Positions 1-64,000 of a DNA stretch of 64,000 nucleotides are shown one piece after another. This stretch comes from Psychrobacillus sp. NEAU-3TGS (GTDB lineage Bacteria; Bacillota; Bacilli; Bacillales_A; Planococcaceae), in contig NZ_JAPNOZ010000012.1 in assembly GCF_029955155.1 (NCBI RefSeq), forward strand, positions 1,061,753 through 1,125,752, written 5' to 3'. The notes under the pieces are model-generated. The model saw only the letters and a list, made by a program, of their open reading frames with translations, did no database searches and had not been told where the DNA came from. Positions within the stretch are counted from its first letter, which is position 1. Each line of letters opens with the position of its first letter. The position numbers and the translations under genes are program-made.

Positions 1-741
1 TCCGTATGATCTCTTCTTCCTCTTGTACTGGTAATCCTTTAATAAAATCTTCTAAATATCCTATTAACGGAGCAAAAGGAATGAGTGCCACACGGATAAC
101 CTTCTCAAATAACTGATCGACTACTTTCCGAAAGAATGGCACTAAAAGATAAATCACAGCGGATAGACTGAAAACGCCAAACATGCTAAGCAGGTAAATG
201 CTAAAGAGTTTCGTTTTTTTTATTGTATTTTGAGAGTTTGCGTTCATAGAAATAGCGAATAATCGAACACCAACAAAAAGCGCTACTCCGATGAGAAACA
301 CTGCGTAGAGGAGAAATTGGTATCCCTCGTAGCCTAAAAGAAAACTGACAAAGTGGACTCCTAAAAAAGTAAAAAATAATAAAGTGTAAATGGACTATCC
401 ATTGTTTGTTCCTCTTGTCGCGTATTAAATCTTACATGTATGCGCCATGCGGAAAAAACAACACTTCCTAAAAATAGCCATATGGAAGAATTAAATAAAA
501 ACAAAGATAACAGAATAAAAAAAGGAATAACAAAAGGGAAGATCCTATTCGGACCGGTTTTTCCGAAAGTGAATAAGCTAACTATTGCGACAATTAATTG
601 CAGTAAAATCCATATAAGAGGTAAATCTACCGTCGTTTCACTTCGTATCAATACAAACAGTAATGCTACAAACCAAGTATCTCGCAAATAGTTTCCAAAT
701 GATTGGGCTTGAATCTTAATACTAAAGGGTGAATTATGCAT
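1..741 (-). pseudogene. Multi-pass membrane protein of MoxR/DUF58 operon, frame-split and cut by window edge
   Basis: The first 126 residues (361..741) form three to four hydrophobic segments and end at a TAG at 361-363. The -1 frame then stays open from about 374 to the window edge and adds more membrane segments and an acidic EEEEII stretch. The start overlaps the DUF58 stop as TAATG, so it is the third gene of the operon. In B. subtilis this place is held by YebA, a transglutaminase-like membrane protein; a DUF4129-type protein is the alternative. The core enzymatic domain would lie outside the window. The frame change falls within two T6 runs (minus strand, 363-376). Whether it is a sequencing error, a mutation or real frameshifting cannot be told from the sequence. 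Confidence 0.6.
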
Positions 742-1895
742 TATAAGACTCCCTCCGAAATGATACCGGTTTCATATAAAACGTTTGTACGCTTTTCTAA
801 ACGGTTTAGTAAGGCCACATACTTTTCTACATGATGTGTCATAACATATACTGTTACGGGTAACTCTACATTTGTATCTATATAGGCAAGAACCTTTTCA
901 AAAGGTATTAAATTATCTGCCCGAGACAAAATAGCAAGAAGTTCTAATGCTTGCTTTCGATGAATATCTCCACTACCTAAAGGTAAATAAACTAAAGGAA
1001 ATTTACCATATGTTCTTACATTAATTGCAAAAGAATAAGGGATATCATTTTTATAGCATTCCTCTAATCGAGAAGCCAGCCACTCAATTTTTTCTTCAAA
1101 ATCTATCACTACCCCATGTCTCTTCTTCACATTTACAACAAATAAAATAGAGACATTTGCTACTTTAGTAAATATTTTAGTTTGGAGCTGTTGCGATTTA
1201 GCGCTAGCCTTCCAGTGTATATGATGGAATTGGTCTCCTGGTGTGTACTCTCTTGTACCTATCGGAAAAAAGGGATCTTCATATAAGGATGAATTCAATT
1301 CCAAATAGCCTTCTTTTAACTTAGAGGGAGTAAGTTTTTCATTTACTTTAGAAATTTGCGGATATACAATAGCATCCGTTAAGATCATCGGTTTAAATTC
1401 GAGCGTAACGGATCCATCTGTAAATGGATGCGGGATTTGAATTTCCAATTGTTTGATCTTAGCAAGTCCTCTATGAACTCCCTCAATTGGAATCTTAATA
1501 GTTACTTGCTTCTTAAAACCAATAGAAAAGGGCAATTTTACTTCGTGAAAACCAGCTGTAGTTATATGTTCGATTCCATTTGGAGCTATACTAGTTTGGA
1601 AAGATATTAAAAGAGTTGCATTCCAAATAGGTAGCCCTTTGTTTTGGAAAGTGAGTACCAAATTAGATGTTGAATGCTTCAGTAAACGTACTCTCTTTTT
1701 TTCATTGACTAGTTCTAGCCTTTCGCCAACATGCCGGTAATAATACAAATTTAAACAATCAATAATTAGTAAGAATGAAAAAACAGCAAAAAGTATATAT
1801 TGCTTAAACAAGAAACTAGCTATTAAAACAACAGTTAAAATTTGGACATAGTTTTTTGTATTATTCGTTCCAAAATCCCTTCGAAGCCAGTTCAT
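741..1895 (-). CDS. DUF58 domain protein (YeaD-like)
   Basis: This 384-residue protein has two N-terminal membrane helices (about residues 18-50), a beta-rich middle and the DUF58 signature around residues 217-235 (REYTPGDQFHHIHWKASAK). DUF58 proteins have a von Willebrand A-like fold and usually sit beside MoxR ATPases; their exact job is unknown, with envelope assembly or stress the usual guess. The start overlaps the MoxR stop as ATGA and the stop overlaps the next gene, so translation is probably coupled across the operon. Confidence 0.85.
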   Translation of the reverse strand: MNWLRRDFGTNNTKNYVQILTVVLIASFLFKQYILFAVFSFLLIIDCLNLYYYRHVGERLELVNEKKRVRLLKHSTSNLVLTFQNKGLPIWNATLLISFQTSIAPNGIEHITTAGFHEVKLPFSIGFKKQVTIKIPIEGVHRGLAKIKQLEIQIPHPFTDGSVTLEFKPMILTDAIVYPQISKVNEKLTPSKLKEGYLELNSSLYEDPFFPIGTREYTPGDQFHHIHWKASAKSQQLQTKIFTKVANVSILFVVNVKKRHGVVIDFEEKIEWLASRLEECYKNDIPYSFAINVRTYGKFPLVYLPLGSGDIHRKQALELLAILSRADNLIPFEKVLAYIDTNVELPVTVYVMTHHVEKYVALLNRLEKRTNVLYETGIISEGVL

Positions 1896-2830
1896 CGACT
1901 ATTTGCCTCAACAGGTGCTTCAATTGTCTTTAAAAGTTCTTTCATCACTTCTGCAATGTCGTGAATTAACATTCCTTCTGTGGATAGTTTCATTCGGTGT
2001 AGACATACAGGCTCTATTACGCTCTTAACATCATCCGGAATAACGTACATCCGACCTTTCATAAATGCACTTGCTTTAGCTGCCTGAAGAAGCGCCAGTG
2101 ATGCTCGGCTGCTTAGACCGAGTTCTATGTACGGATGATTTCTAGTACTATGTACAATTTGAATTATATAAGTCAAAATGTCATCATGCACAGATACCTC
2201 TTTGACCTGTTCCGACCATTTTCCAATTTGCTCTAGCGTAACGACCTTTTGCAAGTGTACTTCACCCGGTGATCGTCCAAATTGCTGTAAAATCATTTTT
2301 TCCTCTGCAATTGTTGGATAACCAATCGATAACTTAAATAAAAAACGATCTAATTGAGCAGCAGGCAGTGGAAATGTTCCTTGCTGAGATTCTACGGGAT
2401 TTTGAGTAGCGATGACCATAAAAGGTGACGGCAGTTTAATCGTCTCCCCATCAATCGATACTTGTTTTTCTTCCATCGATTCTAGTAGGCTAGACTGCGT
2501 CCTTGGAGTTGCACGATTAATTTCGTCAGCAAGCAGTATATTACTCATAACCGGTCCTACTCGAAGGACAAACGATTGTTGCTGCGGATGAAAAAAACTA
2601 ATGCCAGTTACATCTGAAGGCAATACATCCGGTGTAAACTGTAATCGTTTGAACTCCCCTTGTATTGCTTCCGCAAAAGCTTTTGCCATCATTGTTTTTC
2701 CTGAACCAGGCACACTTTCTAAAAGAACATGCCCCTCGAGTAATAACCCCATAAGCATGAAGTCAATTTCCTTTTCTCTACCTACAATTGCTTTATTCAA
2801 TTCTTGTTGTAATAGCTTTATATTTTGCAT
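1892..2830 (-). CDS. MoxR-family AAA+ ATPase
   Basis: A AAA+ chaperone-like ATPase of about 312 residues. It shows a Walker A motif (GSGKT, near residue 44), a Walker B/sensor region (LLADEINRATPRTQSSLLE, near 103) and the C-terminal lid typical of MoxR (SSRASLALLQAAKA, near 250). MoxR proteins act with DUF58/VWA partners to assemble or mature other complexes, and here the partner lies immediately downstream. Two in-frame ATGs exist at 2836 and 2830. The GGAG ribosome site lies only about 3 bases before the first but about 9 before the second, so the second was chosen. Confidence 0.87.
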   Translation of the reverse strand: MQNIKLLQQELNKAIVGREKEIDFMLMGLLLEGHVLLESVPGSGKTMMAKAFAEAIQGEFKRLQFTPDVLPSDVTGISFFHPQQQSFVLRVGPVMSNILLADEINRATPRTQSSLLESMEEKQVSIDGETIKLPSPFMVIATQNPVESQQGTFPLPAAQLDRFLFKLSIGYPTIAEEKMILQQFGRSPGEVHLQKVVTLEQIGKWSEQVKEVSVHDDILTYIIQIVHSTRNHPYIELGLSSRASLALLQAAKASAFMKGRMYVIPDDVKSVIEPVCLHRMKLSTEGMLIHDIAEVMKELLKTIEAPVEANSR

Positions 2831-2851
2831 CCACATTTCTCCCTAAGTGAG

Positions 2852-3007
2852 CTATTTTAGTTTTTCTTCTGTTTCATATTCATTTAATAGTTTATCGAGC
2901 TTTTCACTAAGTTCAATCGTTTCTTTGTGGGAAACTCCTTTTTCCAAAGCGACTTGTATCATTTTTTCTCTTGTAAACTCTACTTTTTTTAAAATTGTCT
3001 CTACCAT
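2852..3007 (-). CDS. Spo0E-like sporulation regulatory phosphatase
   Basis: A small helical-hairpin protein of about 51 residues with the Spo0E family signature SEKLDKLLNEY (family core SxxLD). Family members dephosphorylate Spo0A~P and delay sporulation. An upstream ATG at 3046 would add 13 residues. The ATG at 3007 is preferred because an AAAGGGG site lies 9 bases upstream. It ends 21 bases before the MoxR start, so the two may share a transcript. Which phosphoprotein it acts on cannot be read from sequence. Confidence 0.75.
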   Translation of the reverse strand: MVETILKKVEFTREKMIQVALEKGVSHKETIELSEKLDKLLNEYETEEKLK

Positions 3008-3075
3008 CCTTAAGTACCCCTTTACAAAACATATATTATTGTACAATATACCTTTTGTTTATTAAATCTAAACCT

Positions 3076-3264
3076 TTAGCTTCTAGCGACCTGTAAATAC
3101 GTATAAATTATTTTCCCGCCTTGCTTTGCCTCCCCAGAAAAATGTTTGAAGTCCTCTCTTTTAACTAATACTTCTCGGAATGCTAAATAGTCCTCTTTGG
3201 AGATTTCTAACGTGTCGATGTCACCGCTTTGTAACATATTCAGTTTTTCCTCGTATGAATGCAT
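3076..3264 (-). CDS. Conserved small protein of unknown function
   Basis: A 62-residue soluble, charged protein with no signal peptide or membrane segment. The motif KEDYLAFREVLVKREDFKHF and a Gly-rich GEAKQGGKIIY tail resemble a short Bacillales family that is sometimes labelled, without good reason, abortive phage infection protein. Function unknown. It is separated from the Spo0E-like gene by 68 bases and probably has its own promoter in the 3265-3378 interval. Confidence 0.6.
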   Translation of the reverse strand: MHSYEEKLNMLQSGDIDTLEISKEDYLAFREVLVKREDFKHFSGEAKQGGKIIYTYLQVARS

Positions 3265-3390
3265 ATAAACCGTTCCTTTCTGATGTCAAATCGTGTATAC
3301 TTTCAATACTTTTGGTTAAAATACTTTACGTACTCCTTATTTTAGGGCAAACTGTATACTAATAAGTTCTAAAAGGGGATGGAACAATCT

Positions 3391-3579
3391 ATGAAAATAG
3401 CTGAAGTTGGTAATGTTGTTGAGTTTAAAGATGGTTTACAAGGAATAGTTGAGAAAGTTAATGAGAATTCTGTTATAGTCAATTTAACTTTCATGGAAAA
3501 TTTTAACGAGCTAGAAATGGAAGAGAAAACTGTGATTAATCACAAGCGCTATAAAATATTATATAGTAATGAAGATTAA
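3391..3579 (+). CDS. DUF2187 family protein (YkvS-like)
   Basis: About 62 residues forming a small KOW/SH3-like beta barrel: IGxVVEFKxGLxGxVEK at the start, then NSVIVNLTFMEN and a VINHKRYKIL end. This matches the DUF2187 (YkvS) family of Bacillales, whose function is unknown. An upstream ATG at 3379 abuts the AAAAGGGG site, whereas the ATG at 3391 has normal spacing and gives the usual family length. A hairpin terminator follows the stop. Confidence 0.75.
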   Translation: MKIAEVGNVVEFKDGLQGIVEKVNENSVIVNLTFMENFNELEMEEKTVINHKRYKILYSNED

Positions 3580-3586
3580 ACGTCAT

Positions 3587-3622
3587 GCCGTTCCTCTCAA
3601 AATATAGAAGAACGGCGTTTTT
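3587..3622 (+). terminator. Intrinsic terminator after DUF2187 gene
   Basis: The arms GCCGTTC and GAACGGC enclose a 16-base loop and are followed by a T run. Confidence 0.75.
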
Positions 3623-3638
3623 GAATTATAGTTAGGAT

Positions 3639-4258
3639 GTGCTTTATATGTTTCGTCAAATACCAATTACACGATTAATAATTCCCCTTATTTTGGCTTA
3701 TGCTTTTGCTTGGCTAACCTTTTCAAATGAGAAAGTATTCTGGTACTTCTATACCTTTACTGCGTTATTTCTTATGTCACTCGCTTATTATTCCATTAAA
3801 ATAGAAGATGAATTAAAGACATTTCATTATTTTATTCTTAGTATAGCTTTTGGAGCGCTCACATATGCCCTCTTATTCATTGGTTTTAAATTGGTTGACC
3901 TTGCTCCATTTATGTCCACCAAAAGTATCAATTCTTTTGTAAATAAATTTGGGCCATCGTCCATATGGCATTACTTGCTACTTTTATTTATCATAGCACC
4001 AGGTGAAGAGCTTTTCTGGAGAGGATATATACAGCAACAATTGAAAAAATATCTCCCTCCGGTATTCGCAATTATAGTAGGTGCAGCACTATTTGGCCTT
4101 TCTTTTGTTTTTAGCGGATTTTGGTTAGGCATACTGGCGGCCTTTGTCGTCGGTCTAGTGTTCGGTTTTTTATACGAATGGAAAAAAGTATGCCATTAAT
4201 CATCTTAGCTCATATCATCATGCTAGTACTACTTTTTCTAGTAATCCCATTTACTTGA
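3639..4258 (+). pseudogene. CPBP family intramembrane protease, one-base frameshift
   Basis: The protein has six or more membrane helices and the CPBP (Abi/CAAX protease) motif EELFWRGYIQQQL near residue 127, which supplies the catalytic Glu pair and Arg. The main frame stops at 4197-4199 just after EWKKVCH. The -1 frame continues through SMPLIILAHIIM, which carries the second conserved His motif of the family, and ends at 4258. One extra A in the A6 run at 4182-4187 would restore a full-length enzyme of about 206 residues. This looks like a homopolymer error or a recent mutation. Confidence 0.75.
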
Positions 4259-4312
4259 AGAAGAAACATTATTCCAACTAAAACGTCTATTTAAAAAAGG
4301 AGCTGAATCAAC

Positions 4313-4963
4313 GTGAAAAAAATCTATACGTTACTATCCATTCTTTTATTGACAATCTTACTTGCCGCTTGTGGAACTGACACCGTCAACGAAAGTGTAG
4401 AACCGGTAACGCCAACGGATGATACCGCAACTACCGAGGAAACAACTCCTGCAGAAGGAGAAACAGGAAACGTTGAAGAATCCACTCAGGCTGAAGGGGA
4501 AACTGAAAGTATCGCTTTACCTACAGAAGAGCTTGAAGGAACACAAACAGAAAGTGAAACACAAAACTATACACTTACAGTGATGGAAGGTTTTGAGCTA
4601 ACAGCTGAAGAACCAAATAAAGATTTATTATTCAATCAAGAAAATGATCAACAATCAATGCGAATAGAGACATTTAGCAAAGAGGATGCAAAGATTGAGG
4701 ATATTACCAAAAATTTAACGGATACAGTACAAGCTTCTAACGATAATGGAACATTAGAAGAAATCACTGATCAAAGCCTAATCCCGATAAACGAATCTAT
4801 TGAAAATATGAATGCTTATCAAATAGATACACCTGAAGGAAAAGTTTATGGCTATGCATTTGAACGAGAAGGTTTACTGGTCAAACTCACTGTGTTTGAC
4901 ACAACTGAAGTACCAGCAGTTCAGAACTTTGTAAAAATGGCTTCTACTATACAAGCAAAATAA
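4313..4963 (+). CDS. Putative lipoprotein of unknown function
   Basis: A GTG start follows an AAAAAAGGAG site. The signal peptide ends in the lipobox LAAC at about residues 17-20, so the protein should be lipid-anchored on the outer face of the membrane. Residues 25-80 are a Thr/Glu-rich, low-complexity linker. The remaining 130 residues form one alpha/beta-like domain with no motif I recognise. The gene ends inside a bidirectional terminator and is probably monocistronic. Confidence 0.75.
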   Translation: MKKIYTLLSILLLTILLAACGTDTVNESVEPVTPTDDTATTEETTPAEGETGNVEESTQAEGETESIALPTEELEGTQTESETQNYTLTVMEGFELTAEEPNKDLLFNQENDQQSMRIETFSKEDAKIEDITKNLTDTVQASNDNGTLEEITDQSLIPINESIENMNAYQIDTPEGKVYGYAFEREGLLVKLTVFDTTEVPAVQNFVKMASTIQAK

Positions 4964-5000
4964 AACTTCGGGCCCTCAATTGGGCCCGAAGTTTTATTTT
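4959..5000. terminator. Strong bidirectional terminator
   Basis: A 17-bp perfect dyad (arms containing ACTTCGGGCCC and GGGCCCGAAGT) has A/T runs on both sides. It closes the lipoprotein gene and the convergent MarR gene. Confidence 0.9.
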
Positions 5001-5001
5001 G

Positions 5002-5445
5002 CTAAGAAAGGTTTTTAATAGATAATCCTAATTTTTTTAGAAGTTCTATCATGTGAGCCTTTTCCTCTTCGGATAAAACATCCATCAATTGTTGTAATTG
5101 TTGCTCATGTCTTGGAAAAAGTTCGTCCATAAATGCACTACCCTCATCTGTGATTTCAGCAAATGTAACTCGTCGGTCTGTGGGACTAGAGACTCGGTTA
5201 ATATACCCTCGTCCTTCTAATTTATCTACTACATAAGTAATGGAGCCACTTGCTAGCAAAATCTTATTACCAATCTGTTGAAGTGGTTGTTTTCCTTTAT
5301 GATAAAGTAGCTCTAAAACCGCGAATTCTGTCGGATTTAATCCATTTTCTTGAAAAAATTGATTCGTACATTCGTGGATTACTTTATGGGCACGAGACAA
5401 TACTACAAATAGCTTTAGTGCATTGTTCGGTTGTTCTTTTGTCAT
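5002..5445 (-). CDS. MarR family regulator, MhqR-like
   Basis: A 147-residue winged-helix regulator. The core NPTEFAVLELLYHKGKQPLQQIG (residues 36-58), a recognition helix containing SGSITYVVDKLE, and the wing motif SPTDRRVTFAEIT fit the MarR family and resemble B. subtilis MhqR, which represses quinone/azoreductase detoxification genes. There is no conserved redox Cys like that of OhrR. A palindrome between its own -35 and -10 suggests autorepression. The genes it controls are not next to it. Confidence 0.8.
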   Translation of the reverse strand: MTKEQPNNALKLFVVLSRAHKVIHECTNQFFQENGLNPTEFAVLELLYHKGKQPLQQIGNKILLASGSITYVVDKLEGRGYINRVSSPTDRRVTFAEITDEGSAFMDELFPRHEQQLQQLMDVLSEEEKAHMIELLKKLGLSIKNLS

Positions 5446-5484
5446 TCTGAGTCATCCTCACCTATAAAATTGACATTAGCTTTC

Positions 5485-5514
5485 ATTATATAGGTTATCC
5501 TATAATCTTGTCAA
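5485..5514 (-). promoter_or_regulatory. Sigma-A promoter of marR gene with embedded operator palindrome
   Basis: On the minus strand TTGACA (5509-5514) and TATAAT (5485-5490) are separated by 18 bases. The spacer contains an inverted repeat, TATAGG-TTAT-CCTATA on the plus strand (5489-5504). This is the expected place for an autoregulatory MarR operator. Confidence 0.65.
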
Positions 5515-5521
5515 AATAGGC

Positions 5522-6598
5522 TTATATTTCTTTTTGCAATGGAAGTATAAATTTAAAGCTTGTTCCTACTTCTACTTCGCTCACCACTTCAATTGTACCA
5601 CCATGGGATTTGATCACTTGGATACTATGAGACAACCCAAGTCCTGTCCCTTCTGACTTCGTCGTAAAAAAAGGATCAAATATCTTATCTATTTTATCTG
5701 CTTCTATACCTTGGCCTTGGTCTTTTATCTCAATACAAACGTCCTTCATCCCGATATTTGAGATGGTAATAAAAATATTGCCGCCCTTTGGCATAGCTTC
5801 AATAGCATTCTTTATCGAATTCATAAAAACTTGCTTCATTAAATTTTTATCACCTAAAAATTTGAATTTACTTTCTGGTGTTAGTGAAATAATTAATTCA
5901 ATATTTTTCATTAGTGCTTGTGGCGCCATAAAATTAGCGACTTCCAATATAAGTTCTTTTATATCAAAAGAATTAAATTTATTATTTGTTGGTTTTGACA
6001 CTTCTAAAAACTCGGTCAAAATTTCTTCCATTCGCTTTATTTCTTCGTTAATGACGGCTAAATATCTTTTTCCATCCTCATTTGTCGTTTGGTGTAATAA
6101 TTGGGTAAATCCTTTTAGGGATGTCATTGGATTGCGAATTTCATGCGCAATGCTTGCAGCTAACTGGCCTATGGTGCTTAATGATTCGGTATGATTTAAG
6201 CGTTTTTTCATTTGAATCTTTTCTGATTCGTCGTGAATCTCTACGAGGTATATATTAGAGTCTTCTTGCTTAGATACTTTTATATATATATATTTTAAAT
6301 CTCCTAAAAAAGTGAGTATTTCCGTGCAAAGTTCCGCTTCACCAAATCGCAGTGCTTTTGCAATGAATTCTTTGTTACTTTCATATGAATTTACAAACAA
6401 ATCCATAATTTTAACGGCATGATAGCCGATTACTTCATTCTTATTTATTTGTAGTATTTCTTCCATTTGCGTATTCATTTCTAGTACTATTCCTTCTTCA
6501 TCGATTAAAAGGAGACCATTCGAAAAAAACTGAAATATATGTTCAAATTTTTGTCTATACTCATACTCCACAGGCACAAACTTCACCAAACCTCTCAT
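5522..6598 (-). CDS. PAS sensor histidine kinase (sporulation-kinase type)
   Basis: The 358-residue protein has an N-terminal PAS domain (about 17-125), a HisKA dimerisation helix with phospho-acceptor His152 in AHEIRNP, and a HATPase domain with N box (NAIEAM), G1 (DQGQGI) and G2 (GTGLGL). It has no membrane segment, so it should be cytoplasmic. There is no response regulator next to it. Such orphan kinases often feed the Spo0 phosphorelay (KinA/KinE type), which would suit a spore former, but this is inference. Confidence 0.82.
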   Translation of the reverse strand: MRGLVKFVPVEYEYRQKFEHIFQFFSNGLLLIDEEGIVLEMNTQMEEILQINKNEVIGYHAVKIMDLFVNSYESNKEFIAKALRFGEAELCTEILTFLGDLKYIYIKVSKQEDSNIYLVEIHDESEKIQMKKRLNHTESLSTIGQLAASIAHEIRNPMTSLKGFTQLLHQTTNEDGKRYLAVINEEIKRMEEILTEFLEVSKPTNNKFNSFDIKELILEVANFMAPQALMKNIELIISLTPESKFKFLGDKNLMKQVFMNSIKNAIEAMPKGGNIFITISNIGMKDVCIEIKDQGQGIEADKIDKIFDPFFTTKSEGTGLGLSHSIQVIKSHGGTIEVVSEVEVGTSFKFILPLQKEI

Positions 6599-6716
6599 TG
6601 CGAATGTATTACTCCCAAAAGATTAATACTATATAATAAATACAATCCAAAAAGTGTTTATTAATTCTGATTATTCCATATCACTTATAATTTTGATATG
6701 ATACTTTTTTCCTATA

Positions 6717-6745
6717 TTGTCGACATCGATTTTCACTGATACAAT
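6717..6745 (+). promoter_or_regulatory. Likely sigma-A promoter of radical SAM gene
   Basis: TTGTCG (6717-6722) and TACAAT (6740-6745) are 17 bases apart, upstream of a good AGAAGGAG ribosome site for the gene at 6774. Confidence 0.5.
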
Positions 6746-6773
6746 GATTATACTACAGAAGGAGTTATGAACA

Positions 6774-8534
6774 ATGAATATAATATTAACTACGTTGAAT
6801 GCAAAATTCATCCATACAAATTTAGCATTACGCTGTTTAAAAGCTTATGCTGAACCAGAGTATTCCCCCCTATTAGTCGAATACACGATTAAGGATCCTA
6901 CATTTAATATCGTTGCAGATCTATATCAAAAGAAGCCTAATATAGTTGGATTTAGTTGTTACATCTGGAATATCGAAGAGACGATAAAAGTTATTAAAAC
7001 ATTAAAAGCTATAGACCCCTCTATCCAAATCATTTTAGGCGGCCCCGAAGTTTCATACGATACGAATGTATGGCTACGTCAAGTGAAAGAAATAGATTAT
7101 ATTATTGTAGGTGAAGGCGAACATGCATTTAAAGAGTTGTTAAACTTCTTACATGGTAAGCAAACACTAAATGATGTTCCTGGTGTAGCTTATGTGCAAG
7201 ACGACAAATTTATGCTAAATCCGCTACCACCAAAATTAGATTTACGAGATTCTCCTTCTCCTTTTCGCTTTACAGAAGATCTTCCAAACTTATCAAAGCG
7301 AGTTGTTTATATCGAGACGAGCCGTGGGTGTCCATTTTCATGCCAATTCTGCTTATCTTCAATAGAAGTAGGCGTTCGATATTTCAATCGAGATAAAGTG
7401 AAAGAGGATATTCGTTTCTTAATGGCAAATGGTGCGAAAACGATTAAGTTTGTCGATAGAACGTTTAATATTAGTAGAAGCTATGCAATGGAAATGTTCC
7501 AATTTCTCATTGATGAACATCTACCTGGTGTTGTTTTTCAGTTTGAAATAACTGCAGATATTATGCGACCTGAAGTTATCCAATTTTTAAATGATAATGC
7601 ACCTGCCGGACTTTTCCGCTTTGAGATTGGAGTTCAATCTACCAATGATTTAACAAATGAACTAGTAAAACGAAGACAAAACTTTGAAAAACTTCAGCGT
7701 ACCGTAACTATGGTGAAGAGCGGCGGGAAAATTGATCAGCATTTAGATTTAATTGCAGGATTACCAGAAGAGGATTACCAGTCGTTTAGAAATACATTTA
7801 ACGAAGTTTTTGAAATGCGACCTGAAGAGCTACAGCTTGGTTTCCTAAAATTACTACGCGGAACTGGGTTGCGTGTAGAGGCTGAAAAATACGGCTATGT
7901 ATATGTCGATCAAGCACCTTATGAGATTTTCTCCAATAATGTATTAACGTTTGACGATATTCTTCGTATTAAACAAGTAGAAGATGTACTCGAAAAATAT
8001 TGGAATGCTCATAGAATGGATCATACGCTTGAATATTTATTTGCTCATATCTTCGAGACGCCATTTGACTTTTTCCAACAATTCGGTACATTTTGGGAAG
8101 AAAGAAACTGGTCGAAAATTGGTCATCAGCTAGAAGATTTATATACTCGTTTATTTTCATTTTTAGAGGGTCTAGAAGATATTTCATTGCCAATTATTCA
8201 AAGTGTAATGAAACTCGATTATTTATCGAAACAAAAATTCCAACCGCGTAAACCTTGGTGGAAAAATGATATCGTTAAAGAAGAACAATCTTCGATATAT
8301 AAACAGCTAGAGGAGAATCCTTCGATTGCAGGAGACGAGTTTGTTGCATTCGGACTTAATGAGCGCGAATTATATAAACAGACATTTATTACTCCTATTT
8401 CTATTTGCGTAGACGCTTATAAAGATGGAATTATAAAAGAAAAAGAAGGTTTTTTACTAACTACTTTCGGTAAAGGTGAAACTCCTCATTTTTCAATGAT
8501 AGAACTAAAACAACCAAGCAAAGCAGTCCATTAA
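6774..8534 (+). CDS. B12-binding-domain radical SAM protein with DUF4080
   Basis: A 586-residue enzyme. Residues 1-145 form a cobalamin-binding Rossmann domain (motifs NIVGFSCYIWN and IILGGPEVSYD) that lacks the usual DxHxxG loop. A radical SAM barrel follows with the 4Fe-4S motif C186-x3-C190-x2-C193. The C-terminal 200 residues fit the DUF4080 extension. The family is widespread in Bacillales and its substrate is unknown; methylation or a related transformation is usually assumed. The gene is monocistronic and its stop codon lies inside the terminator hairpin. Confidence 0.85.
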   Translation: MNIILTTLNAKFIHTNLALRCLKAYAEPEYSPLLVEYTIKDPTFNIVADLYQKKPNIVGFSCYIWNIEETIKVIKTLKAIDPSIQIILGGPEVSYDTNVWLRQVKEIDYIIVGEGEHAFKELLNFLHGKQTLNDVPGVAYVQDDKFMLNPLPPKLDLRDSPSPFRFTEDLPNLSKRVVYIETSRGCPFSCQFCLSSIEVGVRYFNRDKVKEDIRFLMANGAKTIKFVDRTFNISRSYAMEMFQFLIDEHLPGVVFQFEITADIMRPEVIQFLNDNAPAGLFRFEIGVQSTNDLTNELVKRRQNFEKLQRTVTMVKSGGKIDQHLDLIAGLPEEDYQSFRNTFNEVFEMRPEELQLGFLKLLRGTGLRVEAEKYGYVYVDQAPYEIFSNNVLTFDDILRIKQVEDVLEKYWNAHRMDHTLEYLFAHIFETPFDFFQQFGTFWEERNWSKIGHQLEDLYTRLFSFLEGLEDISLPIIQSVMKLDYLSKQKFQPRKPWWKNDIVKEEQSSIYKQLEENPSIAGDEFVAFGLNERELYKQTFITPISICVDAYKDGIIKEKEGFLLTTFGKGETPHFSMIELKQPSKAVH

Positions 8535-8560
8535 GGGACTGTTTGCTCGGTTGTTTTTTT
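8508..8560 (+). terminator. Terminator overlapping the radical SAM stop codon
   Basis: Long imperfect arms (AACCAAGCAAAGCAGTCC pairing with GGACTGTTTGCTCGGTT) are followed by T8. The loop contains the TAA stop. Confidence 0.85.
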
Positions 8561-9914
8561 AACCAATAATTACTCGTTCTTTTGGATAATGATATTTGGT
8601 TTTATTGCTTTTTCCTCCCAGTGAAAATAAGAAAGAAAGCATGCCTACACGACCTATAAACATTAGAACCATCATCGTTATTTTTCCTATATCCGACAAC
8701 TCAGTTGTAACTCCAAGCGTCATTCCGCATGTTCCAAAAGCAGAAGTAATTTCAAAAATTAGCATGGTAACTGGTATTTCTGGTTCTGTAACAGAAAGTA
8801 AAATAGTTGCTGCAAAAACCATTATTAATGCAAGGATAATTACCGCAAAGGCTCGAAAGACATCAATCAAATGTATTTCTCGGTTAAAAACTTGTAGACT
8901 GTCTTTTCCTCTTGAAAAATTGATCAAAAACAATAAGGCCACGGCAAAGGTCGTTGTACGTATTCCTCCACCTACAGAACTTGGAGAAGCTCCGATAAAC
9001 ATCAGAACACTCATTAAAAATTCCGTTCCCTCGTTAAATAGCGTTATATCCATCGTCGTTAGTCCAGCAGATCTTGTTGAAACGGAGTGAAAAAAAGCCG
9101 CAAAAAACTTTTCATGCCACGGCATCTCTTTAAAGGAATTGAACATTTCAAGTAAAAAAATCATCACTGTTCCAAATAGCAGAAGAATACCATATGTAAT
9201 CGTAGTAAGTTTCGTAAAAAGAGAAAAACGAAAGTTTTTATTTTTATTCTTTAAAAATGTTTTTACTTCTATTAGAACTGGGAATCCAATAGCACCGAAA
9301 ACGATTAAAAAGCTAGTTATAATTTGGATAAAATAATCATTATGATATGGCACTAATGAATGGCCTGTAATATCGAATCCCGCATTAGTAGTGGCGGAAA
9401 CAGAAGTAAAAATTCCTTGCATCATCGCTTGCTTAAATGAATCATAATACTGTGTAAAATATAAAGTTAATAAGATTGCACCGATTAACTGAATTAACAG
9501 CAGAATCTTTATAATTTCCCTTATTAAGTGCACGACACCCGACATAGTTGACTGGTTGTGGTCGACCATTATAAGTTGTCGTTCTCGCAAGCCAATTTTT
9601 TTACCAGAAATAAGCCAAATAAAGGTTCCCAATGACATAATTCCAATGCCACCAAGCTGTAAAATGAATATAATCATCACATATCCGAACACGCTGTAAG
9701 TTTCCGATATATCAATGGTTGTTAGTCCGGTAACACTTACTGCACTTACGGCAGTAAATAAACTATCTATAAACTCTACTTCTACTCCTGGCTTATGAAC
9801 CCCAGGTAAACTGAGTAAAATAACGGAAACTGCAATGGCGATAAAATAATAGGTCACAATTGCTTGTGCGGGGGTAAATTTAGATTTCAGTTTTAGTTGG
9901 GATGATTGTTTCAT
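8559..9914 (-). CDS. TrkH/KtrB-type potassium transporter membrane subunit
   Basis: A 451-residue multi-pass protein with the four pore-loop repeats of the SKT superfamily. They include SVTGLTTIDIS, SATTNAGFDITG, SAGLTTMDIT and SAFGTCGMTLG, each with the conserved filter Gly. Length and sequence fit KtrB/KtrD rather than the longer proteobacterial TrkH. KtrB works as a dimer with a cytoplasmic RCK ring (KtrA or KtrC), which is not encoded here. A weak AAAGGAAC ribosome site precedes the ATG. Confidence 0.88.
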   Translation of the reverse strand: MKQSSQLKLKSKFTPAQAIVTYYFIAIAVSVILLSLPGVHKPGVEVEFIDSLFTAVSAVSVTGLTTIDISETYSVFGYVMIIFILQLGGIGIMSLGTFIWLISGKKIGLRERQLIMVDHNQSTMSGVVHLIREIIKILLLIQLIGAILLTLYFTQYYDSFKQAMMQGIFTSVSATTNAGFDITGHSLVPYHNDYFIQIITSFLIVFGAIGFPVLIEVKTFLKNKNKNFRFSLFTKLTTITYGILLLFGTVMIFLLEMFNSFKEMPWHEKFFAAFFHSVSTRSAGLTTMDITLFNEGTEFLMSVLMFIGASPSSVGGGIRTTTFAVALLFLINFSRGKDSLQVFNREIHLIDVFRAFAVIILALIMVFAATILLSVTEPEIPVTMLIFEITSAFGTCGMTLGVTTELSDIGKITMMVLMFIGRVGMLSFLFSLGGKSNKTKYHYPKERVIIG

Positions 9915-9956
9915 ACATATTAGTTCCTTTCAGACATTCCTGTTAACCCATTGTAA

Positions 9957-10001
9957 AAAAAAAAGCATAAAAAGATAGTTAAAACTATCTTTTTATGCTT
10001 T
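9957..10001 (-). terminator. Terminator of terC gene
   Basis: The arms AAGCATAAAAAGATAGT and ACTATCTTTTTATGCTT have a 3-4 base loop and are followed by a T run on the minus strand. Confidence 0.85.
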
Positions 10002-10006
10002 ACATA

Positions 10007-10798
10007 TTATTTCTTTGCTTCAGTATTTTTATATTTCGCTACTCCTAGTACATAACCACCAATAGCAATGATAAATAATACAGTCCAGAATATGATACTC
10101 CAAGTTGTAGAATGTGGGAAATGCTCATCTAATACGCCAACACCTGGATGTGAAAGTGTTAATACCGCAAGTTTAACCCCTACCCAACCAACGATTAAAA
10201 ATGCAGCTGTTTCAAGCGTAGGATATTTCTCTAATAATTGAACAAATTTATGTGCAGCAAATCGCATAATAATCAGTCCAACTACACCACCAAAGAACAT
10301 AACGGAGAATTGTCCCGCATTAATGCCACCAATATCAAAATTACCTACATGTGGTAAAGTAACGGCAATTGCAACAGCTGCAAGCATAGAGTCAATTGCA
10401 AAAGCAATATCCGCTAGCTCAACTTTTAAAACAGTCATCCAGAAACCAGAACCTTTTTTCTCTTTTCCTTGAACTGCATCTTCCAAACCATCGGATTCCT
10501 CTTCGTCTCCACCCTTACGCTGATCATAAATATGCTTAATGGAGATGAACAACAAGTAAGCTGCTCCGATTGCTTGCACTTGCCAAATGTTCACTAAAAA
10601 TGTGATCATAAATAAAGCTAAAAATCTAAATACAAAGGCACCGAGTAATCCATAAAATAATGCTTTTTTCTGCTTATCCTTTGGTAAATGTTTTACCATT
10701 ACAGCCATTACGACTGCATTGTCGGCTGCAAGTAACCCCTCTAAACCGACTAGTACAAGTAATACCCAACCATACTCCAACAAAATTCCTAAATCCAT
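10007..10798 (-). CDS. TerC family membrane protein, probable Mn2+ exporter (MeeF/MeeY-like)
   Basis: About 263 residues with seven or so membrane helices and the TerC signatures EGLLAADNAVVMAVMV and VELADIAFAIDSMLAA, whose acidic residues are thought to bind metal. B. subtilis homologues YceF and YkoY (MeeF, MeeY) export Mn2+ and supply metal to secreted enzymes. The open frame extends 17 codons upstream through the leader terminator. The real start is the ATG at 10798 behind AAGGAGG. The yybP-ykoY leader strongly supports Mn control. Confidence 0.88.
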   Translation of the reverse strand: MDLGILLEYGWVLLVLVGLEGLLAADNAVVMAVMVKHLPKDKQKKALFYGLLGAFVFRFLALFMITFLVNIWQVQAIGAAYLLFISIKHIYDQRKGGDEEESDGLEDAVQGKEKKGSGFWMTVLKVELADIAFAIDSMLAAVAIAVTLPHVGNFDIGGINAGQFSVMFFGGVVGLIIMRFAAHKFVQLLEKYPTLETAAFLIVGWVGVKLAVLTLSHPGVGVLDEHFPHSTTWSIIFWTVLFIIAIGGYVLGVAKYKNTEAKK

Positions 10799-10976
10799 CA
10801 ATATCCTCCTTTTTTGCAAATAAAAAGACCCTTGCCTAAAAAAAGGCAAAGGTCTTGCTAAGCAAAATTAATAATTGCTATCATAACCGATGGCAAAAGC
10901 CATGTAATGACGACTATGAAATAGGTTTCCCTATAGCTACTCCCCTTTGACATACGTCAAAAGTGTATTCTATTAT
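10799..10976 (-). promoter_or_regulatory. yybP-ykoY manganese riboswitch leader
   Basis: The minus-strand leader carries the hallmark GGGGAGTAG (10937-10945) and GTCGTCA (about 10908-10914) blocks of the yybP-ykoY aptamer. An intrinsic terminator follows it (arms AAGACCTTTGCCT and AGGCAAGGGTCTT, 10822-10856, then T5) just upstream of the ribosome site. In this class Mn2+ binding prevents termination and turns on a Mn exporter gene, as expected for the downstream TerC protein. Aptamer borders (about 10860-10950) are approximate. Confidence 0.85.
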
Positions 10977-10983
10977 GACATTA

Positions 10984-11012
10984 ATTATACTGGCTGTTTT
11001 ATCATTTGTAAA
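10984..11012 (-). promoter_or_regulatory. Sigma-A promoter of the riboswitch-terC transcript
   Basis: On the minus strand TTTACA (11007-11012) and TATAAT (10984-10989) are exactly 17 bases apart. This places the transcript start just upstream of the aptamer. Confidence 0.75.
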
Positions 11013-11120
11013 CATATATTACTTAATTGTAAGGTCACTTCTGTTGATACACAAATTTACACTTTATAATTGTCGTTACCAAAAGCGCTCATATTTAGAA
11101 ACCTAAGTTGTAAAAGTAAT

Positions 11121-14100
11121 TTACTGACTACTTTTCGTTCTATGGGATGAAGCTTTTTTTCTCGTTTCTTTATCAAATAAACTGTAAATCACCGGTACAA
11201 CATATAACGTTAAAAATGTTGAACTGATCAGACCACCAATCACAGTAATACCCATCGGCTGATTAATTTCCGTTCCTTCTCCTATTCCTAAAGCGAGTGG
11301 TACTAGCCCAAGAATAGTTGTGAGTGCAGTCATTAATATAGGTCGCACTCGGTCTTTTACCGATGTTGTAATCGCTTCATATGAACCTATACCTTGTTCT
11401 TTCCGCTGATTAATATAGTCCACCAAGACAATTCCGTTATTTACGACAATACCAACGAGGATAAGAATTCCAATTACCGCTGAAATACTAATCGGAGTAG
11501 CCGTTGTGAATAAACCGATAAATATACCAATAGTAATAAGAGGTACTGTAAACATAATGACAAATGGATATTTATAAGATTCAAATTGTGCTGCCATCAC
11601 GATATACACTAGCACAACTGCTAATACAACAGCCAAAATCATATCATTTTTCGCATTATCCAATAACTCTCTATCTCCACCAAAAGAGACACTTACATTG
11701 TCTTCTAATGCAGCTTTGTCAATTGCTTCATCGACCATATCAGACATATCCCCTAACGAATAAGTTGACTCATACTTAATCGTAAAAGTTACCGCTCCTG
11801 CCTGATCCACTCTTCGTATCGTCAAAGGTCCTTCTGCAATTTTAACATCCGCCACATCCTGCAACGTAATATATAAACCTGAAGGAGTTCTTAGTTTTAA
11901 TTGTTTCAATTGATCAACACTGTTTTTAAAGGCTTCATCATATTGCACATAAACCCCATACACATCTTCTTGCTCCGAAATAATTTGCGTAGCAAATGCT
12001 CCTCTTGTTACGTTATTGACAGTTTGAGCTATTTGAACTGGCGCAAATCCATATTCTAAAGCAGCTTCTCGCTTTACAGTAATTTGTACTTCTTCAATAG
12101 TCTCTGTTAAATCATTTCTAAAGCTGATAACACCTGGCATTTTTTCTACTTCATCGATAATTGCATGCAATGATTTATTAAGCTGTTCGTTGTCTACAGA
12201 AGATACGGTGAAAGAGATTGAATTTGGTGCTGAACCTGCAGCAGTTTGCATATTAAAGTTCACTTCGACATTTTCTCCAACTATCTCTTTTACTTTAGGC
12301 TGTACTTCATCAACAAAGGTGAAAATAGAACGCTCTCTTTTTTCTAAAGGAATCATTTTCACATATATTTCTGCCCGATTGGACATAGATGTTCCTCTGG
12401 ACTGCCCTTCTTGAGTACCTCCGACAAAGCTTACATACACTTCTACGTCCTCTTCTTTTTGTAATTGCTGTTCTATTTTCTTTACTACTTCATCTGTTGC
12501 CGCTAAGGCAGCGCCATTTTCTAGTCTTACAGCAATTGTTACAAAGCCTTCATCCGTCACCGGTAAAAATTCTGTACCAACACGGAATAAGCCAATCGTA
12601 GAAATGATTAATAAAACAGTCGTAATAGAAAGGATTATTAAACGATGAGATAAAGCCCATCTGACCGATCGCTCGAAATTGTTATACGCCTTTGACCGAC
12701 GTCTTTTTGCTTCAATATTCCCTCTTGGCTTCTTCAACATTCTACTCGCCATCATAGGAACTACCGTTAATGCAACTATTAGCGATGCAAATAAACTAAA
12801 CGAAATGGTTAAAGCAAACTCTGTAAAAATTTGACCAATCAGACCAGATAAAAATAATACTGGTACAAAAACTGCAACCGTTGTTAATGTCGAAGCAATA
12901 ATTGCACCTGCAACTTCTTTTGTTCCAATCGAAGCTGCTTCTTTTGGATTTTTTCCTAGACCTAAATGCCTTTCAATATTTTCAATTACGACAATAGAAT
13001 TATCCACTAGCATACCAATGCCGAGCGCTAGTGCTCCTAAAGTCATAATGTTCAAAGAGAATCCTGCAAAATAAATTAGAACAAAAGTGACAATAACAGA
13101 ATAAGGGATAGCAATTCCAATAATAATAGGGCTTTTAATGCCTTTTAAAAAGACGAATAGCACAAGCATTGCTAACACTGCACCTGATAAAAGGCTTGTC
13201 CCAATATTGTCGATGGCTGCTTTTACATAGTCTCCTTGATCAAATAGTATATTTGCTTTTATATCTTTATAAGCTTCTTTCGCAAGCTGCTCGTCCAATG
13301 CTTGTTGAAATGCTTTGGAAACACTGGCTGTATTTGCCCCTGATTCTTGAAAAACGGAAAGTAAAACGGCTGGTTCATCATTCGCCCTTGTATCTGAATT
13401 CTGTTCTTGTTCAGCTAGCTCTACAGTAGCAACATCTGCAATCGTTATTTTTTTACCGTCCAACGGGTTGACTGTGATAACGAGATTTTTAATGTCTTCC
13501 ACTGTTGTAAGTGTACTAACAATTCGAGTAGTAAGGTATTTTTTATCTGCAGTTTCGATTGGATTACCAGGGAGCGATATATTATTTGCTTGGATTAATT
13601 TCACAATATCCGCTTGGGTAAGTCCTTTTTCTTCTAACTTTTGCTGGTTCAGTTGAATTTGTACTTCTTCAACTATCGAACCAGAGACATTAACACTTGC
13701 TACACCTTCCGTACTTACAAGATCCTTTTCTAACTTTTCAGCTACTAAGCGAATATCTTCAGATGTACTCGATCCACTTAATGCGAGTTGAATTACTGGA
13801 AACTGAGAGGGATCAAATTTTATAAACTGTGGTTTGATCGCATCTTCCGGTAATACCGTCATATCTAGTCGTTGCATCACATCTAGTTCAACGTCATCCA
13901 TATCGGTTGACCATTCAAATTCCAGTAATATAAAATTAGCGCCTTCCTGAGAAGTACTTCTTATGGATTTAATCCCGGGCAACGTACTTAACGAAGACTC
14001 TAGTGGCTTTGTAATTTTTTCATTCACTTCTACTGGACCTGCCCCAGGATAACTCGCTACTACAACCGCTACTGGAGGATTTAAGTCTGGGATGAGCGTA

Positions 14101-14201
14101 ATTGGTATTTTGAAAAATGAAACTCCGCCTAAAATGATGATTAAAAACATGATGACCGTTGTAAATACCGGCCTTTTTATAGAGAAATTACTTATGTTCA
14201 T
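11121..14201 (-). CDS. RND superfamily efflux transporter (SwrC/AcrB-like)
   Basis: About 1026 residues with the RND layout: helix 1, a large periplasmic-type loop, helices 2-6, then a repeat of the same. Signatures include FSIKRPVFTTVIMFLIII at the N-terminus and GIGMLVDNSIVVIENIERH in helix 4. In Gram-positives the family includes SwrC (YerP), linked to surfactin and lipid-like compound efflux. No adaptor protein is encoded nearby. The open frame begins 20 codons earlier, but the ATG at 14201 follows AGAAGGTGGA at proper spacing and begins at the family's usual N-terminus (MNISNFSIKRP). Confidence 0.88.
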   Translation of the reverse strand: MNISNFSIKRPVFTTVIMFLIIILGGVSFFKIPITLIPDLNPPVAVVVASYPGAGPVEVNEKITKPLESSLSTLPGIKSIRSTSQEGANFILLEFEWSTDMDDVELDVMQRLDMTVLPEDAIKPQFIKFDPSQFPVIQLALSGSSTSEDIRLVAEKLEKDLVSTEGVASVNVSGSIVEEVQIQLNQQKLEEKGLTQADIVKLIQANNISLPGNPIETADKKYLTTRIVSTLTTVEDIKNLVITVNPLDGKKITIADVATVELAEQEQNSDTRANDEPAVLLSVFQESGANTASVSKAFQQALDEQLAKEAYKDIKANILFDQGDYVKAAIDNIGTSLLSGAVLAMLVLFVFLKGIKSPIIIGIAIPYSVIVTFVLIYFAGFSLNIMTLGALALGIGMLVDNSIVVIENIERHLGLGKNPKEAASIGTKEVAGAIIASTLTTVAVFVPVLFLSGLIGQIFTEFALTISFSLFASLIVALTVVPMMASRMLKKPRGNIEAKRRRSKAYNNFERSVRWALSHRLIILSITTVLLIISTIGLFRVGTEFLPVTDEGFVTIAVRLENGAALAATDEVVKKIEQQLQKEEDVEVYVSFVGGTQEGQSRGTSMSNRAEIYVKMIPLEKRERSIFTFVDEVQPKVKEIVGENVEVNFNMQTAAGSAPNSISFTVSSVDNEQLNKSLHAIIDEVEKMPGVISFRNDLTETIEEVQITVKREAALEYGFAPVQIAQTVNNVTRGAFATQIISEQEDVYGVYVQYDEAFKNSVDQLKQLKLRTPSGLYITLQDVADVKIAEGPLTIRRVDQAGAVTFTIKYESTYSLGDMSDMVDEAIDKAALEDNVSVSFGGDRELLDNAKNDMILAVVLAVVLVYIVMAAQFESYKYPFVIMFTVPLITIGIFIGLFTTATPISISAVIGILILVGIVVNNGIVLVDYINQRKEQGIGSYEAITTSVKDRVRPILMTALTTILGLVPLALGIGEGTEINQPMGITVIGGLISSTFLTLYVVPVIYSLFDKETRKKASSHRTKSSQ

Positions 14202-14306
14202 CGTTGGGTCCACCTTCTCTTTTGCTAATACTATCATATGCTTTAGGCGGAAAGAGTTCAAATTTAATATGGAGAAAAATAATGAGGAATGCTGTGTGAA
14301 AGGTGG

Positions 14307-14421
14307 ATCTTGCGATATGAGATGGCTATCTTGCGATTCTTGAGGGCTATCATACGATTTCTGGAGTCTACTTTGCGATTTTAAATATATACCTTCCGAT
14401 TCAAGATTTCTATCTTAAGAT
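14307..14421. repeat. Degenerate tandem repeat with strict 21-bp period
   Basis: Six copies of a 10-base core related to ATCTTGCGAT start at 14307, 14328, 14349, 14370, 14391 and 14412, exactly 21 bases apart. The bases between cores are also partly alike (GGCT before, TTCTNGA after). The block fills the gap between the RND gene and prfC, upstream of the former and downstream of the latter. It shows no convincing ribosome site or coding frame. See findings. Confidence 0.75.
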
Positions 14422-14451
14422 TGAACAATCTCTCTAACAATTCTCCAAAAG

Positions 14452-14483
14452 AAAAGACCACCATTTAAAAAGGCGGTCTTCTT
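14452..14483 (-). terminator. Terminator of prfC
   Basis: The arms AAGACCACC and GGCGGTCTT have one mismatch and A/T-rich flanks. Confidence 0.7.
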
Positions 14484-14485
14484 GC

Positions 14486-16060
14486 TTAAAGTAGATTATA
14501 CAATTTAATATGCTCATATTTATCTTGGAACCAGCGTGTTGCAAACTCATTTTCAAATAGGAATACATAGTTGTCGTAGCGATCTTTTACAAGCATGCTT
14601 CGTGGACCAGTCATTGATTCTTTTACATCTTCTTCGTTTTCAATCCAACGAGCTACTTTCGATCCAATTGGTTCCATGCGAACTTCTACATTGTATTCGT
14701 TTTTCATACGATGCTCAAATACTTCAAATTGAAGCTGTCCAACTGCTCCTAAAATAACTTCTTCCGTGTGCAGTGTTTTGTAATATTGAATCGCACCTTC
14801 TTGTACTAATTGTAAAATACCTTTATGGAAGTGCTTAGATTTCAATACGTTTTTCGCGGTAACTTTAACGAATAACTCTGGTGTAAATTGAGGTAGCGCT
14901 TCATATTGAAATGCCTTCTTCCCGCCAACTACTGTATCTCCGATTTGATAGTTACCAACATCATAAAGGCCGATAATATCTCCCGCTACAGCCGTTTCTA
15001 CTGTTTCACGGTCATCCGCTAAAAACTGCGTAGATTGCGTTACTTTAAATGTTTTTCCTGTTCGAGCAAGTGTAATTGTCATACCTCTTTCAAACTTCCC
15101 TGAAACAATTCGAACGAATGCAATACGATCTCGGTGAGCCGGGTTCATATTTGCTTGAATTTTGAAAATGAAACCAGAGAATTCTTCATTTAAAGGATTC
15201 ACCTCTTCCTCATTGTTCGTGTGACGAGGTTGAGGTGTCGGTGCGAATTGTAAGTATGTTTCTAAAAATGTTTGGACCCCGAAATTGGTTAAAGCACTGC
15301 CGAAAAATACTGGCGTTAAATCTCCTGCAAGTACTTTTTCTTTATCAAAATCATTTCCTGCCTCATTTAAAAGCATAATGTCTTCCATTGCTTGCGTATA
15401 ATAGGAAGTTTGTTTCATGGAATGATCGACCGCTAGCTCACCTTCTTCATCTAAAGGCAGGAATCGTTCCTCTTCTTCCGTACGGAATTGTTCAATTCGG
15501 TTATTATAGCGATCATAGATTCCTAAAAACTCTTTACCCATACCGATTGGCCAGTTCATCGCGTAAGACTGAATCCCTAGTACTTCTTCCAACTCTTCCA
15601 TTAGCTCTAGTGGCTCTTTCCCTTGGCGGTCAAGCTTGTTAATGAATGTGAAAATCGGAATTCCACGCATACGACAAACTTTAAATAATTTTAATGTTTG
15701 TGCTTCAATCCCTTTTGCAGCATCCACAATCATTACTGCACTATCGACAGCCATTAAAGTACGATACGTATCTTCACTGAAATCTTGGTGACCAGGTGTA
15801 TCTAATATATTAATCCGGCAATCATTAAAGTCGAATTGCATAACGGATGATGTAACGGAAATACCACGTTGTTTCTCAATTTCCATCCAGTCTGATGTTG
15901 CAAATTTCCCTGACTTCTTCCCTTTTACTGTTCCTGCATCACGAATTGCTCCACCAAAGTATAAAAGCTTTTCCGTAATAGTTGTTTTACCAGCATCCGG
16001 GTGAGAAATGATTGCAAAGGTTCTTCTCTTTAATATTTCATCTTGTGTTTTTATGTCCAT
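14486..16060 (-). CDS. prfC: Peptide chain release factor 3
   Basis: A 524-residue translational GTPase. G1 ([16 protein letters not shown]), G3 ([15 protein letters not shown]) and G4 (NKLDR) are intact, with the RF3-specific stretch [15 protein letters not shown] at the start and RF3-type C-terminal domains. RF3 recycles RF1/RF2 from the ribosome after termination. It is absent from B. subtilis 168 but common in other Bacillota including Planococcaceae. The ATG lies behind AGAAGGAG. Confidence 0.92.
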
Positions 16061-16085
16061 TCTGTTATATCTCCTTCTTATTCAC

Positions 16086-17195
16086 TTATTTATCATATGG
16101 ATTTAAGGCAAAAAAAACAAGATAAAGAATCGGTTTTCGCCGATTCTTACAAATTTTTGAGTTCACATAAGCGAATAGAAGCTCTGCTGTATTCTTTAGT
16201 GAATCTATATGTGTACGCTCGTATGCATGGGAAGCTTCAATTCCCGGCCCAAATAGCGCATGCTTCACATCAAAACCTGCACGAATTGCAGCTGACGCAT
16301 CTGAACCATAATAAGGATAGATATCTAGTTTGTAATCAATATTTTCTTGCTGTGCCATACTCACCAATTGTCGCGTCAATTCGTAATGGTACGGACCTGA
16401 AGAGTCCTTCGCACATATAGATACAGTATATTCGTCAGATGTTTGACCATCTCCGATTGCCCCCATATCTACTGCAATATATTCTACTGTTTGGGCAGGA
16501 ATATTTGAGTTTCCACCATACCCTATTTCCTCATTGTTGGATATATAAAAATGCGTTGTATGCGGTAATGCTACATTACTCTCTTTTAATGTTTTAATTA
16601 GCTGTAATAATAGTGCTGTACTTGCCTTATCATCTAAATGACGAGATTTAATAAAACCTGTGTCTGTCTCCTCGAAGCGTGGATCGAATGATACAAAATC
16701 TCCTACTTCAATGCCAAGTGCTCTTGTTTCTTCTGCATTTGTTACTTTTTCATCGATTCGCACTTCAATATTTTGTTCATCTCTTGGTAGAGCACTTGCG
16801 TTTTTATATACATGGACGGTTGTTTGATGCATGAGAATCGTTCCACGAATTTTTTTACCACTTGCTGTATGAATCGTGCAATATTCACCTTCGACAGCAT
16901 TCCAATTAAAACCGCCAACCATTGTTAGTTTTAATCTTCCGCTTGATTTTACTTCCTTCACCATTGCACCTAATGTATCGGTATGAGCTGTCAAGAGACG
17001 ATGTTTTGAATCATCTTCTCCTTTAATAGTAGCGATTAACGCTCCTTTATTTGTTCGAATATAAACAACTTGAAGGTCTTTTAATATATTCTCCATAAAC
17101 TCCATAATTTCTTGTGTATATCCGGACGGACTTGGTATTTCCACTAATTGTTTTAATAATGTAACAGTTTCTTCTTTGTTAAAGGTAAACGACAT
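16086..17195 (-). CDS. M42 family metallo-aminopeptidase (YtoP-like), probable 3' frame error
   Basis: A 369-residue M42 peptidase with the metal ligands in LTAHTDTLGAMV (His/Asp), KSRHLDDKAS, NNEEIGYGGN (catalytic Glu pair), AVDMGAIG and GIEASHAYER. These enzymes are cytoplasmic oligomers trimming peptides. The last 23 or so residues (KNRRKPILYLVFF...) are unlike the family and are translated from the terminator hairpin. One extra A in the A5 run (minus strand, 16154-16158) would give an end of VNSKNL and a stop at 16147, just before the hairpin. I therefore think the true C-terminus is shorter than the raw ORF. Confidence 0.85.
   Translation of the reverse strand: MSFTFNKEETVTLLKQLVEIPSPSGYTQEIMEFMENILKDLQVVYIRTNKGALIATIKGEDDSKHRLLTAHTDTLGAMVKEVKSSGRLKLTMVGGFNWNAVEGEYCTIHTASGKKIRGTILMHQTTVHVYKNASALPRDEQNIEVRIDEKVTNAEETRALGIEVGDFVSFDPRFEETDTGFIKSRHLDDKASTALLLQLIKTLKESNVALPHTTHFYISNNEEIGYGGNSNIPAQTVEYIAVDMGAIGDGQTSDEYTVSICAKDSSGPYHYELTRQLVSMAQQENIDYKLDIYPYYGSDASAAIRAGFDVKHALFGPGIEASHAYERTHIDSLKNTAELLFAYVNSKICKNRRKPILYLVFFALNPYDK
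16108..16149 (-). terminator. Terminator lying inside the M42 peptidase reading frame
   Basis: The arms AAGAATCGG (16125-16133) and CCGATTCTT (16140-16148) are followed on the minus strand by T8. The peptidase ORF as given reads through it, which is abnormal; see the peptidase entry. Confidence 0.75.
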
Positions 17196-17280
17196 TTCCT
17201 ATTCCCTCCTAGTCTTCTTTCTATAGTAACAAAAATCTTTTCTATCGTAAAAGTGAACTTTCGCTCTGATGTTTCTCTTA

Positions 17281-18669
17281 TTATTTCAAAAGAGTACGCA
17301 CCAGTTTCACTTTGTTTTTATAAGGTGGGAACACTACATTTACGGGTAGCTTTGTACTTTTTTTAATAATGGATTTTTGGTGTGTAAATAAAGTGAAACT
17401 CGCCTCGCCGTGATACGCTCCAACCCCAGAATTAGCTACACCTCCGAACGGTAAGTATGCACTTCCTGCATGCGAAATCGTATCATTTATACAGCCACCG
17501 CCAAATGGAAGTTCCTCCAAAAAGTATTGTTGTGCCCGTTCATGCTCACTAAACATATATGCAGCAAGTGGTTTTGGCAATTTACGAATTTGACGAATAA
17601 TTGCTGGCAGATCGTTATAACCTATGATGGGTAATATTGGACCAAATAACTCATCTTCCATTGAGGGACTTGTGAAATCTACTCCTGAAAGTAAAGTGGG
17701 TTCTATATATAAATCCGTACAATCTGTACTTCCACCGAAAATAATTTGTTCTTTCTCATTTTCTATAACGGCTTGTAAACGGTTAAAATGATTTGTATTC
17801 ACAATTCTACCAAGGTCCGGGCTATCTTGGATGGACTTTCCGTAAAACTGAACAATAGCTTTTTTTAAAAGCACGATAAATTTTTCTTTCACTGTTTCTT
17901 CTACGACTACATAATCAGGAGCAATACAAGTTTGTCCTGCATTTACGAATTTTCCCCAAACAATTCGCTTCGCTGCTAGTTCTAAATTAGCTGTATGATC
18001 AACAATTGCTGGGCTTTTTCCACCTAGCTCAAGGGCAACTGGAGTGAGTCTTTCAGCAGCTGCTTTCATGACTAATTTTCCTACCTTCACACTTCCAGTA
18101 AAAAATATAAAATCAAATGGAGCATGGATTAGTAGAGAAGTTTCTTCTTTCTCACCTTCCACTACTCGAATATAGGTCGGATCATAAGCTTCCCCAATTA
18201 TTTTTTGTATGATTTTTGTTGTATGCGGCGTTGCTTCAGAAGGCTTTATCACTGCACAGTTTCCTCCAGCTATTGCCCCAAGTAATGGCTCCATTACTAA
18301 TTGGAAAGGATAGTTAAACGGCGCAATAATTAAAACCGTTCCATATGGATCATGTACCATAAAACTTTTAGAAGGCATTAATGCAAGCGGTGTTTTTACT
18401 TGTTTTGGCTCCATCCATTCTTCTAAATGTTTTATCATAAATGCAATATTGTCATACACTAAACCAATTTCTGTTGTATAGGCTTCAAACTCACTTTTTC
18501 TAAGATCTTGATAAAGTGCCTGTATGACATCTTTTTCATATTTTTTAATCGTCTTTTTTAATATCGTTAATTGATCTATTCGAAATTTAGTTGTTTTGGT
18601 TATGCCGGTATCAAAAAAATCTTGGTGTTCCTTCATCATTTTATCTAATTGCTGAAAGTCAAAATACAT
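17281..18669 (-). CDS. Aldehyde dehydrogenase, class 3 type (YwdH-like)
   Basis: About 462 residues of the NAD(P)-dependent aldehyde dehydrogenase fold. The cofactor loop FFTGSVKVGKLV, the catalytic Glu in LELGGKSPAIV and the nucleophile Cys in FVNAGQTCIAPDY are all present, and the C-terminus is the short class-3 type found in B. subtilis YwdH. Likely roles are oxidation of fatty or other long-chain aldehydes. The start at 18669 follows TAGGAGA; the longer ORF lacks a ribosome site. Confidence 0.85.
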   Translation of the reverse strand: MYFDFQQLDKMMKEHQDFFDTGITKTTKFRIDQLTILKKTIKKYEKDVIQALYQDLRKSEFEAYTTEIGLVYDNIAFMIKHLEEWMEPKQVKTPLALMPSKSFMVHDPYGTVLIIAPFNYPFQLVMEPLLGAIAGGNCAVIKPSEATPHTTKIIQKIIGEAYDPTYIRVVEGEKEETSLLIHAPFDFIFFTGSVKVGKLVMKAAAERLTPVALELGGKSPAIVDHTANLELAAKRIVWGKFVNAGQTCIAPDYVVVEETVKEKFIVLLKKAIVQFYGKSIQDSPDLGRIVNTNHFNRLQAVIENEKEQIIFGGSTDCTDLYIEPTLLSGVDFTSPSMEDELFGPILPIIGYNDLPAIIRQIRKLPKPLAAYMFSEHERAQQYFLEELPFGGGCINDTISHAGSAYLPFGGVANSGVGAYHGEASFTLFTHQKSIIKKSTKLPVNVVFPPYKNKVKLVRTLLK

Positions 18670-18987
18670 GCAAACATCTCCTAAAAGTATAACTTCCTTT
18701 AAAAGAATCATACTACTTGTTACTAAATTGGGAAAGGATATTAAATCTCCATTTATTTATGCATTAAAAACTTCTTTTTTTGTGTCATACATGAGAAACA
18801 CATAATGTGGAATACTTCTAAATGTAGAGAGATATATTTTTTTATCCATCCCACTCCGTTAGTCTATAAGTCTTACTTTTTGGTGCATGATATTTGATTC
18901 ATCTTTCAGATCTTTAGTTTATTTGTGAAACTGGTTAGGGTATATACTTATCAAATGGATAACAGAACACTAAAGGAGGAAATGAAC
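18670..18987. other. Intergenic interval, AT-rich, promoter region
   Basis: This interval lies between divergent genes. A TATACT (18943-18948) with a weak TATTTG 17 bases upstream could serve the small gene at 18988. I see no other structured element or coding frame. Confidence 0.4.
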
Positions 18988-19131
18988 ATGACAGAAACAG
19001 ATACTTGGTGGGAACCTATTTTTACAGGTGCATTTGAGTTAGGTCTTAACAAAGAACGGTTATCAGAATTAGACGAGGAAGCATTCTTATATTTTAAGGA
19101 AGACCTAGTCGAAACGGAGAGTAATAATTGA
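18988..19131 (+). CDS. Small acidic protein of unknown function
   Basis: A 47-residue, strongly acidic protein (MTETDTWWEPIFTGAFELG...) with no membrane segment. The start is set by AAAGGAGGA ending 7 bases before the ATG at 18988; ATG 18982 would be too close. A clear terminator follows. The paired Trp and acidic tail are distinctive, but I do not recognise the family. Confidence 0.6.
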   Translation: MTETDTWWEPIFTGAFELGLNKERLSELDEEAFLYFKEDLVETESNN

Positions 19132-19145
19132 ATAAACTTTCTACT

Positions 19146-19188
19146 TAAAAAATCAGCTTTTTCTTCAGTAAAAGAAAAGCTGATTTTT
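19146..19188 (+). terminator. Terminator after the small acidic gene
   Basis: AAAAATCAGCTTTT pairs with AAAAGCTGATTTTT around a short loop. Confidence 0.8.
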
Positions 19189-19239
19189 GCATTATTTTTC
19201 TCTTCATTTATTTATGCTAAACTTATTTATGGTGATTGA

Positions 19240-19953
19240 ATGAAAAAGATAATTTTACTTATAATTTTTTGTATGCTATTCGGTTGTGAAGTTATCTCTT
19301 CCGATGAAAGCACAGAAACTAAGCAAGCATCTCCCGTTGAGGTAATAGATGTTATAGACGGGGATACAATTAAAGTAATGTATAACGGAAAAGTAGAGAT
19401 AATAAGATACTTACTAATTGACACACCTGAATTACATCATCAAACACTTGGAAAACAACCATACGGAGAAGAAGCGAAGTCCCGCAACAAACAATTGCTC
19501 GATAGTGGAGAGGTTACAATTGAATTTGATGCTGGGGATCGATTGGATGATTACAATCGAATGCTTGCTTATATTTATGTGGATGGTGTCAGTGTCCAAG
19601 AAACACTTCTAGAAGAAGGGTTAGCACGCGTAGCATATGTCTTTCCTCCAAACACAAAATACATAGATGTTTTTGAAAAAGCAGAAGAAAGAGGAAAAAA
19701 TGAAAAACTTGGTGTTTGGCAAACGCCGGGCTACGTAACGGATCGAGGATTTAACACTGCTGTCCTAAATAATAACCAAAAGGTCCCTTCTGAAACAAAT
19801 GGAAAATGCCTTATAAAAGGAAATATAAATCGGCAGGGCAAGAAAATTTACCATATCCCGAGCGGTAAGCATTATGAGGAAACTAAACCGGAAGAATGGT
19901 TTTGTTCTGAACAGGATGCAGTGAAAGCTGGCTTTAAAAAATCTGGTGAGTAA
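19240..19953 (+). CDS. Secreted or lipid-anchored thermonuclease (SNase family)
   Basis: A 237-residue protein. Residues 1-16 form a signal peptide with a lipobox-like LFGC. The staphylococcal nuclease fold follows (VIDVIDGDTIKV, RYLLIDTPE, YGEEAK, DRLDDYNRMLAYIYVDG, LLEEGLARV), with the Asp/Arg/Glu catalytic residues in place. After it comes a 45-residue tail with two Cys (CLIKGNIN... WFCSEQDAVKAGF), common in Bacillales secreted nucleases. It probably degrades extracellular DNA/RNA. Confidence 0.85.
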   Translation: MKKIILLIIFCMLFGCEVISSDESTETKQASPVEVIDVIDGDTIKVMYNGKVEIIRYLLIDTPELHHQTLGKQPYGEEAKSRNKQLLDSGEVTIEFDAGDRLDDYNRMLAYIYVDGVSVQETLLEEGLARVAYVFPPNTKYIDVFEKAEERGKNEKLGVWQTPGYVTDRGFNTAVLNNNQKVPSETNGKCLIKGNINRQGKKIYHIPSGKHYEETKPEEWFCSEQDAVKAGFKKSGE

Positions 19954-20028
19954 CTAGTAACTGGCTTATCAATATTGCAAGTGTTCTCTCATTTATTCAA
20001 TATAATCCATAAATCGGGCTGAAAAATA

Positions 20029-20065
20029 ACACCCAAGCTGTTTATAAAGCCGCTTGGGTGTTTTT
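20029..20065. terminator. Terminator between convergent nuclease and yutG genes
   Basis: The arms ACACCCAAGC and GCTTGGGTGT are followed by T5 on the plus strand. Confidence 0.8.
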
Positions 20066-20071
20066 CAATTA

Positions 20072-20656
20072 TTAAGTTCTAACATCTTTTATTTTCGATT
20101 CAGGTGCAGTTTCTTCTGGCTTGATATCTTCAAATGTTTCATTTGCTTCTTCTAGATCTCTTGTGCGATGTGCTAAACGAGAAGCAGCACTTGCAGCTAT
20201 ACTACATACTAAATCATCTAAAAAAGTATGCACTCCGATCCCTATTTTCGTGTCAAGCTTGGATATAATTCCAATTTTATTTTTATCTAAATGACCAAAT
20301 GTAGTCACAGCAATACTACCGTAAGTAAACACTGCTCCTAGGGCAATTGTTTCATCTACACCAAATAACCCTTCATCTGCTTCTACAATTTGTTGTAAAG
20401 GTGCAGATAGCATCTTCTTCTCTGCAAGCTCATCTAATTCGACACCTACTAAAATAGCGTGCTGCATTTCTCTTTTTTTCAAAACACTTTTCACCGATTC
20501 CACACAGTGATCGATCGTTAACCCTTTATTATACGGTGTTTGCATTTCGTAAACAATTTTAGCGATTTCCTCAATTGTTACCCCTCTTCGTAGCAATGCA
20601 TCATTTGCAGCTTTTTCCACTACTCGTGAATGTACTCTTGACGTCTGTCTATCCAA
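20072..20656 (-). CDS. yutG: Phosphatidylglycerophosphatase A-related protein (YutG)
   Basis: 194 residues matching the PgpA-like YutG family of Bacillales. The motif TFLDDLVCSIAASAASRLAHRTRD near the C-terminus and an N-terminal helical region are typical. It is proposed to dephosphorylate phosphatidylglycerophosphate in phospholipid synthesis. The start is a TTG behind AAAGGGGG with an 8-base spacer. The C-terminal tail is acidic and not conserved. Confidence 0.75.
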   Translation of the reverse strand: MDRQTSRVHSRVVEKAANDALLRRGVTIEEIAKIVYEMQTPYNKGLTIDHCVESVKSVLKKREMQHAILVGVELDELAEKKMLSAPLQQIVEADEGLFGVDETIALGAVFTYGSIAVTTFGHLDKNKIGIISKLDTKIGIGVHTFLDDLVCSIAASAASRLAHRTRDLEEANETFEDIKPEETAPESKIKDVRT

Positions 20657-20822
20657 TTAAACTGCCCCCTTTAGTAATTTTTTCGATGCTTTAATTCATT
20701 TTTAGTATGCAAGCACTTGGTTTTACTAAACACAATGTTTCATGTGATGGATGTTTATTATACCTCTGTTCATGTATATGTTACAATTTCTATACAACAT
20801 GATTACTTGTAGGAGGTTCTAT

Positions 20823-21545
20823 ATGAACAGAGGAGTTGTACAGGACTTAACGCTTTTTAGTAATGCATTGCAAGAAGATATGCAATTACTTATTTACTTA
20901 CCACCCAATTATTCCCCACTATATAAATATTCTATTCTTATCGCAAACGATGGAAAAGATTATTTTCAGTTAGGGCGTATTACACGAGTAGCAGATGAAT
21001 TATATGAAAAAAAAGAAATCGAAAACTTAATCATTGTTGGTGTTCCCTACAAAAGTGTAAAAGATCGTAGAGAAAAATATCATCCGGATGGTGAAAAGCA
21101 TCAAGCATATATTCGATTTTTAGCACAGGAACTTATCCCATACATAGATGCAAACTACCCTACTTATCAAATTGGAATGGGACGTGCATTAATTGGCGAT
21201 TCTCTTGCTGCTACTGTATCTTTACTCACAGCGCTTCAATATCCGAATACATTCGGTAAGGTTATACTACACTCACCGCTAGTAAATGAGTATGTATTAT
21301 CTCAAGTGGAAAGTCATAAAGTTGTTCATGCCTTCTCTCTTTATCATGTCTTCGGAAAAGGCGAGACAGCAGTTAAAACAGGAGACGGCTTATTAACCGA
21401 TTTCGTCACCTCCAATCGAAATTTGCATAATTTAATAATAAAAAAAGGATTTTCCACGTTTTATGACGAATTAGATGGAGACCATACTTGGAAGCTTTGG
21501 CAGCCAGATATGAAAAGATCACTAAAAAACAATTTCGGCTTATAA
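20823..21545 (+). CDS. yjcH: Putative esterase of the YjcH type
   Basis: An alpha/beta hydrolase of the enterochelin-esterase-like family, 240 residues. It shows the nucleophile elbow ALIGDSLAATVS (Ser in GDSLA), the oxyanion region YSILIANDGKDYF and the catalytic His in DGDHTWKLW. The ORF begins 24 codons earlier, but AGGAGGT just before the ATG at 20823 fixes the start. It heads the yjcH-yjcG-yjcF order that is conserved in B. subtilis. Natural substrate unknown. Confidence 0.82.
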   Translation: MNRGVVQDLTLFSNALQEDMQLLIYLPPNYSPLYKYSILIANDGKDYFQLGRITRVADELYEKKEIENLIIVGVPYKSVKDRREKYHPDGEKHQAYIRFLAQELIPYIDANYPTYQIGMGRALIGDSLAATVSLLTALQYPNTFGKVILHSPLVNEYVLSQVESHKVVHAFSLYHVFGKGETAVKTGDGLLTDFVTSNRNLHNLIIKKGFSTFYDELDGDHTWKLWQPDMKRSLKNNFGL

Positions 21546-21603
21546 ATAATTTTTTGTTATACTGATTAAGTGGAATATTAAAACTTCGAGGAGGTAATGA
21601 AAA

Positions 21604-22119
21604 ATGAAATACGGTATTGTTGCTTTCCCATCTAAAAAAGTACAGGACTTTGCTAACTCCTATAGAAAGCGTTATGATCCCCATTATGCATTAATCACAC
21701 CGCATATGACGATTAAAGGAGTATTCGAAGCAAACGAAAACGAAATCAAGAAAATTGCAGAAAATGTAGCACATGTTGCAAAAGATCATAAACCGTTTAC
21801 GCTAAAAACGTCTAAAGTAAGCTCGTTTGCCCCTGTTACAAATGCTATCTACTTTAAGGTTGAACCAACAGAGGATTTAATCTCCTTACACAAAAGCTTA
21901 AATGCAATTGGATTTAATGACGATGAAACCTATGCATTTGTGCCACATATTACAATTGCACAAAAAATGAATGCTAGTGAACACGATGATATTTATCCTC
22001 AGTTAAAAATGATTGGGGCCGAATTCGAAGAACAAATCGATCGCATTCATTTATTGTATCAACTTGAAGATGGTTCTTGGACCGTTTATGAAACATTTAG
22101 ATTGTCTGGAGCTGAATAA
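21604..22119 (+). CDS. yjcG: 2'-5' RNA ligase-like 2H phosphoesterase YjcG
   Basis: 171 residues with the two HxT motifs that define the 2H phosphoesterase fold: HMTIKG near residue 34 and HITIAQ near residue 117. The family hydrolyses cyclic phosphodiesters on RNA or nucleotides; YjcG itself has no proven substrate. The start is the ATG behind CGAGGAGG. The spacing of 3 bases to the next gene indicates coupled expression. Confidence 0.87.
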   Translation: MKYGIVAFPSKKVQDFANSYRKRYDPHYALITPHMTIKGVFEANENEIKKIAENVAHVAKDHKPFTLKTSKVSSFAPVTNAIYFKVEPTEDLISLHKSLNAIGFNDDETYAFVPHITIAQKMNASEHDDIYPQLKMIGAEFEEQIDRIHLLYQLEDGSWTVYETFRLSGAE

Positions 22120-22122
22120 GTA

Positions 22123-22551
22123 TTGGTTATTGCGAAGAAAGTAGAAACGGAAAAAGAATATCAAGATGCAATCCTCGTTCGACGAAAAGTCTTTGTAGAA
22201 GAACAAGATGTGCCACTTCATCTGGAATTAGATGAATATGATGCGGATGCAGTTCATTTTGTTGCGTATGATGGAGAAACACCTTTTGGCGCAGGTCGTA
22301 TTCGCTCGACTGAACCATCTATCGGTAAAGTAGAACGTGTTTGTATTTTACCTGAATATAGAGGCAAAAACTTTGGCAATTTAATGATGCAATGTATGGA
22401 AGATTATGCTTTTTCGAATGGTTTTCAAAAGCTGAAGTTAAATGCCCAAAGCTATGCTATTCCATTTTATGAAAAAAGACAATACACGATTACTTCTCCT
22501 GAATTTTTAGAAGCAGGAATTCCGCATCGTGCGATGGATAAAAGTTTATAG
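22123..22551 (+). CDS. yjcF: GNAT family N-acetyltransferase YjcF
   Basis: 142 residues with the GNAT acetyl-CoA motif VERVCILPEYRGKNFGNLMMQ and the late motif FYEKRQYT. This matches YjcF, whose substrate is unknown. The start is a TTG at 22123, three bases after the yjcG stop, with GGAG 11 bases upstream, so initiation may depend on coupling. A bidirectional terminator follows. Confidence 0.82.
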   Translation: MVIAKKVETEKEYQDAILVRRKVFVEEQDVPLHLELDEYDADAVHFVAYDGETPFGAGRIRSTEPSIGKVERVCILPEYRGKNFGNLMMQCMEDYAFSNGFQKLKLNAQSYAIPFYEKRQYTITSPEFLEAGIPHRAMDKSL

Positions 22552-22560
22552 TTGTAGCTA

Positions 22561-22600
22561 ATAAAAGTGGAATGCACGAAGGATGCATTCCACTTTTATA
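22561..22600. terminator. Bidirectional terminator after yjcF
   Basis: AAAAGTGGAATGCA and TGCATTCCACTTTT form a perfect dyad with T/A runs on both sides. It also closes the small minus-strand ORF at 22626-22757. Confidence 0.85.
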
Positions 22601-22625
22601 GTTTAATATTAAAAAGAACAAGTAT

Positions 22626-22757
22626 TTAAATCAATTTCATGATTACCGTTATTAAAATGTGTAGAGTATCAGCAACGACCAATGCAATTGCCAACATGCA
22701 GAATGTTGCTAACGGATCCTTGGAAAGAAAATATGCCACCGTATTTTTAGGTGGCAT
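22626..22757 (-). CDS. Possible 43-residue membrane peptide
   Basis: On the minus strand an ATG opens a 43-residue frame. Residues 18-43 are one long hydrophobic helix (FCMLAIALVVADTLHILITV) after a short polar start (MPPKNTVAYFLSKDPL). It ends 26 bases before a bidirectional terminator, which supports a real transcript. No good ribosome site is seen (AAAGAAAG only). The start codon lies inside a strong hairpin (see the separate entry). I do not recognise a family. Confidence 0.4.
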   Translation of the reverse strand: MPPKNTVAYFLSKDPLATFCMLAIALVVADTLHILITVIMKLI

Positions 22758-22768
22758 GCTTTCTTTTA
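22724..22768. repeat. Hairpin enclosing the start codon of the 43-residue ORF
   Basis: AAAGAAAATATGCCACC pairs with GGTGGCATGCTTTCTTT around a 9-base loop, with one or two mismatches. On the minus strand the 5' arm contains the ATG of the small ORF. Confidence 0.6.
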
Positions 22769-22926
22769 ATTGGAGTAACTCCCTACTTTCCCGGATAGAT
22801 TTTGAAGTGAGGATGTTTTACCTAAAATAACTTCGATATACACTATGCTATATGAGTCAATTGTCCACTTAATAATAAATGAATTGCGTATTATAAAACT
22901 AATCTGTTATTAAGGAGGTGCCCGTT

Positions 22927-23316
22927 ATGCCAGGAAAAAAAGGGAATAGCAGTAGTTCATCCTCAGGTAGTTCATCTTCAGGAAGTACTTCTTCAAATAG
23001 TTCTACTACTTCAAGTTCTTCGACTCGTAGCTCGTCTTCAAGTAGCTCTTCAGGAAGAAAAGGAAGAAGTACATCTTCTTCAGGAAGCACTTCTTCAAGT
23101 GGTTCTACTTCCACACGTTCTTCGACCGGAAGCTCGTCTTCAAGTAGTTCTTCAAGAAGGAAAGGAAGAAGTACATCTTCTTCAGGAAGCACTTCTTCAA
23201 GTGGTTCTACTTCTACAAGTTCTTCCACTGGAAGCTCGTCTTCAAGTAGCCATTCAGGAAGAAAGGGAAGATCATCTTCCTCAGGAAGTACATCATCAGG
23301 AAGCACTTCTTCTTAA
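22927..23316 (+). CDS. Ser-rich repeat protein, candidate CotG-like spore coat protein
   Basis: A 129-residue low-complexity protein that is well over half Ser, with Gly, Thr and spaced basic blocks. The unit (S)GRKGRSTSSSGSTSSSGSTST occurs about twice in near-identical DNA form and partly a third and fourth time. AAGGAGGTG lies 6 bases before the ATG. It resembles in design, not in sequence, the CotG and CotB C-terminal repeats that CotH phosphorylates, and a CotH gene follows directly. A coat protein and CotH substrate is my inference. The minus strand is also open here (a Glu/Leu/Pro-rich frame), but only as a mirror of the Ser codons. Confidence 0.8.
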   Translation: MPGKKGNSSSSSSGSSSSGSTSSNSSTTSSSSTRSSSSSSSSGRKGRSTSSSGSTSSSGSTSTRSSTGSSSSSSSSRRKGRSTSSSGSTSSSGSTSTSSSTGSSSSSSHSGRKGRSSSSGSTSSGSTSS

Positions 23317-23334
23317 TATATTTACTTAAAAAAA

Positions 23335-23405
23335 TTAAAAGCTTTCCTTTAATCAATATTTGATCAATAAAATAATCAATATGATCGATTAAGGAAGGCT
23401 TTTAA
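23335..23405 (+). terminator. Long dyad, probable terminator after the Ser-rich gene
   Basis: TTAAAAGCTTTCCTTTAATC pairs imperfectly with GATTAAGGAAGGCTTTTAA around an AT-rich loop with smaller ATCAAT/ATTGAT dyads. It ends in TTTT. Confidence 0.6.
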
Positions 23406-23429
23406 GCCAGCCAAATATTGAAAATCTGA

Positions 23430-23480
23430 CAACTAACATAGCTATTGTTCATCTTGTCTGCACAATAGCTATGTTAGTTG
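23430..23480. repeat. Perfect 19-bp inverted repeat upstream of cotH
   Basis: CAACTAACATAGCTATTGT (23430-23448) and its exact reverse complement (23462-23480) flank a 13-base loop. No T run follows, so this is not a standard terminator. It lies 53 bases before the CotH start and could be an operator or an RNA stem in the leader. Confidence 0.85.
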
Positions 23481-23532
23481 CCAGCACATTAATAACTGCA
23501 CAATCCATCATTAATTAAAAGGAGGTGAATAT

Positions 23533-24618
23533 ATGTCAAATCTCATTCCTTCTTATCATTTAATGATTGAGGAAGATGACTTGAACCGATTAAGAAAAAA
23601 CTTAACGAATGATAAATCTATTTCCACCAAATTGAAAATAGAAAATACTATTTATGATATTAGTATTGCTTATCGTGGCTCTTATACAAGAAAATTCCGA
23701 AAAAGATCTTATTTAATTGGTTTCGATGATCCCGAAGAGTTTGCGGGTGTACGTAAAATTCACCTTAATGCGGAGTATAGAGATCCTTCCCTTATTCGCA
23801 ATAAACTTTCATTGGACTTTTTTCAAGATCTTGGAGTATTAGCACCAGATAGCCAGCATATTAATCTTTACAGGAATGGTTCATTTAAAGGTGTATATTT
23901 ACAATTAGAGTCCGTAGACGATATGTTTCTGAAGAAGAGAGGTCTATCAACAGGTCCGATTTACTATGCCGTAAACAATGATGCGAATTTTTGCTTCACA
24001 AGAGACGATCAACCCAAAGAGTCAATATTGTCGGGCTATATCCAAGCATATGGTAACCCTTCCGATGATGAATTTCTTACAGAGTTAATTTCAAGGATAA
24101 ATACTACCTCCAAACCTAAATTCCTCGGTGAAATCTCCCAACACATGAATATGGAGCAATTCATACTCTGGTTAGTTGGAGCAATTTGTACAATGAATAA
24201 TGATGGTTTTACACATAACTATGCTCTTTATCGTAATAGTGACACTTGTTTATTTGAAGTGCTTCCTTGGGATTACGATGCAACATGGGGGCGAAAAGTA
24301 AGTGGCGGACTGATGGAGCATACTTACGTCCCTATCGAAGGAAAAAAGGGAAATTATCTTTGTTCGCTTCTTATGCAGTTACCAGAATTCCGCAAACGAT
24401 ATAAAAAAGTATTAAAAGAAATTCTTGATACAAAGTTTACTGTGGAATATATGGAAGATAAAGTATTATCACTGCATGAATATGTACGCCCCCACATTAT
24501 TCTAGACCCCTATAAAAAAAATAAAATAGAACAGTTTGATGAAGAACCAGAAATAATTTTTCAATTTATACGTGATCGTAGTAATTATTTAAGAGAAAAT
24601 CTTAGCAAATTAGATTAA
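23533..24618 (+). CDS. cotH: CotH-family spore coat protein kinase
   Basis: 361 residues of the CotH kinase fold. It shows the ATP-site region with Arg/Lys (YRGSYTRKFRKRSYLIGF), a middle NKLSLDFFQDLG helix, and the catalytic/metal motif EVLPWDYDATWGR near residues 236-248. CotH is an atypical Ser kinase that phosphorylates coat proteins CotB and CotG in B. subtilis and is needed for outer coat assembly. Here it sits between the Ser-rich gene and a SET gene, with CotB homologues 3-5 kb away. AAAGGAGGTG precedes the ATG. Sporulation-specific expression is expected but no clear sigma-K promoter was found. Confidence 0.88.
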   Translation: MSNLIPSYHLMIEEDDLNRLRKNLTNDKSISTKLKIENTIYDISIAYRGSYTRKFRKRSYLIGFDDPEEFAGVRKIHLNAEYRDPSLIRNKLSLDFFQDLGVLAPDSQHINLYRNGSFKGVYLQLESVDDMFLKKRGLSTGPIYYAVNNDANFCFTRDDQPKESILSGYIQAYGNPSDDEFLTELISRINTTSKPKFLGEISQHMNMEQFILWLVGAICTMNNDGFTHNYALYRNSDTCLFEVLPWDYDATWGRKVSGGLMEHTYVPIEGKKGNYLCSLLMQLPEFRKRYKKVLKEILDTKFTVEYMEDKVLSLHEYVRPHIILDPYKKNKIEQFDEEPEIIFQFIRDRSNYLRENLSKLD

Positions 24619-24633
24619 GAAAGGAGTTAAGCA

Positions 24634-25008
24634 TTGCTACCGATTTGTATAAAAGATACTGCAAAGTATGGGCGAGGGATATTTGCTACACGTGCTATTA
24701 AAAAGGATGAGCTGATAGAAGCATCTCCTGTTATAGTATCACCAAAAGAAGAATGGAAATATTTAAAAAAGACAGTCCTTTATTATTACTGCTTTCACTG
24801 GGGAAAAAAAGATACAGCCATCGCATTAGGATATGGGGCATTATTTAATCATTCTTACACTCCAAATATAAGATTTAAAAATAATAAAGAAAACTTAACT
24901 ATAGATTTTCACGCCTTAGAAGATATTAAAGAAGGCGAGGAATTAACAATAAACTACTCCGGAGATCCAGCGGATATGTCTAAGTTATGGTTTGATGTGA
25001 TTGAATAA
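24634..25008 (+). CDS. SET domain protein, putative lysine methyltransferase
   Basis: 124 residues covering a minimal SET domain: GRGIFATRAIKKDELIEASPV at the N-terminus, the pseudoknot motif ALFNHSYTPNIRF and ELTINYSGDP at the C-terminus. There are no flanking pre/post-SET domains. SET enzymes methylate Lys on proteins using SAM. The start is a TTG behind AAAGGAG, 16 bases after cotH, so the two should be co-transcribed. The Lys/Arg blocks of the Ser-rich protein upstream are possible targets; that is conjecture. Confidence 0.85.
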   Translation: MLPICIKDTAKYGRGIFATRAIKKDELIEASPVIVSPKEEWKYLKKTVLYYYCFHWGKKDTAIALGYGALFNHSYTPNIRFKNNKENLTIDFHALEDIKEGEELTINYSGDPADMSKLWFDVIE

Positions 25009-25319
25009 TGTTTTGACATTCCCCTCTTTAAGGATGTTAAAAATTTTTTATACAAAAAACTACTCTATCACTATCTAGATGGAGTAGTTTTTCAATTTAT
25101 TTTGAATGAGAGTTTTGAAATCTTGCTCAGTCAGTTTGACAAATTATTTCGCAGCACTACAGACTTGTTGCTTTAAACTATGAATAAATCGAACTTTGCA
25201 AAAACCAATTCTTGTGTACAGTAAATCGAACTCTCCCGATAATCGCTCTATCTCCTTTAAAAATCATAGCAATCACTTGATCAGCCTCTTTAGAGAATCT
25301 ATTTGCTGAAAATTGTAGC
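25009..25319. other. Intergenic interval with terminator and a doubtful small ORF
   Basis: The terminator at 25054-25093 closes the cotH-SET transcript. The rest has no confident gene. On the minus strand a 50-codon frame (25178-25330, TTG start inside the ArsB-like gene, no ribosome site) encodes a soluble-looking peptide with FSKEADQVIAMIFKGD. It could be a fragment of a lost gene, but I would not call it a CDS. Confidence 0.4.
25054..25093 (+). terminator. Terminator of the cotH-SET transcript
   Basis: AAAAAACTACTC pairs with GAGTAGTTTTT. Confidence 0.8.
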
Positions 25320-26678
25320 TTAATTGGCAAAAATAATCTGTACCCAAAAAAACAACATTGCCAATGTTACAATTGTGGTAATTGGGACAACAATAAGCGT
25401 TACACTTAAATAGTCTTTCCAGGTGACTTTAATCTTATTTTTTCTTAGAATATGCATCCAAATAAGTGAAGCAAGTGTACCAATAGGTAGTAATAATGAC
25501 CCCATATCACTCCCAATAATGTTGGCAAGATAAATTGTTTTTAATGTGATTGGATCTAATCCCATCTCCGTTAAAGTAATTGTTCCAACCATTAAAGCCG
25601 GATGGTTATTGAACAAGTTGGAGAGTACGGATACAAGGCCCCCCATCATAAAACTTGCTTGGAACAAACCTTGGTTAACAATAGGTTCAAACCATTGTAC
25701 AAGCAAGTGGGTTAACCCCACGTTATTTAATGCATAAATAATTACGTACATAGAGAACGCAAATATAAGTATGTGCCATGGTGTTTTCTTCAAAATATCC
25801 AGTGGATTTGTGCCTAACTGATACCATCTCCACAAAAGCAGGACTAAGGATCCAATTACTGCTACAAATTCAATAGGTATGTTAATATAAGATGCTACAA
25901 AAAGTAAGCAACGTAGTATAAAAACAAATAGTAGTATTTTCAACATAAATTTTGTTCGTTTCTTTTTGGATTCTACAGAATTTTTCTTTTGAAGAGGATG
26001 GAAGTTTTCCGTAAAAAATGACTCCTCAATATCTATTGATGCATCTGGCAATGTCTTGGGTAACTTTTTCTTAACCACGAGATACATCAAGAATGACATA
26101 AACAGCAAACCTAATGTAGCAGGAACAAACATCATTGCCGTATGCATCCATAGAGACATTTCAACAATATTTAAAGCGATCAAGTTAACAATATTACTTA
26201 CACCAATAGGAGCACTTGAAGCTGTAGCAATAAGTGCTCCACTTAATAAATACGGAAGTTGCTGATGGCGCTTTAGTCGGAGATTATGGAGCAGCAAGAT
26301 CAGAATCGGGGTTGTTATTAAAATACTTCCGTCATTATTAAATAATAAGGTCATCAAAAAACATAGCAATTGAATATACCAATATAGTCGGTAACCAGAA
26401 CCTTTCGCTAAATTGGCAAGCCTTGCAGCTGCCCAGTTGAAAAATCCGAAACTCTCTAATATGACAGCCATTACTATCGTTGCGATAATTGTTATGGAAG
26501 CACCACCAATTTTACTAATGATATCCATAATATCAGCCTTTGATACAATGCCCGCAAGTAAAACAATCGCTGCACCAATTGATGCTGGCCATGCCTCATT
26601 TAGTCCTTTAGGTCTCCAAAAAATGACTAGCATAGTCGCTAGGAATACCAAACTGGCGATTCCTATCTGTAAACTCAT
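25320..26678 (-). CDS. ArsB/NhaD-superfamily transporter (YdfA-like)
   Basis: 452 residues with about 11-12 membrane helices and the ion-transporter family motifs LLFNNDGSILITTPILILLL (helical hairpin with Asn-Asn-Asp) and NLFNNHPALMVG in the second half. This layout matches the ArsB arsenite/antimonite carrier group; B. subtilis YdfA is a close type. No ArsR repressor or arsC is adjacent, so arsenic transport is not proven. The upstream Met at 26714 lacks a ribosome site. AAAGGAGAGG lies upstream of the ATG at 26678, with slightly long spacing. Confidence 0.78.
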   Translation of the reverse strand: MSLQIGIASLVFLATMLVIFWRPKGLNEAWPASIGAAIVLLAGIVSKADIMDIISKIGGASITIIATIVMAVILESFGFFNWAAARLANLAKGSGYRLYWYIQLLCFLMTLLFNNDGSILITTPILILLLHNLRLKRHQQLPYLLSGALIATASSAPIGVSNIVNLIALNIVEMSLWMHTAMMFVPATLGLLFMSFLMYLVVKKKLPKTLPDASIDIEESFFTENFHPLQKKNSVESKKKRTKFMLKILLFVFILRCLLFVASYINIPIEFVAVIGSLVLLLWRWYQLGTNPLDILKKTPWHILIFAFSMYVIIYALNNVGLTHLLVQWFEPIVNQGLFQASFMMGGLVSVLSNLFNNHPALMVGTITLTEMGLDPITLKTIYLANIIGSDMGSLLLPIGTLASLIWMHILRKNKIKVTWKDYLSVTLIVVPITTIVTLAMLFFWVQIIFAN

Positions 26679-26833
26679 ACATGTACCATTTCCTCTCCTT
26701 TTTTGTTTGTCCATTCCATGTATGTATATTCATTTTAAGCTGATTGACTTGAGATGTATGTCCATAAGGCATTGGAATTTCTTGAAAGTACACGGCTGTT
26801 TATCGACCAATTTCTACCATTAAAATTTGATGA

Positions 26834-27037
26834 ATGTGCAAGGATCCTATTTTCCACTTGTATGATATAAAAGGTGAAAATAATATTGAGAGGGACTGCG
26901 CAGTCACAATTCTATCTATGGCTACTTTTATCTTACCAGGAATTTCGTTCCCAAAAGCTTTGGCACTGGAGAGCGACGTACACTTCCACAGGATTACTGA
27001 AAAGAATGCCTGGCCATTGTTGAAAGAACATAAATAG
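26834..27037 (+). CDS. Hypothetical short protein, uncertain
   Basis: A 67-codon frame whose stop coincides with the first base of a strong terminator, which suggests transcription in this direction. The peptide (PIFHLYDIKGENNIERD... NAWPLLKEHK) has no membrane helix or motif I recognise and no ribosome site before the ATG. It may be the 3' remnant of a decayed gene rather than an intact one. Confidence 0.3.
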   Translation: MCKDPIFHLYDIKGENNIERDCAVTILSMATFILPGISFPKALALESDVHFHRITEKNAWPLLKEHK

Positions 27038-27086
27038 CAACTGCAAGAAGCATGCACTTTTCATACTTCTTGCAGTTGCTATTTTT
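27032..27086. terminator. Strong terminator hairpin
   Basis: AAATAGCAACTGCAAGAAG pairs with CTTCTTGCAGTTGCTATTT, followed by a T-rich tail on the plus strand. It probably also ends the CotB-like operon from the minus strand. Confidence 0.8.
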
Positions 27087-27094
27087 ACTTTTTG

Positions 27095-27772
27095 TTACAC
27101 TAAGTGGAGGGTTTTTATATGATTAGTATTTAGGTATATAGCATTTGTCCTAACTTTTTGAACTTCTATTATTTGTTCATCGATACTAATTATTTTACCA
27201 TTATGACTTTTTACACCGCCAATATTTAATACAACGATTCTATTGATAAACTTTTCAATTTGCTTTTTAAAAGTATGCGCATACACTCCACTATTAGATC
27301 GCACTATTCTATTTTTTTCATTTAATCCATAAAGGCTTTCATTTTGAGCAAATGGAATTAGCCATTTAAGATGAGCTATTGGAATATACATCGTTTTATA
27401 GATAGGGGAATAAAATACGAAATAATCATCTTGAACATTTGTTATTTGACCATGCAGAGGTTGGTTGTCTGTCACATAGATCTCCACATTCCTACCTATG
27501 GAAATTTCCAGCGTTTCTTTAAACGTCAAATCTTGCTGTTCTTCAGTAGCTTTAATACTCGGGTCTTCCGTAGGGCCCTGAATCTCTTCTTCATTGTTTT
27601 GATCCATTTCCAGTTTTTGAATATGCTCCAAAGGGATGTACATAAAATTTTTACCGTTAAACAGTACTAGCAAATCACTACCCAAATCAATAATCGTTCC
27701 ACTAATCAGTTTTTTTCCTGAAACTTCTACTTTAACGATTTCCTTGATAAGACTTTGAATAGTTTTATTCAA
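27095..27772 (-). CDS. CotB-like spore coat protein paralogue (short)
   Basis: 225 residues built from repeated small beta units of the CotB N-terminal type: each has a G-x-I-x-x-x-xDDYFVFY-like strand followed by a YIPLEHIQKL or YIPIAHLKWL segment. At least three units can be seen (about 1-50, 75-125, 170-225). The Gly-Gly-Pro-Glu motif of true CotB is missing. The ORF can start at GTG 27778, but AAAGGAG is correctly spaced from the TTG at 27772. It is third in a row of CotB-like genes. Confidence 0.65.
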   Translation of the reverse strand: MNKTIQSLIKEIVKVEVSGKKLISGTIIDLGSDLLVLFNGKNFMYIPLEHIQKLEMDQNNEEEIQGPTEDPSIKATEEQQDLTFKETLEISIGRNVEIYVTDNQPLHGQITNVQDDYFVFYSPIYKTMYIPIAHLKWLIPFAQNESLYGLNEKNRIVRSNSGVYAHTFKKQIEKFINRIVVLNIGGVKSHNGKIISIDEQIIEVQKVRTNAIYLNTNHIKTLHLV

Positions 27773-27829
27773 GGGCACATCTCCTTTTAATTTTTATCAA
27801 TATTGATAATGAAATAAGCTATTTTCATT

Positions 27830-29338
27830 TTAATAGTCACGCAATTGACGATACATCTTCGCTGCATGCCTCATTAAAGAATTGAATTGTTTCTCTAACA
27901 TCGCTTTTTCGCCTTTTTTAAGTTCTTGTATACGAATTTTATTAAATTCATCACTCTCTAGAACGTTGTTTGCCTTATTTTCTAAAGGGGACGGATGGTG
28001 GGAATCATTTATTGCCAAAGGGTGCTCCAAATTGGTAGAACTTTGTTCTGCATGTCGCATCAGTGCATAGTATTGCTTCTCTAGCATTGCTTTTCTCTCC
28101 CGGGGGTCTATTACTGTGACAGTTGTGTGTGTGGCAACTAGTTCAGTAGGTTCTTGCGATTCCATTGTTACATTTACTTCTTCTGTTTTAGGTGCTACAT
28201 TTGTTGCAAGTAAATTTTGCTCTTCCTCCAACAACAGCTGGGTATTCTCTTTTGGGGTTTTTACATTTTTTGAACTTTTTTTAGTTTTATTTGGAGCGAT
28301 AGCAATTGTATTTTGATCGTAATTCATTTTACTCCAAGGTGTTAGAAGTATTCTTCTTTCGTTTTTTGTTATTGGAGGTTCTGTTTGGATGTTTGTCTCT
28401 ACTTTTATTTCAGTAGTAGTTGAATCCACTACTTCATCCAAATGTGTACGCACTTCTATTTTTTCTTCGAGTGAAGCGTGAATGTGTTCAATCTTTTGAA
28501 CAGTTGTTTCCTGAATAGCATCTTCACTATTTGTTTGTGTATGATGTTCGTATTCGTTATTTGTACTAAGTAAATTCTCCTGATCCATTTGCAGTAAATT
28601 GTATTCATATTTAGTGTTAACCATGTCAAGAGATTGGGCTATTGAATTAAGAAGTTCCAAAAGGTGTTTAATTAGATTGATATCTGTTTTATTTTTAAGA
28701 ACTGATATATTTTGTTCCTTGGCCGAATTTTTCTCTTTTTCTTCTTTTGAATCATTTAGTTCGTTTATTTCATCTATTAAACTAGAAACAACCTCTTGTA
28801 TCGTGTTTTCTTTACTGATTTCTGTAGTTTTCTCCGTATTCTTACTTATCTCCATGTTTGTCGCTACTTTTTCTATATTTAACTTTTCTGTACTTCTTGC
28901 TATGTTTTTCTCCTTCTCGAAGATTCCTTTATGAATATTTGCTATATGTGATTTAGCTATATAGTGCAGCTCCTGATGATTAATTACAATAATAAAGTCT
29001 TCAAAAATATTACTTAGTACCCCGAATAGTTCTTGATTACCTAAACTATTAATAGTTACCCAATTGTATTTTAATTGCTTTAAAACACCTATTAAATCAG
29101 AACTGTTTAGATAATTTATAGCATTTTTAGGTAAAACATGGAAGTCTTTCGCATTATTCGATATAGCTTGAATATGTTCTAGTGTGAAGTAGCATACTTT
29201 TCCATCTATATTAACAGCAATATGATCTTGTTTTACATCTAATAAAATACCTTCTATAAATAGGCTGTTCTCTAGATATAAACCAATTTTCATACTCATA
29301 AGGGAGCTTAATACTGTTTTCATATTTTTCTCTCGCAA
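27830..29338 (-). CDS. CotB-like spore coat protein paralogue with long acidic/Ser-Thr tail
   Basis: 502 residues. Residues 1-145 are CotB-type beta units (FTLEHIQAISN, HYIAKSHIANIH). Residues 150-400 are a low-complexity Glu/Thr/Asn/Lys region. The end carries a duplicated helix, KAMLEKQYYALMRHAE and KAMLEKQFNSLMRHAA, about 70 residues apart. The TTG start at 29338 has AAGGAGG at a 10-base spacing; the ATG 15 bases on is weaker. It shares strand and spacing with its neighbours, suggesting one coat operon. Confidence 0.65.
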   Translation of the reverse strand: MREKNMKTVLSSLMSMKIGLYLENSLFIEGILLDVKQDHIAVNIDGKVCYFTLEHIQAISNNAKDFHVLPKNAINYLNSSDLIGVLKQLKYNWVTINSLGNQELFGVLSNIFEDFIIVINHQELHYIAKSHIANIHKGIFEKEKNIARSTEKLNIEKVATNMEISKNTEKTTEISKENTIQEVVSSLIDEINELNDSKEEKEKNSAKEQNISVLKNKTDINLIKHLLELLNSIAQSLDMVNTKYEYNLLQMDQENLLSTNNEYEHHTQTNSEDAIQETTVQKIEHIHASLEEKIEVRTHLDEVVDSTTTEIKVETNIQTEPPITKNERRILLTPWSKMNYDQNTIAIAPNKTKKSSKNVKTPKENTQLLLEEEQNLLATNVAPKTEEVNVTMESQEPTELVATHTTVTVIDPRERKAMLEKQYYALMRHAEQSSTNLEHPLAINDSHHPSPLENKANNVLESDEFNKIRIQELKKGEKAMLEKQFNSLMRHAAKMYRQLRDY

Positions 29339-29361
29339 TTTGAGAACGCCTCCTTCATAGA

Positions 29362-29398
29362 ATATTCGTCGCTTCTGAGTTACAGGAGCGACGAATGT
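29362..29398. repeat. Hairpin between CotB-like genes
   Basis: ATTCGTCGCT and its near-complement GAGCGACGAAT flank a 12-base loop, without a T run. It may be a processing or attenuation site between the first and second genes. Confidence 0.5.
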
Positions 29399-29407
29399 AT
29401 CAGCTAT

Positions 29408-29923
29408 TTATTCACTATCTTTTTTGGAATCATTTTTACTATTTTTTTCTTTTGCTTGATTGTTTACTGATACATTTGCATTAGCAGCTTTTGGTACCTC
29501 AAGTTTTACCCCATAGCTAATGTTTCGAATATGGAACAAAGAAATCCGTACTATTTCTTCGTTCGATACAATTGTAATATAATCGTCATCTACAAAGTCC
29601 ATTACACCTTCCAGTGTTTCTGGTCCGCCACGGTTAATTTTTACCCACCGTAGTGCTAATTTTCCCAAAACACCTTTAAAATCATCCGCTTTTATATAAT
29701 CAAAACCTTTTGGAATATCAAGTCCGAGTTGCGATTGATTTTTTGTATTAATCGTTAAGCTTTTAATATGTTGTGTATTATAATAAATGATTCCGTCTTC
29801 GGCACCAAGTAATGTAAAGTGATCATCTTGTACGGCAAGAAGCTTACCTACACGGGACTCTGGCCCACCTCTATCTACTTTTACTTCTTTATCGATAAGT
29901 GAAAGTAACATCTTCTTATTCAT
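29408..29923 (-). CDS. cotB: Spore coat protein CotB (short form)
   Basis: 171 residues that align with the N-terminal half of B. subtilis CotB: KVDRGGPESRVGKLLAVQDD, YYNTQHIKSLTI, ADDFKGVLGKLALRWVKINRG, GPETLEGVMDFVDDDYITIV and LFHIRNISYG. Unlike B. subtilis CotB it lacks the long SKSSKRSLKSS-type repeats and ends in a short Lys/Asn/Ser/Asp tail. The start at 29923 is behind AAAGGAGGT; the longer ORF is not supported. Its usual phosphate-accepting domain is therefore absent (see findings). Confidence 0.85.
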   Translation of the reverse strand: MNKKMLLSLIDKEVKVDRGGPESRVGKLLAVQDDHFTLLGAEDGIIYYNTQHIKSLTINTKNQSQLGLDIPKGFDYIKADDFKGVLGKLALRWVKINRGGPETLEGVMDFVDDDYITIVSNEEIVRISLFHIRNISYGVKLEVPKAANANVSVNNQAKEKNSKNDSKKDSE

Positions 29924-30065
29924 AAATTTTCTAACCTCCTTTTTTAGTATCCTAATATCTATATGTATCCTGGGATTGTGCGAAGTAGTCAAATGCCTAG
30001 TTTTGAATTATAGTTCAAGCCTTCCTAAGTTTTTTCTTTTTTATTTTTGAATGAACGAATTGGAC

Positions 30066-30102
30066 ATAAATAAAAAAATGCCAACATACATATTGGCATT
30101 TT
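30066..30102 (-). terminator. Terminator
   Basis: AAAAATGCCAA pairs with TTGGCATTTT around an 8-base loop, just past the stop of the gene at 30105-30410. Confidence 0.7.
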
Positions 30103-30104
30103 CA

Positions 30105-30410
30105 TCATATATAACGATTTATAGTATTTCCTTTACCGCTAATTTCCGCGATAATTGGTGATAAATTGATAGGGTTTGGTTGGATAAAGCTTTTATATAA
30201 TGGTAGATCAGTTGGTTCTTTTGGTTCCTTTAATTGTTTTTCTTCGTTTTCTGCTAGTTCTTGCTCCTGCTTATGTAAATGTTCCTCAAAACTTGTCTTC
30301 ATCCTAACGCCGTCCACATTATTAATGTACGCAAAATTATAATTATCCATTAGCATTCGGTTAGCATAAATCTGAGACTGTATCGGTTGATTTGGAATAA
30401 TATAGCCCAT
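30105..30410 (-). CDS. Hypothetical protein, sporulation neighbourhood
   Basis: 101 residues, starting MGYIIPNQPIQSQIYANRML behind GGAGGTGG with a 6-base gap. An N-terminal Tyr/Asn/Gln-rich part is followed by a charged helix (FEEHLHKQEQELAENEEKQL) and a Pro-rich tail. No signal peptide or membrane helix. It lies between cotB and spoVIF, so a spore role is plausible. I do not recognise the family. Confidence 0.6.
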   Translation of the reverse strand: MGYIIPNQPIQSQIYANRMLMDNYNFAYINNVDGVRMKTSFEEHLHKQEQELAENEEKQLKEPKEPTDLPLYKSFIQPNPINLSPIIAEISGKGNTINRYI

Positions 30411-30474
30411 CTTTTCCACCTCCATCTATTTATATTTATTCCTTACCCGAAAATAATATGCTTTAAACCACTTA

Positions 30475-30542
30475 GCCTCAGAAAATTTGAACTTATATTT
30501 TATCCAGTTTATCGGATAAAATATAAGTCATCTTCCTGAGGC
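30475..30542. repeat. Nested inverted repeat downstream of spoVIF
   Basis: A perfect 15-bp inner dyad (ACTTATATTTTATCC, 30491-30505, with 30514-30528) lies inside an outer 7-bp pair, GCCTCAG (30475-30481) and CTGAGGC (30536-30542). TTTT follows on the plus strand only. Its role is unclear. Confidence 0.7.
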
Positions 30543-30592
30543 TTTTAGTGTTCACTTTTTTGTCGAAAGAGAATTCAATTTTCAGTTGTTAT

Positions 30593-30838
30593 CTATAAAA
30601 GCTTTTCTATATCTTTTAAGCTTAACGAGCTTCCACTTTGTAAAATGGACTTCGTCAATTCATCTTCCATTTGTTGAGAAACTGGTTTATTCGCTAGCTT
30701 GCCAACTTTGCGTACAATTTTACGTACTTGTTTTTCATCCGTAAAATCTGCATATGAGATGGCATTGGCAAGCGTAAAAAGGTCTTCCATAGATACTCCA
30801 GTTTTGTTTTCAATTGCTTTAAATAATGGATTTTGCAC
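30593..30838 (-). CDS. spoVIF: Stage VI sporulation protein F
   Basis: 81 residues with the family core: LFTLANAISYADFTDEKQVRKIVRKVG, then a KPVSQQMEDELTKSI block. SpoVIF (YjcC) acts under sigma-K in late coat assembly, stabilising GerE-dependent events. It keeps the B. subtilis association with coat genes. AAGAAGTG-type sequence precedes the ATG. Confidence 0.85.
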   Translation of the reverse strand: MQNPLFKAIENKTGVSMEDLFTLANAISYADFTDEKQVRKIVRKVGKLANKPVSQQMEDELTKSILQSGSSLSLKDIEKLL

Positions 30839-30871
30839 TTCTTTTCCCCCTCACATTATGATTGTTTTGGA

Positions 30872-31009
30872 TTAAGGGAGAAAACTTGCTCCTACAATTA
30901 TTAATAAGATGAATAAAACAACGATTAAAACGAATGTTGAGCTACGATTTCCACCGTAACCATAGCCTCCGCCATAGCCGGGATATCCTCCACCACAGTA
31001 GTCGTACAT
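30872..31009 (-). CDS. YjcZ family sporulation protein
   Basis: A 45-residue protein: a Gly/Tyr-rich start ([20 protein letters not shown]) followed by NRSSTF and one hydrophobic helix ([17 protein letters not shown]). This is the standard pattern of the YjcZ/YrhJ-type small sporulation proteins, which are often missed because of their size. GGAGGG lies 7 bases before the ATG. It lies between spoVAEb and spoVIF on the same strand. Confidence 0.85.
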
Positions 31010-31077
31010 ATCCTTTCCCTCCTCTCCTCTTCAACTTACTATATGCAAAGAGGTGACTTAGAAAAAGGGCGTTTTAA

Positions 31078-31443
31078 CTAGTAGGTCGTATTCCGATTTT
31101 GAAAAAGAAATGCACCGATTACACCGAATATGATGGCAGCGCTAATTCCAGAGCTTGTGACCTCGAACATTCCTGTTATTACACCTATCAGTCCATGCTT
31201 TTCTGCTTCGATTAGGGCACCATGTGTTAATGAATTCCCAAACGAGCTAATAGGAATGGTTGCACCTGCTCCTGCAAAATCAATTAATGGTTCATATAAA
31301 CCAATACCGTCTAAAATAGATCCCACTACTACTAGCGTACTTAAAGTATGAGCAGGCGTAAGTTTTAAACCGTCCATTAAAATTTGACCTACAACACAAA
31401 AAAGGCCACCAACAATAAATGAAGTAATTAATGAAGAAATCAT
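31078..31443 (-). CDS. spoVAE: Stage V sporulation protein AE (SpoVAEb)
   Basis: 121 residues, four or so membrane helices (GGLFCVVGQILMDGLKLTPAH, GSILDGIGLYEPLIDFAGAGAT, then C-terminal helices). SpoVAE is part of the inner-membrane channel that moves dipicolinic acid into the forespore and out during germination. The start is set by AGAGGGG before the ATG at 31443, one base after the spoVAD stop; 20 further codons in the ORF are unsupported. Confidence 0.9.
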   Translation of the reverse strand: MISSLITSFIVGGLFCVVGQILMDGLKLTPAHTLSTLVVVGSILDGIGLYEPLIDFAGAGATIPISSFGNSLTHGALIEAEKHGLIGVITGMFEVTSSGISAAIIFGVIGAFLFQNRNTTY

Positions 31444-31444
31444 T

Positions 31445-32452
31445 TTATCCCCTCTTTTCCATACGGCATTCAATGGCATGCGCAATACAAGGAATGGTTT
31501 CACCTTGTTGAAATGTTAAAGGTGATAATAGCGCTCCTGTTGCAACGAGCAATACACGTTTATAAACACCATTTTTTAATTGTTTGTATATATGACTAAA
31601 AAAAACGGCAGCTGAACAACCTGCCCCACTAGCTCCTGCATTGAAAAAAGAATCGTCTCCATAGAATTGTGCTCCTGCATCTTGTAGAATCACTCCACTA
31701 TCTTCATCTTGAAACATTTCCTTTAAGATAGACAATCCTATTTTTCCTAAATCACCTGTCATAATAACGTCATAATCAGATATTTTACTATTAGTATTTT
31801 TTAAATGCCTTTCAATGGTATCTCTAGCTGCAGGTGCCATCGCTGCTCCCATATGTAGTGGGTTTTGTTGACCTCCATCGACCACTCTTCCAATCGTGGC
31901 ATGTGTAATAATCGGCGCATTTTTTGCATGATTTTGAAGAAGTGCAAAACCAGCACCAGTTACCGTCCATTGAGCTGTTCCAGGTTTTTGCGCTCCGTAT
32001 TCTAATGGATATCTAAACTGCCTTTCCACTGCCGGATGATGACTAGATGCCCCTGCTAAAATGGACTTTGCATTTCCTGATTCTATTAAAAGGCTACCAA
32101 GGATCACTGATTCCATGGAGCTTGCACAAGCGGAAAAAACACCTAGAAAAGGAATAGCTAATTTCCTTGCAGCAAAATTGGTAGGAGACAATTGATTGAT
32201 CAAATCGCCACCAATAAACATATCGATATTTTCCATTTGCTCACGGCCCTTTTGAACAGTCACCGAGCAGGCTTTTTCGATAAAACGTGTATTGGCTTGC
32301 TCATACGATTCATCTTTTTCATTCTCTAATGGAAGAATTTCATCAAATGAAGCAGCAAAAGGACTATCTTTTTCCATTGGTCCAACAACCACACCAGTGC
32401 TTGCTATGCTAGGTTTTTCTTTAAATTGAATTGTCCCAAATGTATTCACCAT
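31445..32452 (-). CDS. spoVAD: Stage V sporulation protein AD
   Basis: 335 residues with a thiolase-like fold. It shows ACASSMESVILGSLLIESG (Cys at the thiolase active-site position), GASSHHPAVERQFRYPLEYG and GASGAGCSAAVFFSHIY. SpoVAD binds dipicolinic acid and gates the SpoVA channel. The start overlaps the spoVAC stop by 7 bases, with GGGAG 7 bases upstream. Confidence 0.93.
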   Translation of the reverse strand: MVNTFGTIQFKEKPSIASTGVVVGPMEKDSPFAASFDEILPLENEKDESYEQANTRFIEKACSVTVQKGREQMENIDMFIGGDLINQLSPTNFAARKLAIPFLGVFSACASSMESVILGSLLIESGNAKSILAGASSHHPAVERQFRYPLEYGAQKPGTAQWTVTGAGFALLQNHAKNAPIITHATIGRVVDGGQQNPLHMGAAMAPAARDTIERHLKNTNSKISDYDVIMTGDLGKIGLSILKEMFQDEDSGVILQDAGAQFYGDDSFFNAGASGAGCSAAVFFSHIYKQLKNGVYKRVLLVATGALLSPLTFQQGETIPCIAHAIECRMEKRG

Positions 32453-32901
32453 GAGACCACTCCCATTTTCACTAAAATTGTTTTAATAAGTGCCACACAG
32501 AAAGCTGAGAATACTCCGAAGACGATAACGGAGCCGGCTAACTTAAAAATGTTCCCTCCAACACCTAATACATAGCCTTCTGATTTATGTTCAATTGCAG
32601 CTGAAACGACGGCGTTTCCAAAACCTGTTACCGGCACAGCCGAGCCAGCTCCTCCAACTTGAGAAATCTTTTTGTATAATCCGGTTCCCGTTAAAATCAT
32701 TACAATGAAGATCATTGTAGCTACTGTAGGATTTGCAGCCGTTCTTTCTGTGAAAGGGAAAAATCGTATATAAAAAAAAGTAATTAGCTGCCCTATCGTA
32801 CAAATAGCTCCTCCTATTAAAAATGCTTTTAGTATACTAAAAAACATTACGGGTTTAGGGGTCTGTCTTTCGACTATTTTATCGAATTGTTTTTGGTCCA
32901 T
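32446..32901 (-). CDS. spoVAC: Stage V sporulation protein AC
   Basis: 151 residues and four membrane helices, with conserved PKPVMFFSILKAFLIGGAIC, GTGLYKKISQVGGAGSAVPVTGFGNAVVSAA and ending in a hydrophobic helix. SpoVAC is thought to be the mechanosensitive pore for dipicolinic acid release. It overlaps the upstream lipoprotein gene as TAATG and spoVAD downstream, so the operon is tightly coupled. Confidence 0.92.
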   Translation of the reverse strand: MDQKQFDKIVERQTPKPVMFFSILKAFLIGGAICTIGQLITFFYIRFFPFTERTAANPTVATMIFIVMILTGTGLYKKISQVGGAGSAVPVTGFGNAVVSAAIEHKSEGYVLGVGGNIFKLAGSVIVFGVFSAFCVALIKTILVKMGVVSW

Positions 32902-33293
32902 TATGTCTCTTCCTTTAATAAAGATTTTATTTCGTCGACTGATTTAGTTAGTTCGTCATTTTTTAAATTTTGCTTCATTATTTTTTCTATTTCCCATTTT
33001 AATTTCAAGTCATTTGATACAAGAAATTCTTTATCCGGAAATTTTTCTTCTAATTCCTTCTCAATGTTTTTTGCTATTTTGTTTTCACTAAATTGATGCA
33101 TCCTCCGTATATCGATTGAAACAAGTACATCATCTTTGTTCATCACACTTCGATATCCATAAACTGCTTCTTTACTGTTCAATACTTGTTCTAACTCTGG
33201 TAAATCATTTTCCGGATACATCACTTGGTTCGTCTCATTCGAACAAGCAGTTAAGAAAAGTAAAAGCAAAAGTGTATATTTTATCTTTATCAT
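32901..33293 (-). CDS. YhcN/YlaJ-family sporulation lipoprotein
   Basis: 130 residues. A signal peptide with lipobox LTACS (residues 13-17) is followed by a YhcN/YlaJ-type domain (DDVLVSIDIRRMHQFSENKIAKNIEKELEE, then FPDKEFLVSND). Family members are inner spore membrane lipoproteins. It leads the spoVAC-AD-AEb operon from a sigma-G promoter. This order is also that of spoVA2-type operons of other Bacillales. Confidence 0.8.
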   Translation of the reverse strand: MIKIKYTLLLLLFLTACSNETNQVMYPENDLPELEQVLNSKEAVYGYRSVMNKDDVLVSIDIRRMHQFSENKIAKNIEKELEEKFPDKEFLVSNDLKLKWEIEKIMKQNLKNDELTKSVDEIKSLLKEET

Positions 33294-33315
33294 CGGCTTT
33301 TTGCTCCTTTTAAAT

Positions 33316-33344
33316 TAGTATGACCTAGCAAAAATGAAATATAC
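33316..33344 (-). promoter_or_regulatory. Sigma-G promoter of the lipoprotein-spoVA operon
   Basis: On the minus strand GTATA (33340-33344) and CATACTA (33316-33322) are 17 bases apart. Both match the forespore sigma-G consensus (GNATR, CATNNTA). The -10 lies 23 bases before the ATG at 33293, with AAAAGGAG between. Forespore expression of spoVA genes under sigma-G is established in B. subtilis. Confidence 0.75.
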
Positions 33345-33388
33345 GAAAGACACTAGAGATATTTGCCCTATTCGAAGTAGGGAGCTTA

Positions 33389-33397
33389 CATAAGTTA
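33389..33397 (+). promoter_or_regulatory. Sigma-K-like -10 element before cotY/cotZ
   Basis: CATAAGTTA fits the mother-cell sigma-K -10 consensus CATANNNTA, 30 bases before the ATG. I found no matching AC at the -35 spacing, so it is only suggestive. Confidence 0.4.
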
Positions 33398-33426
33398 GAA
33401 AGAGATAACAAAGGAGGTGAAACAAA

Positions 33427-33948
33427 ATGGGTTGTGGAAGAAATGAAGACGTAACTGATGTTACGAGACATGACAGAGGATGCGTTTGTGATGTTGTTCG
33501 TGCTATTAAAGACATTCAAGATCAAGCAACAAATGATGATTGTCCGCAATGTCCTACAAACTGTTTCTTAGAACCACTTGGAGGTCTTGTAAGTCCTGCT
33601 GCTCGTCATCGAGCGGACACACGAGTTTTCATGTTGTTAACTAAAGATGGCGATCCTTTTAAAGCATTTTTCCGTGACACAGATAACTGCGATAATGATT
33701 GCATCTCTGTCTTTTTCCGAGTGGAAGATATCTTTGACGGTTGTTGTGCAACATTACGCGTTCTTGAACCACTTGATGCGAACAGACATGAAGTTGATTT
33801 ATTGAACGAGTATGGTACTCAAATTAATTTAAGAAAACTTTGTAAAGTACGCAATTTTAGATTGACAGGTAGCTGTATTACAGTAGATTTAAATTGTTTC
33901 TGTGCAATTGAATGTGTAGCAGATGTATTTTTAAATGTATGTGACTGA
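33427..33948 (+). CDS. Spore coat protein of CotY/CotZ (ExsY) family
   Basis: 173 residues, Cys-rich (over a dozen Cys), with the family blocks CVCDVVRAIKDIQDQAT, CPQCPTNCF, PFKAFFRDTDNC, FFRVEDIFDGCCATLRVLEP and the end SCITVDLNCFCAIECVADVFL. CotY/CotZ proteins form a disulfide-crosslinked outermost crust layer. A very strong AAAGGAGGTG site precedes the ATG. It is divergent from the spoVA operon and monocistronic. Confidence 0.92.
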   Translation: MGCGRNEDVTDVTRHDRGCVCDVVRAIKDIQDQATNDDCPQCPTNCFLEPLGGLVSPAARHRADTRVFMLLTKDGDPFKAFFRDTDNCDNDCISVFFRVEDIFDGCCATLRVLEPLDANRHEVDLLNEYGTQINLRKLCKVRNFRLTGSCITVDLNCFCAIECVADVFLNVCD

Positions 33949-33972
33949 TCGTTTCATCTCGTAGTGTCTATT

Positions 33973-33999
33973 CCGTTCGGGCCAATCCCGAACGGTTTT
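33973..33999 (+). terminator. Terminator of cotY/cotZ-type gene
   Basis: The perfect arms CCGTTCGGG and CCCGAACGG are followed by TTTTG. Confidence 0.85.
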
Positions 34000-34024
34000 G
34001 TTGTAGAATTTTATACATATATTA

Positions 34025-34222
34025 GGGAAACTGTGCGGTAAATATCGGTGTCTCCCCCTAGCAAACTTGTTATTTTAAGAAATGGTTGCTCTCTTCGCCA
34101 ATTTGGTTGCTTTCCCAACGTACATCAAAGCGGTGGGGATGGCTCATCGCTCACCCCACGTAAGCGCCCGACTGCAGCGAAAATCAAAGCGCATTCTTCA
34201 GTCATCTCGTTACCGCACAGAT
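34025..34222. mobile_element. MITE-like GC-rich repeat element, copy A (degenerate)
   Basis: GAAACTGTGCGGTAA (34027-34041) and an inverted partner (TTACCGCACAG, 34210-34220) bound a segment that includes GGGGATGGCTCATCGCTCACCCCACG. Its right half resembles the right half of the element at 42284-42700. It has no coding capacity; the short frames inside it are not genes. It fills most of the 33949-34304 gap. Confidence 0.65.
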
Positions 34223-34267
34223 TCACTAAGATATCTATGTAAAATTGGTTTGATTATCTTTCTTATA

Positions 34268-34303
34268 CAAAAAACTATCCTGTTATAAGGATAGTTTGCT
34301 CTT
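34268..34303 (-). terminator. Terminator hairpin near the CotO-like gene
   Basis: AACTATCCT and AGGATAGTT form an 8-9 bp stem with A runs on one side and T runs on the other, just beyond the stop of the gene at 34305. Confidence 0.7.
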
Positions 34304-34304
34304 T

Positions 34305-34712
34305 TTATTTCATTTCTACTCCACGCCATATAATTCTTTCTACTTGTTCAACTGGATACGTCATAAGTTCTCCTGCTCCAACAAAAAAAGTTACTCGCCC
34401 GTCTTCTACTTTTTCCACTTCACCTTGAAGCAGCGAACCATCCTCAAAATGGAATACTAATGGACGATATACTTTTCGCTGAAATGGCTTCGCTAAAAAT
34501 TTCAGCTTTTCAAAAATGGCTACTGTCTTATCGGTCATACTCGTACGTAATTCATAGATAGAAGTGCTTTCATCTTGCACTCGTACTTGTTCTTGGACTT
34601 TTTCTATCACTTGCTCTTCCATTTGTATATCTACTTTTTCACGAGGAGGAAGATGGAAAACCGGCGGACCTTTTATATAGATTAAAGGATCATTATAAAT
34701 GTTCACAGCCAC
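34305..34712 (-). CDS. CotO-like spore coat protein
   Basis: 135 residues. The N-terminal half has a Pro-rich YIKGPPVFHLPPREK segment and a charged helix. The C-terminal half holds a small domain (RPLVFHFEDGSLLQGEVEKVEDGRV ... YPVEQVERIIW) like the one that ends CotO proteins. CotO is an outer-coat/encasement protein and in B. subtilis lies beside cotZ/cotY, as here. The match is by pattern and position; it might be another coat-associated family. Confidence 0.5.
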   Translation of the reverse strand: MAVNIYNDPLIYIKGPPVFHLPPREKVDIQMEEQVIEKVQEQVRVQDESTSIYELRTSMTDKTVAIFEKLKFLAKPFQRKVYRPLVFHFEDGSLLQGEVEKVEDGRVTFFVGAGELMTYPVEQVERIIWRGVEMK

Positions 34713-34756
34713 ATCCTTTTTCCTTTACTTTATGCATTTAGCTAAAATAATGTGAA

Positions 34757-36127
34757 CTACACCTGTAATGAAGAAATAAAGACCGTCGCAAGGCCAAGAT
34801 AAATTAATATACTAATGACGTCATTGATCGTAGTAATAAACGGTCCCGATGCAACAGCTGGATCTATTTTCATACGCTGAATCAATAAAGGAATAAACGA
34901 ACCACAAATTGTCGCTACAAAAATAGAAACAAAAATCGCTGCCCCGACTAATAATCCAATTAATAGATCATGCTTCCAGAAGAAAACAATACCTACTACA
35001 ATAATTCCACATAATATTCCTGTAGTTAAACCAGTCCCAGCCTCTCTAGCAAGCAGTTTCAGCTTACTTTGCTTCTCGATATCACCTGTAGCAATCCCTC
35101 TAATAGCAACAGCTAAAGCCTGAGTACCACTATTTCCAGCGGTACCTGATATTAATGGGATAAAAACTGCGAGTAATGCAACTTTTTCTAACGTTTCTGT
35201 AAACACACTCATCAGACTTGCGGTCATCATCCCTAAAAATAGCAAAATAATAAGCCATGGCAGTCTTTTTTTTGCTGCTTGAAATGGATTTTTATCAAAT
35301 GTATCCATATCCGATACACCGGCAAGTTTGGAGTAATCATCCGATGCTTCTTCATCTAATACGTCGATAATATCATCGACTGTAACGATCCCAAGTAGAT
35401 GTTGTTCAAAATCGACTACCGGTACTGCTAAGAAATCATAGTCTTTAATCATATGTGCTACTTCTTCTTGATCAGCACTAACTAAAACGCTAACGACGCG
35501 TTCGTTCATAATATCTTTAATAAGCGTATCTTCATCTGCAATGATTAAATCACGAAGGGAAATAACCCCAGTTAATTGATGATCCTCACTTACAACAAAC
35601 ATATAATAAATAGTTTCAGCTTTGGGTGCTTCGTTTCTAAGTATGGTCATTGCAGACCGACATGTGGAGGTTTCTGGAATGGCAACATATTCAGTTGTCA
35701 TAATTGATCCTGCTGTATATTCCTCATAATGGAGAAGGTCTTTAATCTCTTGTGCAGATTCTACATCCATTATACTTAAATAGCTAGCGACTTGATCTTT
35801 TCCTAACTCATTCAGTACGTCAACTGCATTATCAGCGTACATATAGGAAAGCATGTCTGCTGCATAGGTTTTATCCATTTCCTTTAAGTAAAAGTCATAT
35901 TGTTCTTCTTCAAACTTTGTCGCTTCAAATAGCTCGGCCATTTCTTGAGGAGATAGGTAATGAAAGATTTTCTTTCGTATTTCTGGATCCACCTTTTCAA
36001 AAAATAGCGATTGATCGTATGGATGTAATTGCATAAATTCTTCTCTAAATGCATCCATTAAATCATTACTTAAGAATTCAATTAAATTTGATTCTTCTAA
36101 TTGTAGTTGATTCATTTCTTCTTTCAC
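34757..36127 (-). CDS. mgtE: Magnesium transporter MgtE
   Basis: 456 residues: a helical N domain (FFEKVDPEIRKKIFHYLSPQEMAELFE), two CBS domains (GSIMTTEYVAIPE; IKDIMNERVVSVL), the plug helix and five membrane helices with the pore motif PLISGTAGNSGTQALAVAIRGIA. MgtE is a dimeric Mg2+ channel closed by Mg2+ binding to its cytosolic domain. The raw ORF runs 30 codons further upstream; GAAGGAGGG 6 bases before the GTG at 36127 fixes the start and gives the usual family length. Confidence 0.92.
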   Translation of the reverse strand: MKEEMNQLQLEESNLIEFLSNDLMDAFREEFMQLHPYDQSLFFEKVDPEIRKKIFHYLSPQEMAELFEATKFEEEQYDFYLKEMDKTYAADMLSYMYADNAVDVLNELGKDQVASYLSIMDVESAQEIKDLLHYEEYTAGSIMTTEYVAIPETSTCRSAMTILRNEAPKAETIYYMFVVSEDHQLTGVISLRDLIIADEDTLIKDIMNERVVSVLVSADQEEVAHMIKDYDFLAVPVVDFEQHLLGIVTVDDIIDVLDEEASDDYSKLAGVSDMDTFDKNPFQAAKKRLPWLIILLFLGMMTASLMSVFTETLEKVALLAVFIPLISGTAGNSGTQALAVAIRGIATGDIEKQSKLKLLAREAGTGLTTGILCGIIVVGIVFFWKHDLLIGLLVGAAIFVSIFVATICGSFIPLLIQRMKIDPAVASGPFITTINDVISILIYLGLATVFISSLQV

Positions 36128-36316
36128 ACTTTTCCCTCCTTCCAATGTTCCTCTCTCATTGTATGGGCTTAAAAACGAATAAGCAACCTCTTTCACATAA
36201 AAAGGGTGTTGCTCCAACTTGTATTATTCCCCGGGAAATCATTCCGAAACGCTCCTCCTAGAACCGCCAATACAATTTAGCGGCTCTACTACGTAGTATC
36301 CCCACACTAAATGGAG

Positions 36317-36362
36317 AAAACCACTAGATTCCCTGTTAGACAGGATTATTTAGTGGTTTTAA
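36317..36362 (-). terminator. Terminator of the relQ-nadK-rluD operon
   Basis: AAAACCACTA and TAGTGGTTTT form a dyad that includes the last codons of the rluD-like gene; TTTT follows on the minus strand. Confidence 0.7.
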
Positions 36363-37261
36363 AAGGTATAATATTCTCCATATCTTGTGGAAAAGGGGAA
36401 GTTATTTTTAATGATTCGCCTGAAAATGGGTGGATTAATTTTAGCTCTCTAGCGTGCAATGCTTGTCTTTGTATGAACTTTAAGCTGCCACCATATAAAT
36501 CGTCTCCTATTAAAGGATGTCCGATTGACATCATATGTACACGAATTTGATGCGTTCTACCAGTATGCAACTGCAATCTAACATGTGTAAGTTCTTCACC
36601 TTCCAAGTGAAACCGATTTAAAACTTGTACAGAGGTTTTAGCATATTTGCCTTCTGGCGATATGAAACGTTCAATAATACTGCCATCTTTTCGCCCGATC
36701 GGAGCATCAATAGTAAAGGCATCTTCTTTTATAAATCCATGTACAATTGCTTCATAGTCTCTGGAAATGGTGCCTGCTTTTTGCATCTCACTCAATAAAT
36801 GATGCGCATGGCGATGCTTTGCTACACAGATTACTCCCGAAGTATCTTTATCTAGTCTGGTCACGATATGAACAGTAGAGGAGATGCCACTTTCAGCAAA
36901 ATAGCCTGCCACGAAATTCGCAACTGTTCCGCGTGGATGTTCACGTGAAGGGATCGTGCTGACGTCCCGCCTCTTTTGAAAAAATTAATATATGATCATC
37001 TTCAAATAGAATGGGGAAATCTCCTTTTTGCGAGATTAAGCCTTCGCTTTTCTTCTCCTCTGGAAATATGATTGTCACGATATCGCCGGTTTCCAAAGTA
37101 TGCCTAACCGTTTTTTCTTCCCCGTTAACAAGTATCTTGCCGCCTTCATATTTAATACTAGTCAACGCTTTTTTCGAAATACCATACTGTTTAATGGCAT
37201 CTCGAAGTATCACTGGAGCTTCTTTTATTTCGAAAGATAAAGTTATTCGTTGATTAATCAT
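36346..37261 (-). pseudogene. RluA/RluD family pseudouridine synthase, one-base insertion
   Basis: The frame starting at 37261 gives an S4-like RNA-binding domain and breaks at KEAGRQHDPFT. The +1 frame continues as STIPSREHPRGTVANFVAGYF and then HIVTRLDKDTSGVICVAKH (catalytic Asp motif RLDKDTSG), and so on to the end at 36346. Removing the C at 36964 (minus strand) restores KEAGVSTIPSREHPRG, the expected family sequence, with about 304 residues in all. It modifies uridine in rRNA or tRNA. Its start overlaps nadK by 8 bases, as third gene after relQ and nadK. Confidence 0.85.
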
Positions 37262-38063
37262 TTTTCAGGTCACTATCAATGAAGGAATCGTGAACTCGTT
37301 GCCAAAACGGAAAAGATCTGAACCTTGCAAAACGAATTTTTTCGTCCGCTACCCGGTATTTTATCGACTGCACATCTTTGTGTAGTAAATGTAAATGATC
37401 AATCGTCACCATAAAATCTGGGCCTTTTACCGGCTTCAATAAACAGGTATGATGTTTAGGTAATACAAGAGAAGATCCAACTGTCCGGAAAACCCGATTA
37501 TTAATAGATGCAATTTCTGCAAGTTGCATTGCTTCTAAAGAAGGATGCACGATCGCCCCACCTAGCGCTTTGTTATAGGCTGTACTGCCAGATGGTGTTG
37601 ACATACATAGCCCGTCTCCTCTAAATCGTTCAAAGGGCTTGCCATTTAACTCAACATCCATCACTAATGTTACATCCGGAGATTTTACAGTCGATTCATT
37701 AACAGCAAGATACACGGAGCTATCTTCTTCATGTCGATAGTTAATCGTAACTTCTAGGAGAGGATATTCAATGACTTCGAATTCTTTTTGGGCAATGCTA
37801 ATGACGAGCTTTTCGATTTCCACTGGTTTCCAGTCTGCATAAAAACCTAAATGCCCCGTATGAATTCCAACAAAAGCAACAGTACGCGTTAAATGCTTAT
37901 ATTTGTGGAAAGCATGTAATAACGTTCCATCTCCTCCTATCGATAAAACAATATCAGGGTTTTCCTCATCCAATACTAATCCAAAATCAACTAAATACTT
38001 TTTAGCCTTTTCCATTAAGCGATTGGATAAGTCATCATTTCGTGATTGAATAAAAAATTTCAT
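37254..38063 (-). CDS. nadK: NAD kinase
   Basis: 269 residues with the GGDG motif in [15 protein letters not shown], the NE/SxxxT signatures ([11 protein letters not shown]) and the catalytic loop [22 protein letters not shown]. It phosphorylates NAD to NADP. The ATG at 38063 overlaps the relQ stop (TGATG) with AAGGGG 9 bases upstream; the GTG at 38066 is less well placed. Same order as B. subtilis yjbM-nadF-yjbO. Confidence 0.93.
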
Positions 38064-38740
38064 CACGCACGTCCCCTTTCTTCTTTTTGGCCTTCATGAA
38101 TTCTTGGTGTAGATAGCTCTTTATATTCACTAAAATATTTTTGGGCATCTTGTATTTCACCGCGTATTAACGACATTTCCTCATCTAAACGAAAAGCTGC
38201 TTCCGCTGCATACTGCAGACGTTTTTTTATCTCCTCTGGAAATATCCCTTTATACTTATAATTTAGCGAATGTTCAATTGACGCCCAAAAATTCATGGCA
38301 AGTGTCCGGATTTGTATCTCCGCTAAAATATGGACTTCTCCATGAATTGTTTGAACCGGATAATCAATAATGACATGATATGACCTGTATCCGCTTTGCT
38401 TTTTATGAGAAATATAATCTCGTTCCTCTACCACTTTAATATCTTTTCTTGCACGTAGTAGTTCTACCACATGCTCGATATCATCGACAAACTGGCACAT
38501 CATACGAAGGCCCGCAATATCAGGTATTTCTTTTGCTAACGTCTCGGAAGGTTCGAATGCGATACCTTTAATAAGTGACTTGTCATAAATACTTGCAAGC
38601 GGCTTAACACGTCCCGTAACAAATTCTATTGGCGAGTTTGTATTTTCAATTTCATATTGTGTGCGCATTCCTTTTAGCTTTACTTTTAACTCGGAAACTG
38701 CTTGCTTGTAAGGCTCTAAAAAACGTTCCCATTGACCCAT
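38063..38740 (-). CDS. relQ: Small alarmone synthetase RelQ (YjbM/SasB)
   Basis: 225 residues, a stand-alone (p)ppGpp synthetase domain without hydrolase or TGS parts. It shows [75 protein letters not shown] and a helical tail. RelQ makes ppGpp from GTP/GDP and ATP and is allosterically driven by pppGpp. First gene of the relQ-nadK-rluD operon. Confidence 0.93.
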
Positions 38741-38759
38741 ATACTCACCTACATTTCAC

Positions 38760-39167
38760 TCATGCTTTTAATATTTCTTCAAACGCTTCTTCTACCGCTT
38801 TGGAAAATTCGACACCATAGTTATCATTTCCTTCAATATTAAAAATCAGCATTTCCAGTTCTTCCTTAAAATTTATTAAGGTTAGTTCAATATTTCCGAA
38901 CTGTAATGTCGGATCATCTTCCGCTTTTAATGTATTAACTAATAATGGCCATACAGCTTGTCCAAATTTTACATAATGATACCCATCTTCATCTTCTAAT
39001 AGGTACACAAATGACAACGAGTCGGAATCGGTAATCATTCGGCCTCCCGCATTTATACTTGGTTTGTCCGGTGTTACCTCTAATGTAAAACGTATATCAT
39101 TTTCTAGTTGCACGCCACTGTGCACGTTATAAGTAATAGGCAAAATAAATCTTTCCTTTCTGTCCAT
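38760..39167 (-). CDS. UPF0738 family protein (YjbL-like)
   Basis: 135 residues with the family core DSDSLSFVYLLEDEDGYHYV, KFGQAVWPLLVNTLKA and an NYGVEFSKAVEEAFEEIL end. Function unknown; its position between relQ and the CYTH gene is as for yjbL in B. subtilis. It lies 19 bases before relQ, so co-transcription with relQ-nadK-rluD is possible. Confidence 0.8.
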   Translation of the reverse strand: MDRKERFILPITYNVHSGVQLENDIRFTLEVTPDKPSINAGGRMITDSDSLSFVYLLEDEDGYHYVKFGQAVWPLLVNTLKAEDDPTLQFGNIELTLINFKEELEMLIFNIEGNDNYGVEFSKAVEEAFEEILKA

Positions 39168-39242
39168 TCTTTCACTATTTTAACATATTGAAACTCCTTG
39201 CAAACCGTCTATAATAGAAATAATAAGAAAGGTAGTGAAATT

Positions 39243-39818
39243 GTGCACTCTGAACGTGAAATCGAATTTAAGAACCTACTTACAAAAGAAGAATTTCAAG
39301 GATTAGTTTCCTTTTTAGGCTTAACATCTACCAACTTCCAAACACAAACAAATTACTATTTTGATACACCAGAAAGCTATTTTAAAGAAAACAAAATGGG
39401 ATTTAGATTACGTGTATTACCTAACCGCAATGAATTAACTTTAAAAATACCAGTACAGGAACATGTAATGGAAGAAAAAACTGTCGTACTATCAAATGAT
39501 GAACGTGATGCTATTATTGACGAATCACGCTTCCCAGCTGTCTCATTTTTGGAGCAAATAAAAGATAAAGGACCATTAACATGTATCGGACGTATGCAAA
39601 CAGATCGAGCAAAAATCGCGTACAAAAAGGGGACACTTTTTTTGGATCACTCCTTTTATAGTCGTATAGAAGATTTTGAGGTAGAATATGAATGTGGAGA
39701 TGTCGAAAATGGGCAGAAAGTTTTTCTACAATTATTAGAAGAAAACCATATTCCCCTCCGAACTACTGATAAAAAAATTGCTCGCCTTATGAAATATAAC
39801 AATTCGTTGAAAGGTTGA
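39243..39818 (+). CDS. CYTH-domain triphosphate tunnel enzyme (YjbK-like)
   Basis: 191 residues. The CYTH signature EIEFKN (ExExK) sits at the very N-terminus, followed by alternating charged strands lining the tunnel (GFRLRVLPNRNELTLKIP, DRAKIAYKKG, DFEVEYECGD). Family members hydrolyse inorganic or organic triphosphates with Mg2+/Mn2+; YjbK's substrate is uncertain. The GTG start at 39243 behind AAGAAAGG puts ExExK at residues 4-9, as in relatives. Confidence 0.87.
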   Translation: MHSEREIEFKNLLTKEEFQGLVSFLGLTSTNFQTQTNYYFDTPESYFKENKMGFRLRVLPNRNELTLKIPVQEHVMEEKTVVLSNDERDAIIDESRFPAVSFLEQIKDKGPLTCIGRMQTDRAKIAYKKGTLFLDHSFYSRIEDFEVEYECGDVENGQKVFLQLLEENHIPLRTTDKKIARLMKYNNSLKG

Positions 39819-39824
39819 TACCTA

Positions 39825-40475
39825 ATGGATATTCAATCCCTTAAAACACTCATGGAAATAAATGCAATGCAGACGCTCGGAAGTGTACAAAGTTCGCTAA
39901 ACACTTCACCTGCTTCCTTATTTTCTGACATGTTAGGACAGGTACTACAAAGCGATGAAAATAATACGGCTTTGGGCAACGGGAACTCCTTCTATTATAA
40001 TGGCAATTCCCCTGTTTTTAAGCCTTCAAACCTTGCATTTCAAAATGAAAGTTTAATGAATGCTATTGCTAATTATGCACCTTCAGAAACGATGAAATCC
40101 TCCGATTTTGATGACATTATAAAGCGTGCAGCGAAAAACTATAATGTACCAGAAAAACTAATATCATCCGTCATTAAACAAGAATCTAATTTTAATCCAT
40201 CAGCTGTAAGTTCAGCTGGTGCATCAGGTTTAATGCAATTGATGCCTGGTACAGCAAAATACTTAGGTGTAGCGAATATTTTAGACCCTGAGCAAAATGT
40301 AATGGGCGGTGCAAAGTACTTACGCCAAATGCTCGATCAGTTTAATGGGGACACCGAAGTAGCACTCGCTGCCTATAACGCAGGACCGGGAGCAGTAAAA
40401 AAATATGGCGGAATCCCCCCATATAAAGAAACACAAAATTATGTTCAAAAAGTATTAAACTATTACCAAGCATAA
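39825..40475 (+). CDS. Lytic transglycosylase, SLT domain (YjbJ-like)
   Basis: 216 residues. The first 100 are Ser/Asn-rich with no signal peptide. The last 110 are a Slt70-type domain: VPEKLISSVIKQESNFNP (catalytic Glu), SAGASGLMQLMPGTAKYLG, ALAAYNAGPGAVKKYGGIP. It should cleave peptidoglycan glycan strands. It lies 6 bases after the CYTH gene, so the two form an operon. Lack of an export signal is typical for this family and unexplained. Confidence 0.87.
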   Translation: MDIQSLKTLMEINAMQTLGSVQSSLNTSPASLFSDMLGQVLQSDENNTALGNGNSFYYNGNSPVFKPSNLAFQNESLMNAIANYAPSETMKSSDFDDIIKRAAKNYNVPEKLISSVIKQESNFNPSAVSSAGASGLMQLMPGTAKYLGVANILDPEQNVMGGAKYLRQMLDQFNGDTEVALAAYNAGPGAVKKYGGIPPYKETQNYVQKVLNYYQA

Positions 40476-40481
40476 TATCGC

Positions 40482-40506
40482 CACGACCTTTTTAGGTCGT
40501 TTTTAT
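40482..40506 (+). terminator. Short terminator after the transglycosylase gene
   Basis: ACGACC and GGTCGT arms are followed by T5. Confidence 0.7.
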
Positions 40507-40584
40507 ATGGCAATCTAATTATTTGAGATAATTCTTTGGGATTGATAGAATGATATTAGTGCTAAAACAAAGGAGTAACGAATT

Positions 40585-40980
40585 ATGACACAAAAACCAA
40601 TACTTCCTTACGATGAGATTGGAGCAGAGAAACTATCCGAGCTTGTCGATACGTTTTACAGTAATGTTGCAAAACATCCATTGCTAAAGCCTATTTTTCC
40701 AGATGATTTAACCGAGACCGCTAGAAAACAGAAACAATTTTTAACACAATATCTGGGTGGTCCCAATTTATATACAGAAGAGCACGGACATCCAATGATG
40801 AAAATGCGTCATAATCCGTTCCCGATTACACCTGAAAGAGCAACAGCTTGGCTTTCTTGCATGAGAGCTGCAATGGACACTGTTGGTCTAGAAGGTAAAG
40901 TGCGTGAAACTTTCTATCGAAGACTGGAGCTTACTGCCAACCACATGGTCAATCAAATGAGTCATGAGGAGGAACAATAG
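40585..40980 (+). CDS. Truncated haemoglobin (YjbI-like, group II)
   Basis: 131 residues with the 2-on-2 globin pattern: LVDTFYSNVAKHPLLKPIFP, KQFLTQYLGGPNLYTEEHGHPMM and the proximal His region MRHNPFPITPERATAWLSCM. It binds haem and O2 or NO. It is coupled to spxH (1-base overlap), the same pairing as yjbI-yjbH in B. subtilis, suggesting a joint role in redox or disulfide stress. Confidence 0.9.
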   Translation: MTQKPILPYDEIGAEKLSELVDTFYSNVAKHPLLKPIFPDDLTETARKQKQFLTQYLGGPNLYTEEHGHPMMKMRHNPFPITPERATAWLSCMRAAMDTVGLEGKVRETFYRRLELTANHMVNQMSHEEEQ

Positions 40981-41801
40981 TGACAAGAATACTCATTCCG
41001 ACTGAACCGATTACATCTCCTTTAGTAAACAAGCCACTTGAAATGTATGTATTTCTAGATCCCCTTTGCTCAGCTTGTTGGGAAATGCAACCGATTATTC
41101 GGAAATTGCAAGTTCAATACGGACAATATTTTACGATTAGAACGGTACTAAGTACACAGTTGAATAATTTAAATACTGTCTGCAACACGTCAAAGGAAGA
41201 AAAAAAGCAGATTCATTGTGAGTTTCCGGATATAGAGCATTCTGTATTCCCTTCCATTGCAGTAAAAGCTGCAGAGTTTCAAGGGAAAAAGGCTGCGCTT
41301 CGTTTTTTCAATAAAATACAAGAATACCTTTTCATTAAAACAAAAAATGTTACTTCCCTTTCTGTTTTGCAAGAAATAGCAAGTAAAGTCAACATTGATG
41401 TAGAAGAGTTCACACAAGATTTTAAATCAAGAGAATGTGCACGCTCTTTCCAAAGTGATTTATCCATCACTTCTGAAATGGATGTCACCACATTTCCAAG
41501 TATCGTATTTTTTAATGAAAACATAGAAGATGAAGGTATAAAAGTATCAGGCATTTATCCTTATGAAATTTATGTACAAATATTACAAGAAATGCTCTAT
41601 GAAATACCGGAAGTACAACAACCACCAGCACTCGAAAAGCTTTTTGATCGATTCCATTCCCTAACGACAAATGAAATTGCTAGCTATTATAATATTTCCG
41701 AACAACAAGCTGAACGAGAACTGAAAAAGCTACTTTTACTTCAAAAAGTTGAAAGATTAGTATTACCCGATGTTGTCATATGGCGATTAAAAAATAACTA
41801 A
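40980..41801 (+). CDS. spxH: SpxH/YjbH adaptor for ClpXP degradation of Spx
   Basis: 273 residues, a DsbA-like thioredoxin fold starting with the redox motif DPLCSACWEM (CxxC), followed by the helical insert and a C-terminal extension. SpxH delivers the regulator Spx to ClpXP; disulfide stress inactivates it. Its target gene spx lies 6 kb away in this window. The GTG start shares one base with the globin stop, with AGGAGG 7 bases upstream. Confidence 0.9.
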   Translation: MTRILIPTEPITSPLVNKPLEMYVFLDPLCSACWEMQPIIRKLQVQYGQYFTIRTVLSTQLNNLNTVCNTSKEEKKQIHCEFPDIEHSVFPSIAVKAAEFQGKKAALRFFNKIQEYLFIKTKNVTSLSVLQEIASKVNIDVEEFTQDFKSRECARSFQSDLSITSEMDVTTFPSIVFFNENIEDEGIKVSGIYPYEIYVQILQEMLYEIPEVQQPPALEKLFDRFHSLTTNEIASYYNISEQQAERELKKLLLLQKVERLVLPDVVIWRLKNN

Positions 41802-41841
41802 AAAAAGCTCCTCATCTACAATCGATGAGGAGCTTTTCTTT
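41801..41841 (+). terminator. Terminator of the yjbI-spxH operon
   Basis: AAAAGCTCCTCATC and GATGAGGAGCTTTT form a perfect stem with A/T flanks. Confidence 0.9.
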
Positions 41842-42283
41842 GCCCGATTTCATATATGTATATACTTTTTCCATGTCTGTTGATTAACCAATTTTCATGA
41901 GGCATTGGCATTTAATCAGAATCCCATTTTCCGATTGTATGTTTTTAGTATACTTTAGATCCTGAGCATATCACTATTTTCAATTTATCTTGTAGGGAAA
42001 TTGAAACAATTTCTTTTTCCAATAGAAAAGACCCTTTCCTCAGTTAGGAAAGGGTCTTTTCGTTTTACAAAGGGGATGGGAGAAATGTTCACGTTCAAAC
42101 AAAGGGGTGTATGTTATCTTGTGATTTATTTCACACTCTTACTTTAACATGCTCCCTAAAGAAATACAATATATTAGCTTGCATTTTCACAAATTCGTCA
42201 TACATTAGACGTCATACCTTTTTAAGTCTTCAGATGACTGGATTTTAGGTGAGCTTTAATGCCCTGGTTGATCGGATAATGCA
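41842..42283. other. Non-coding interval with a second perfect hairpin
   Basis: No gene is supported here. AAAAGACCCTTTCCT (42026-42040) and its exact complement (42046-42060) form a terminator-like stem with T/A runs on both sides. No coding region ends there on either strand, so it may close an unannotated small RNA. The rest is AT-rich without clear structure. Confidence 0.5.
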
Positions 42284-42700
42284 CATAATAGGGAAACTGT
42301 GCGGTAAGGCTTCATTGGGTGTCCGTCGTGATTTTCGCTACAGGGTGGACGCTTTGTGCGGGCACGGCTTCAATCTCCTCGTCGCTCACGCTTGAGTCGC
42401 CACCCTTTCGCTACAATCCAGTAGAGTTTGCTAATTACTAAGAAATGATGTACTTGATCTCGTACTAGATTGTTTTCTATAGGGAAAACCTATCAGTATT
42501 TGAATAAGATTTACTTTAGATTATTAGCAAGTTCTATTGATTGAAGCGCAAGGCGGCGACTCCCGTGGGATTTAGCGAGACAGGTGAGACCCCGCACGTA
42601 GCGTTAGCGGAGGAGGAGGCTCACTGCTCGCCCCACGGAAAGCGTGCGCCTGGAGCGGAAATTATGGCGGACATCTTTACCTCGCAGTTTCCCTATAATG
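42284..42700. mobile_element. MITE-like element B: two inverted GC-rich repeat units inside 26-bp terminal inverted repeats
   Basis: The ends CATAATAGGGAAACTG... (42284-42309) and its complement (42675-42700) match at 22 of 26 positions. Inside are two inverted copies of a GC-rich unit: a shorter one at about 42329-42417 and a longer one at about 42537-42668. The longer one has the GGCGACTCCCGTGGGA ... GCCCCACGGAAAGCG pattern, which I recognise as a common Bacillales interspersed repeat. No transposase. Composition is far richer in G+C than its neighbours. Confidence 0.75.
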
Positions 42701-42754
42701 CTATTCTAAAAAAGTTATCTACATATCTAAATATTCCACAGTTTTCTAACCAAC

Positions 42755-42792
42755 AAAAAAGGCCAAACTGGATGAATCTTCAGTTTAGCCTT
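42755..42792 (-). terminator. Terminator of pepF
   Basis: AAGGCTAAACTG and CAGTTTGGCCTT (minus strand) are followed by T6. Confidence 0.8.
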
Positions 42793-42804
42793 CTTCAAAC
42801 TATT

Positions 42805-44625
42805 TTATTCTGCTAAAAGTAATTGTTCTAGTTCATTTAGCTTTTCTTCAAATACTCGACATGCTTCTTCGATAGGAGCAGCTGTGTTCATATCGACGCC
42901 AGCTTTTTTCAATACTTCAATTGGAAAATCCGAGCAACCTGCTTTTAAAAATTCATTTATATAACGATCTACAGCCGGTTTACCTTCTGTTAAAATTTGA
43001 TTGCTTAATGCGGTAGCAGCACTTAAACCAGTTGCATATTGATATACGTAATAATTGTAGTAGAAATGAGGGATTCTCGCCCATTCTAATCCAATTTGCT
43101 CGTCGATGACGATCTCATCGCCAAAGTATTTTTGATTTAATTTGTAATACTCTTCCGTTAGCTTATCTGCTGTTAATGCTTCCCCGTCTTGGTCCAGCTG
43201 ATGGATAATATGTTCAAATTCTGCAAACATTGTTTGACGGAATACAGTTCCACGGAATCCTTCTAACCAATGATTTAACAAGTAAATTCGTTTTTTAGGA
43301 TCCTCAATTGTTTTTAATAAATAATCATTCAGTAATGCCTCGTTACAAGTAGATGCTACTTCTGCTACGAAAATGGAGTAATCACCATACACATACGGTT
43401 GGTTTGCGCGAGTATAATAACTATGAATACTATGGCCAAATTCATGTGCTAATGTAAACAAATTGTTTACATTATTTTGCCAGTTCATCAAAATGTATGG
43501 GTTTGTACCATACGTACCTGAAGAATATGCTCCAGAGCGCTTCCCTTTCGTTTCAACTACATCTACCCAGCGATTTTCTAAACCTTGTTTTACGATTGAT
43601 ACATATTCTTCTCCAAGCGGTGCAAAGCTTTTTAACATTGCATCGCAAGCTTCCTCATACGTATATTCCATTTTTAATTCTTTTACAAGTGGTGTGTATA
43701 AATCCCACATATGGAGCTCATTTAATCCTAGTACTTTTTTTCGTAAGCTAACATATTTATGGAGCAGATGAACATTTTTATTGACCGTTCCGACTAAATT
43801 ATCGTAGACGCTTTCAGGAATATGATTTCCCGACATAGCTGCTTCACGAGCAGAAGCGTATTTTCTAATTTTAGCGTTTACATTATCCCCTTTTACATTC
43901 CCAGCTAAAGTAGATGCAAATGTATTACGGAACTTGCCATATGTTTCATACATCGCTTTAAATGCGTCCTCTCGTACACGACCATCTTCACTTTCTAAAA
44001 AGCGTGAATATCGTCCGTGAGTGAGTTGTACTTCATTGCCATCTTCATCTTTGATCGATGGAAATTCCAAATCAGCATTGTTTAACTTACCGAATGTATC
44101 CGACGGTGAACCAGCCACTTCTGAAAACTGTGCAAGTAATGCTTCTTGTTCTTTAGGAAGCACGTGCGGACGTTCTAGATTAATTTCTTCTAAAAGTTGG
44201 CGGTATAATTGTAAATCACTGTTTTCAGATAAGTAGGTAGAAAGAGTTGACTCATCTAATGATAAAATTTCCGGCACTAAAAATGATAGTTCCGTAGAAA
44301 CTTTTACATATAGCGATTTAATACGGCTGTCCATCGCTTGATAAGTACTATTTGCTGTATCTTGATCAGAGCGCATATGAGCATACGTATAGAGCTTACG
44401 TAAACGCCCTGTAAGTTCATCACGATAAGTTAGTACCTCTAACAAAGCATTCGCACCATTTGCAATCGTCCCTTGAAATGCTGCTGCTTTCTCAGCTAAT
44501 TTAGCTACATCTTGGAATTCTTTTTCCCAAGCGTCATTGGAAGGAAAAATGTCTTCTAATTTCCAAGTTAGATGCTCTTCTACTTCCTCACGCGTTAATA
44601 CTTTGTTGTTTGTTTCTGTTGTCAA
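42805..44625 (-). CDS. pepF: Oligoendopeptidase F
   Basis: 606 residues of the M3B peptidase family. It shows the zinc motif LAHEFGHSIHSYY (HExxH), a downstream Glu ligand in FVAEVASTCNEALL and the end IPHFYYNYYVYQYATGLSAA. It cleaves short peptides in the cytoplasm. The raw ORF starts at 44643, but GAAGGGGAG 6 bases before the TTG at 44625 indicates a TTG start. Next to coiA and mecA as in B. subtilis. Confidence 0.93.
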   Translation of the reverse strand: MTTETNNKVLTREEVEEHLTWKLEDIFPSNDAWEKEFQDVAKLAEKAAAFQGTIANGANALLEVLTYRDELTGRLRKLYTYAHMRSDQDTANSTYQAMDSRIKSLYVKVSTELSFLVPEILSLDESTLSTYLSENSDLQLYRQLLEEINLERPHVLPKEQEALLAQFSEVAGSPSDTFGKLNNADLEFPSIKDEDGNEVQLTHGRYSRFLESEDGRVREDAFKAMYETYGKFRNTFASTLAGNVKGDNVNAKIRKYASAREAAMSGNHIPESVYDNLVGTVNKNVHLLHKYVSLRKKVLGLNELHMWDLYTPLVKELKMEYTYEEACDAMLKSFAPLGEEYVSIVKQGLENRWVDVVETKGKRSGAYSSGTYGTNPYILMNWQNNVNNLFTLAHEFGHSIHSYYTRANQPYVYGDYSIFVAEVASTCNEALLNDYLLKTIEDPKKRIYLLNHWLEGFRGTVFRQTMFAEFEHIIHQLDQDGEALTADKLTEEYYKLNQKYFGDEIVIDEQIGLEWARIPHFYYNYYVYQYATGLSAATALSNQILTEGKPAVDRYINEFLKAGCSDFPIEVLKKAGVDMNTAAPIEEACRVFEEKLNELEQLLLAE

Positions 44626-44687
44626 GATGAACTCCCCTTCCATTTGTTACGAAATTCGTATCACTAATTATTTTCTCAATTTTCAGG

Positions 44688-45845
44688 TCACTTTGCAAGG
44701 AAATCACTGTATAGAAGCTTATACATTTTTGATCTATTAATCTTCCATTTATAAATGTCAGCGTCTGATTTTATGAGACATTCCTGTAGGATCCACAAAT
44801 AGGTTTGGACTGCTTCTAATTGGATAGGAGAAGGCTGTTTAAGACCTATTGGACGATATTGTAGAAATACTTCACAATGTGCTCGATTCGCTTCCTCAAT
44901 AGGGACTTTAATTTGATTTAAATAGTCAATCCATTGTATTTGCCACTCCACTGCATGTACATTAAATGATTCTGCAAATGCAGTAGGAATTCCTATGAAA
45001 ATAGGTATTTCTCTGGGAGACTTTCTCCATCTATAGCATACTTCTAAAAACGGATTTTGAACTCCTTTTCTATTATAGAAATACAAGTTATTTATATGCA
45101 TAAAACGTTGCTTTCTATACATTTTGAAATACATGGCGTACTCTTTATCAGATAGCCGTTTGACAACTGCAAATGGCCAAGTTTGCTTATCCATCGGCAG
45201 CTTTTTTACTTTGACGATATACTTATTTGATTGGATATGAACTGGATTGGAAATATAGTGAAAGAACTTTGTTTGGGGACAGTAGGATATAATCATTTTC
45301 CCATTGGTGGGGGTTTCCAGGAAAAATTGCTGACGAAATGCAGATAATTGCATGATTCCTATTTCTTGAGGAGGGAACTCTGAAATGGATGGTGTCCTCA
45401 ATATCCATAGGGGTTCTATTTGGTGCTGCTTATAGCCTCTATTACGATCTTCAATGATAGTAGGTAATATGTGGCTACATTGATATTCAACAGCTACCTT
45501 GGAATGATTGTAGTGAACTAAAATATCTGGTCTTTGTTTAATATTTGGGATGTATGGCTCTAGTTGAGGCTTGCTATTACACTGTTGGAAAAACGTGTGT
45601 AATTGTAATTTGCCATTCAAGTGGTCTTCACTTTCACCTTCTGAAAAAGAATGTATACATTTAGACCTTCGCTTATGTGCAAAATGGGGAATTTTTAAGG
45701 GGCCGCTTTTCAATATTACTTCTTCCTTACACTGAATGCACTGAAATGTACTTTTGCGTTTTAAATCGTTTAAAAACTGTCGTGAATAGTTGGCAGATAT
45801 GATTATTTCACCTTGTTTTGTTTGTGCAGTTAGTATGGTCATCAC
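44688..45845 (-). CDS. coiA: Competence protein CoiA
   Basis: 385 residues. An N-terminal Cys pair (FQCIQCKEEVILKSG) and HFAHKRRSKCIHSFSEGESEDHLNGK are followed by a nuclease-like segment (RPDILVHYNHSKVAVEYQCS, with the D/ExK pattern), which is the CoiA domain. CoiA helps process imported DNA during transformation. The start is an ATG at 45845 behind GAGGTG. Its presence implies at least ancestral competence. Confidence 0.88.
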   Translation of the reverse strand: MMTILTAQTKQGEIIISANYSRQFLNDLKRKSTFQCIQCKEEVILKSGPLKIPHFAHKRRSKCIHSFSEGESEDHLNGKLQLHTFFQQCNSKPQLEPYIPNIKQRPDILVHYNHSKVAVEYQCSHILPTIIEDRNRGYKQHQIEPLWILRTPSISEFPPQEIGIMQLSAFRQQFFLETPTNGKMIISYCPQTKFFHYISNPVHIQSNKYIVKVKKLPMDKQTWPFAVVKRLSDKEYAMYFKMYRKQRFMHINNLYFYNRKGVQNPFLEVCYRWRKSPREIPIFIGIPTAFAESFNVHAVEWQIQWIDYLNQIKVPIEEANRAHCEVFLQYRPIGLKQPSPIQLEAVQTYLWILQECLIKSDADIYKWKINRSKMYKLLYSDFLAK

Positions 45846-45885
45846 CTCTACTCACTAATGTACGAATTTTCAATGAAAAAATCAA

Positions 45886-45914
45886 GAAAAAAACCTTCTT
45901 TTTACGGAAGGTTA
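45886..45914 (-). terminator. Terminator of mecA
   Basis: AACCTTC and GAAGGTT arms with a T7 run on the minus strand; the hairpin overlaps the mecA stop. Confidence 0.75.
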
Positions 45915-46577
45915 AAAATGCCTGTTTAGCTCTTGGAATACGTCATTTACAATGATTTCTTTTCCATATTCTTGAATCATATGAATAGTAGTTTTTGTAC
46001 TACTTGCAAATTCAGAAATAACGCTTAGTGTATTTAAAACAGTTTCAAATTCTGTTGTTTCCGAATTAAAAATTAAATGTAAGTGATACTTTTCTTCATA
46101 ATGATATAAGGATGTTTGGAAATCTACTTTATCCATTTTTTTTGATAGAACTAGTAAATCATCAAAGTTCTCAAACACGAATGTGTACTCTGAAGATATT
46201 TCTTCCCCATCATCCATGTAATGCGAAAACTCATCAAATTCGTGAGTTCCTAAAGAACTAGAGACACCATTTTTGAAAATTTTATTTGACAGGTCATCCA
46301 TTTCAAAATCATCTGATCGTTCCTCATGTTTTCCTATTTCCGTTCGAGTGACAATCACTTCCAAGCCTTTTTCCATCGCATGAACTTGTATCCATAACGG
46401 GCCATCTAATTCTTCAAAATGGTCATCATCATGAACCTCATCCATCATCTCCCAAAAAAGCTGCTCGCTCTTATCTTTGTTAAACCATATTTCATCTCGG
46501 CTGAAGCCTCTTTCTTCAATGTCGATGTATGAAATGTATACTTTGAAAGTGTTGTCATTGATACGTTCGATATCCAT
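45912..46577 (-). CDS. mecA: Adaptor protein MecA
   Basis: 221 residues: an N-terminal substrate-binding domain (MDIERINDNTFKVYISYIDIEERGFSRDEIW), an acidic linker, and a C-terminal ClpC-binding domain (SEYTFVFENFDDLLVLSKKM). MecA targets ComK, Spx and others to ClpCP. It lies between spx and coiA, keeping the B. subtilis order. Confidence 0.92.
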   Translation of the reverse strand: MDIERINDNTFKVYISYIDIEERGFSRDEIWFNKDKSEQLFWEMMDEVHDDDHFEELDGPLWIQVHAMEKGLEVIVTRTEIGKHEERSDDFEMDDLSNKIFKNGVSSSLGTHEFDEFSHYMDDGEEISSEYTFVFENFDDLLVLSKKMDKVDFQTSLYHYEEKYHLHLIFNSETTEFETVLNTLSVISEFASSTKTTIHMIQEYGKEIIVNDVFQELNRHF

Positions 46578-46730
46578 TTAACACATCTCCTTTCGCTTCC
46601 TACCGTCTCAATCATGTAGTGTCTACTACTATTGTATGTTGTTTGTGAAAAAAAGAAAAGGATTCCAACTTTTCTTTTCAAATAATTAATCACAAATGAA
46701 TTGTAAGAAAATTTATGCTTTAATGCAAGC

Positions 46731-46777
46731 AAAAAAAAGCTGACTATTTTCAAAAGTTCTTTGAAAATAATCAGCTG
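46731..46777 (-). terminator. Terminator of spx
   Basis: AGCTGATTATTTTC and GAAAATAGTCAGCT (minus strand) are followed by T8. Confidence 0.85.
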
Positions 46778-46785
46778 ATTAACTT

Positions 46786-47181
46786 TTAGTTCACAAGCCT
46801 TTGTGCTTCAAGTAACTGATATGCACGAACTTTTCTAGGTAAAAATCTACGAATTTCGTCTTCGTTATAGCCAACTTGTAGACGTTTTTCATCTAATATT
46901 ATTGGTCTACGAAGTAGTCCAGGATGTTCTTGAATTAGCTCATATAAACGTTGTAAAGGAAGGCTTTCCACATCTACATTTAGCTTCTGGAATATTTTAG
47001 AACGAGTTGAAATAATTTCATCTGTTCCATCCTCTGTCATTCGTAAAATTTCTTTTATTTCGCTTATTGTAAGTGGTTCAGAAAAAATATTACGCTCCAT
47101 ATATGGAATATCATGTTCTTCTAACCATGCTTTTGCTTTTCTACATGAAGTACAACTTGGTGAGGTAAATAACGTAACCAT
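46786..47181 (-). CDS. spx: Transcriptional regulator Spx
   Basis: 131 residues of the ArsC-like fold: [19 protein letters not shown] with the C10-C13 redox pair, the RxxP-type [14 protein letters not shown] region and [24 protein letters not shown]. Spx binds RNA polymerase alpha and switches on disulfide-stress genes. Two ATGs are adjacent (47184 and 47181); the second gives the canonical C10/C13 numbering. Confidence 0.95.
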
Positions 47182-47184
47182 CAT

Positions 47185-47566
47185 TTAAAAACACTTCCTT
47201 TCAATTGTTAGTTGTGTTATATGAAGTAGTTTATAATTAATTTAATGTAATTCTTTACTTTTTCAGTATACACCAAATTATAGTCATTTAAAATATGTTT
47301 ATAAGAAAAATTTACCCTCTAAATGAAGCTGTCACAAATTCGTTGAATATATAAGCTATACTTACATTCTAGAAAGAATTTTTATAGATGCTTTAATTAT
47401 ACCCTTCTTTTTTCTGTTATAAACATTATAATGAAATTTTTTTACATTCTCATTTAGAAGAAGGCTAATGAAAATAACTGTTACACTAACTAATACGTTT
47501 TTCATGAAATAAAGTTTCATAAAAATAAAAAAGATAGATTTTTTTTATAATCCTATCTTTTCTTAT
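47185..47566. other. spx upstream region, AT-rich, non-coding
   Basis: The most plausible spx promoter is TATACT (47265-47270, minus strand) with a weak TTTTAA 17 bases upstream (47288-47293). Several further AT-rich promoter-like stretches lie beyond it, as expected for a multi-promoter spx region, but none matches well enough to call. The terminator of the next gene takes the last 45 bases. No ORF supported. Confidence 0.4.
47521..47562 (-). terminator. Terminator of the glycoside-hydrolase-like gene
   Basis: AAGATAG and CTATCTT arms, then a T run on the minus strand. Confidence 0.7.
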
Positions 47567-48775
47567 TTAAGGTGTATAATCAACGCCAGGAGAATACTTA
47601 TTTCCTGCATTCCAAAGTAGGAATTCCTTAATACCTGCTTCATTTAATGCTTTTATTTGTTCTTCTACTTCCTCTTTACCATATGTTTGATAGTTGCCAG
47701 CACCTAGGTACGAAGCAGTAAAATCTTGAAGCCATGGCCTTGATACTGGTGGGTTTTCTAATTCTGCTAATTTTGCATTTTCTACTTTTGCATATTCTTG
47801 TACTAAGCGATAAGGCTCTAAATCCGGTTTTGCTATACCAAAATAAGGTGTCCAATGACTTGGATAAATCATGGAAGAAATAACGTCTACATTTTCGGAT
47901 ATCTTAGAGAAGTTTTGTCCAATTCCAGGCGCTTCCGGTAATGTAGCAGAGTATCCGAAAATATCTACTGATACTTGTACACCATAAGGTTTTAGCTTTT
48001 CTTTTGCATATGCAACAAAATCGGTAACCGCTGTAACTCTTCGTTGAACGGGGTCTTCTTGAGATTTTTCATATTTTCCCATGGAGTACTTTAATACATC
48101 TTCTCTATTTTCAAATCCCTCAGGAAATCGCACATAGTCAAATTGGATTTCTTTAAAGCCCATCTTCGCGGCTTCTATAGCAATTTCGACATTATAATCC
48201 CATACTTCTTGTAGAAAAGGGTTTACGAATGATTCCCCTCTTCCATTTTTCCAGACGGAAGATCCTTCCACAAACGACCATTCGGGCTTTCTTTCTGCTA
48301 GCTCCGTATCTTTAAAAACAACAACACGTGCTATTGGATATATTTCTTTCTCTTCCAATGTTTCTAGCATAGTTCGTGGATTTTTTATGTATGGCTTACC
48401 AATCTTATATTTCGTAAGCGATGATTCTTCATTGGGAATATAGGTTAAGTTACCAAAGTCGTCTTTAATATCAATTACCATCGCATTTAGCTCTGTCGCA
48501 TCTAATAAATTGACTAAATCCGCAAATCTGGAGCCACCTGCTGAATGTCCCGTTACATATACTCCTCTCACCGCATCAGGATAGTTAAATGTTAGTCCGG
48601 AGTCGTATATGAATAGTTTGGATGTTGTAACGACCTTCTCATCAATCGGTTTTAAACTAAACTCTTTTGTGGAAAAATCTTTTGCGAATAGTTTAGATTC
48701 CGCAAATACAGTTGTAGGTAATAGTACAGCAGCTGCTACACTTAATGAGGCTAGTATTTTAATAGGCTTCTTCAT
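47567..48775 (-). CDS. Secreted putative glycoside hydrolase (DUF4015 family)
   Basis: 402 residues. A signal peptide (MKKPIKILASLSVAAAVLLPTTVFA, cut after VFA) is followed by a TIM-barrel domain of the DUF4015 type: AVRGVYVTGHSAGG, ELNAMVIDIKDDFGNLTY, MGFKEIQFDYVRFPEG with likely catalytic acids, VSVDIFGYSA and a terminal LLWNAGNKYSPGVDY. Substrate unknown, probably a polysaccharide or cell wall. Monocistronic. Confidence 0.85.
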   Translation of the reverse strand: MKKPIKILASLSVAAAVLLPTTVFAESKLFAKDFSTKEFSLKPIDEKVVTTSKLFIYDSGLTFNYPDAVRGVYVTGHSAGGSRFADLVNLLDATELNAMVIDIKDDFGNLTYIPNEESSLTKYKIGKPYIKNPRTMLETLEEKEIYPIARVVVFKDTELAERKPEWSFVEGSSVWKNGRGESFVNPFLQEVWDYNVEIAIEAAKMGFKEIQFDYVRFPEGFENREDVLKYSMGKYEKSQEDPVQRRVTAVTDFVAYAKEKLKPYGVQVSVDIFGYSATLPEAPGIGQNFSKISENVDVISSMIYPSHWTPYFGIAKPDLEPYRLVQEYAKVENAKLAELENPPVSRPWLQDFTASYLGAGNYQTYGKEEVEEQIKALNEAGIKEFLLWNAGNKYSPGVDYTP

Positions 48776-49004
48776 AAAATTCTCCTTTCTTTCCTTAGTG
48801 TTCCTTTATTCTAACAATACTAAACCATCAATGAAAGAGAAATAGTGCTTATAATGTTACGAACACTTCTCCTAGGTTGTGCTTACTTAATAGAGATAAT
48901 ACGTCGTAAAAAGTTCTATAAGAGAACCACTTTCCATCACCTGTCTATTAGTAAATACCTTAACTACAAGAGGAATAAACAATTACTATTCTTAGGTCAT
49001 ACAC

Positions 49005-49044
49005 AGAAAAACGGAGTAGCCCGTAGACCAACTCCGTTTTTCTT
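49005..49044 (-). terminator. Terminator of the rsbQ/PAS-GGDEF operon
   Basis: AGAAAAACGGAGT and ACTCCGTTTTTCT form a perfect 13-bp stem. Confidence 0.85.
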
Positions 49045-49077
49045 CTATATTTATGTTCCCCTTCACAGGCATTGATA

Positions 49078-50064
49078 TTAATCATTGTAGTGGTTAGCAT
49101 GCGTGACCTGGTTACGACCTCGTTTTTTTGAGGAATAAAGTGCCCGATCAGCTCGGGATTGAAGTGAACTTACTGTATCTCCTGTTATAAGTGTTGCAAT
49201 TCCAATACTTATGGTGACAGGTTGGTTTATCCAGCAAGCACCCTCTACACGCAACCGAATTCTTTCAGCTATTTTCTGGGCAATCGCTTGATCCGCATAA
49301 GGAAGAATCAATGCAAATTCCTCTCCACCATAACGAGCTGCAACATCTCCTTCTCTTAACTCCTCTTTCAGGATTATTCCTAATCCTTGAAGAACCTTGT
49401 CACCTGTTAAATGCCCATAGTTGTCGTTGATCTTTTTGAAATGATCCAAATCTAATAGCAATAATGAAAGGGATTGCGATTTTTTTGTAAATAAAGCGAT
49501 ATTAGAGGCTAAATCCTCTTGTAAACTTCGCCTATTCTTAAGGCCAGTCAGTCCATCGGTAGCAGCTAACTTTTCTAATTGTGCGTTTACTTCTAGTAGT
49601 TCTTTTTGCTTAAACTCCAATTCCCTTCTCAGAAGATCTAACTCGGCTATTTGCTCTCTCTTAACACGGTTGCGTGCTTCTGTCTCCTTTTTGACCGCAA
49701 GGAGGGATTGCTCATACTCGTAGCGTTTCTTTATTTGAAACAACATACAATCATTGACAATTTCACCATTTCGATTTTTGCGTATTGCATTAAGAAGGAA
49801 TGGAATATCATCATTGGTTTTCGACTTGAATGTAAGGTACATCTCCTCTACGCGTTCCTGTAGCTTAATAATAGGAAAAAAGTAAAGCTGATAAAATGAT
49901 TTGCTAGGAACCGTTAGAATGGTGTTAACGTGTTTTCCCTTCAACTCATATTGGTCATCAAAGCCAAGTAAACTAAGCAAAGTTTGATTGATTGTGCGAA
50001 TGATGCCCTCATCAGAAAGTGATAAGTAACCACATGGAGCATAATTCAATTGTTCATCTATCAA
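49078..50064 (-). CDS. PAS-GGDEF diguanylate cyclase with RsbP-type PAS sensor
   Basis: 328 residues. Residues 1-115 form a PAS domain that closely resembles the N-terminus of B. subtilis RsbP (EQLNYAPCGYLSLSDEG, TVPSKSFYQLYFFPIIKL). Residues 115-165 form a coiled coil. The GGDEF domain follows, with an active GGEEF site (246-250) and an RxxD inhibitory site (REGD, 237-240). It should make c-di-GMP under control of the PAS. The TTG start has AAGGAG 8 bases upstream, inside the end of rsbQ, 5 bases after its stop. RsbP itself carries a PP2C phosphatase in place of GGDEF. Confidence 0.9.
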   Translation of the reverse strand: MIDEQLNYAPCGYLSLSDEGIIRTINQTLLSLLGFDDQYELKGKHVNTILTVPSKSFYQLYFFPIIKLQERVEEMYLTFKSKTNDDIPFLLNAIRKNRNGEIVNDCMLFQIKKRYEYEQSLLAVKKETEARNRVKREQIAELDLLRRELEFKQKELLEVNAQLEKLAATDGLTGLKNRRSLQEDLASNIALFTKKSQSLSLLLLDLDHFKKINDNYGHLTGDKVLQGLGIILKEELREGDVAARYGGEEFALILPYADQAIAQKIAERIRLRVEGACWINQPVTISIGIATLITGDTVSSLQSRADRALYSSKKRGRNQVTHANHYND

Positions 50065-50069
50065 ATAAT

Positions 50070-50900
50070 CTACTCCTTACTAAGTGTACTCACATAGCCG
50101 ACAGTCAAATATTCTCTAATTAAACGAATGGTTTCTTCCGGATGGCTCATATGTGGACAATGCCCAGTAGCCTCCATAAAACATAACGTGTTTTTTGGCA
50201 GATGGCGATTCATGTAATTTCCTACTTCAATTGGAGCAATTACATCCTCAGAGCATTGAAGAATAAGCGATGGCACCAAAACTTTTTTCAAGTCTTCTCG
50301 GTTATCAGAAAAGAAAGTAGCAATTGCAAATTGACGAGCAACCGTCGGATCTGTTGAACAAAAGCTTTCCTCTAATTCTTTCGAAAGCTCTGGACGATCA
50401 GGATTTTTCATAATGACCTTTGAAAGATAATTTGACCAGCCGATATAATTCATCTCCATCATATCGATCAACCCTTCCAGTTCCTCTCTCTCAAATCCAC
50501 CATTATAATCAGGTTGATCATTCAGATAACGAGGCGATGGTCCTATCATGATGAGATGTTCAAATAGATTTGGCTTTTGTATAGAAGCCAACATTCCTAT
50601 GGTGCTACCAACTGAATGTCCAACAAAAGTTATTTCTTTCAAATCCAGTGCAGCACATATTTCCACTAAATCGTTTGCATATCCATAAAGATCGCTATAT
50701 TTACTAGGATCGTATGCATTATAATCAGATTTCCCTGAACCCACATAATCAAAAAGAATGATACGATAGTTTTCTTCGAAAGCAGGAGCCACTAACCTCC
50801 ACATATTTTGGTCACATCCGAAGCCCGGAGCAAACAACATTGTCCGTGTGCCTTTACCGGAAATATTTACGTTATTACGGAAAAGAACATCTTGATACAT
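50070..50900 (-). CDS. rsbQ: RsbQ-type alpha/beta hydrolase
   Basis: 276 residues matching RsbQ end to end, with the catalytic triad at exactly the RsbQ positions: Ser96 in GHSVGS, Asp219 in CSEDV and His247 in ATGHCPH. In B. subtilis RsbQ acts with the PAS domain of RsbP to sense energy stress and start the sigma-B cascade, probably by providing a small hydrophobic signal. Here it is coupled to a PAS-GGDEF protein. ATG start behind GATGGGGA. Confidence 0.9.
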
Positions 50901-51067
50901 AATGAATCCCCATCAATTCTTATAATTTATATCTATTTAATTTACAATAGTCTACAAAATAATTAGTAACTTTATTATATACTATTCTAGTTATACCAAC
51001 AATTAAAGACTGTGTTGAAGAGATTGCGGTCACTTTATAGAAATACACTAATATTTTAGTTTATACA

Positions 51068-51102
51068 TAAAAAAATCGGCCATTCTAGTATGAATGACCG
51101 AT
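51068..51102 (-). terminator. Terminator of the opp operon
   Basis: ATCGGTCATT and AATGGCCGAT (minus strand, one mismatch) are followed by T7. Confidence 0.8.
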
Positions 51103-51109
51103 AGTTATA

Positions 51110-52048
51110 TTATTTGGAACTGGAAAGAGCTCTTAATGATTCTAACTCTTTTTCAGAGCAATAAACAAAATGTCCAGGCGTTACTTCTCTCATCGCAATT
51201 TCTTCCCCATCTTGATAATTATGATTGGCAGGATCATACGATTTACGTACACGAGTGCGCTCATAATCTGGATCAGGAAGTGGAATAGCTGATAATAGAG
51301 ACTGTGTATATGGATGCATTGGATTTGCATATAATTCTTCCGCTGTAGCTAACTCGACAAGTTTACCAAAATACATTACACCAATACGGTCAGAAATGTA
51401 TTTTACCATGGACAAGTCATGTGCGATGAATAAATAAGTTAATCCTTTTTCTTCTTGTAGTTCTTTTAGTAAGTTTACAACCTGTGCTTGAATCGATACA
51501 TCAAGTGCAGAAATAGGCTCGTCCGCAATGATAAATTCAGGATTAACAGCAAGCGCTCTTGCGATTCCTAGACGCTGACGCTGTCCACCTGAGAATTCAT
51601 GTGCATAACGATCCGCATGCTCACGGTTTAACCCAACTGTTTCCAAAAGTTCTACTACCTTTTCTTTTCGTTCTTTTGGATTTTTCACAAGCCCGTGAAT
51701 ATCCAAACCTTCCGCAATAATATCCAATACTTTCATACGTGGATTTAATGATGCATATGGATCTTGGAAAATCATTTGCATTTTACGGTTGAATTCTTTT
51801 AAATCTTTTTTCGATTTCTTGTCATGTACATTTACACCATCGTAAATTACTTGACCATCAGTTGCGTCATAAAGACGGATAATTGTACGCCCTGTCGTTG
51901 ATTTACCACAACCTGACTCACCAACTAGACCTAATGTTTCCCCTTTATAAATATCAAAGCTTATATCATCTACCGCACGAACTTCATTTGGCTTACCTTG
52001 ATTGAAATATTGCTTTAAATTTTTAATTTCGAGTAATTTTTCAGCCAT
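51110..52048 (-). CDS. oppF: Oligopeptide ABC transporter ATP-binding protein OppF
   Basis: 312 residues: Walker A GESGCGKSTTGR, Q loop FQDPYASLNPR, signature [15 protein letters not shown], Walker B FIIADEPISALD and the OppF C-terminal region ending in FVYCSEKELE. Together with OppD it powers peptide import. Its start overlaps the oppD stop. Last gene of the operon. Confidence 0.93.
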   Translation of the reverse strand: MAEKLLEIKNLKQYFNQGKPNEVRAVDDISFDIYKGETLGLVGESGCGKSTTGRTIIRLYDATDGQVIYDGVNVHDKKSKKDLKEFNRKMQMIFQDPYASLNPRMKVLDIIAEGLDIHGLVKNPKERKEKVVELLETVGLNREHADRYAHEFSGGQRQRLGIARALAVNPEFIIADEPISALDVSIQAQVVNLLKELQEEKGLTYLFIAHDLSMVKYISDRIGVMYFGKLVELATAEELYANPMHPYTQSLLSAIPLPDPDYERTRVRKSYDPANHNYQDGEEIAMREVTPGHFVYCSEKELESLRALSSSK

Positions 52049-53112
52049 TAGTAAGTACCTCCTTCCGTTCCTTCGTAGTAACGACTACCTGGATATTTTT
52101 TCATACGCTCGCGTATTGCTAAAGGTGGATCTACTTGCGGAGCATCTGGATGTAATAACCAAGTTGCTGCATAATGCGTATCACTCACTTTGAAAAATGG
52201 TGGAACTTCCTCAAGGTCGATTTTCATCGCATAATCACTACGAAGAGCGAAAGCATCACCTTTAGGAGGTGACAATAAATCTGGAGGTGTTCCCGGGATT
52301 GCATAAAGTTTCTCTTCTGCCGTATCAAGGGACGGCATTGAACTTAGTAATCCCCATGTATATGGATGTTGCGGATTATAGAAAATTTCATCTACTGTTC
52401 CGATTTCAACAATTTTCCCACCATACATAACAGCAACTCTATCTGCGACATTCGCTACTACACCAAGATCATGGGTAATAAAGATGATTGATGTATTAAT
52501 CTTCTTTTGTAAATCCTTCATTAACTCTAAAATTTGTGCTTGAATCGTTACGTCTAGAGCAGTAGTCGGTTCATCCGCAATTAATACTTGTGGATTACAT
52601 GCTAATGCAATGGCAATTACGATACGTTGGCGTTGCCCACCAGAAAACTGATGCGGATATTGCTTCATACGAGCTTCTGGTTTAGGCATACCTACTAGAC
52701 GAAGTAAATCGACTGCTTCTTTATGAGCCACTGATTTACTTACATTACGGTGCTTTAAAATCGGTTCCATAATTTGTTTTCCGATAGGCATCGTAGGATT
52801 CAAAGAAGTCATTGGATCTTGGAATATCATTGAGATATCTTTTCCACGAATCTTTTGCATTTCTCTGTCTGTCAGCTTCGTTAGATCTTTGCCGTTAAAT
52901 AAAATCTGCCCATTTTTAAATTCAGAGCTATGTTCAGGCAATAAGCGCATAATTGACTTAGTTGTTACGGATTTACCTGAACCAGACTCTCCAACGATTG
53001 CAAGCGTTTCTCCTTTTAATAAATCAAAGTTAACGCCACGAATTGCTTTCACTTCTCCTGCAAACGTATGGAAGGAAAGCTCTAGGTCTTTTACTTCTAA
53101 TATTTTCTCCAT
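52048..53112 (-). CDS. oppD: Oligopeptide ABC transporter ATP-binding protein OppD
   Basis: 354 residues with Walker [13 protein letters not shown], signature [15 protein letters not shown], Walker [12 protein letters not shown], and the oligopeptide-specific C-terminal extension ([26 protein letters not shown]). Order in the operon is A-B-C-D-F as in B. subtilis opp (spo0K), which also imports signalling peptides for sporulation and competence. Confidence 0.93.
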
Positions 53113-53127
53113 TTTCGCTTTCCTCCT

Positions 53128-54147
53128 TTAGTCTTTCATCTTCGGATCAAATGCATCACGTAAACCATCACCAAGTAAGTTAAATGCAATCATTAACAAA
53201 CTTAAAATAATCGATGGATACAATAAAATGTGCGGTTGGAAGCGAATTACTTTATACCCATCATTAATAAGTGTACCCAAAGACGCATCTGGTGCCTGAA
53301 GTCCTAATCCGATAAAACTTAGAAAGGCTTCAAAGAAAATCGCCGTTGGAATGGTAAACATTGTATTAATAATGATTACCCCTAAGATATTCGGTAAAAT
53401 ATGCTTGGATATGATACGTCCATTACCCGCACCCAAAGTTCGTGAAGCAAGCACAAATTCTTGGTTCTTAAATTTCAAAACCTGCCCTCGGGCAATACGT
53501 GACATACCGATCCAACCAGTGAGCGTAATCGCAATAACTATCGCTATGACACCTGGTTCCATAACTAATAACATCAAAATTACGATAACTAATGTAGGAA
53601 TACCATATAGTATTTCAACAATACGTTGCATTATATCGTCGGTACGACCGCCGTAGTAACCAGAAATACCACCATATGCGACACCAATAACCATGTCTAT
53701 TACCGCTGCTACAAAAGCGATTAATAATGATATTTGCGTACCTTCCCAAGCTCTTGAGAACATGTCTCGTCCTAATCCATCCGTACCAAACCAATAATAC
53801 GTATCTACTTTTTTCATTTCATATAAATCTACTTCTTTACCTGCTAAAGTACCAACACCATCGAAGATTCCTAGTTTCTCCAGTCCAGGAACTTTTGGAG
53901 GTAGGTTGGCATGTGTAATCGTTTGCGTCTCAGCATCATGGGGACTAACCATCGGTCCCACAAATGCCATAATAATGATAAACAATAATATAAATATGCT
54001 TGCAATAGCAGCCTTGTTCTTGCGAATTCGTAACCAAGCATCCTGCCAAAAACTCAAAGACGGTTTCGTAATTCTTTCTGCATGACTACTATCGATATGA
54101 ACTCTTTCAAAAGATTCAGCAGGTATTTTTTTAATATCTAAACTCAT
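53128..54147 (-). CDS. oppC: Oligopeptide ABC transporter permease OppC
   Basis: 339 residues. A cytoplasmic N-terminal tail and helix 1 (AIASIFILLFIIIMAFVG) are followed by an OppC-type extracytoplasmic loop and the binding-protein-dependent permease EAA motif (ASRTLGAGNGRIISKHILPN). Ends GDGLRDAFDPKMKD as typical for OppC. Overlaps oppB by one base. Confidence 0.93.
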   Translation of the reverse strand: MSLDIKKIPAESFERVHIDSSHAERITKPSLSFWQDAWLRIRKNKAAIASIFILLFIIIMAFVGPMVSPHDAETQTITHANLPPKVPGLEKLGIFDGVGTLAGKEVDLYEMKKVDTYYWFGTDGLGRDMFSRAWEGTQISLLIAFVAAVIDMVIGVAYGGISGYYGGRTDDIMQRIVEILYGIPTLVIVILMLLVMEPGVIAIVIAITLTGWIGMSRIARGQVLKFKNQEFVLASRTLGAGNGRIISKHILPNILGVIIINTMFTIPTAIFFEAFLSFIGLGLQAPDASLGTLINDGYKVIRFQPHILLYPSIILSLLMIAFNLLGDGLRDAFDPKMKD

Positions 54148-55079
54148 TATTTACTACCTCCTGATAAACGAATACGAGGGTCAATTATTCCATAAAGGAC
54201 GTCTACTACGAATATTATGACAATTAACAATACAGAGTAAAATAATGTTGTTCCCATAATAATCGAGAAGTCATTAGACGTAATCGCTTTAACAAATTGT
54301 TCCCCGATACCCGGTATTGCAAAGATTTGTTCAATTACAAGCGAGCCTGTAACTAAACCAGCAGCAAGCGGTCCTAAAACAGTGACAAGTGGAATTAATG
54401 CATTACGGAAAGCATGCTTGAATGCAATTTCAAATCCGCTAGCCCCTTTAGATTTTGCTAAAGTAATGTAATCTGAACTCAACACTTCAATCATTTCTGT
54501 TCGGATAAATCGAGATGCTGTTGCAAGTGGCCCCATTGCTAATGCAACAGAAGGCAATATGCTCGACATCCAACCATCTTTCCATAAGCCTACAGGGAAG
54601 AGACCCCATTCAACTGCTAACCAATATTGAAGCAATGTTGCAAAAACGAAAGATGGAATAGAAATACCGATGATAGCTATTAACGTACTACCATAATCCC
54701 ATACAGTATTCTGCCTTAATGCTGCAATCATACCTAACAAAATACCTATAGCTACACCTAGAATCAAACCTTGTGTTCCAATTAAAACAGATGGTCCTAA
54801 ACGGTTCATGATTAATTCTGTTACACTGGCATTTTTAAACTGGAATGAGTTACCTAAGTCACCTTTAGCCAAGTTGAGCATATATTTTGCGTACTGCACA
54901 GGAACTGGTTCATCTAATCCATATTTCGCTTCCACCATCGCAAGTTGTGAAGGGGATAGTTTTGGAGCAGAGCTAATCGGGGATCCTGGAAGCGCCTTCA
55001 TTAAGAAAAATGTTGCTGACGCAATCAAGAAAAGGGTAATAAACATATAAACGATACGTCGAATCATATATTTTGTCAT
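54147..55079 (-). CDS. oppB: Oligopeptide ABC transporter permease OppB
   Basis: 310 residues: N-terminal helix (RRIVYMFITLFLIASATFFL) with MKALPGSP, the EAA loop AKSKGASGFEIAFKHAFRNALIP and C-terminal DVLYGIIDPRIRLS. Pairs with OppC in the membrane pore. Preceded by a 198-base gap containing a hairpin that separates it from oppA. Confidence 0.93.
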   Translation of the reverse strand: MTKYMIRRIVYMFITLFLIASATFFLMKALPGSPISSAPKLSPSQLAMVEAKYGLDEPVPVQYAKYMLNLAKGDLGNSFQFKNASVTELIMNRLGPSVLIGTQGLILGVAIGILLGMIAALRQNTVWDYGSTLIAIIGISIPSFVFATLLQYWLAVEWGLFPVGLWKDGWMSSILPSVALAMGPLATASRFIRTEMIEVLSSDYITLAKSKGASGFEIAFKHAFRNALIPLVTVLGPLAAGLVTGSLVIEQIFAIPGIGEQFVKAITSNDFSIIMGTTLFYSVLLIVIIFVVDVLYGIIDPRIRLSGGSK

Positions 55080-55210
55080 CTTTGCACCTCCTAAATAATA
55101 TATTTCTATAATTTTAAAACTCTACTAGTATATATAAACAGATAAACTCTATTATTGTCAAAACTAAATTTAAAAAATAAAATATTTCGTGAATTCTGAT
55201 TCATTTAAAA

Positions 55211-55248
55211 AGAGAGTATATGGCCCCAAATGGATACCATATACTCTC
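55211..55248 (-). terminator. Attenuating hairpin between oppA and oppB
   Basis: GAGAGTATATGG and CCATATACTCTC form a perfect 12-bp stem followed by T5 on the minus strand. In an operon this would let oppA, the binding protein, be made in excess over the permease genes. Confidence 0.7.
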
Positions 55249-55277
55249 AATCTATGTGATTTTAAACATTCACTAAA

Positions 55278-56990
55278 TTAGTTTTTACCTTCGATATAAG
55301 CCCATTTGTAGCTATAGTCTCCACCGAATGGGTGAGCAACAATACCTTTAACATATGGTTTTTGAAGGAACATTAATCCACGTTGGTAAATTGGTCCGAT
55401 TCCGAAATCTTCATCAATCAGAAGTTTTTCAGCATCAGCAAGTGCTTGCCAACGAGCTTCTGGATCTTGAGCTAATTCATTAACAGAAGAAGTTACAAGT
55501 TTATCGTATTCTGGGTTAGAATAAGACATTTGGTTATTACCGCCGCCAGTTAACCATAAGTTCATGAATGTATAAGGATCTTGGTAGTCAGGTCCCCATC
55601 CAGCAATTTGCATTTCATAATCTTGGTTTGTGTCAAGATCTAGACGTACGTTAAATGGAACTTCTTTCAATTTAACAGTTAAACCTGGTAGGTTTGTTTC
55701 TAATTGATTTTTTAGGTATTCACCCATTTTTTTAGCTGACTCAGTATCTCCGTTTAGAAGTTCGATCTCTAATTCAGAAACTCCTAGTTCAGATAAACCT
55801 TTATCAAATGCAGCTTTTGCTTCTTCTGCATTGAATTCAGCCATGTCTCCGTTAACGTCACGGAAATCATTTGCATCTTCATCGAAAGTAAAGTCTTTTG
55901 GTACTAAGTAGTTAGCTGGTACAGAACCATTAGCTAAAACTACATCTACTAAATCTTGTTTATTGAAACCTTTAGACATTGCTTCACGAATATTTACGTT
56001 AGCAAGTGGAGTTTTTTCTCCAAGGCGTTCTTGATTGTATTTGAAATAGAATACAGATGTTTCTGATTCGTTAATTAGTTCTGGATCAGCAGCATATTGC
56101 ATTGCAAATTCACCAGTAAGTCCAGCACGGTCTTTTTGACCTTCCGTATACAAGTTTACAGCTGTACCTGGTTCTTTAACAACATCATAGTTAATTTCAG
56201 TTAATTTTACAGTGTCTTTATCCCAGTACTCTTCGTTTTTAAGTAGTTGCCAAGATAATCCTGTTCCATCCCAATTAGCAAGTGTAAATGGTCCGTTGTA
56301 TAAAAGTGCTTCAGAATTTTTCGCATAGTTTTCACCTTGCGCTGTAACGAATTCTTCTTTTTGTGGTAAGAATGTTCCAAATGACATAAGTGATAAGAAA
56401 TAAGGTGTTGGTTTTTCAAGTGTTACTTCTAATGTTTTTTCATCAACAGCTTTTACACCTAATTCAGTGTACTCAGCAGAACCTTCCATAATTGCAGTAG
56501 CGTTTTTAATAACGCCATCCATCATATATGGACCGTACTCAGATGCAGTATCTGGGTTCATAGCACGTTTCCATGCAAATTCAAAGTCATTCGCAGTTAC
56601 TGGAGAGCCATCAGACCATTTAGCATCACGTAATTTAAATGTGTAAACTAAACCGTCTTCAGAAACTGTTGGTTCACCTTCAGAAATTGCAGGCTCAGCA
56701 ACGTTATCTTGATTTAAACGGTATAAACCTTCATTTACGTTGTTAAGTAGATCAAATCCAACCGCATCTGTTACTAAAGCAGAATCCATTGTTGGAATCT
56801 CAGCAGTCATGATTAAGTTAAGAACTTGTTCCTCGTCAGTTGCTACTTCTTCTGTTGTTGCATCTTTTTCTTTATCTGTTGTGTCTGTAGTTGTTTCAGT
56901 GCCTTCTTCTTTATCGCCGCCACAAGCAGCTAAGAAAAGAGCAACAACTAACATTAGGCTTAAAAGCCAAGCAAACTTGCTATTCTTCAA
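55278..56990 (-). CDS. oppA: Oligopeptide-binding lipoprotein OppA
   Basis: 570 residues. Lipobox LAAC at residues 20-23, an acidic Thr/Glu/Asp linker, then an SBP_bac_5 domain (VYTFKLRDAKWSDGSPVTANDFEFAWKR, YLSLMSFGTFLPQ, MQIAGWGPDYQDPYTFMN). It is the extracellular peptide receptor and first gene of the operon. A -10 TATAAT on the minus strand (57038-57043) is the likeliest promoter, with a poor -35. Confidence 0.93.
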   Translation of the reverse strand: MKNSKFAWLLSLMLVVALFLAACGGDKEEGTETTTDTTDKEKDATTEEVATDEEQVLNLIMTAEIPTMDSALVTDAVGFDLLNNVNEGLYRLNQDNVAEPAISEGEPTVSEDGLVYTFKLRDAKWSDGSPVTANDFEFAWKRAMNPDTASEYGPYMMDGVIKNATAIMEGSAEYTELGVKAVDEKTLEVTLEKPTPYFLSLMSFGTFLPQKEEFVTAQGENYAKNSEALLYNGPFTLANWDGTGLSWQLLKNEEYWDKDTVKLTEINYDVVKEPGTAVNLYTEGQKDRAGLTGEFAMQYAADPELINESETSVFYFKYNQERLGEKTPLANVNIREAMSKGFNKQDLVDVVLANGSVPANYLVPKDFTFDEDANDFRDVNGDMAEFNAEEAKAAFDKGLSELGVSELEIELLNGDTESAKKMGEYLKNQLETNLPGLTVKLKEVPFNVRLDLDTNQDYEMQIAGWGPDYQDPYTFMNLWLTGGGNNQMSYSNPEYDKLVTSSVNELAQDPEARWQALADAEKLLIDEDFGIGPIYQRGLMFLQKPYVKGIVAHPFGGDYSYKWAYIEGKN

Positions 56991-57227
56991 AAGAATAACC
57001 CCCTTTTAAATTGTCTGAAAAATTCATTACAATAATTATTATACATTTTCAGAGAAACTTGTACAGGTTTTTCGAGAATATTTTTACAAAATAGTAACAA
57101 AATCATTACATAGACCTAACATTTGAGAATCATTGGTAATTAATTTGTTCATTTCTGACATTTTGAATTGTCTAATTTTTGATTATTTTAAGTGAATCTT
57201 CTATAATTTATTTGGTCGAGGTGAATT

Positions 57228-57572
57228 ATGAAGAGAAAAGTTATTTATTTTTTAGCAGCACAGCTTATAATTTTTATACTTATGTTCTTCACATACGGTT
57301 CTTTTTCGCTCAGTTCTTATATAAATATTTCCTTTTATATTGGAGGATCTATTACATTTCTTGGGCTAATGACGTATGTAGTTGCTGGTGGATTTTTCGA
57401 TCTTTTTGTGACAAGCACACGAAAAGTGTTTACACCTAAGCACATGAAGAAAACAGCAAATGAAATGCGGATGCCATCCGAAATCTTATCGTTTCCTTAT
57501 AAGCCGATCGTCTATTTAGGCTTGAGCTGTCTAGTTTGTATGGGCATTGCTTTAGTTGTTTATTATGCTTGA
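57228..57572 (+). CDS. DUF3899 membrane protein
   Basis: 114 residues with three membrane helices. The region between the second and third contains the family stretch GGFFDLFVTSTRKVF, and the last helix ends LVVYYA. DUF3899 proteins are common in Bacillales with no known function. ATG with CGAGGTGAA upstream. It is divergent from oppA and just before the T-box of trpS. Confidence 0.75.
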   Translation: MKRKVIYFLAAQLIIFILMFFTYGSFSLSSYINISFYIGGSITFLGLMTYVVAGGFFDLFVTSTRKVFTPKHMKKTANEMRMPSEILSFPYKPIVYLGLSCLVCMGIALVVYYA

Positions 57573-57614
57573 TTTTTGCGTTTCTTCTATAATATAATTA
57601 TCAAAACAAAATAA

Positions 57615-57850
57615 TTGAGCTTTGACGAAGAAAAGTACATTTAATCCGGTATGACAAGAGATTCTGTGGTCGGTGCAAACAGAACATACGGTAAATGGAA
57701 TGGGCTTCCGAGCAGTTTATGTGAAACTTGTAGTAGCATAGACCGTGTCCTTCACGTTATGAAGAAGAGTGGCTAATTATTTTAGCAAGCTGGGTGGTAC
57801 CACGGATTTTACATCATTCGTCCCTTTTTAGGGATGCATGATGTTTTTTT
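57615..57850 (+). promoter_or_regulatory. T-box leader controlling trpS
   Basis: The conserved T-box sequence AGCTGGGTGGTACCACGG (57788-57805) is followed by the terminator ACATCAT/ATGATGT with T7 (57811-57850), with a long structured 5' domain before it. The TGG at 57696-57698, in GTAAATGGAATGGG, is the likely specifier triplet and fits tRNA-Trp. Uncharged tRNA binding would form the antiterminator and switch on trpS. A promoter TTGATT-18-TATAAT lies at 57569-57598. Confidence 0.9.
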
Positions 57851-57899
57851 ATTTTCTTCAGTGGAAATATCCTTCTGAAGAAAGTAAATGGATTAATAA

Positions 57900-59083
<1,184 letters not shown>

Positions 59084-59103
59084 ATCCTTCTTAAACCATA
59101 TGA

Positions 59104-59141
59104 AAAACCGTTCCTAAACTTTCGTTTAGGAACGGTTTTTT
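59104..59141. terminator. Bidirectional terminator between trpS and the second peptide operon
   Basis: AAAACCGTTCCTAAAC and GTTTAGGAACGGTTTT with a 4-base loop and T7. Confidence 0.85.
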
Positions 59142-59147
59142 TATAAA

Positions 59148-61013
59148 TTATTTTGTAGATTTAACTGCAGTGTCTGATACTAATTCAATATCTTGTAATT
59201 CAGTTGGATTAGCATAATCGATATTCCAGTTTTTCACGCGTTTGTTTACTGGTACTAACTCATAACGGTACATAGTTGGAATAATTGGCGCTTGCTCAGC
59301 CATATATTCTTGCCATGCGCGGAATTGTTCCGCACGGTAATCAGCATCAAATGCTTTTGGTGAGTCGATATTTGTTAGTGTTTCCTCTAAGAAATCAGAA
59401 GAGTAACGGCTGAAATTATATTCTGCTGTTTTAGAATATAAACCTGCTGGAGATGGGTTTGTTCCAGTGCCCCATGCAGCCATGAAAATATCAATTTCTG
59501 GATCATCTGCTTGAACTTTATCATAGAAGCTGTTGAATTCGATTGTACGTCCTGTTGTTAACGTTACATTTAAGCCAACATCTTTCCAGTTTTGAATATA
59601 GAATTGTGTAATATCTTCTGCAACGTCATCGCCTGACATCGTTGCAAATTTAATTTCAAATGGCTTGCCTTCTTTATCCTCACGGATTCCATCGCCATCC
59701 ACATCTTTGAAACCAGCTTCGTCTAATAATGCAGCTGCTTTATCTGGATCATACGTATATCCTTCTAATGAATCATCATAGAAAGATGCAAATACTGGTG
59801 GGATTAGTGAGTTTGCACGTTCACGTAAGTTATTATAGAAAACTTCTGCAACTTGCTCTACATCAAGTGCATATCCCATTGCTTGACGTAATTTTACGTC
59901 TCCCATTTTTGAACCTTCTACGTCTGTTACTACAACACTATTATCATAATCGTATTTCCCTAGCTTGAAACCAAGGTAAGAGTAGTAAAGCTCTTGACGA
60001 CCTAAGATATCGATATTATCAAAGTCTTTTACTTCTTCCATTTTAGAAGCATTAAAAGAGATAGCTACATCATATTCTCCTTGTTGTAAAGCAACTGAAA
60101 TTGAGCTTGTTGGTACAACTTTAATTAAAACTCCATCTAACTTTGGTTTTCCTTTCCAGTAGTTTTCATTTGCAACTAACTGAACAGATTCTCCTGGTAC
60201 AATCTTGTCAATGATAAATGCACCTAATGTAACTGGGTTTTTACGAACTGCGTCAGATTCTACTAACTCTGCAACAGGGATATCTTTAACAATATGACTT
60301 GGTTCTGCGTAAGTCCAGATTCCATCTCCACCACTAAAGATAGCTGGAGATAATTTATTGAATGAAATTTCTAATGTTGTTTCATCTAATTTTTTAAGAC
60401 CTGAGATTGTATCTGCTTTACCATCATGGTACTCAACAGCACCAACAATGTTTTGGAAATCTACGTCATAACGAACACCTGTGTAATCTTTATGACCAAT
60501 GATTAAGTAAGGTTGGATTAAGTCTTCGATTTTCAATGGTTCACCATCAGACCATTTTACGCCTTCACGGATTTTTACTAATACTTTATTGTTGTCTTGA
60601 TCTACTTCAATACTAGCAATACCTTCATCAGTTAATAAGAAATCTCCATCTGTTTCGAAAAGAGAGTTTGATGCATACGCTAAAATTTCCGCATCATAAG
60701 CGTCTTCATACAATACATATGAAAAAATACCTTGGAAAGGCTCATCCTTAGACATAGCAACTTTTAAAGTACCACCAGAAATTGCGTCTCCTTCGTTTTC
60801 AACAGATAATGGGAATAATGCATCTGAATCTTCTGCAGCTGGTTCTTCTGCATCTTCCTCAGTACCTTCTTCATTACCTTCACTCTTAGTCGTATCTTCT
60901 GTTTTTGTTCCTTCATTAGTACTACTAGTTTCTTTCTCATCACCGGTACAAGCAGCAAGTACAAGCATAAATGCAAGTAGCAATGCCAGCAATCCCCAAA
61001 GCTTTTTACTCAT
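59148..61013 (-). CDS. appA: Oligopeptide-binding lipoprotein of the second (App-like) transporter
   Basis: 621 residues. The start MSKKLWGLLALLLAFMLVLAAC, lipobox LAAC, is set by AAGGAGG; upstream ORF codons are unsupported. An acidic linker precedes an SBP_bac_5 domain (VLVKIREGVKWSDGEPLKIEDL, LRQAMGYALDVEQVAEVFY, DIFMAAWGTGTNPSP). It is the last gene of an operon read D-F-B-C-A, whereas B. subtilis app is D-F-A-B-C. The name follows position by trpS and operon type, and is tentative. Confidence 0.85.
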   Translation of the reverse strand: MSKKLWGLLALLLAFMLVLAACTGDEKETSSTNEGTKTEDTTKSEGNEEGTEEDAEEPAAEDSDALFPLSVENEGDAISGGTLKVAMSKDEPFQGIFSYVLYEDAYDAEILAYASNSLFETDGDFLLTDEGIASIEVDQDNNKVLVKIREGVKWSDGEPLKIEDLIQPYLIIGHKDYTGVRYDVDFQNIVGAVEYHDGKADTISGLKKLDETTLEISFNKLSPAIFSGGDGIWTYAEPSHIVKDIPVAELVESDAVRKNPVTLGAFIIDKIVPGESVQLVANENYWKGKPKLDGVLIKVVPTSSISVALQQGEYDVAISFNASKMEEVKDFDNIDILGRQELYYSYLGFKLGKYDYDNSVVVTDVEGSKMGDVKLRQAMGYALDVEQVAEVFYNNLRERANSLIPPVFASFYDDSLEGYTYDPDKAAALLDEAGFKDVDGDGIREDKEGKPFEIKFATMSGDDVAEDITQFYIQNWKDVGLNVTLTTGRTIEFNSFYDKVQADDPEIDIFMAAWGTGTNPSPAGLYSKTAEYNFSRYSSDFLEETLTNIDSPKAFDADYRAEQFRAWQEYMAEQAPIIPTMYRYELVPVNKRVKNWNIDYANPTELQDIELVSDTAVKSTK

Positions 61014-61083
61014 TTCCTTTTCCTCCTTTTTACTCTCTATTTTCATATATATCAAACGTCCATGCGTTTAATACCAAAAACAG

Positions 61084-61989
61084 TTATCCTAAACGTTGTT
61101 TCGCGTCTGCCGAACGGCGTAGCGCCTGCCCTACGTAGTTTATCCCCAACATCATTAGCAAGATAAAGAGCGATGCAGGTAACCAAACCCACCACTTATC
61201 CTGTAATACAAGTGGGTTATTTGCATAGCTTATAAGGGTTCCTAGACTTGGGGTCTGTGGGGGCAATCCAAATCCAAGATAAGTTAACCCTGTTTCAATC
61301 CCTACATTTCCTGCAAAATTTAATGTCAATTCTACGATTAATATGGAACTTAAATTTGGCATAATTTCTTTGAATATGATTAAAATACCTGGGGTTCCCA
61401 TTGTTTTTGATGCATTGACATAATCCCGTCTACTCTCTGATAATGCTTTACTCCGGACAAGACGCGCAGTACTAGTCCAAAGAAATAAACTCATGATCAA
61501 AATAAATTCCTTAACCGTATATTTTGGAATAATCGTTACAAAGACGATAATTACCATTAAAGAAGGAATGGTAATAAAGAAGTCGATAATTCGCATGAAC
61601 ATGTTATCGATCCATCCTCCAAAGTATCCACAAACCAAACCAACGATTATCCCGAAAGAAACTGTTATTAAAGTGATTGCTATAGCAATAGCGATGGAAT
61701 TGCGAGCACCAGTTACTAATTGACCTAAAATATCTTTTCCACCTTGGTCAGCTCCTAGAAGGAACTTCTCTCCGGGTTCTGCATATTTATCTCGTAAACT
61801 AACACGCATTAAAGCCTCTTGATCAATAAACCATGTCCATATAAAGACACCTACTATAACTACTACTAATGAAATCAGTGAAAACATTGCCAATCTATCT
61901 TTTCTAAACTCTCTAAAAACAACTTGCATACCTGTTGGAGGAGAGTTTATTTCTTCTTTTTTAATATCAACTGTCGCTTGTTTAGCCAT
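61084..61989 (-). CDS. appC: Peptide ABC transporter permease, AppC-like
   Basis: 301 residues, OppC-type permease: helix 1 (LAMFSLISLVVVIVGVFIWTW), loop GADQGGKDILGQLVTGARNS, EAA motif ASKTMGTPGILIIFKEIMPN and C-terminal GINYVGQALRRSADAKQR. Works with the AppB-like permease upstream. Confidence 0.88.
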   Translation of the reverse strand: MAKQATVDIKKEEINSPPTGMQVVFREFRKDRLAMFSLISLVVVIVGVFIWTWFIDQEALMRVSLRDKYAEPGEKFLLGADQGGKDILGQLVTGARNSIAIAIAITLITVSFGIIVGLVCGYFGGWIDNMFMRIIDFFITIPSLMVIIVFVTIIPKYTVKEFILIMSLFLWTSTARLVRSKALSESRRDYVNASKTMGTPGILIIFKEIMPNLSSILIVELTLNFAGNVGIETGLTYLGFGLPPQTPSLGTLISYANNPLVLQDKWWVWLPASLFILLMMLGINYVGQALRRSADAKQRLG

Positions 61990-62020
61990 GTTATTTTTCT
62001 CTCCTTAACATTTAGTTGAA

Positions 62021-62983
62021 CTATTCGATCCTAATTCTTGGGTCGACAATACTCATGATGATATCGGACAGTAGACTACCTAGTAATGCTAAGAAGCCAA
62101 ATAACATAACAAGTGCAGTAATTACACTATAGTCACGTGAGACTAGTGAGGAAATAAATAACTGTCCCATTCCTGGATAACCAAAGATCGTTTCAATGAA
62201 AATAGACCCTGCTAGTAATCCAGTAATCGTAAATCCTAAAAAGGCAGCAATTGGAAGTAAGGAATTTCTAAAAATATGTCTTGAATAAACTTTGTTTACT
62301 GGAATCCCTTTACTTCGAGCAGTTCGTACATAGTCTAAAGATTTTGCATCAATAATTTCAGACCTCAAATATTGTACAACGGCAGTCGTACCTAATACCG
62401 CGGTGGTGAAAGCTGGTAACAGCATATGATATAGCTTACTCCAGAGGTATCCAACAGTTCCTGAGTCATATTTAATATCTACACTACCTACCGTTGGAAA
62501 CCAGTGTAGTTGATAACCAAATATAAATAAGAAAATCAGAGCCAAAACAAATGTTGGAATGGCATAAGTGACAAAGCTGTAAAAGACGACGATTTTATCT
62601 AGAAATGTATCTTGGTAACGTCCAGCTAAAACACCGAGCGGAATTGCTATAAGATATAATATAATTACACTTACAAGAGATAGCCAAAATGTATTTAAAG
62701 CTCGCTCTCCAATGAGTGTGGATACTTTTATTTTATACGTATAACTTTTCCCTAAATCTCCTTGTGCCGCGTTTACAATCCAGTTCACGTATTGTACATA
62801 CCAAGGATCATTTAAACCTGCAAGTTCCCGGAGTTCTTCAATTCGATTAGGATCTGTATCAGGTGTAAGCAATCCTGTAAATGGATCTCCCGGTAACTGT
62901 TTAGCCATGATAAAGATTAATAGACTTAGAACAAATAATTGGGGAATCATGATTAATACTCGTCTAACTATTGTCTTCCACAT
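62021..62983 (-). CDS. appB: Peptide ABC transporter permease, AppB-like
   Basis: 320 residues starting MWKTIVRRVLIMIPQLFVLS, OppB type: MAKQLPGDPFTGLL, EAA motif ARSKGIPVNKVYSRHIFRNSLLP and C-terminal DIIMSIVDPRIRIE. The raw ORF is 9 codons longer, but AAGGGGG with 8-base spacing marks the ATG at 62983, one base after the appF stop. Confidence 0.88.
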   Translation of the reverse strand: MWKTIVRRVLIMIPQLFVLSLLIFIMAKQLPGDPFTGLLTPDTDPNRIEELRELAGLNDPWYVQYVNWIVNAAQGDLGKSYTYKIKVSTLIGERALNTFWLSLVSVIILYLIAIPLGVLAGRYQDTFLDKIVVFYSFVTYAIPTFVLALIFLFIFGYQLHWFPTVGSVDIKYDSGTVGYLWSKLYHMLLPAFTTAVLGTTAVVQYLRSEIIDAKSLDYVRTARSKGIPVNKVYSRHIFRNSLLPIAAFLGFTITGLLAGSIFIETIFGYPGMGQLFISSLVSRDYSVITALVMLFGFLALLGSLLSDIIMSIVDPRIRIE

Positions 62984-62984
62984 A

Positions 62985-63932
62985 TTAAATGCCCCCTTTC
63001 TCGTGAGCACTCATCGCTACAAAATGTGTCATGGATAATTTTTTCAAATCGTATACTTTTCCATTTTCATCATAGTAATTTTTATGATTAGCAGCATAGT
63101 GTGATTCTACTTCGATTCGTTCCTTTTTTCGCTCTTCACGCCCTACTGGATTCACATCTGGAATCGCTGATAGTAATCGTTTTGTGTAAATATGTTGTGG
63201 ATTTGTATATATGTCTTGACGATTTCCAGATTCAACAAAGCGCCCTTTGTACATAATTGATATATGATCACACATATGCTTCACTACCCCAAGATCATGT
63301 GAGATAAATAAATAGCTCAGTCCAAATTCCTGCTGAATATCTTTCATGAAGTTTAGTACTTGTGCTTGAACGGAAAGATCTAGTGCAGATACAGGTTCAT
63401 CCGCAATTATGAGTTTTGGATTACAAGCAATTGCACGAGCAATTCCAATACGCTGCTTTTGTCCCCCAGAAAACTCATGTGGATATTTTAATTTTGCATC
63501 TTCATTCATTCCTACAATGGCAAGTAGTTCATTAATTCTACGCTTTTCCTCGTCTGGCGAAAGTTTCAAAAAGTTTCGGATCGGCTCCGCAATGATATCT
63601 TGCACCCTTTTACGAGGGTTCAAACTAGAATGAGCATCTTGGAAAATCATTTGAATATCTCGATTGTAGGAAGATCCACGCCCTCTGCGGTTATGTGTAA
63701 CATTTTCTCCTTCGTAAATAATGCTTCCAGAAGTAATTTTCTCTAACCCAATAATCGATTTACCAGTCGTCGATTTACCACACCCAGATTCACCAACTAA
63801 GCCATATGCTTTTCCTTTTTCAAATTCTAAGGAGATCCCATCTACCGCTGTTACTTGGTCTACAACTGTATTAAAAAATCCTCCACGAATTGGATAATAT
63901 ACTTTTAGGTCATTTATTTGCATAAAGCTCAT
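62985..63932 (-). CDS. appF: Peptide ABC transporter ATP-binding protein, AppF-like
   Basis: 315 residues with Walker A GESGCGKSTTGK, Q loop FQDAHSSLNPRKR, signature FSGGQKQRIGIARAI, Walker B LIIADEPVSALD and an OppF-type C-terminus (DENGKVYDLKKLSMTHFVAMS). The start overlaps the end of the upstream ATPase gene as ATGA. Confidence 0.9.
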   Translation of the reverse strand: MSFMQINDLKVYYPIRGGFFNTVVDQVTAVDGISLEFEKGKAYGLVGESGCGKSTTGKSIIGLEKITSGSIIYEGENVTHNRRGRGSSYNRDIQMIFQDAHSSLNPRKRVQDIIAEPIRNFLKLSPDEEKRRINELLAIVGMNEDAKLKYPHEFSGGQKQRIGIARAIACNPKLIIADEPVSALDLSVQAQVLNFMKDIQQEFGLSYLFISHDLGVVKHMCDHISIMYKGRFVESGNRQDIYTNPQHIYTKRLLSAIPDVNPVGREERKKERIEVESHYAANHKNYYDENGKVYDLKKLSMTHFVAMSAHEKGGI

Positions 63933-64000
63933 CTTGCTATTCCTCCTTCTTCACTTTGGAAGTCAAAGTGCTGCCAGCAAGTACACCTAACTAGGTGACC
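63929..64000 (-). CDS. appD: 3' end of peptide ABC transporter ATP-binding protein, AppD-like (partial)
   Basis: Only the last 23 residues are inside the window (GHLVRCTCWQHFDFQSEEGG...). The Cys-x-Cys-Trp near the end is typical for OppD/DppD-type ATPases, where a Cys-rich C-terminus is common. The stop overlaps the appF start. It is cut by the window edge, not truncated biologically. Confidence 0.75.
   Translation of the reverse strand, partial: GHLVRCTCWQHFDFQSEEGGIAR

Follow-up and report, generated by a model that had tools for sequence, protein, structure and literature searches.

Genomic context of the gene pair

The window analysed here is a stretch of 64,000 nucleotides from Psychrobacillus sp. 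NEAU-3TGS (Planococcaceae), and two open reading frames singled out in a preliminary description of it were confirmed on the minus strand. The upstream frame is rsbQ (50070..50900), which encodes an alpha/beta hydrolase of 276 residues with a Ser96/Asp219/His247 triad. The downstream frame (49078..50064) starts with TTG and encodes a protein of 328 residues with a PAS-helix-GGDEF layout, as judged from the reading frame, Pfam and an AlphaFold2 model. Five bases separate the rsbQ stop from the start of the PAS-GGDEF gene, exactly as previously described and as can be read from the sequence, and a putative ribosome site for the second gene, AAGGAG (50073..50078, minus strand, found by eye), lies inside the last codons of rsbQ. 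Upstream of rsbQ a promoter-like TTGTTG-17-TATAAT stretch (50974..51002, minus strand) was recognised by eye with 9 of 12 consensus bases; it is absent from the listing of our consensus scan, and the identical 29 bases occur in Psychrobacillus lasiicapitis. After the PAS-GGDEF gene there is a terminator-like hairpin with a T tail (49011..49024, minus strand), which is a consensus match only; five such hairpins were found in the region where 1.4 were expected. A sigma-B promoter before rsbQ was considered and rejected: the window contains one site with two mismatches, which 55 of 500 first-order Markov shuffles equal, and the site is absent from the P. lasiicapitis locus (L163), from L015 and from four Sporosarcina loci (L164-L167).

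In P. lasiicapitis the pair, its order, the 5-base gap, the TTG start and the neighbours are all kept. Its RsbQ is 91% identical to that of the window, and the pair likewise lies between ABC transporter genes and a homologue of the window's DUF4015 gene. The surroundings in the window (45912-52048) consist of oligopeptide transporter ATPase genes on one side of the pair and DUF4015, ArsC-family and mecA genes on the other, the ArsC-family gene being Spx-like in our own reading. Of 19 genomes of the genus, two (the window's own included) carry the PAS domain at 94% identity or more, nine carry a divergent version at no more than 40%, and eight lack it.

Domain architecture of the encoded proteins

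The hydrolase is more closely related to RsbQ than to other alpha/beta hydrolases. Its best match among solved structures is RsbQ itself (1wom, E 7.6e-120), followed by a bacterial homologue (3qvm, 3e-80) and, at about 1e-53 to 1e-42, by the D14 and KAI2 receptors of plants. The triad positions claimed for it earlier are borne out, being invariant in a 10-sequence alignment that includes the window and equally numbered in Bacillus inaquosorum RsbQ. No second RsbQ was found in the source genome, where the next hydrolase reaches at most 31 bits as compared to 638 for RsbQ.

The downstream protein comprises a PAS domain of RsbP type (residues 1-112, a boundary of our own based on alignment and model; 49729..50064, minus strand), a linking helix of 55 residues that is unbroken in the AlphaFold2 model (residues 114-168; 49561..49725, minus strand) and a GGDEF domain identified by Pfam, the model and Foldseek (residues 169-322; 49099..49560, minus strand). 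The GGDEF output with its active-site and RxxD motifs, as first described, holds up: PF00990 matches at 154 bits and both motifs were read directly. The active-site motif GGEEF (residues 246-250; 49315..49329, minus strand) occupies five columns that are invariant in 43 aligned sequences, as is appropriate for a diguanylate cyclase of the GG(D/E)EF kind. The RxxD motif, here REGD (residues 237-240; 49345..49356, minus strand), is one which we take to be the I-site; it shows the majority residues among the 43 sequences and lies outside the invariant and nearly invariant columns. A GGDEF domain thus stands where RsbP carries its C-terminal PPM phosphatase, and the protein is not an RsbP. That this domain might be of a receptor type or otherwise inactive, and so lack cyclase activity, is highly improbable given the invariant GGEEF, the presence of RxxD and a close Foldseek match to known cyclase domains, among them 3ign (rmsd 1.1; TM-score 0.93 by target length).

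Against Pfam the protein yielded no PAS model at E 0.001 and matched GGDEF only; sensory_box scored 19.4 bits, under its cut-off of 22.9. The PAS call is based instead on homologues (loci L031 and L046) that match PAS_9 above cut-off, and on the AlphaFold2 monomer. This model, built with 43 sequences, has a mean pLDDT of 92.8, falling to 72 in a block at the PAS-helix joint, and a pTM of 0.61; it consists of a PAS-like alpha/beta part to about residue 112, the single helix and then a GGDEF fold. Foldseek was discarded as independent support for the PAS fold, since its leading matches are whole-chain ones with rmsd of at least 35 and TM of about 0.47, leaving only the GGDEF supported. These matches are PAS-GGDEF-EAL and LOV-GGDEF structures and say little about the PAS.

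The length of the linking helix is nearly constant. From the motif at the end of the PAS, [EDQ][YHFLW]E, to the D-x-LT of the GGDEF domain the distance is 54 residues in 123 of the 134 rows that could be measured (144 GGDEF rows, 10 of them without one of the motifs). The other 11 spacings are 22, 36, 43 (three), 47 (two), 52 (two), 61 and 243, and among these only 47 and 61 differ by whole heptads. Furthermore, a comparison by eye shows the B. inaquosorum RsbP helix in gapless register with that of the window from EYE to KQ-x-ELLE-x-N, about 44 residues, and the two outputs diverge just past this point.

The RsbP type of the PAS domain, proposed in the preliminary description, is real. Of the nine class residues listed in the available part of Nadezhdin, Brody and Price (2011; PMC3183031), seven are identical, and trees of RsbQ and PAS join the window clade to the RsbP clade. 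With B. inaquosorum RsbP as the ruler, the window keeps C10, L13, L48, F55, Y59, E72 and P86, together with P62, and departs from RsbP at positions 53 (Gln to Lys) and 56 (Cys to Tyr). F57 and Y61 of the window correspond to the contact residues F55 and Y59, and both lie in a modelled helix at residues 52-69. The substitution F55A abolishes RsbQ-PAS contact in B. subtilis, as reported in the same part of PMC3183031. Position 55 is Phe in all 26 rows of the window group (our own grouping), and likewise in all 36 phosphatase and all 35 kinase rows; among the other family cyclases (107 rows) it is Phe in 10, Tyr in 51 and Ile in 31. At position 59, 32 of the 35 kinases have His. Within the window group of 26 rows, E72 is replaced by Ala in seven, P86 by Ser in five and C10 by Phe in five, so that some members depart from residues important in RsbP, which counts against reading the pair as an RsbQ-PAS module.

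Distribution of RsbQ-PAS loci

Using the PAS alone as query, at a threshold of E 1e-10, we searched 261 genomes of the family (the order rank gave the same 261). Matches were obtained in 132 of these genomes at 147 loci, all of which were fetched. The pairs of rsbQ with PAS-GGDEF that had been proposed for a search across the family are its prevailing form, at 126 of the 147 loci. RsbQ accompanies a PAS-phosphatase at 15 loci and a cut or broken PAS protein at four; one locus (L046) has a PAS-phosphatase without RsbQ, and another (L162) is too degenerate to read and was left unscored for RsbQ. By genome, 112 of the 132 have GGDEF only, 11 phosphatase only, four both and five other arrangements. 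RsbQ was scored as present when phmmer gave a same-strand match at 1e-3 within the stretch fetched for the locus, some 2.2 to 3.5 kb long. The RsbQ and PAS frames abut or overlap in most loci; RsbQ is short or set apart in L022 (258 residues), L025 (145), L088 (202) and L094 (227, at a contig start).

Such linkage bears on whether RsbQ and the cyclase are merely co-transcribed, with the cyclase answering only a ligand of its own PAS and RsbQ acting elsewhere. This arrangement would be in keeping with the intact PAS-phosphatase that lacks an adjoining rsbQ at L046, and our search of the open-licence literature found no interaction data on any RsbQ-cyclase pair. Nevertheless, an RsbQ match lies beside the PAS on the same strand in 145 of the 147 loci, and the window retains both F55 and Y59; we therefore regard a separate role for RsbQ as decidedly unlikely.

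A named scan was the sole source of Bacillaceae; only the best 80 of its 589 loci were kept, which biases it towards close relatives of the window. These best 80 comprise 20 phosphatases, 18 GGDEF proteins, 26 kinases identified by phmmer and nine more by eye, one class III nucleotide cyclase, four PAS proteins without output and two loci in which no PAS was seen. Five of the nine by-eye kinase labels were checked: Pfam recognised HATPase_c in L204, L200, L219 and L171 (in the next frame), and no kinase model matched in L223.

Several individual loci deserve mention. In Planktothrix paucivesiculata (L226, 1841-2938, plus strand) a PAS of RsbP type shares one protein with a class III nucleotide cyclase domain (PF00211, E 3.5e-20), an output outside the three named in the available part of PMC3183031, and the PAS gene lies upstream of rsbQ rather than downstream. 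In Paenibacillus and Cohnella, rsbQ is followed by a PAS without an output domain (L180 3818-4309, L181 3836-4309, L240 3774-4373 and L220 2669-3028), with a helical tail in three of the four by eye; in L180 and L181 the next long gene is on the opposite strand. Histidine kinases with RsbQ-PAS occur in the Gram-positive Ammoniphilus (L189, 3756-5234) and Paenibacillus turpanensis (L207, 3773-5236); the available part of PMC3183031 describes RsbQ-PAS kinases in Gram-negatives.

Sigma-B and c-di-GMP genes

The preliminary description had raised the question of whether the genome also holds a true rsbP and the sigma-B genes. An rsbU-rsbV-rsbW-sigB cluster is present on another contig, and rsbP is absent. 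NCBIfam models identify RsbW and SigB above cut-off, with RsbV named as an anti-sigma antagonist; RsbR, RsbS, RsbT, RsbU and RsbX are our probable assignments from gene order and sequence. Five PPM domains were found in the genome, two of them in the frames assigned to RsbU and RsbX and the others in frames of 396, 792 and 313 residues. No second PAS of RsbP type was detected at E up to 0.1, and hence there is no rsbP of known build. The genome has 19 GGDEF and 13 EAL matches, so c-di-GMP metabolism is present.

A different combination is seen in another genome of the family, G145. Its locus L046 (1520-2731) encodes an intact RsbP-like PAS-phosphatase with PAS and SpoIIE domains and no rsbQ alongside. 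The two homologues of RsbQ in G145 share 64% and 52% identity with that of the window, and both adjoin PAS-GGDEF genes; a TAA was flagged in the matched stretch of the second, for which a frame of 278 residues contains the whole match. The other hydrolases of G145 reach at most 37 bits, and the genome also encodes a homologue of RsbW (73%). Either RsbP of this organism acts without RsbQ, or a single RsbQ serves both sigma-B and c-di-GMP.

Phylogeny of the sensor and output domains

Trees of RsbQ plus PAS were built from 224 loci with a PAS, of which 215 were complete enough; thinning at 78% identity reduced these to 127. A careful tree used 65 hand-picked rows of these 127, and the helix and output were excluded from both. 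The phosphatase proteins form a single clade in both trees (99 and 100/99). The window falls in a clade of eight cyclases that is sister to the RsbQ-RsbP phosphatase clade (87 in the quick tree; 97/82 in the careful one), and the next branch is the Bacillota histidine kinase L189 (95; 96/94). Two further clades of Bacillota cyclases stand apart, each at 100 or 100/99 and better. Placing all Bacillota cyclases together was rejected in AU tests (p-AU 0.018), and joining the window clade to one of the two other cyclase clades was rejected marginally (p-AU 0.0415); these groups were named after the first tree had been seen, which makes the p values optimistic.

For the GGDEF domains, 63 of 65 RsbQ-linked rows (L069 and L168, cut or broken, were left out) were compared with 41 of 44 control loci, three having no domain of 130 residues. 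The controls came from five genomes, four of which gave 67 matches and loci for 30. In the quick tree all 63 linked domains group together (93). In a careful tree, from which seven controls and 28 linked rows had been removed by hand, 34 of 35 linked rows group together with none of the 34 controls inside (96/90); the remaining linked row, the cyanobacterial L198, is placed among the controls by the tree, and forcing it inside was not rejected (p-AU 0.378). Judged from these sequences, the GGDEF domains of the three Bacillota lineages share one origin. Fresh capture of an unrelated GGDEF domain by the window lineage is not supported, since the linked domains share one clade.

The two data sets place the window differently. 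RsbQ and PAS put it with RsbP (97/82), and its GGDEF domain groups with the other large clade of cyclases (23 rows, 96/94). Together with the helix sequence that phosphatase and cyclase proteins share, by eye, up to the output, this might be taken to mean that a sigma-B sensor of RsbP type was recombined with a GGDEF output, for example from another RsbQ-PAS-cyclase lineage, with the break at the end of the shared helix. However, the GGDEF data leave the RsbQ+PAS branching order unrejected (p-AU 0.271), so no recombination is needed. Moreover, equal-cost parsimony over 1000 ultrafast bootstrap trees gives GGDEF alone at the ancestor common to the window clade and RsbP in 987 (13 tied), and a recombinant origin is accordingly unlikely in our view. 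At the Bacillota ancestor GGDEF alone is obtained in 967 of the trees and is tied with kinase in 33. Both counts refer to trees rooted on one Bacteroidota row, with rows lacking an output treated as unknown; the sample is weighted towards close relatives of the window, and other phyla are represented mostly by kinases.

The phosphatase is nested among cyclase lineages and the Bacillota GGDEF domains appear to have a single origin, which by parsimony makes the phosphatase derived. The simplest account that the sequences suggest is that the sigma-B phosphatase is a derived output, which replaced a cyclase on the way to RsbP. The initial reading of the pair was thus right in kind, in that a sensor of RsbP type is coupled to a cyclase, and the direction it assumed, from sigma-B to c-di-GMP, is probably reversed. 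We consider it about an even chance that the RsbQ-RsbP pair goes back to an older diguanylate cyclase gated by RsbQ, in which the cyclase domain gave way to a PPM phosphatase while the helix in front of it was retained. The lineage of the window would then be its nearest sampled sister that keeps c-di-GMP, and in some genomes, such as G145, one RsbQ may serve both outputs.

A proposed RsbQ-gated cyclase module

The gene pair, the intact triad, the kept PAS contacts, the helix of fixed length and the intact GGDEF and I-site motifs together lead us to read the window pair as an RsbQ-PAS sensing module of two genes whose output is a diguanylate cyclase, from a lineage that kept its cyclase and is sister to RsbQ-RsbP, with a probability of roughly 0.8. 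We infer from this that c-di-GMP may be under RsbQ-dependent control by the window pair; the gating of its cyclase by contact, the sign of that effect, a ligand and the formation of dimers are likewise elements of the proposal. A small molecule would be bound, and probably cleaved, at the Ser-His-Asp site of RsbQ, which would then touch the F-alpha helix of the PAS domain. Dimerised PAS domains could alter the geometry of the long helix, and this change might move two GGDEF domains into or out of an active dimer and so set the rate of c-di-GMP synthesis, on which the I-site would give feedback. Should c-di-GMP have been the first output of the module, the RsbQ ligand would be better sought among cues of the switch between motile and sessile life than in energy stress alone. 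In organisms with RsbQ and a cyclase and without rsbP, as here, RsbQ signalling would be readable as c-di-GMP, free of sigma-B background.

Comparison with known systems

In the available part of PMC3183031, RsbQ-PAS is presented as a two-gene sensing module whose outputs are phosphatase, kinase or diguanylate cyclase. Forty-five RsbQ-PAS pairs are given there, some with cyclases, and a coiled coil of at least 21 residues links PAS to output in 36 of the 45. The exchange of domains, taken as new in the preliminary description, therefore belongs to a class of cyclase coupling published in 2011. The window resembles this class in its adjacent hydrolase gene, N-terminal PAS of RsbP type, helical link, GGDEF domain and class residues, and as far as that part of the paper goes the only differences are those of organism and lineage. 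The main text of PMC3183031 contains none of the words Planococc-, Lysinibacillus, Paenibacillus and sphaericus, nor any in "ancest", and in the available part we saw no statement on the order of output changes. No published test of RsbQ control over a cyclase or over c-di-GMP was found in the open-licence literature, which includes few subscription journals.

A well-known relative is RsbQ-RsbP of B. subtilis, the energy branch of the sigma-B response, which shares the RsbQ triad and the PAS contact residues with the window. Its output is a PPM phosphatase acting on RsbV, whereas that of the window is a GGDEF domain; the need for the triad and for direct RsbQ-PAS contact is known from this system only. 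An exchangeable coiled-coil toolkit, with citation of the 2011 pairs, is proposed in the available part of a more recent study (eLife 2025; PMC12143880), and a shared helix with a change of output just after it fits that toolkit. The system described in that part of the study is similar in that a sigma-B type sensor and a partner protein drive a cyclase via a helical linker, but both the sensor domain and the partner protein differ from those of the window. The RsbQ-PAS-cyclase class has thus been known since 2011; added here are its distribution and probable history, with the direction of its evolution and the orphan RsbP of G145 as new leads.
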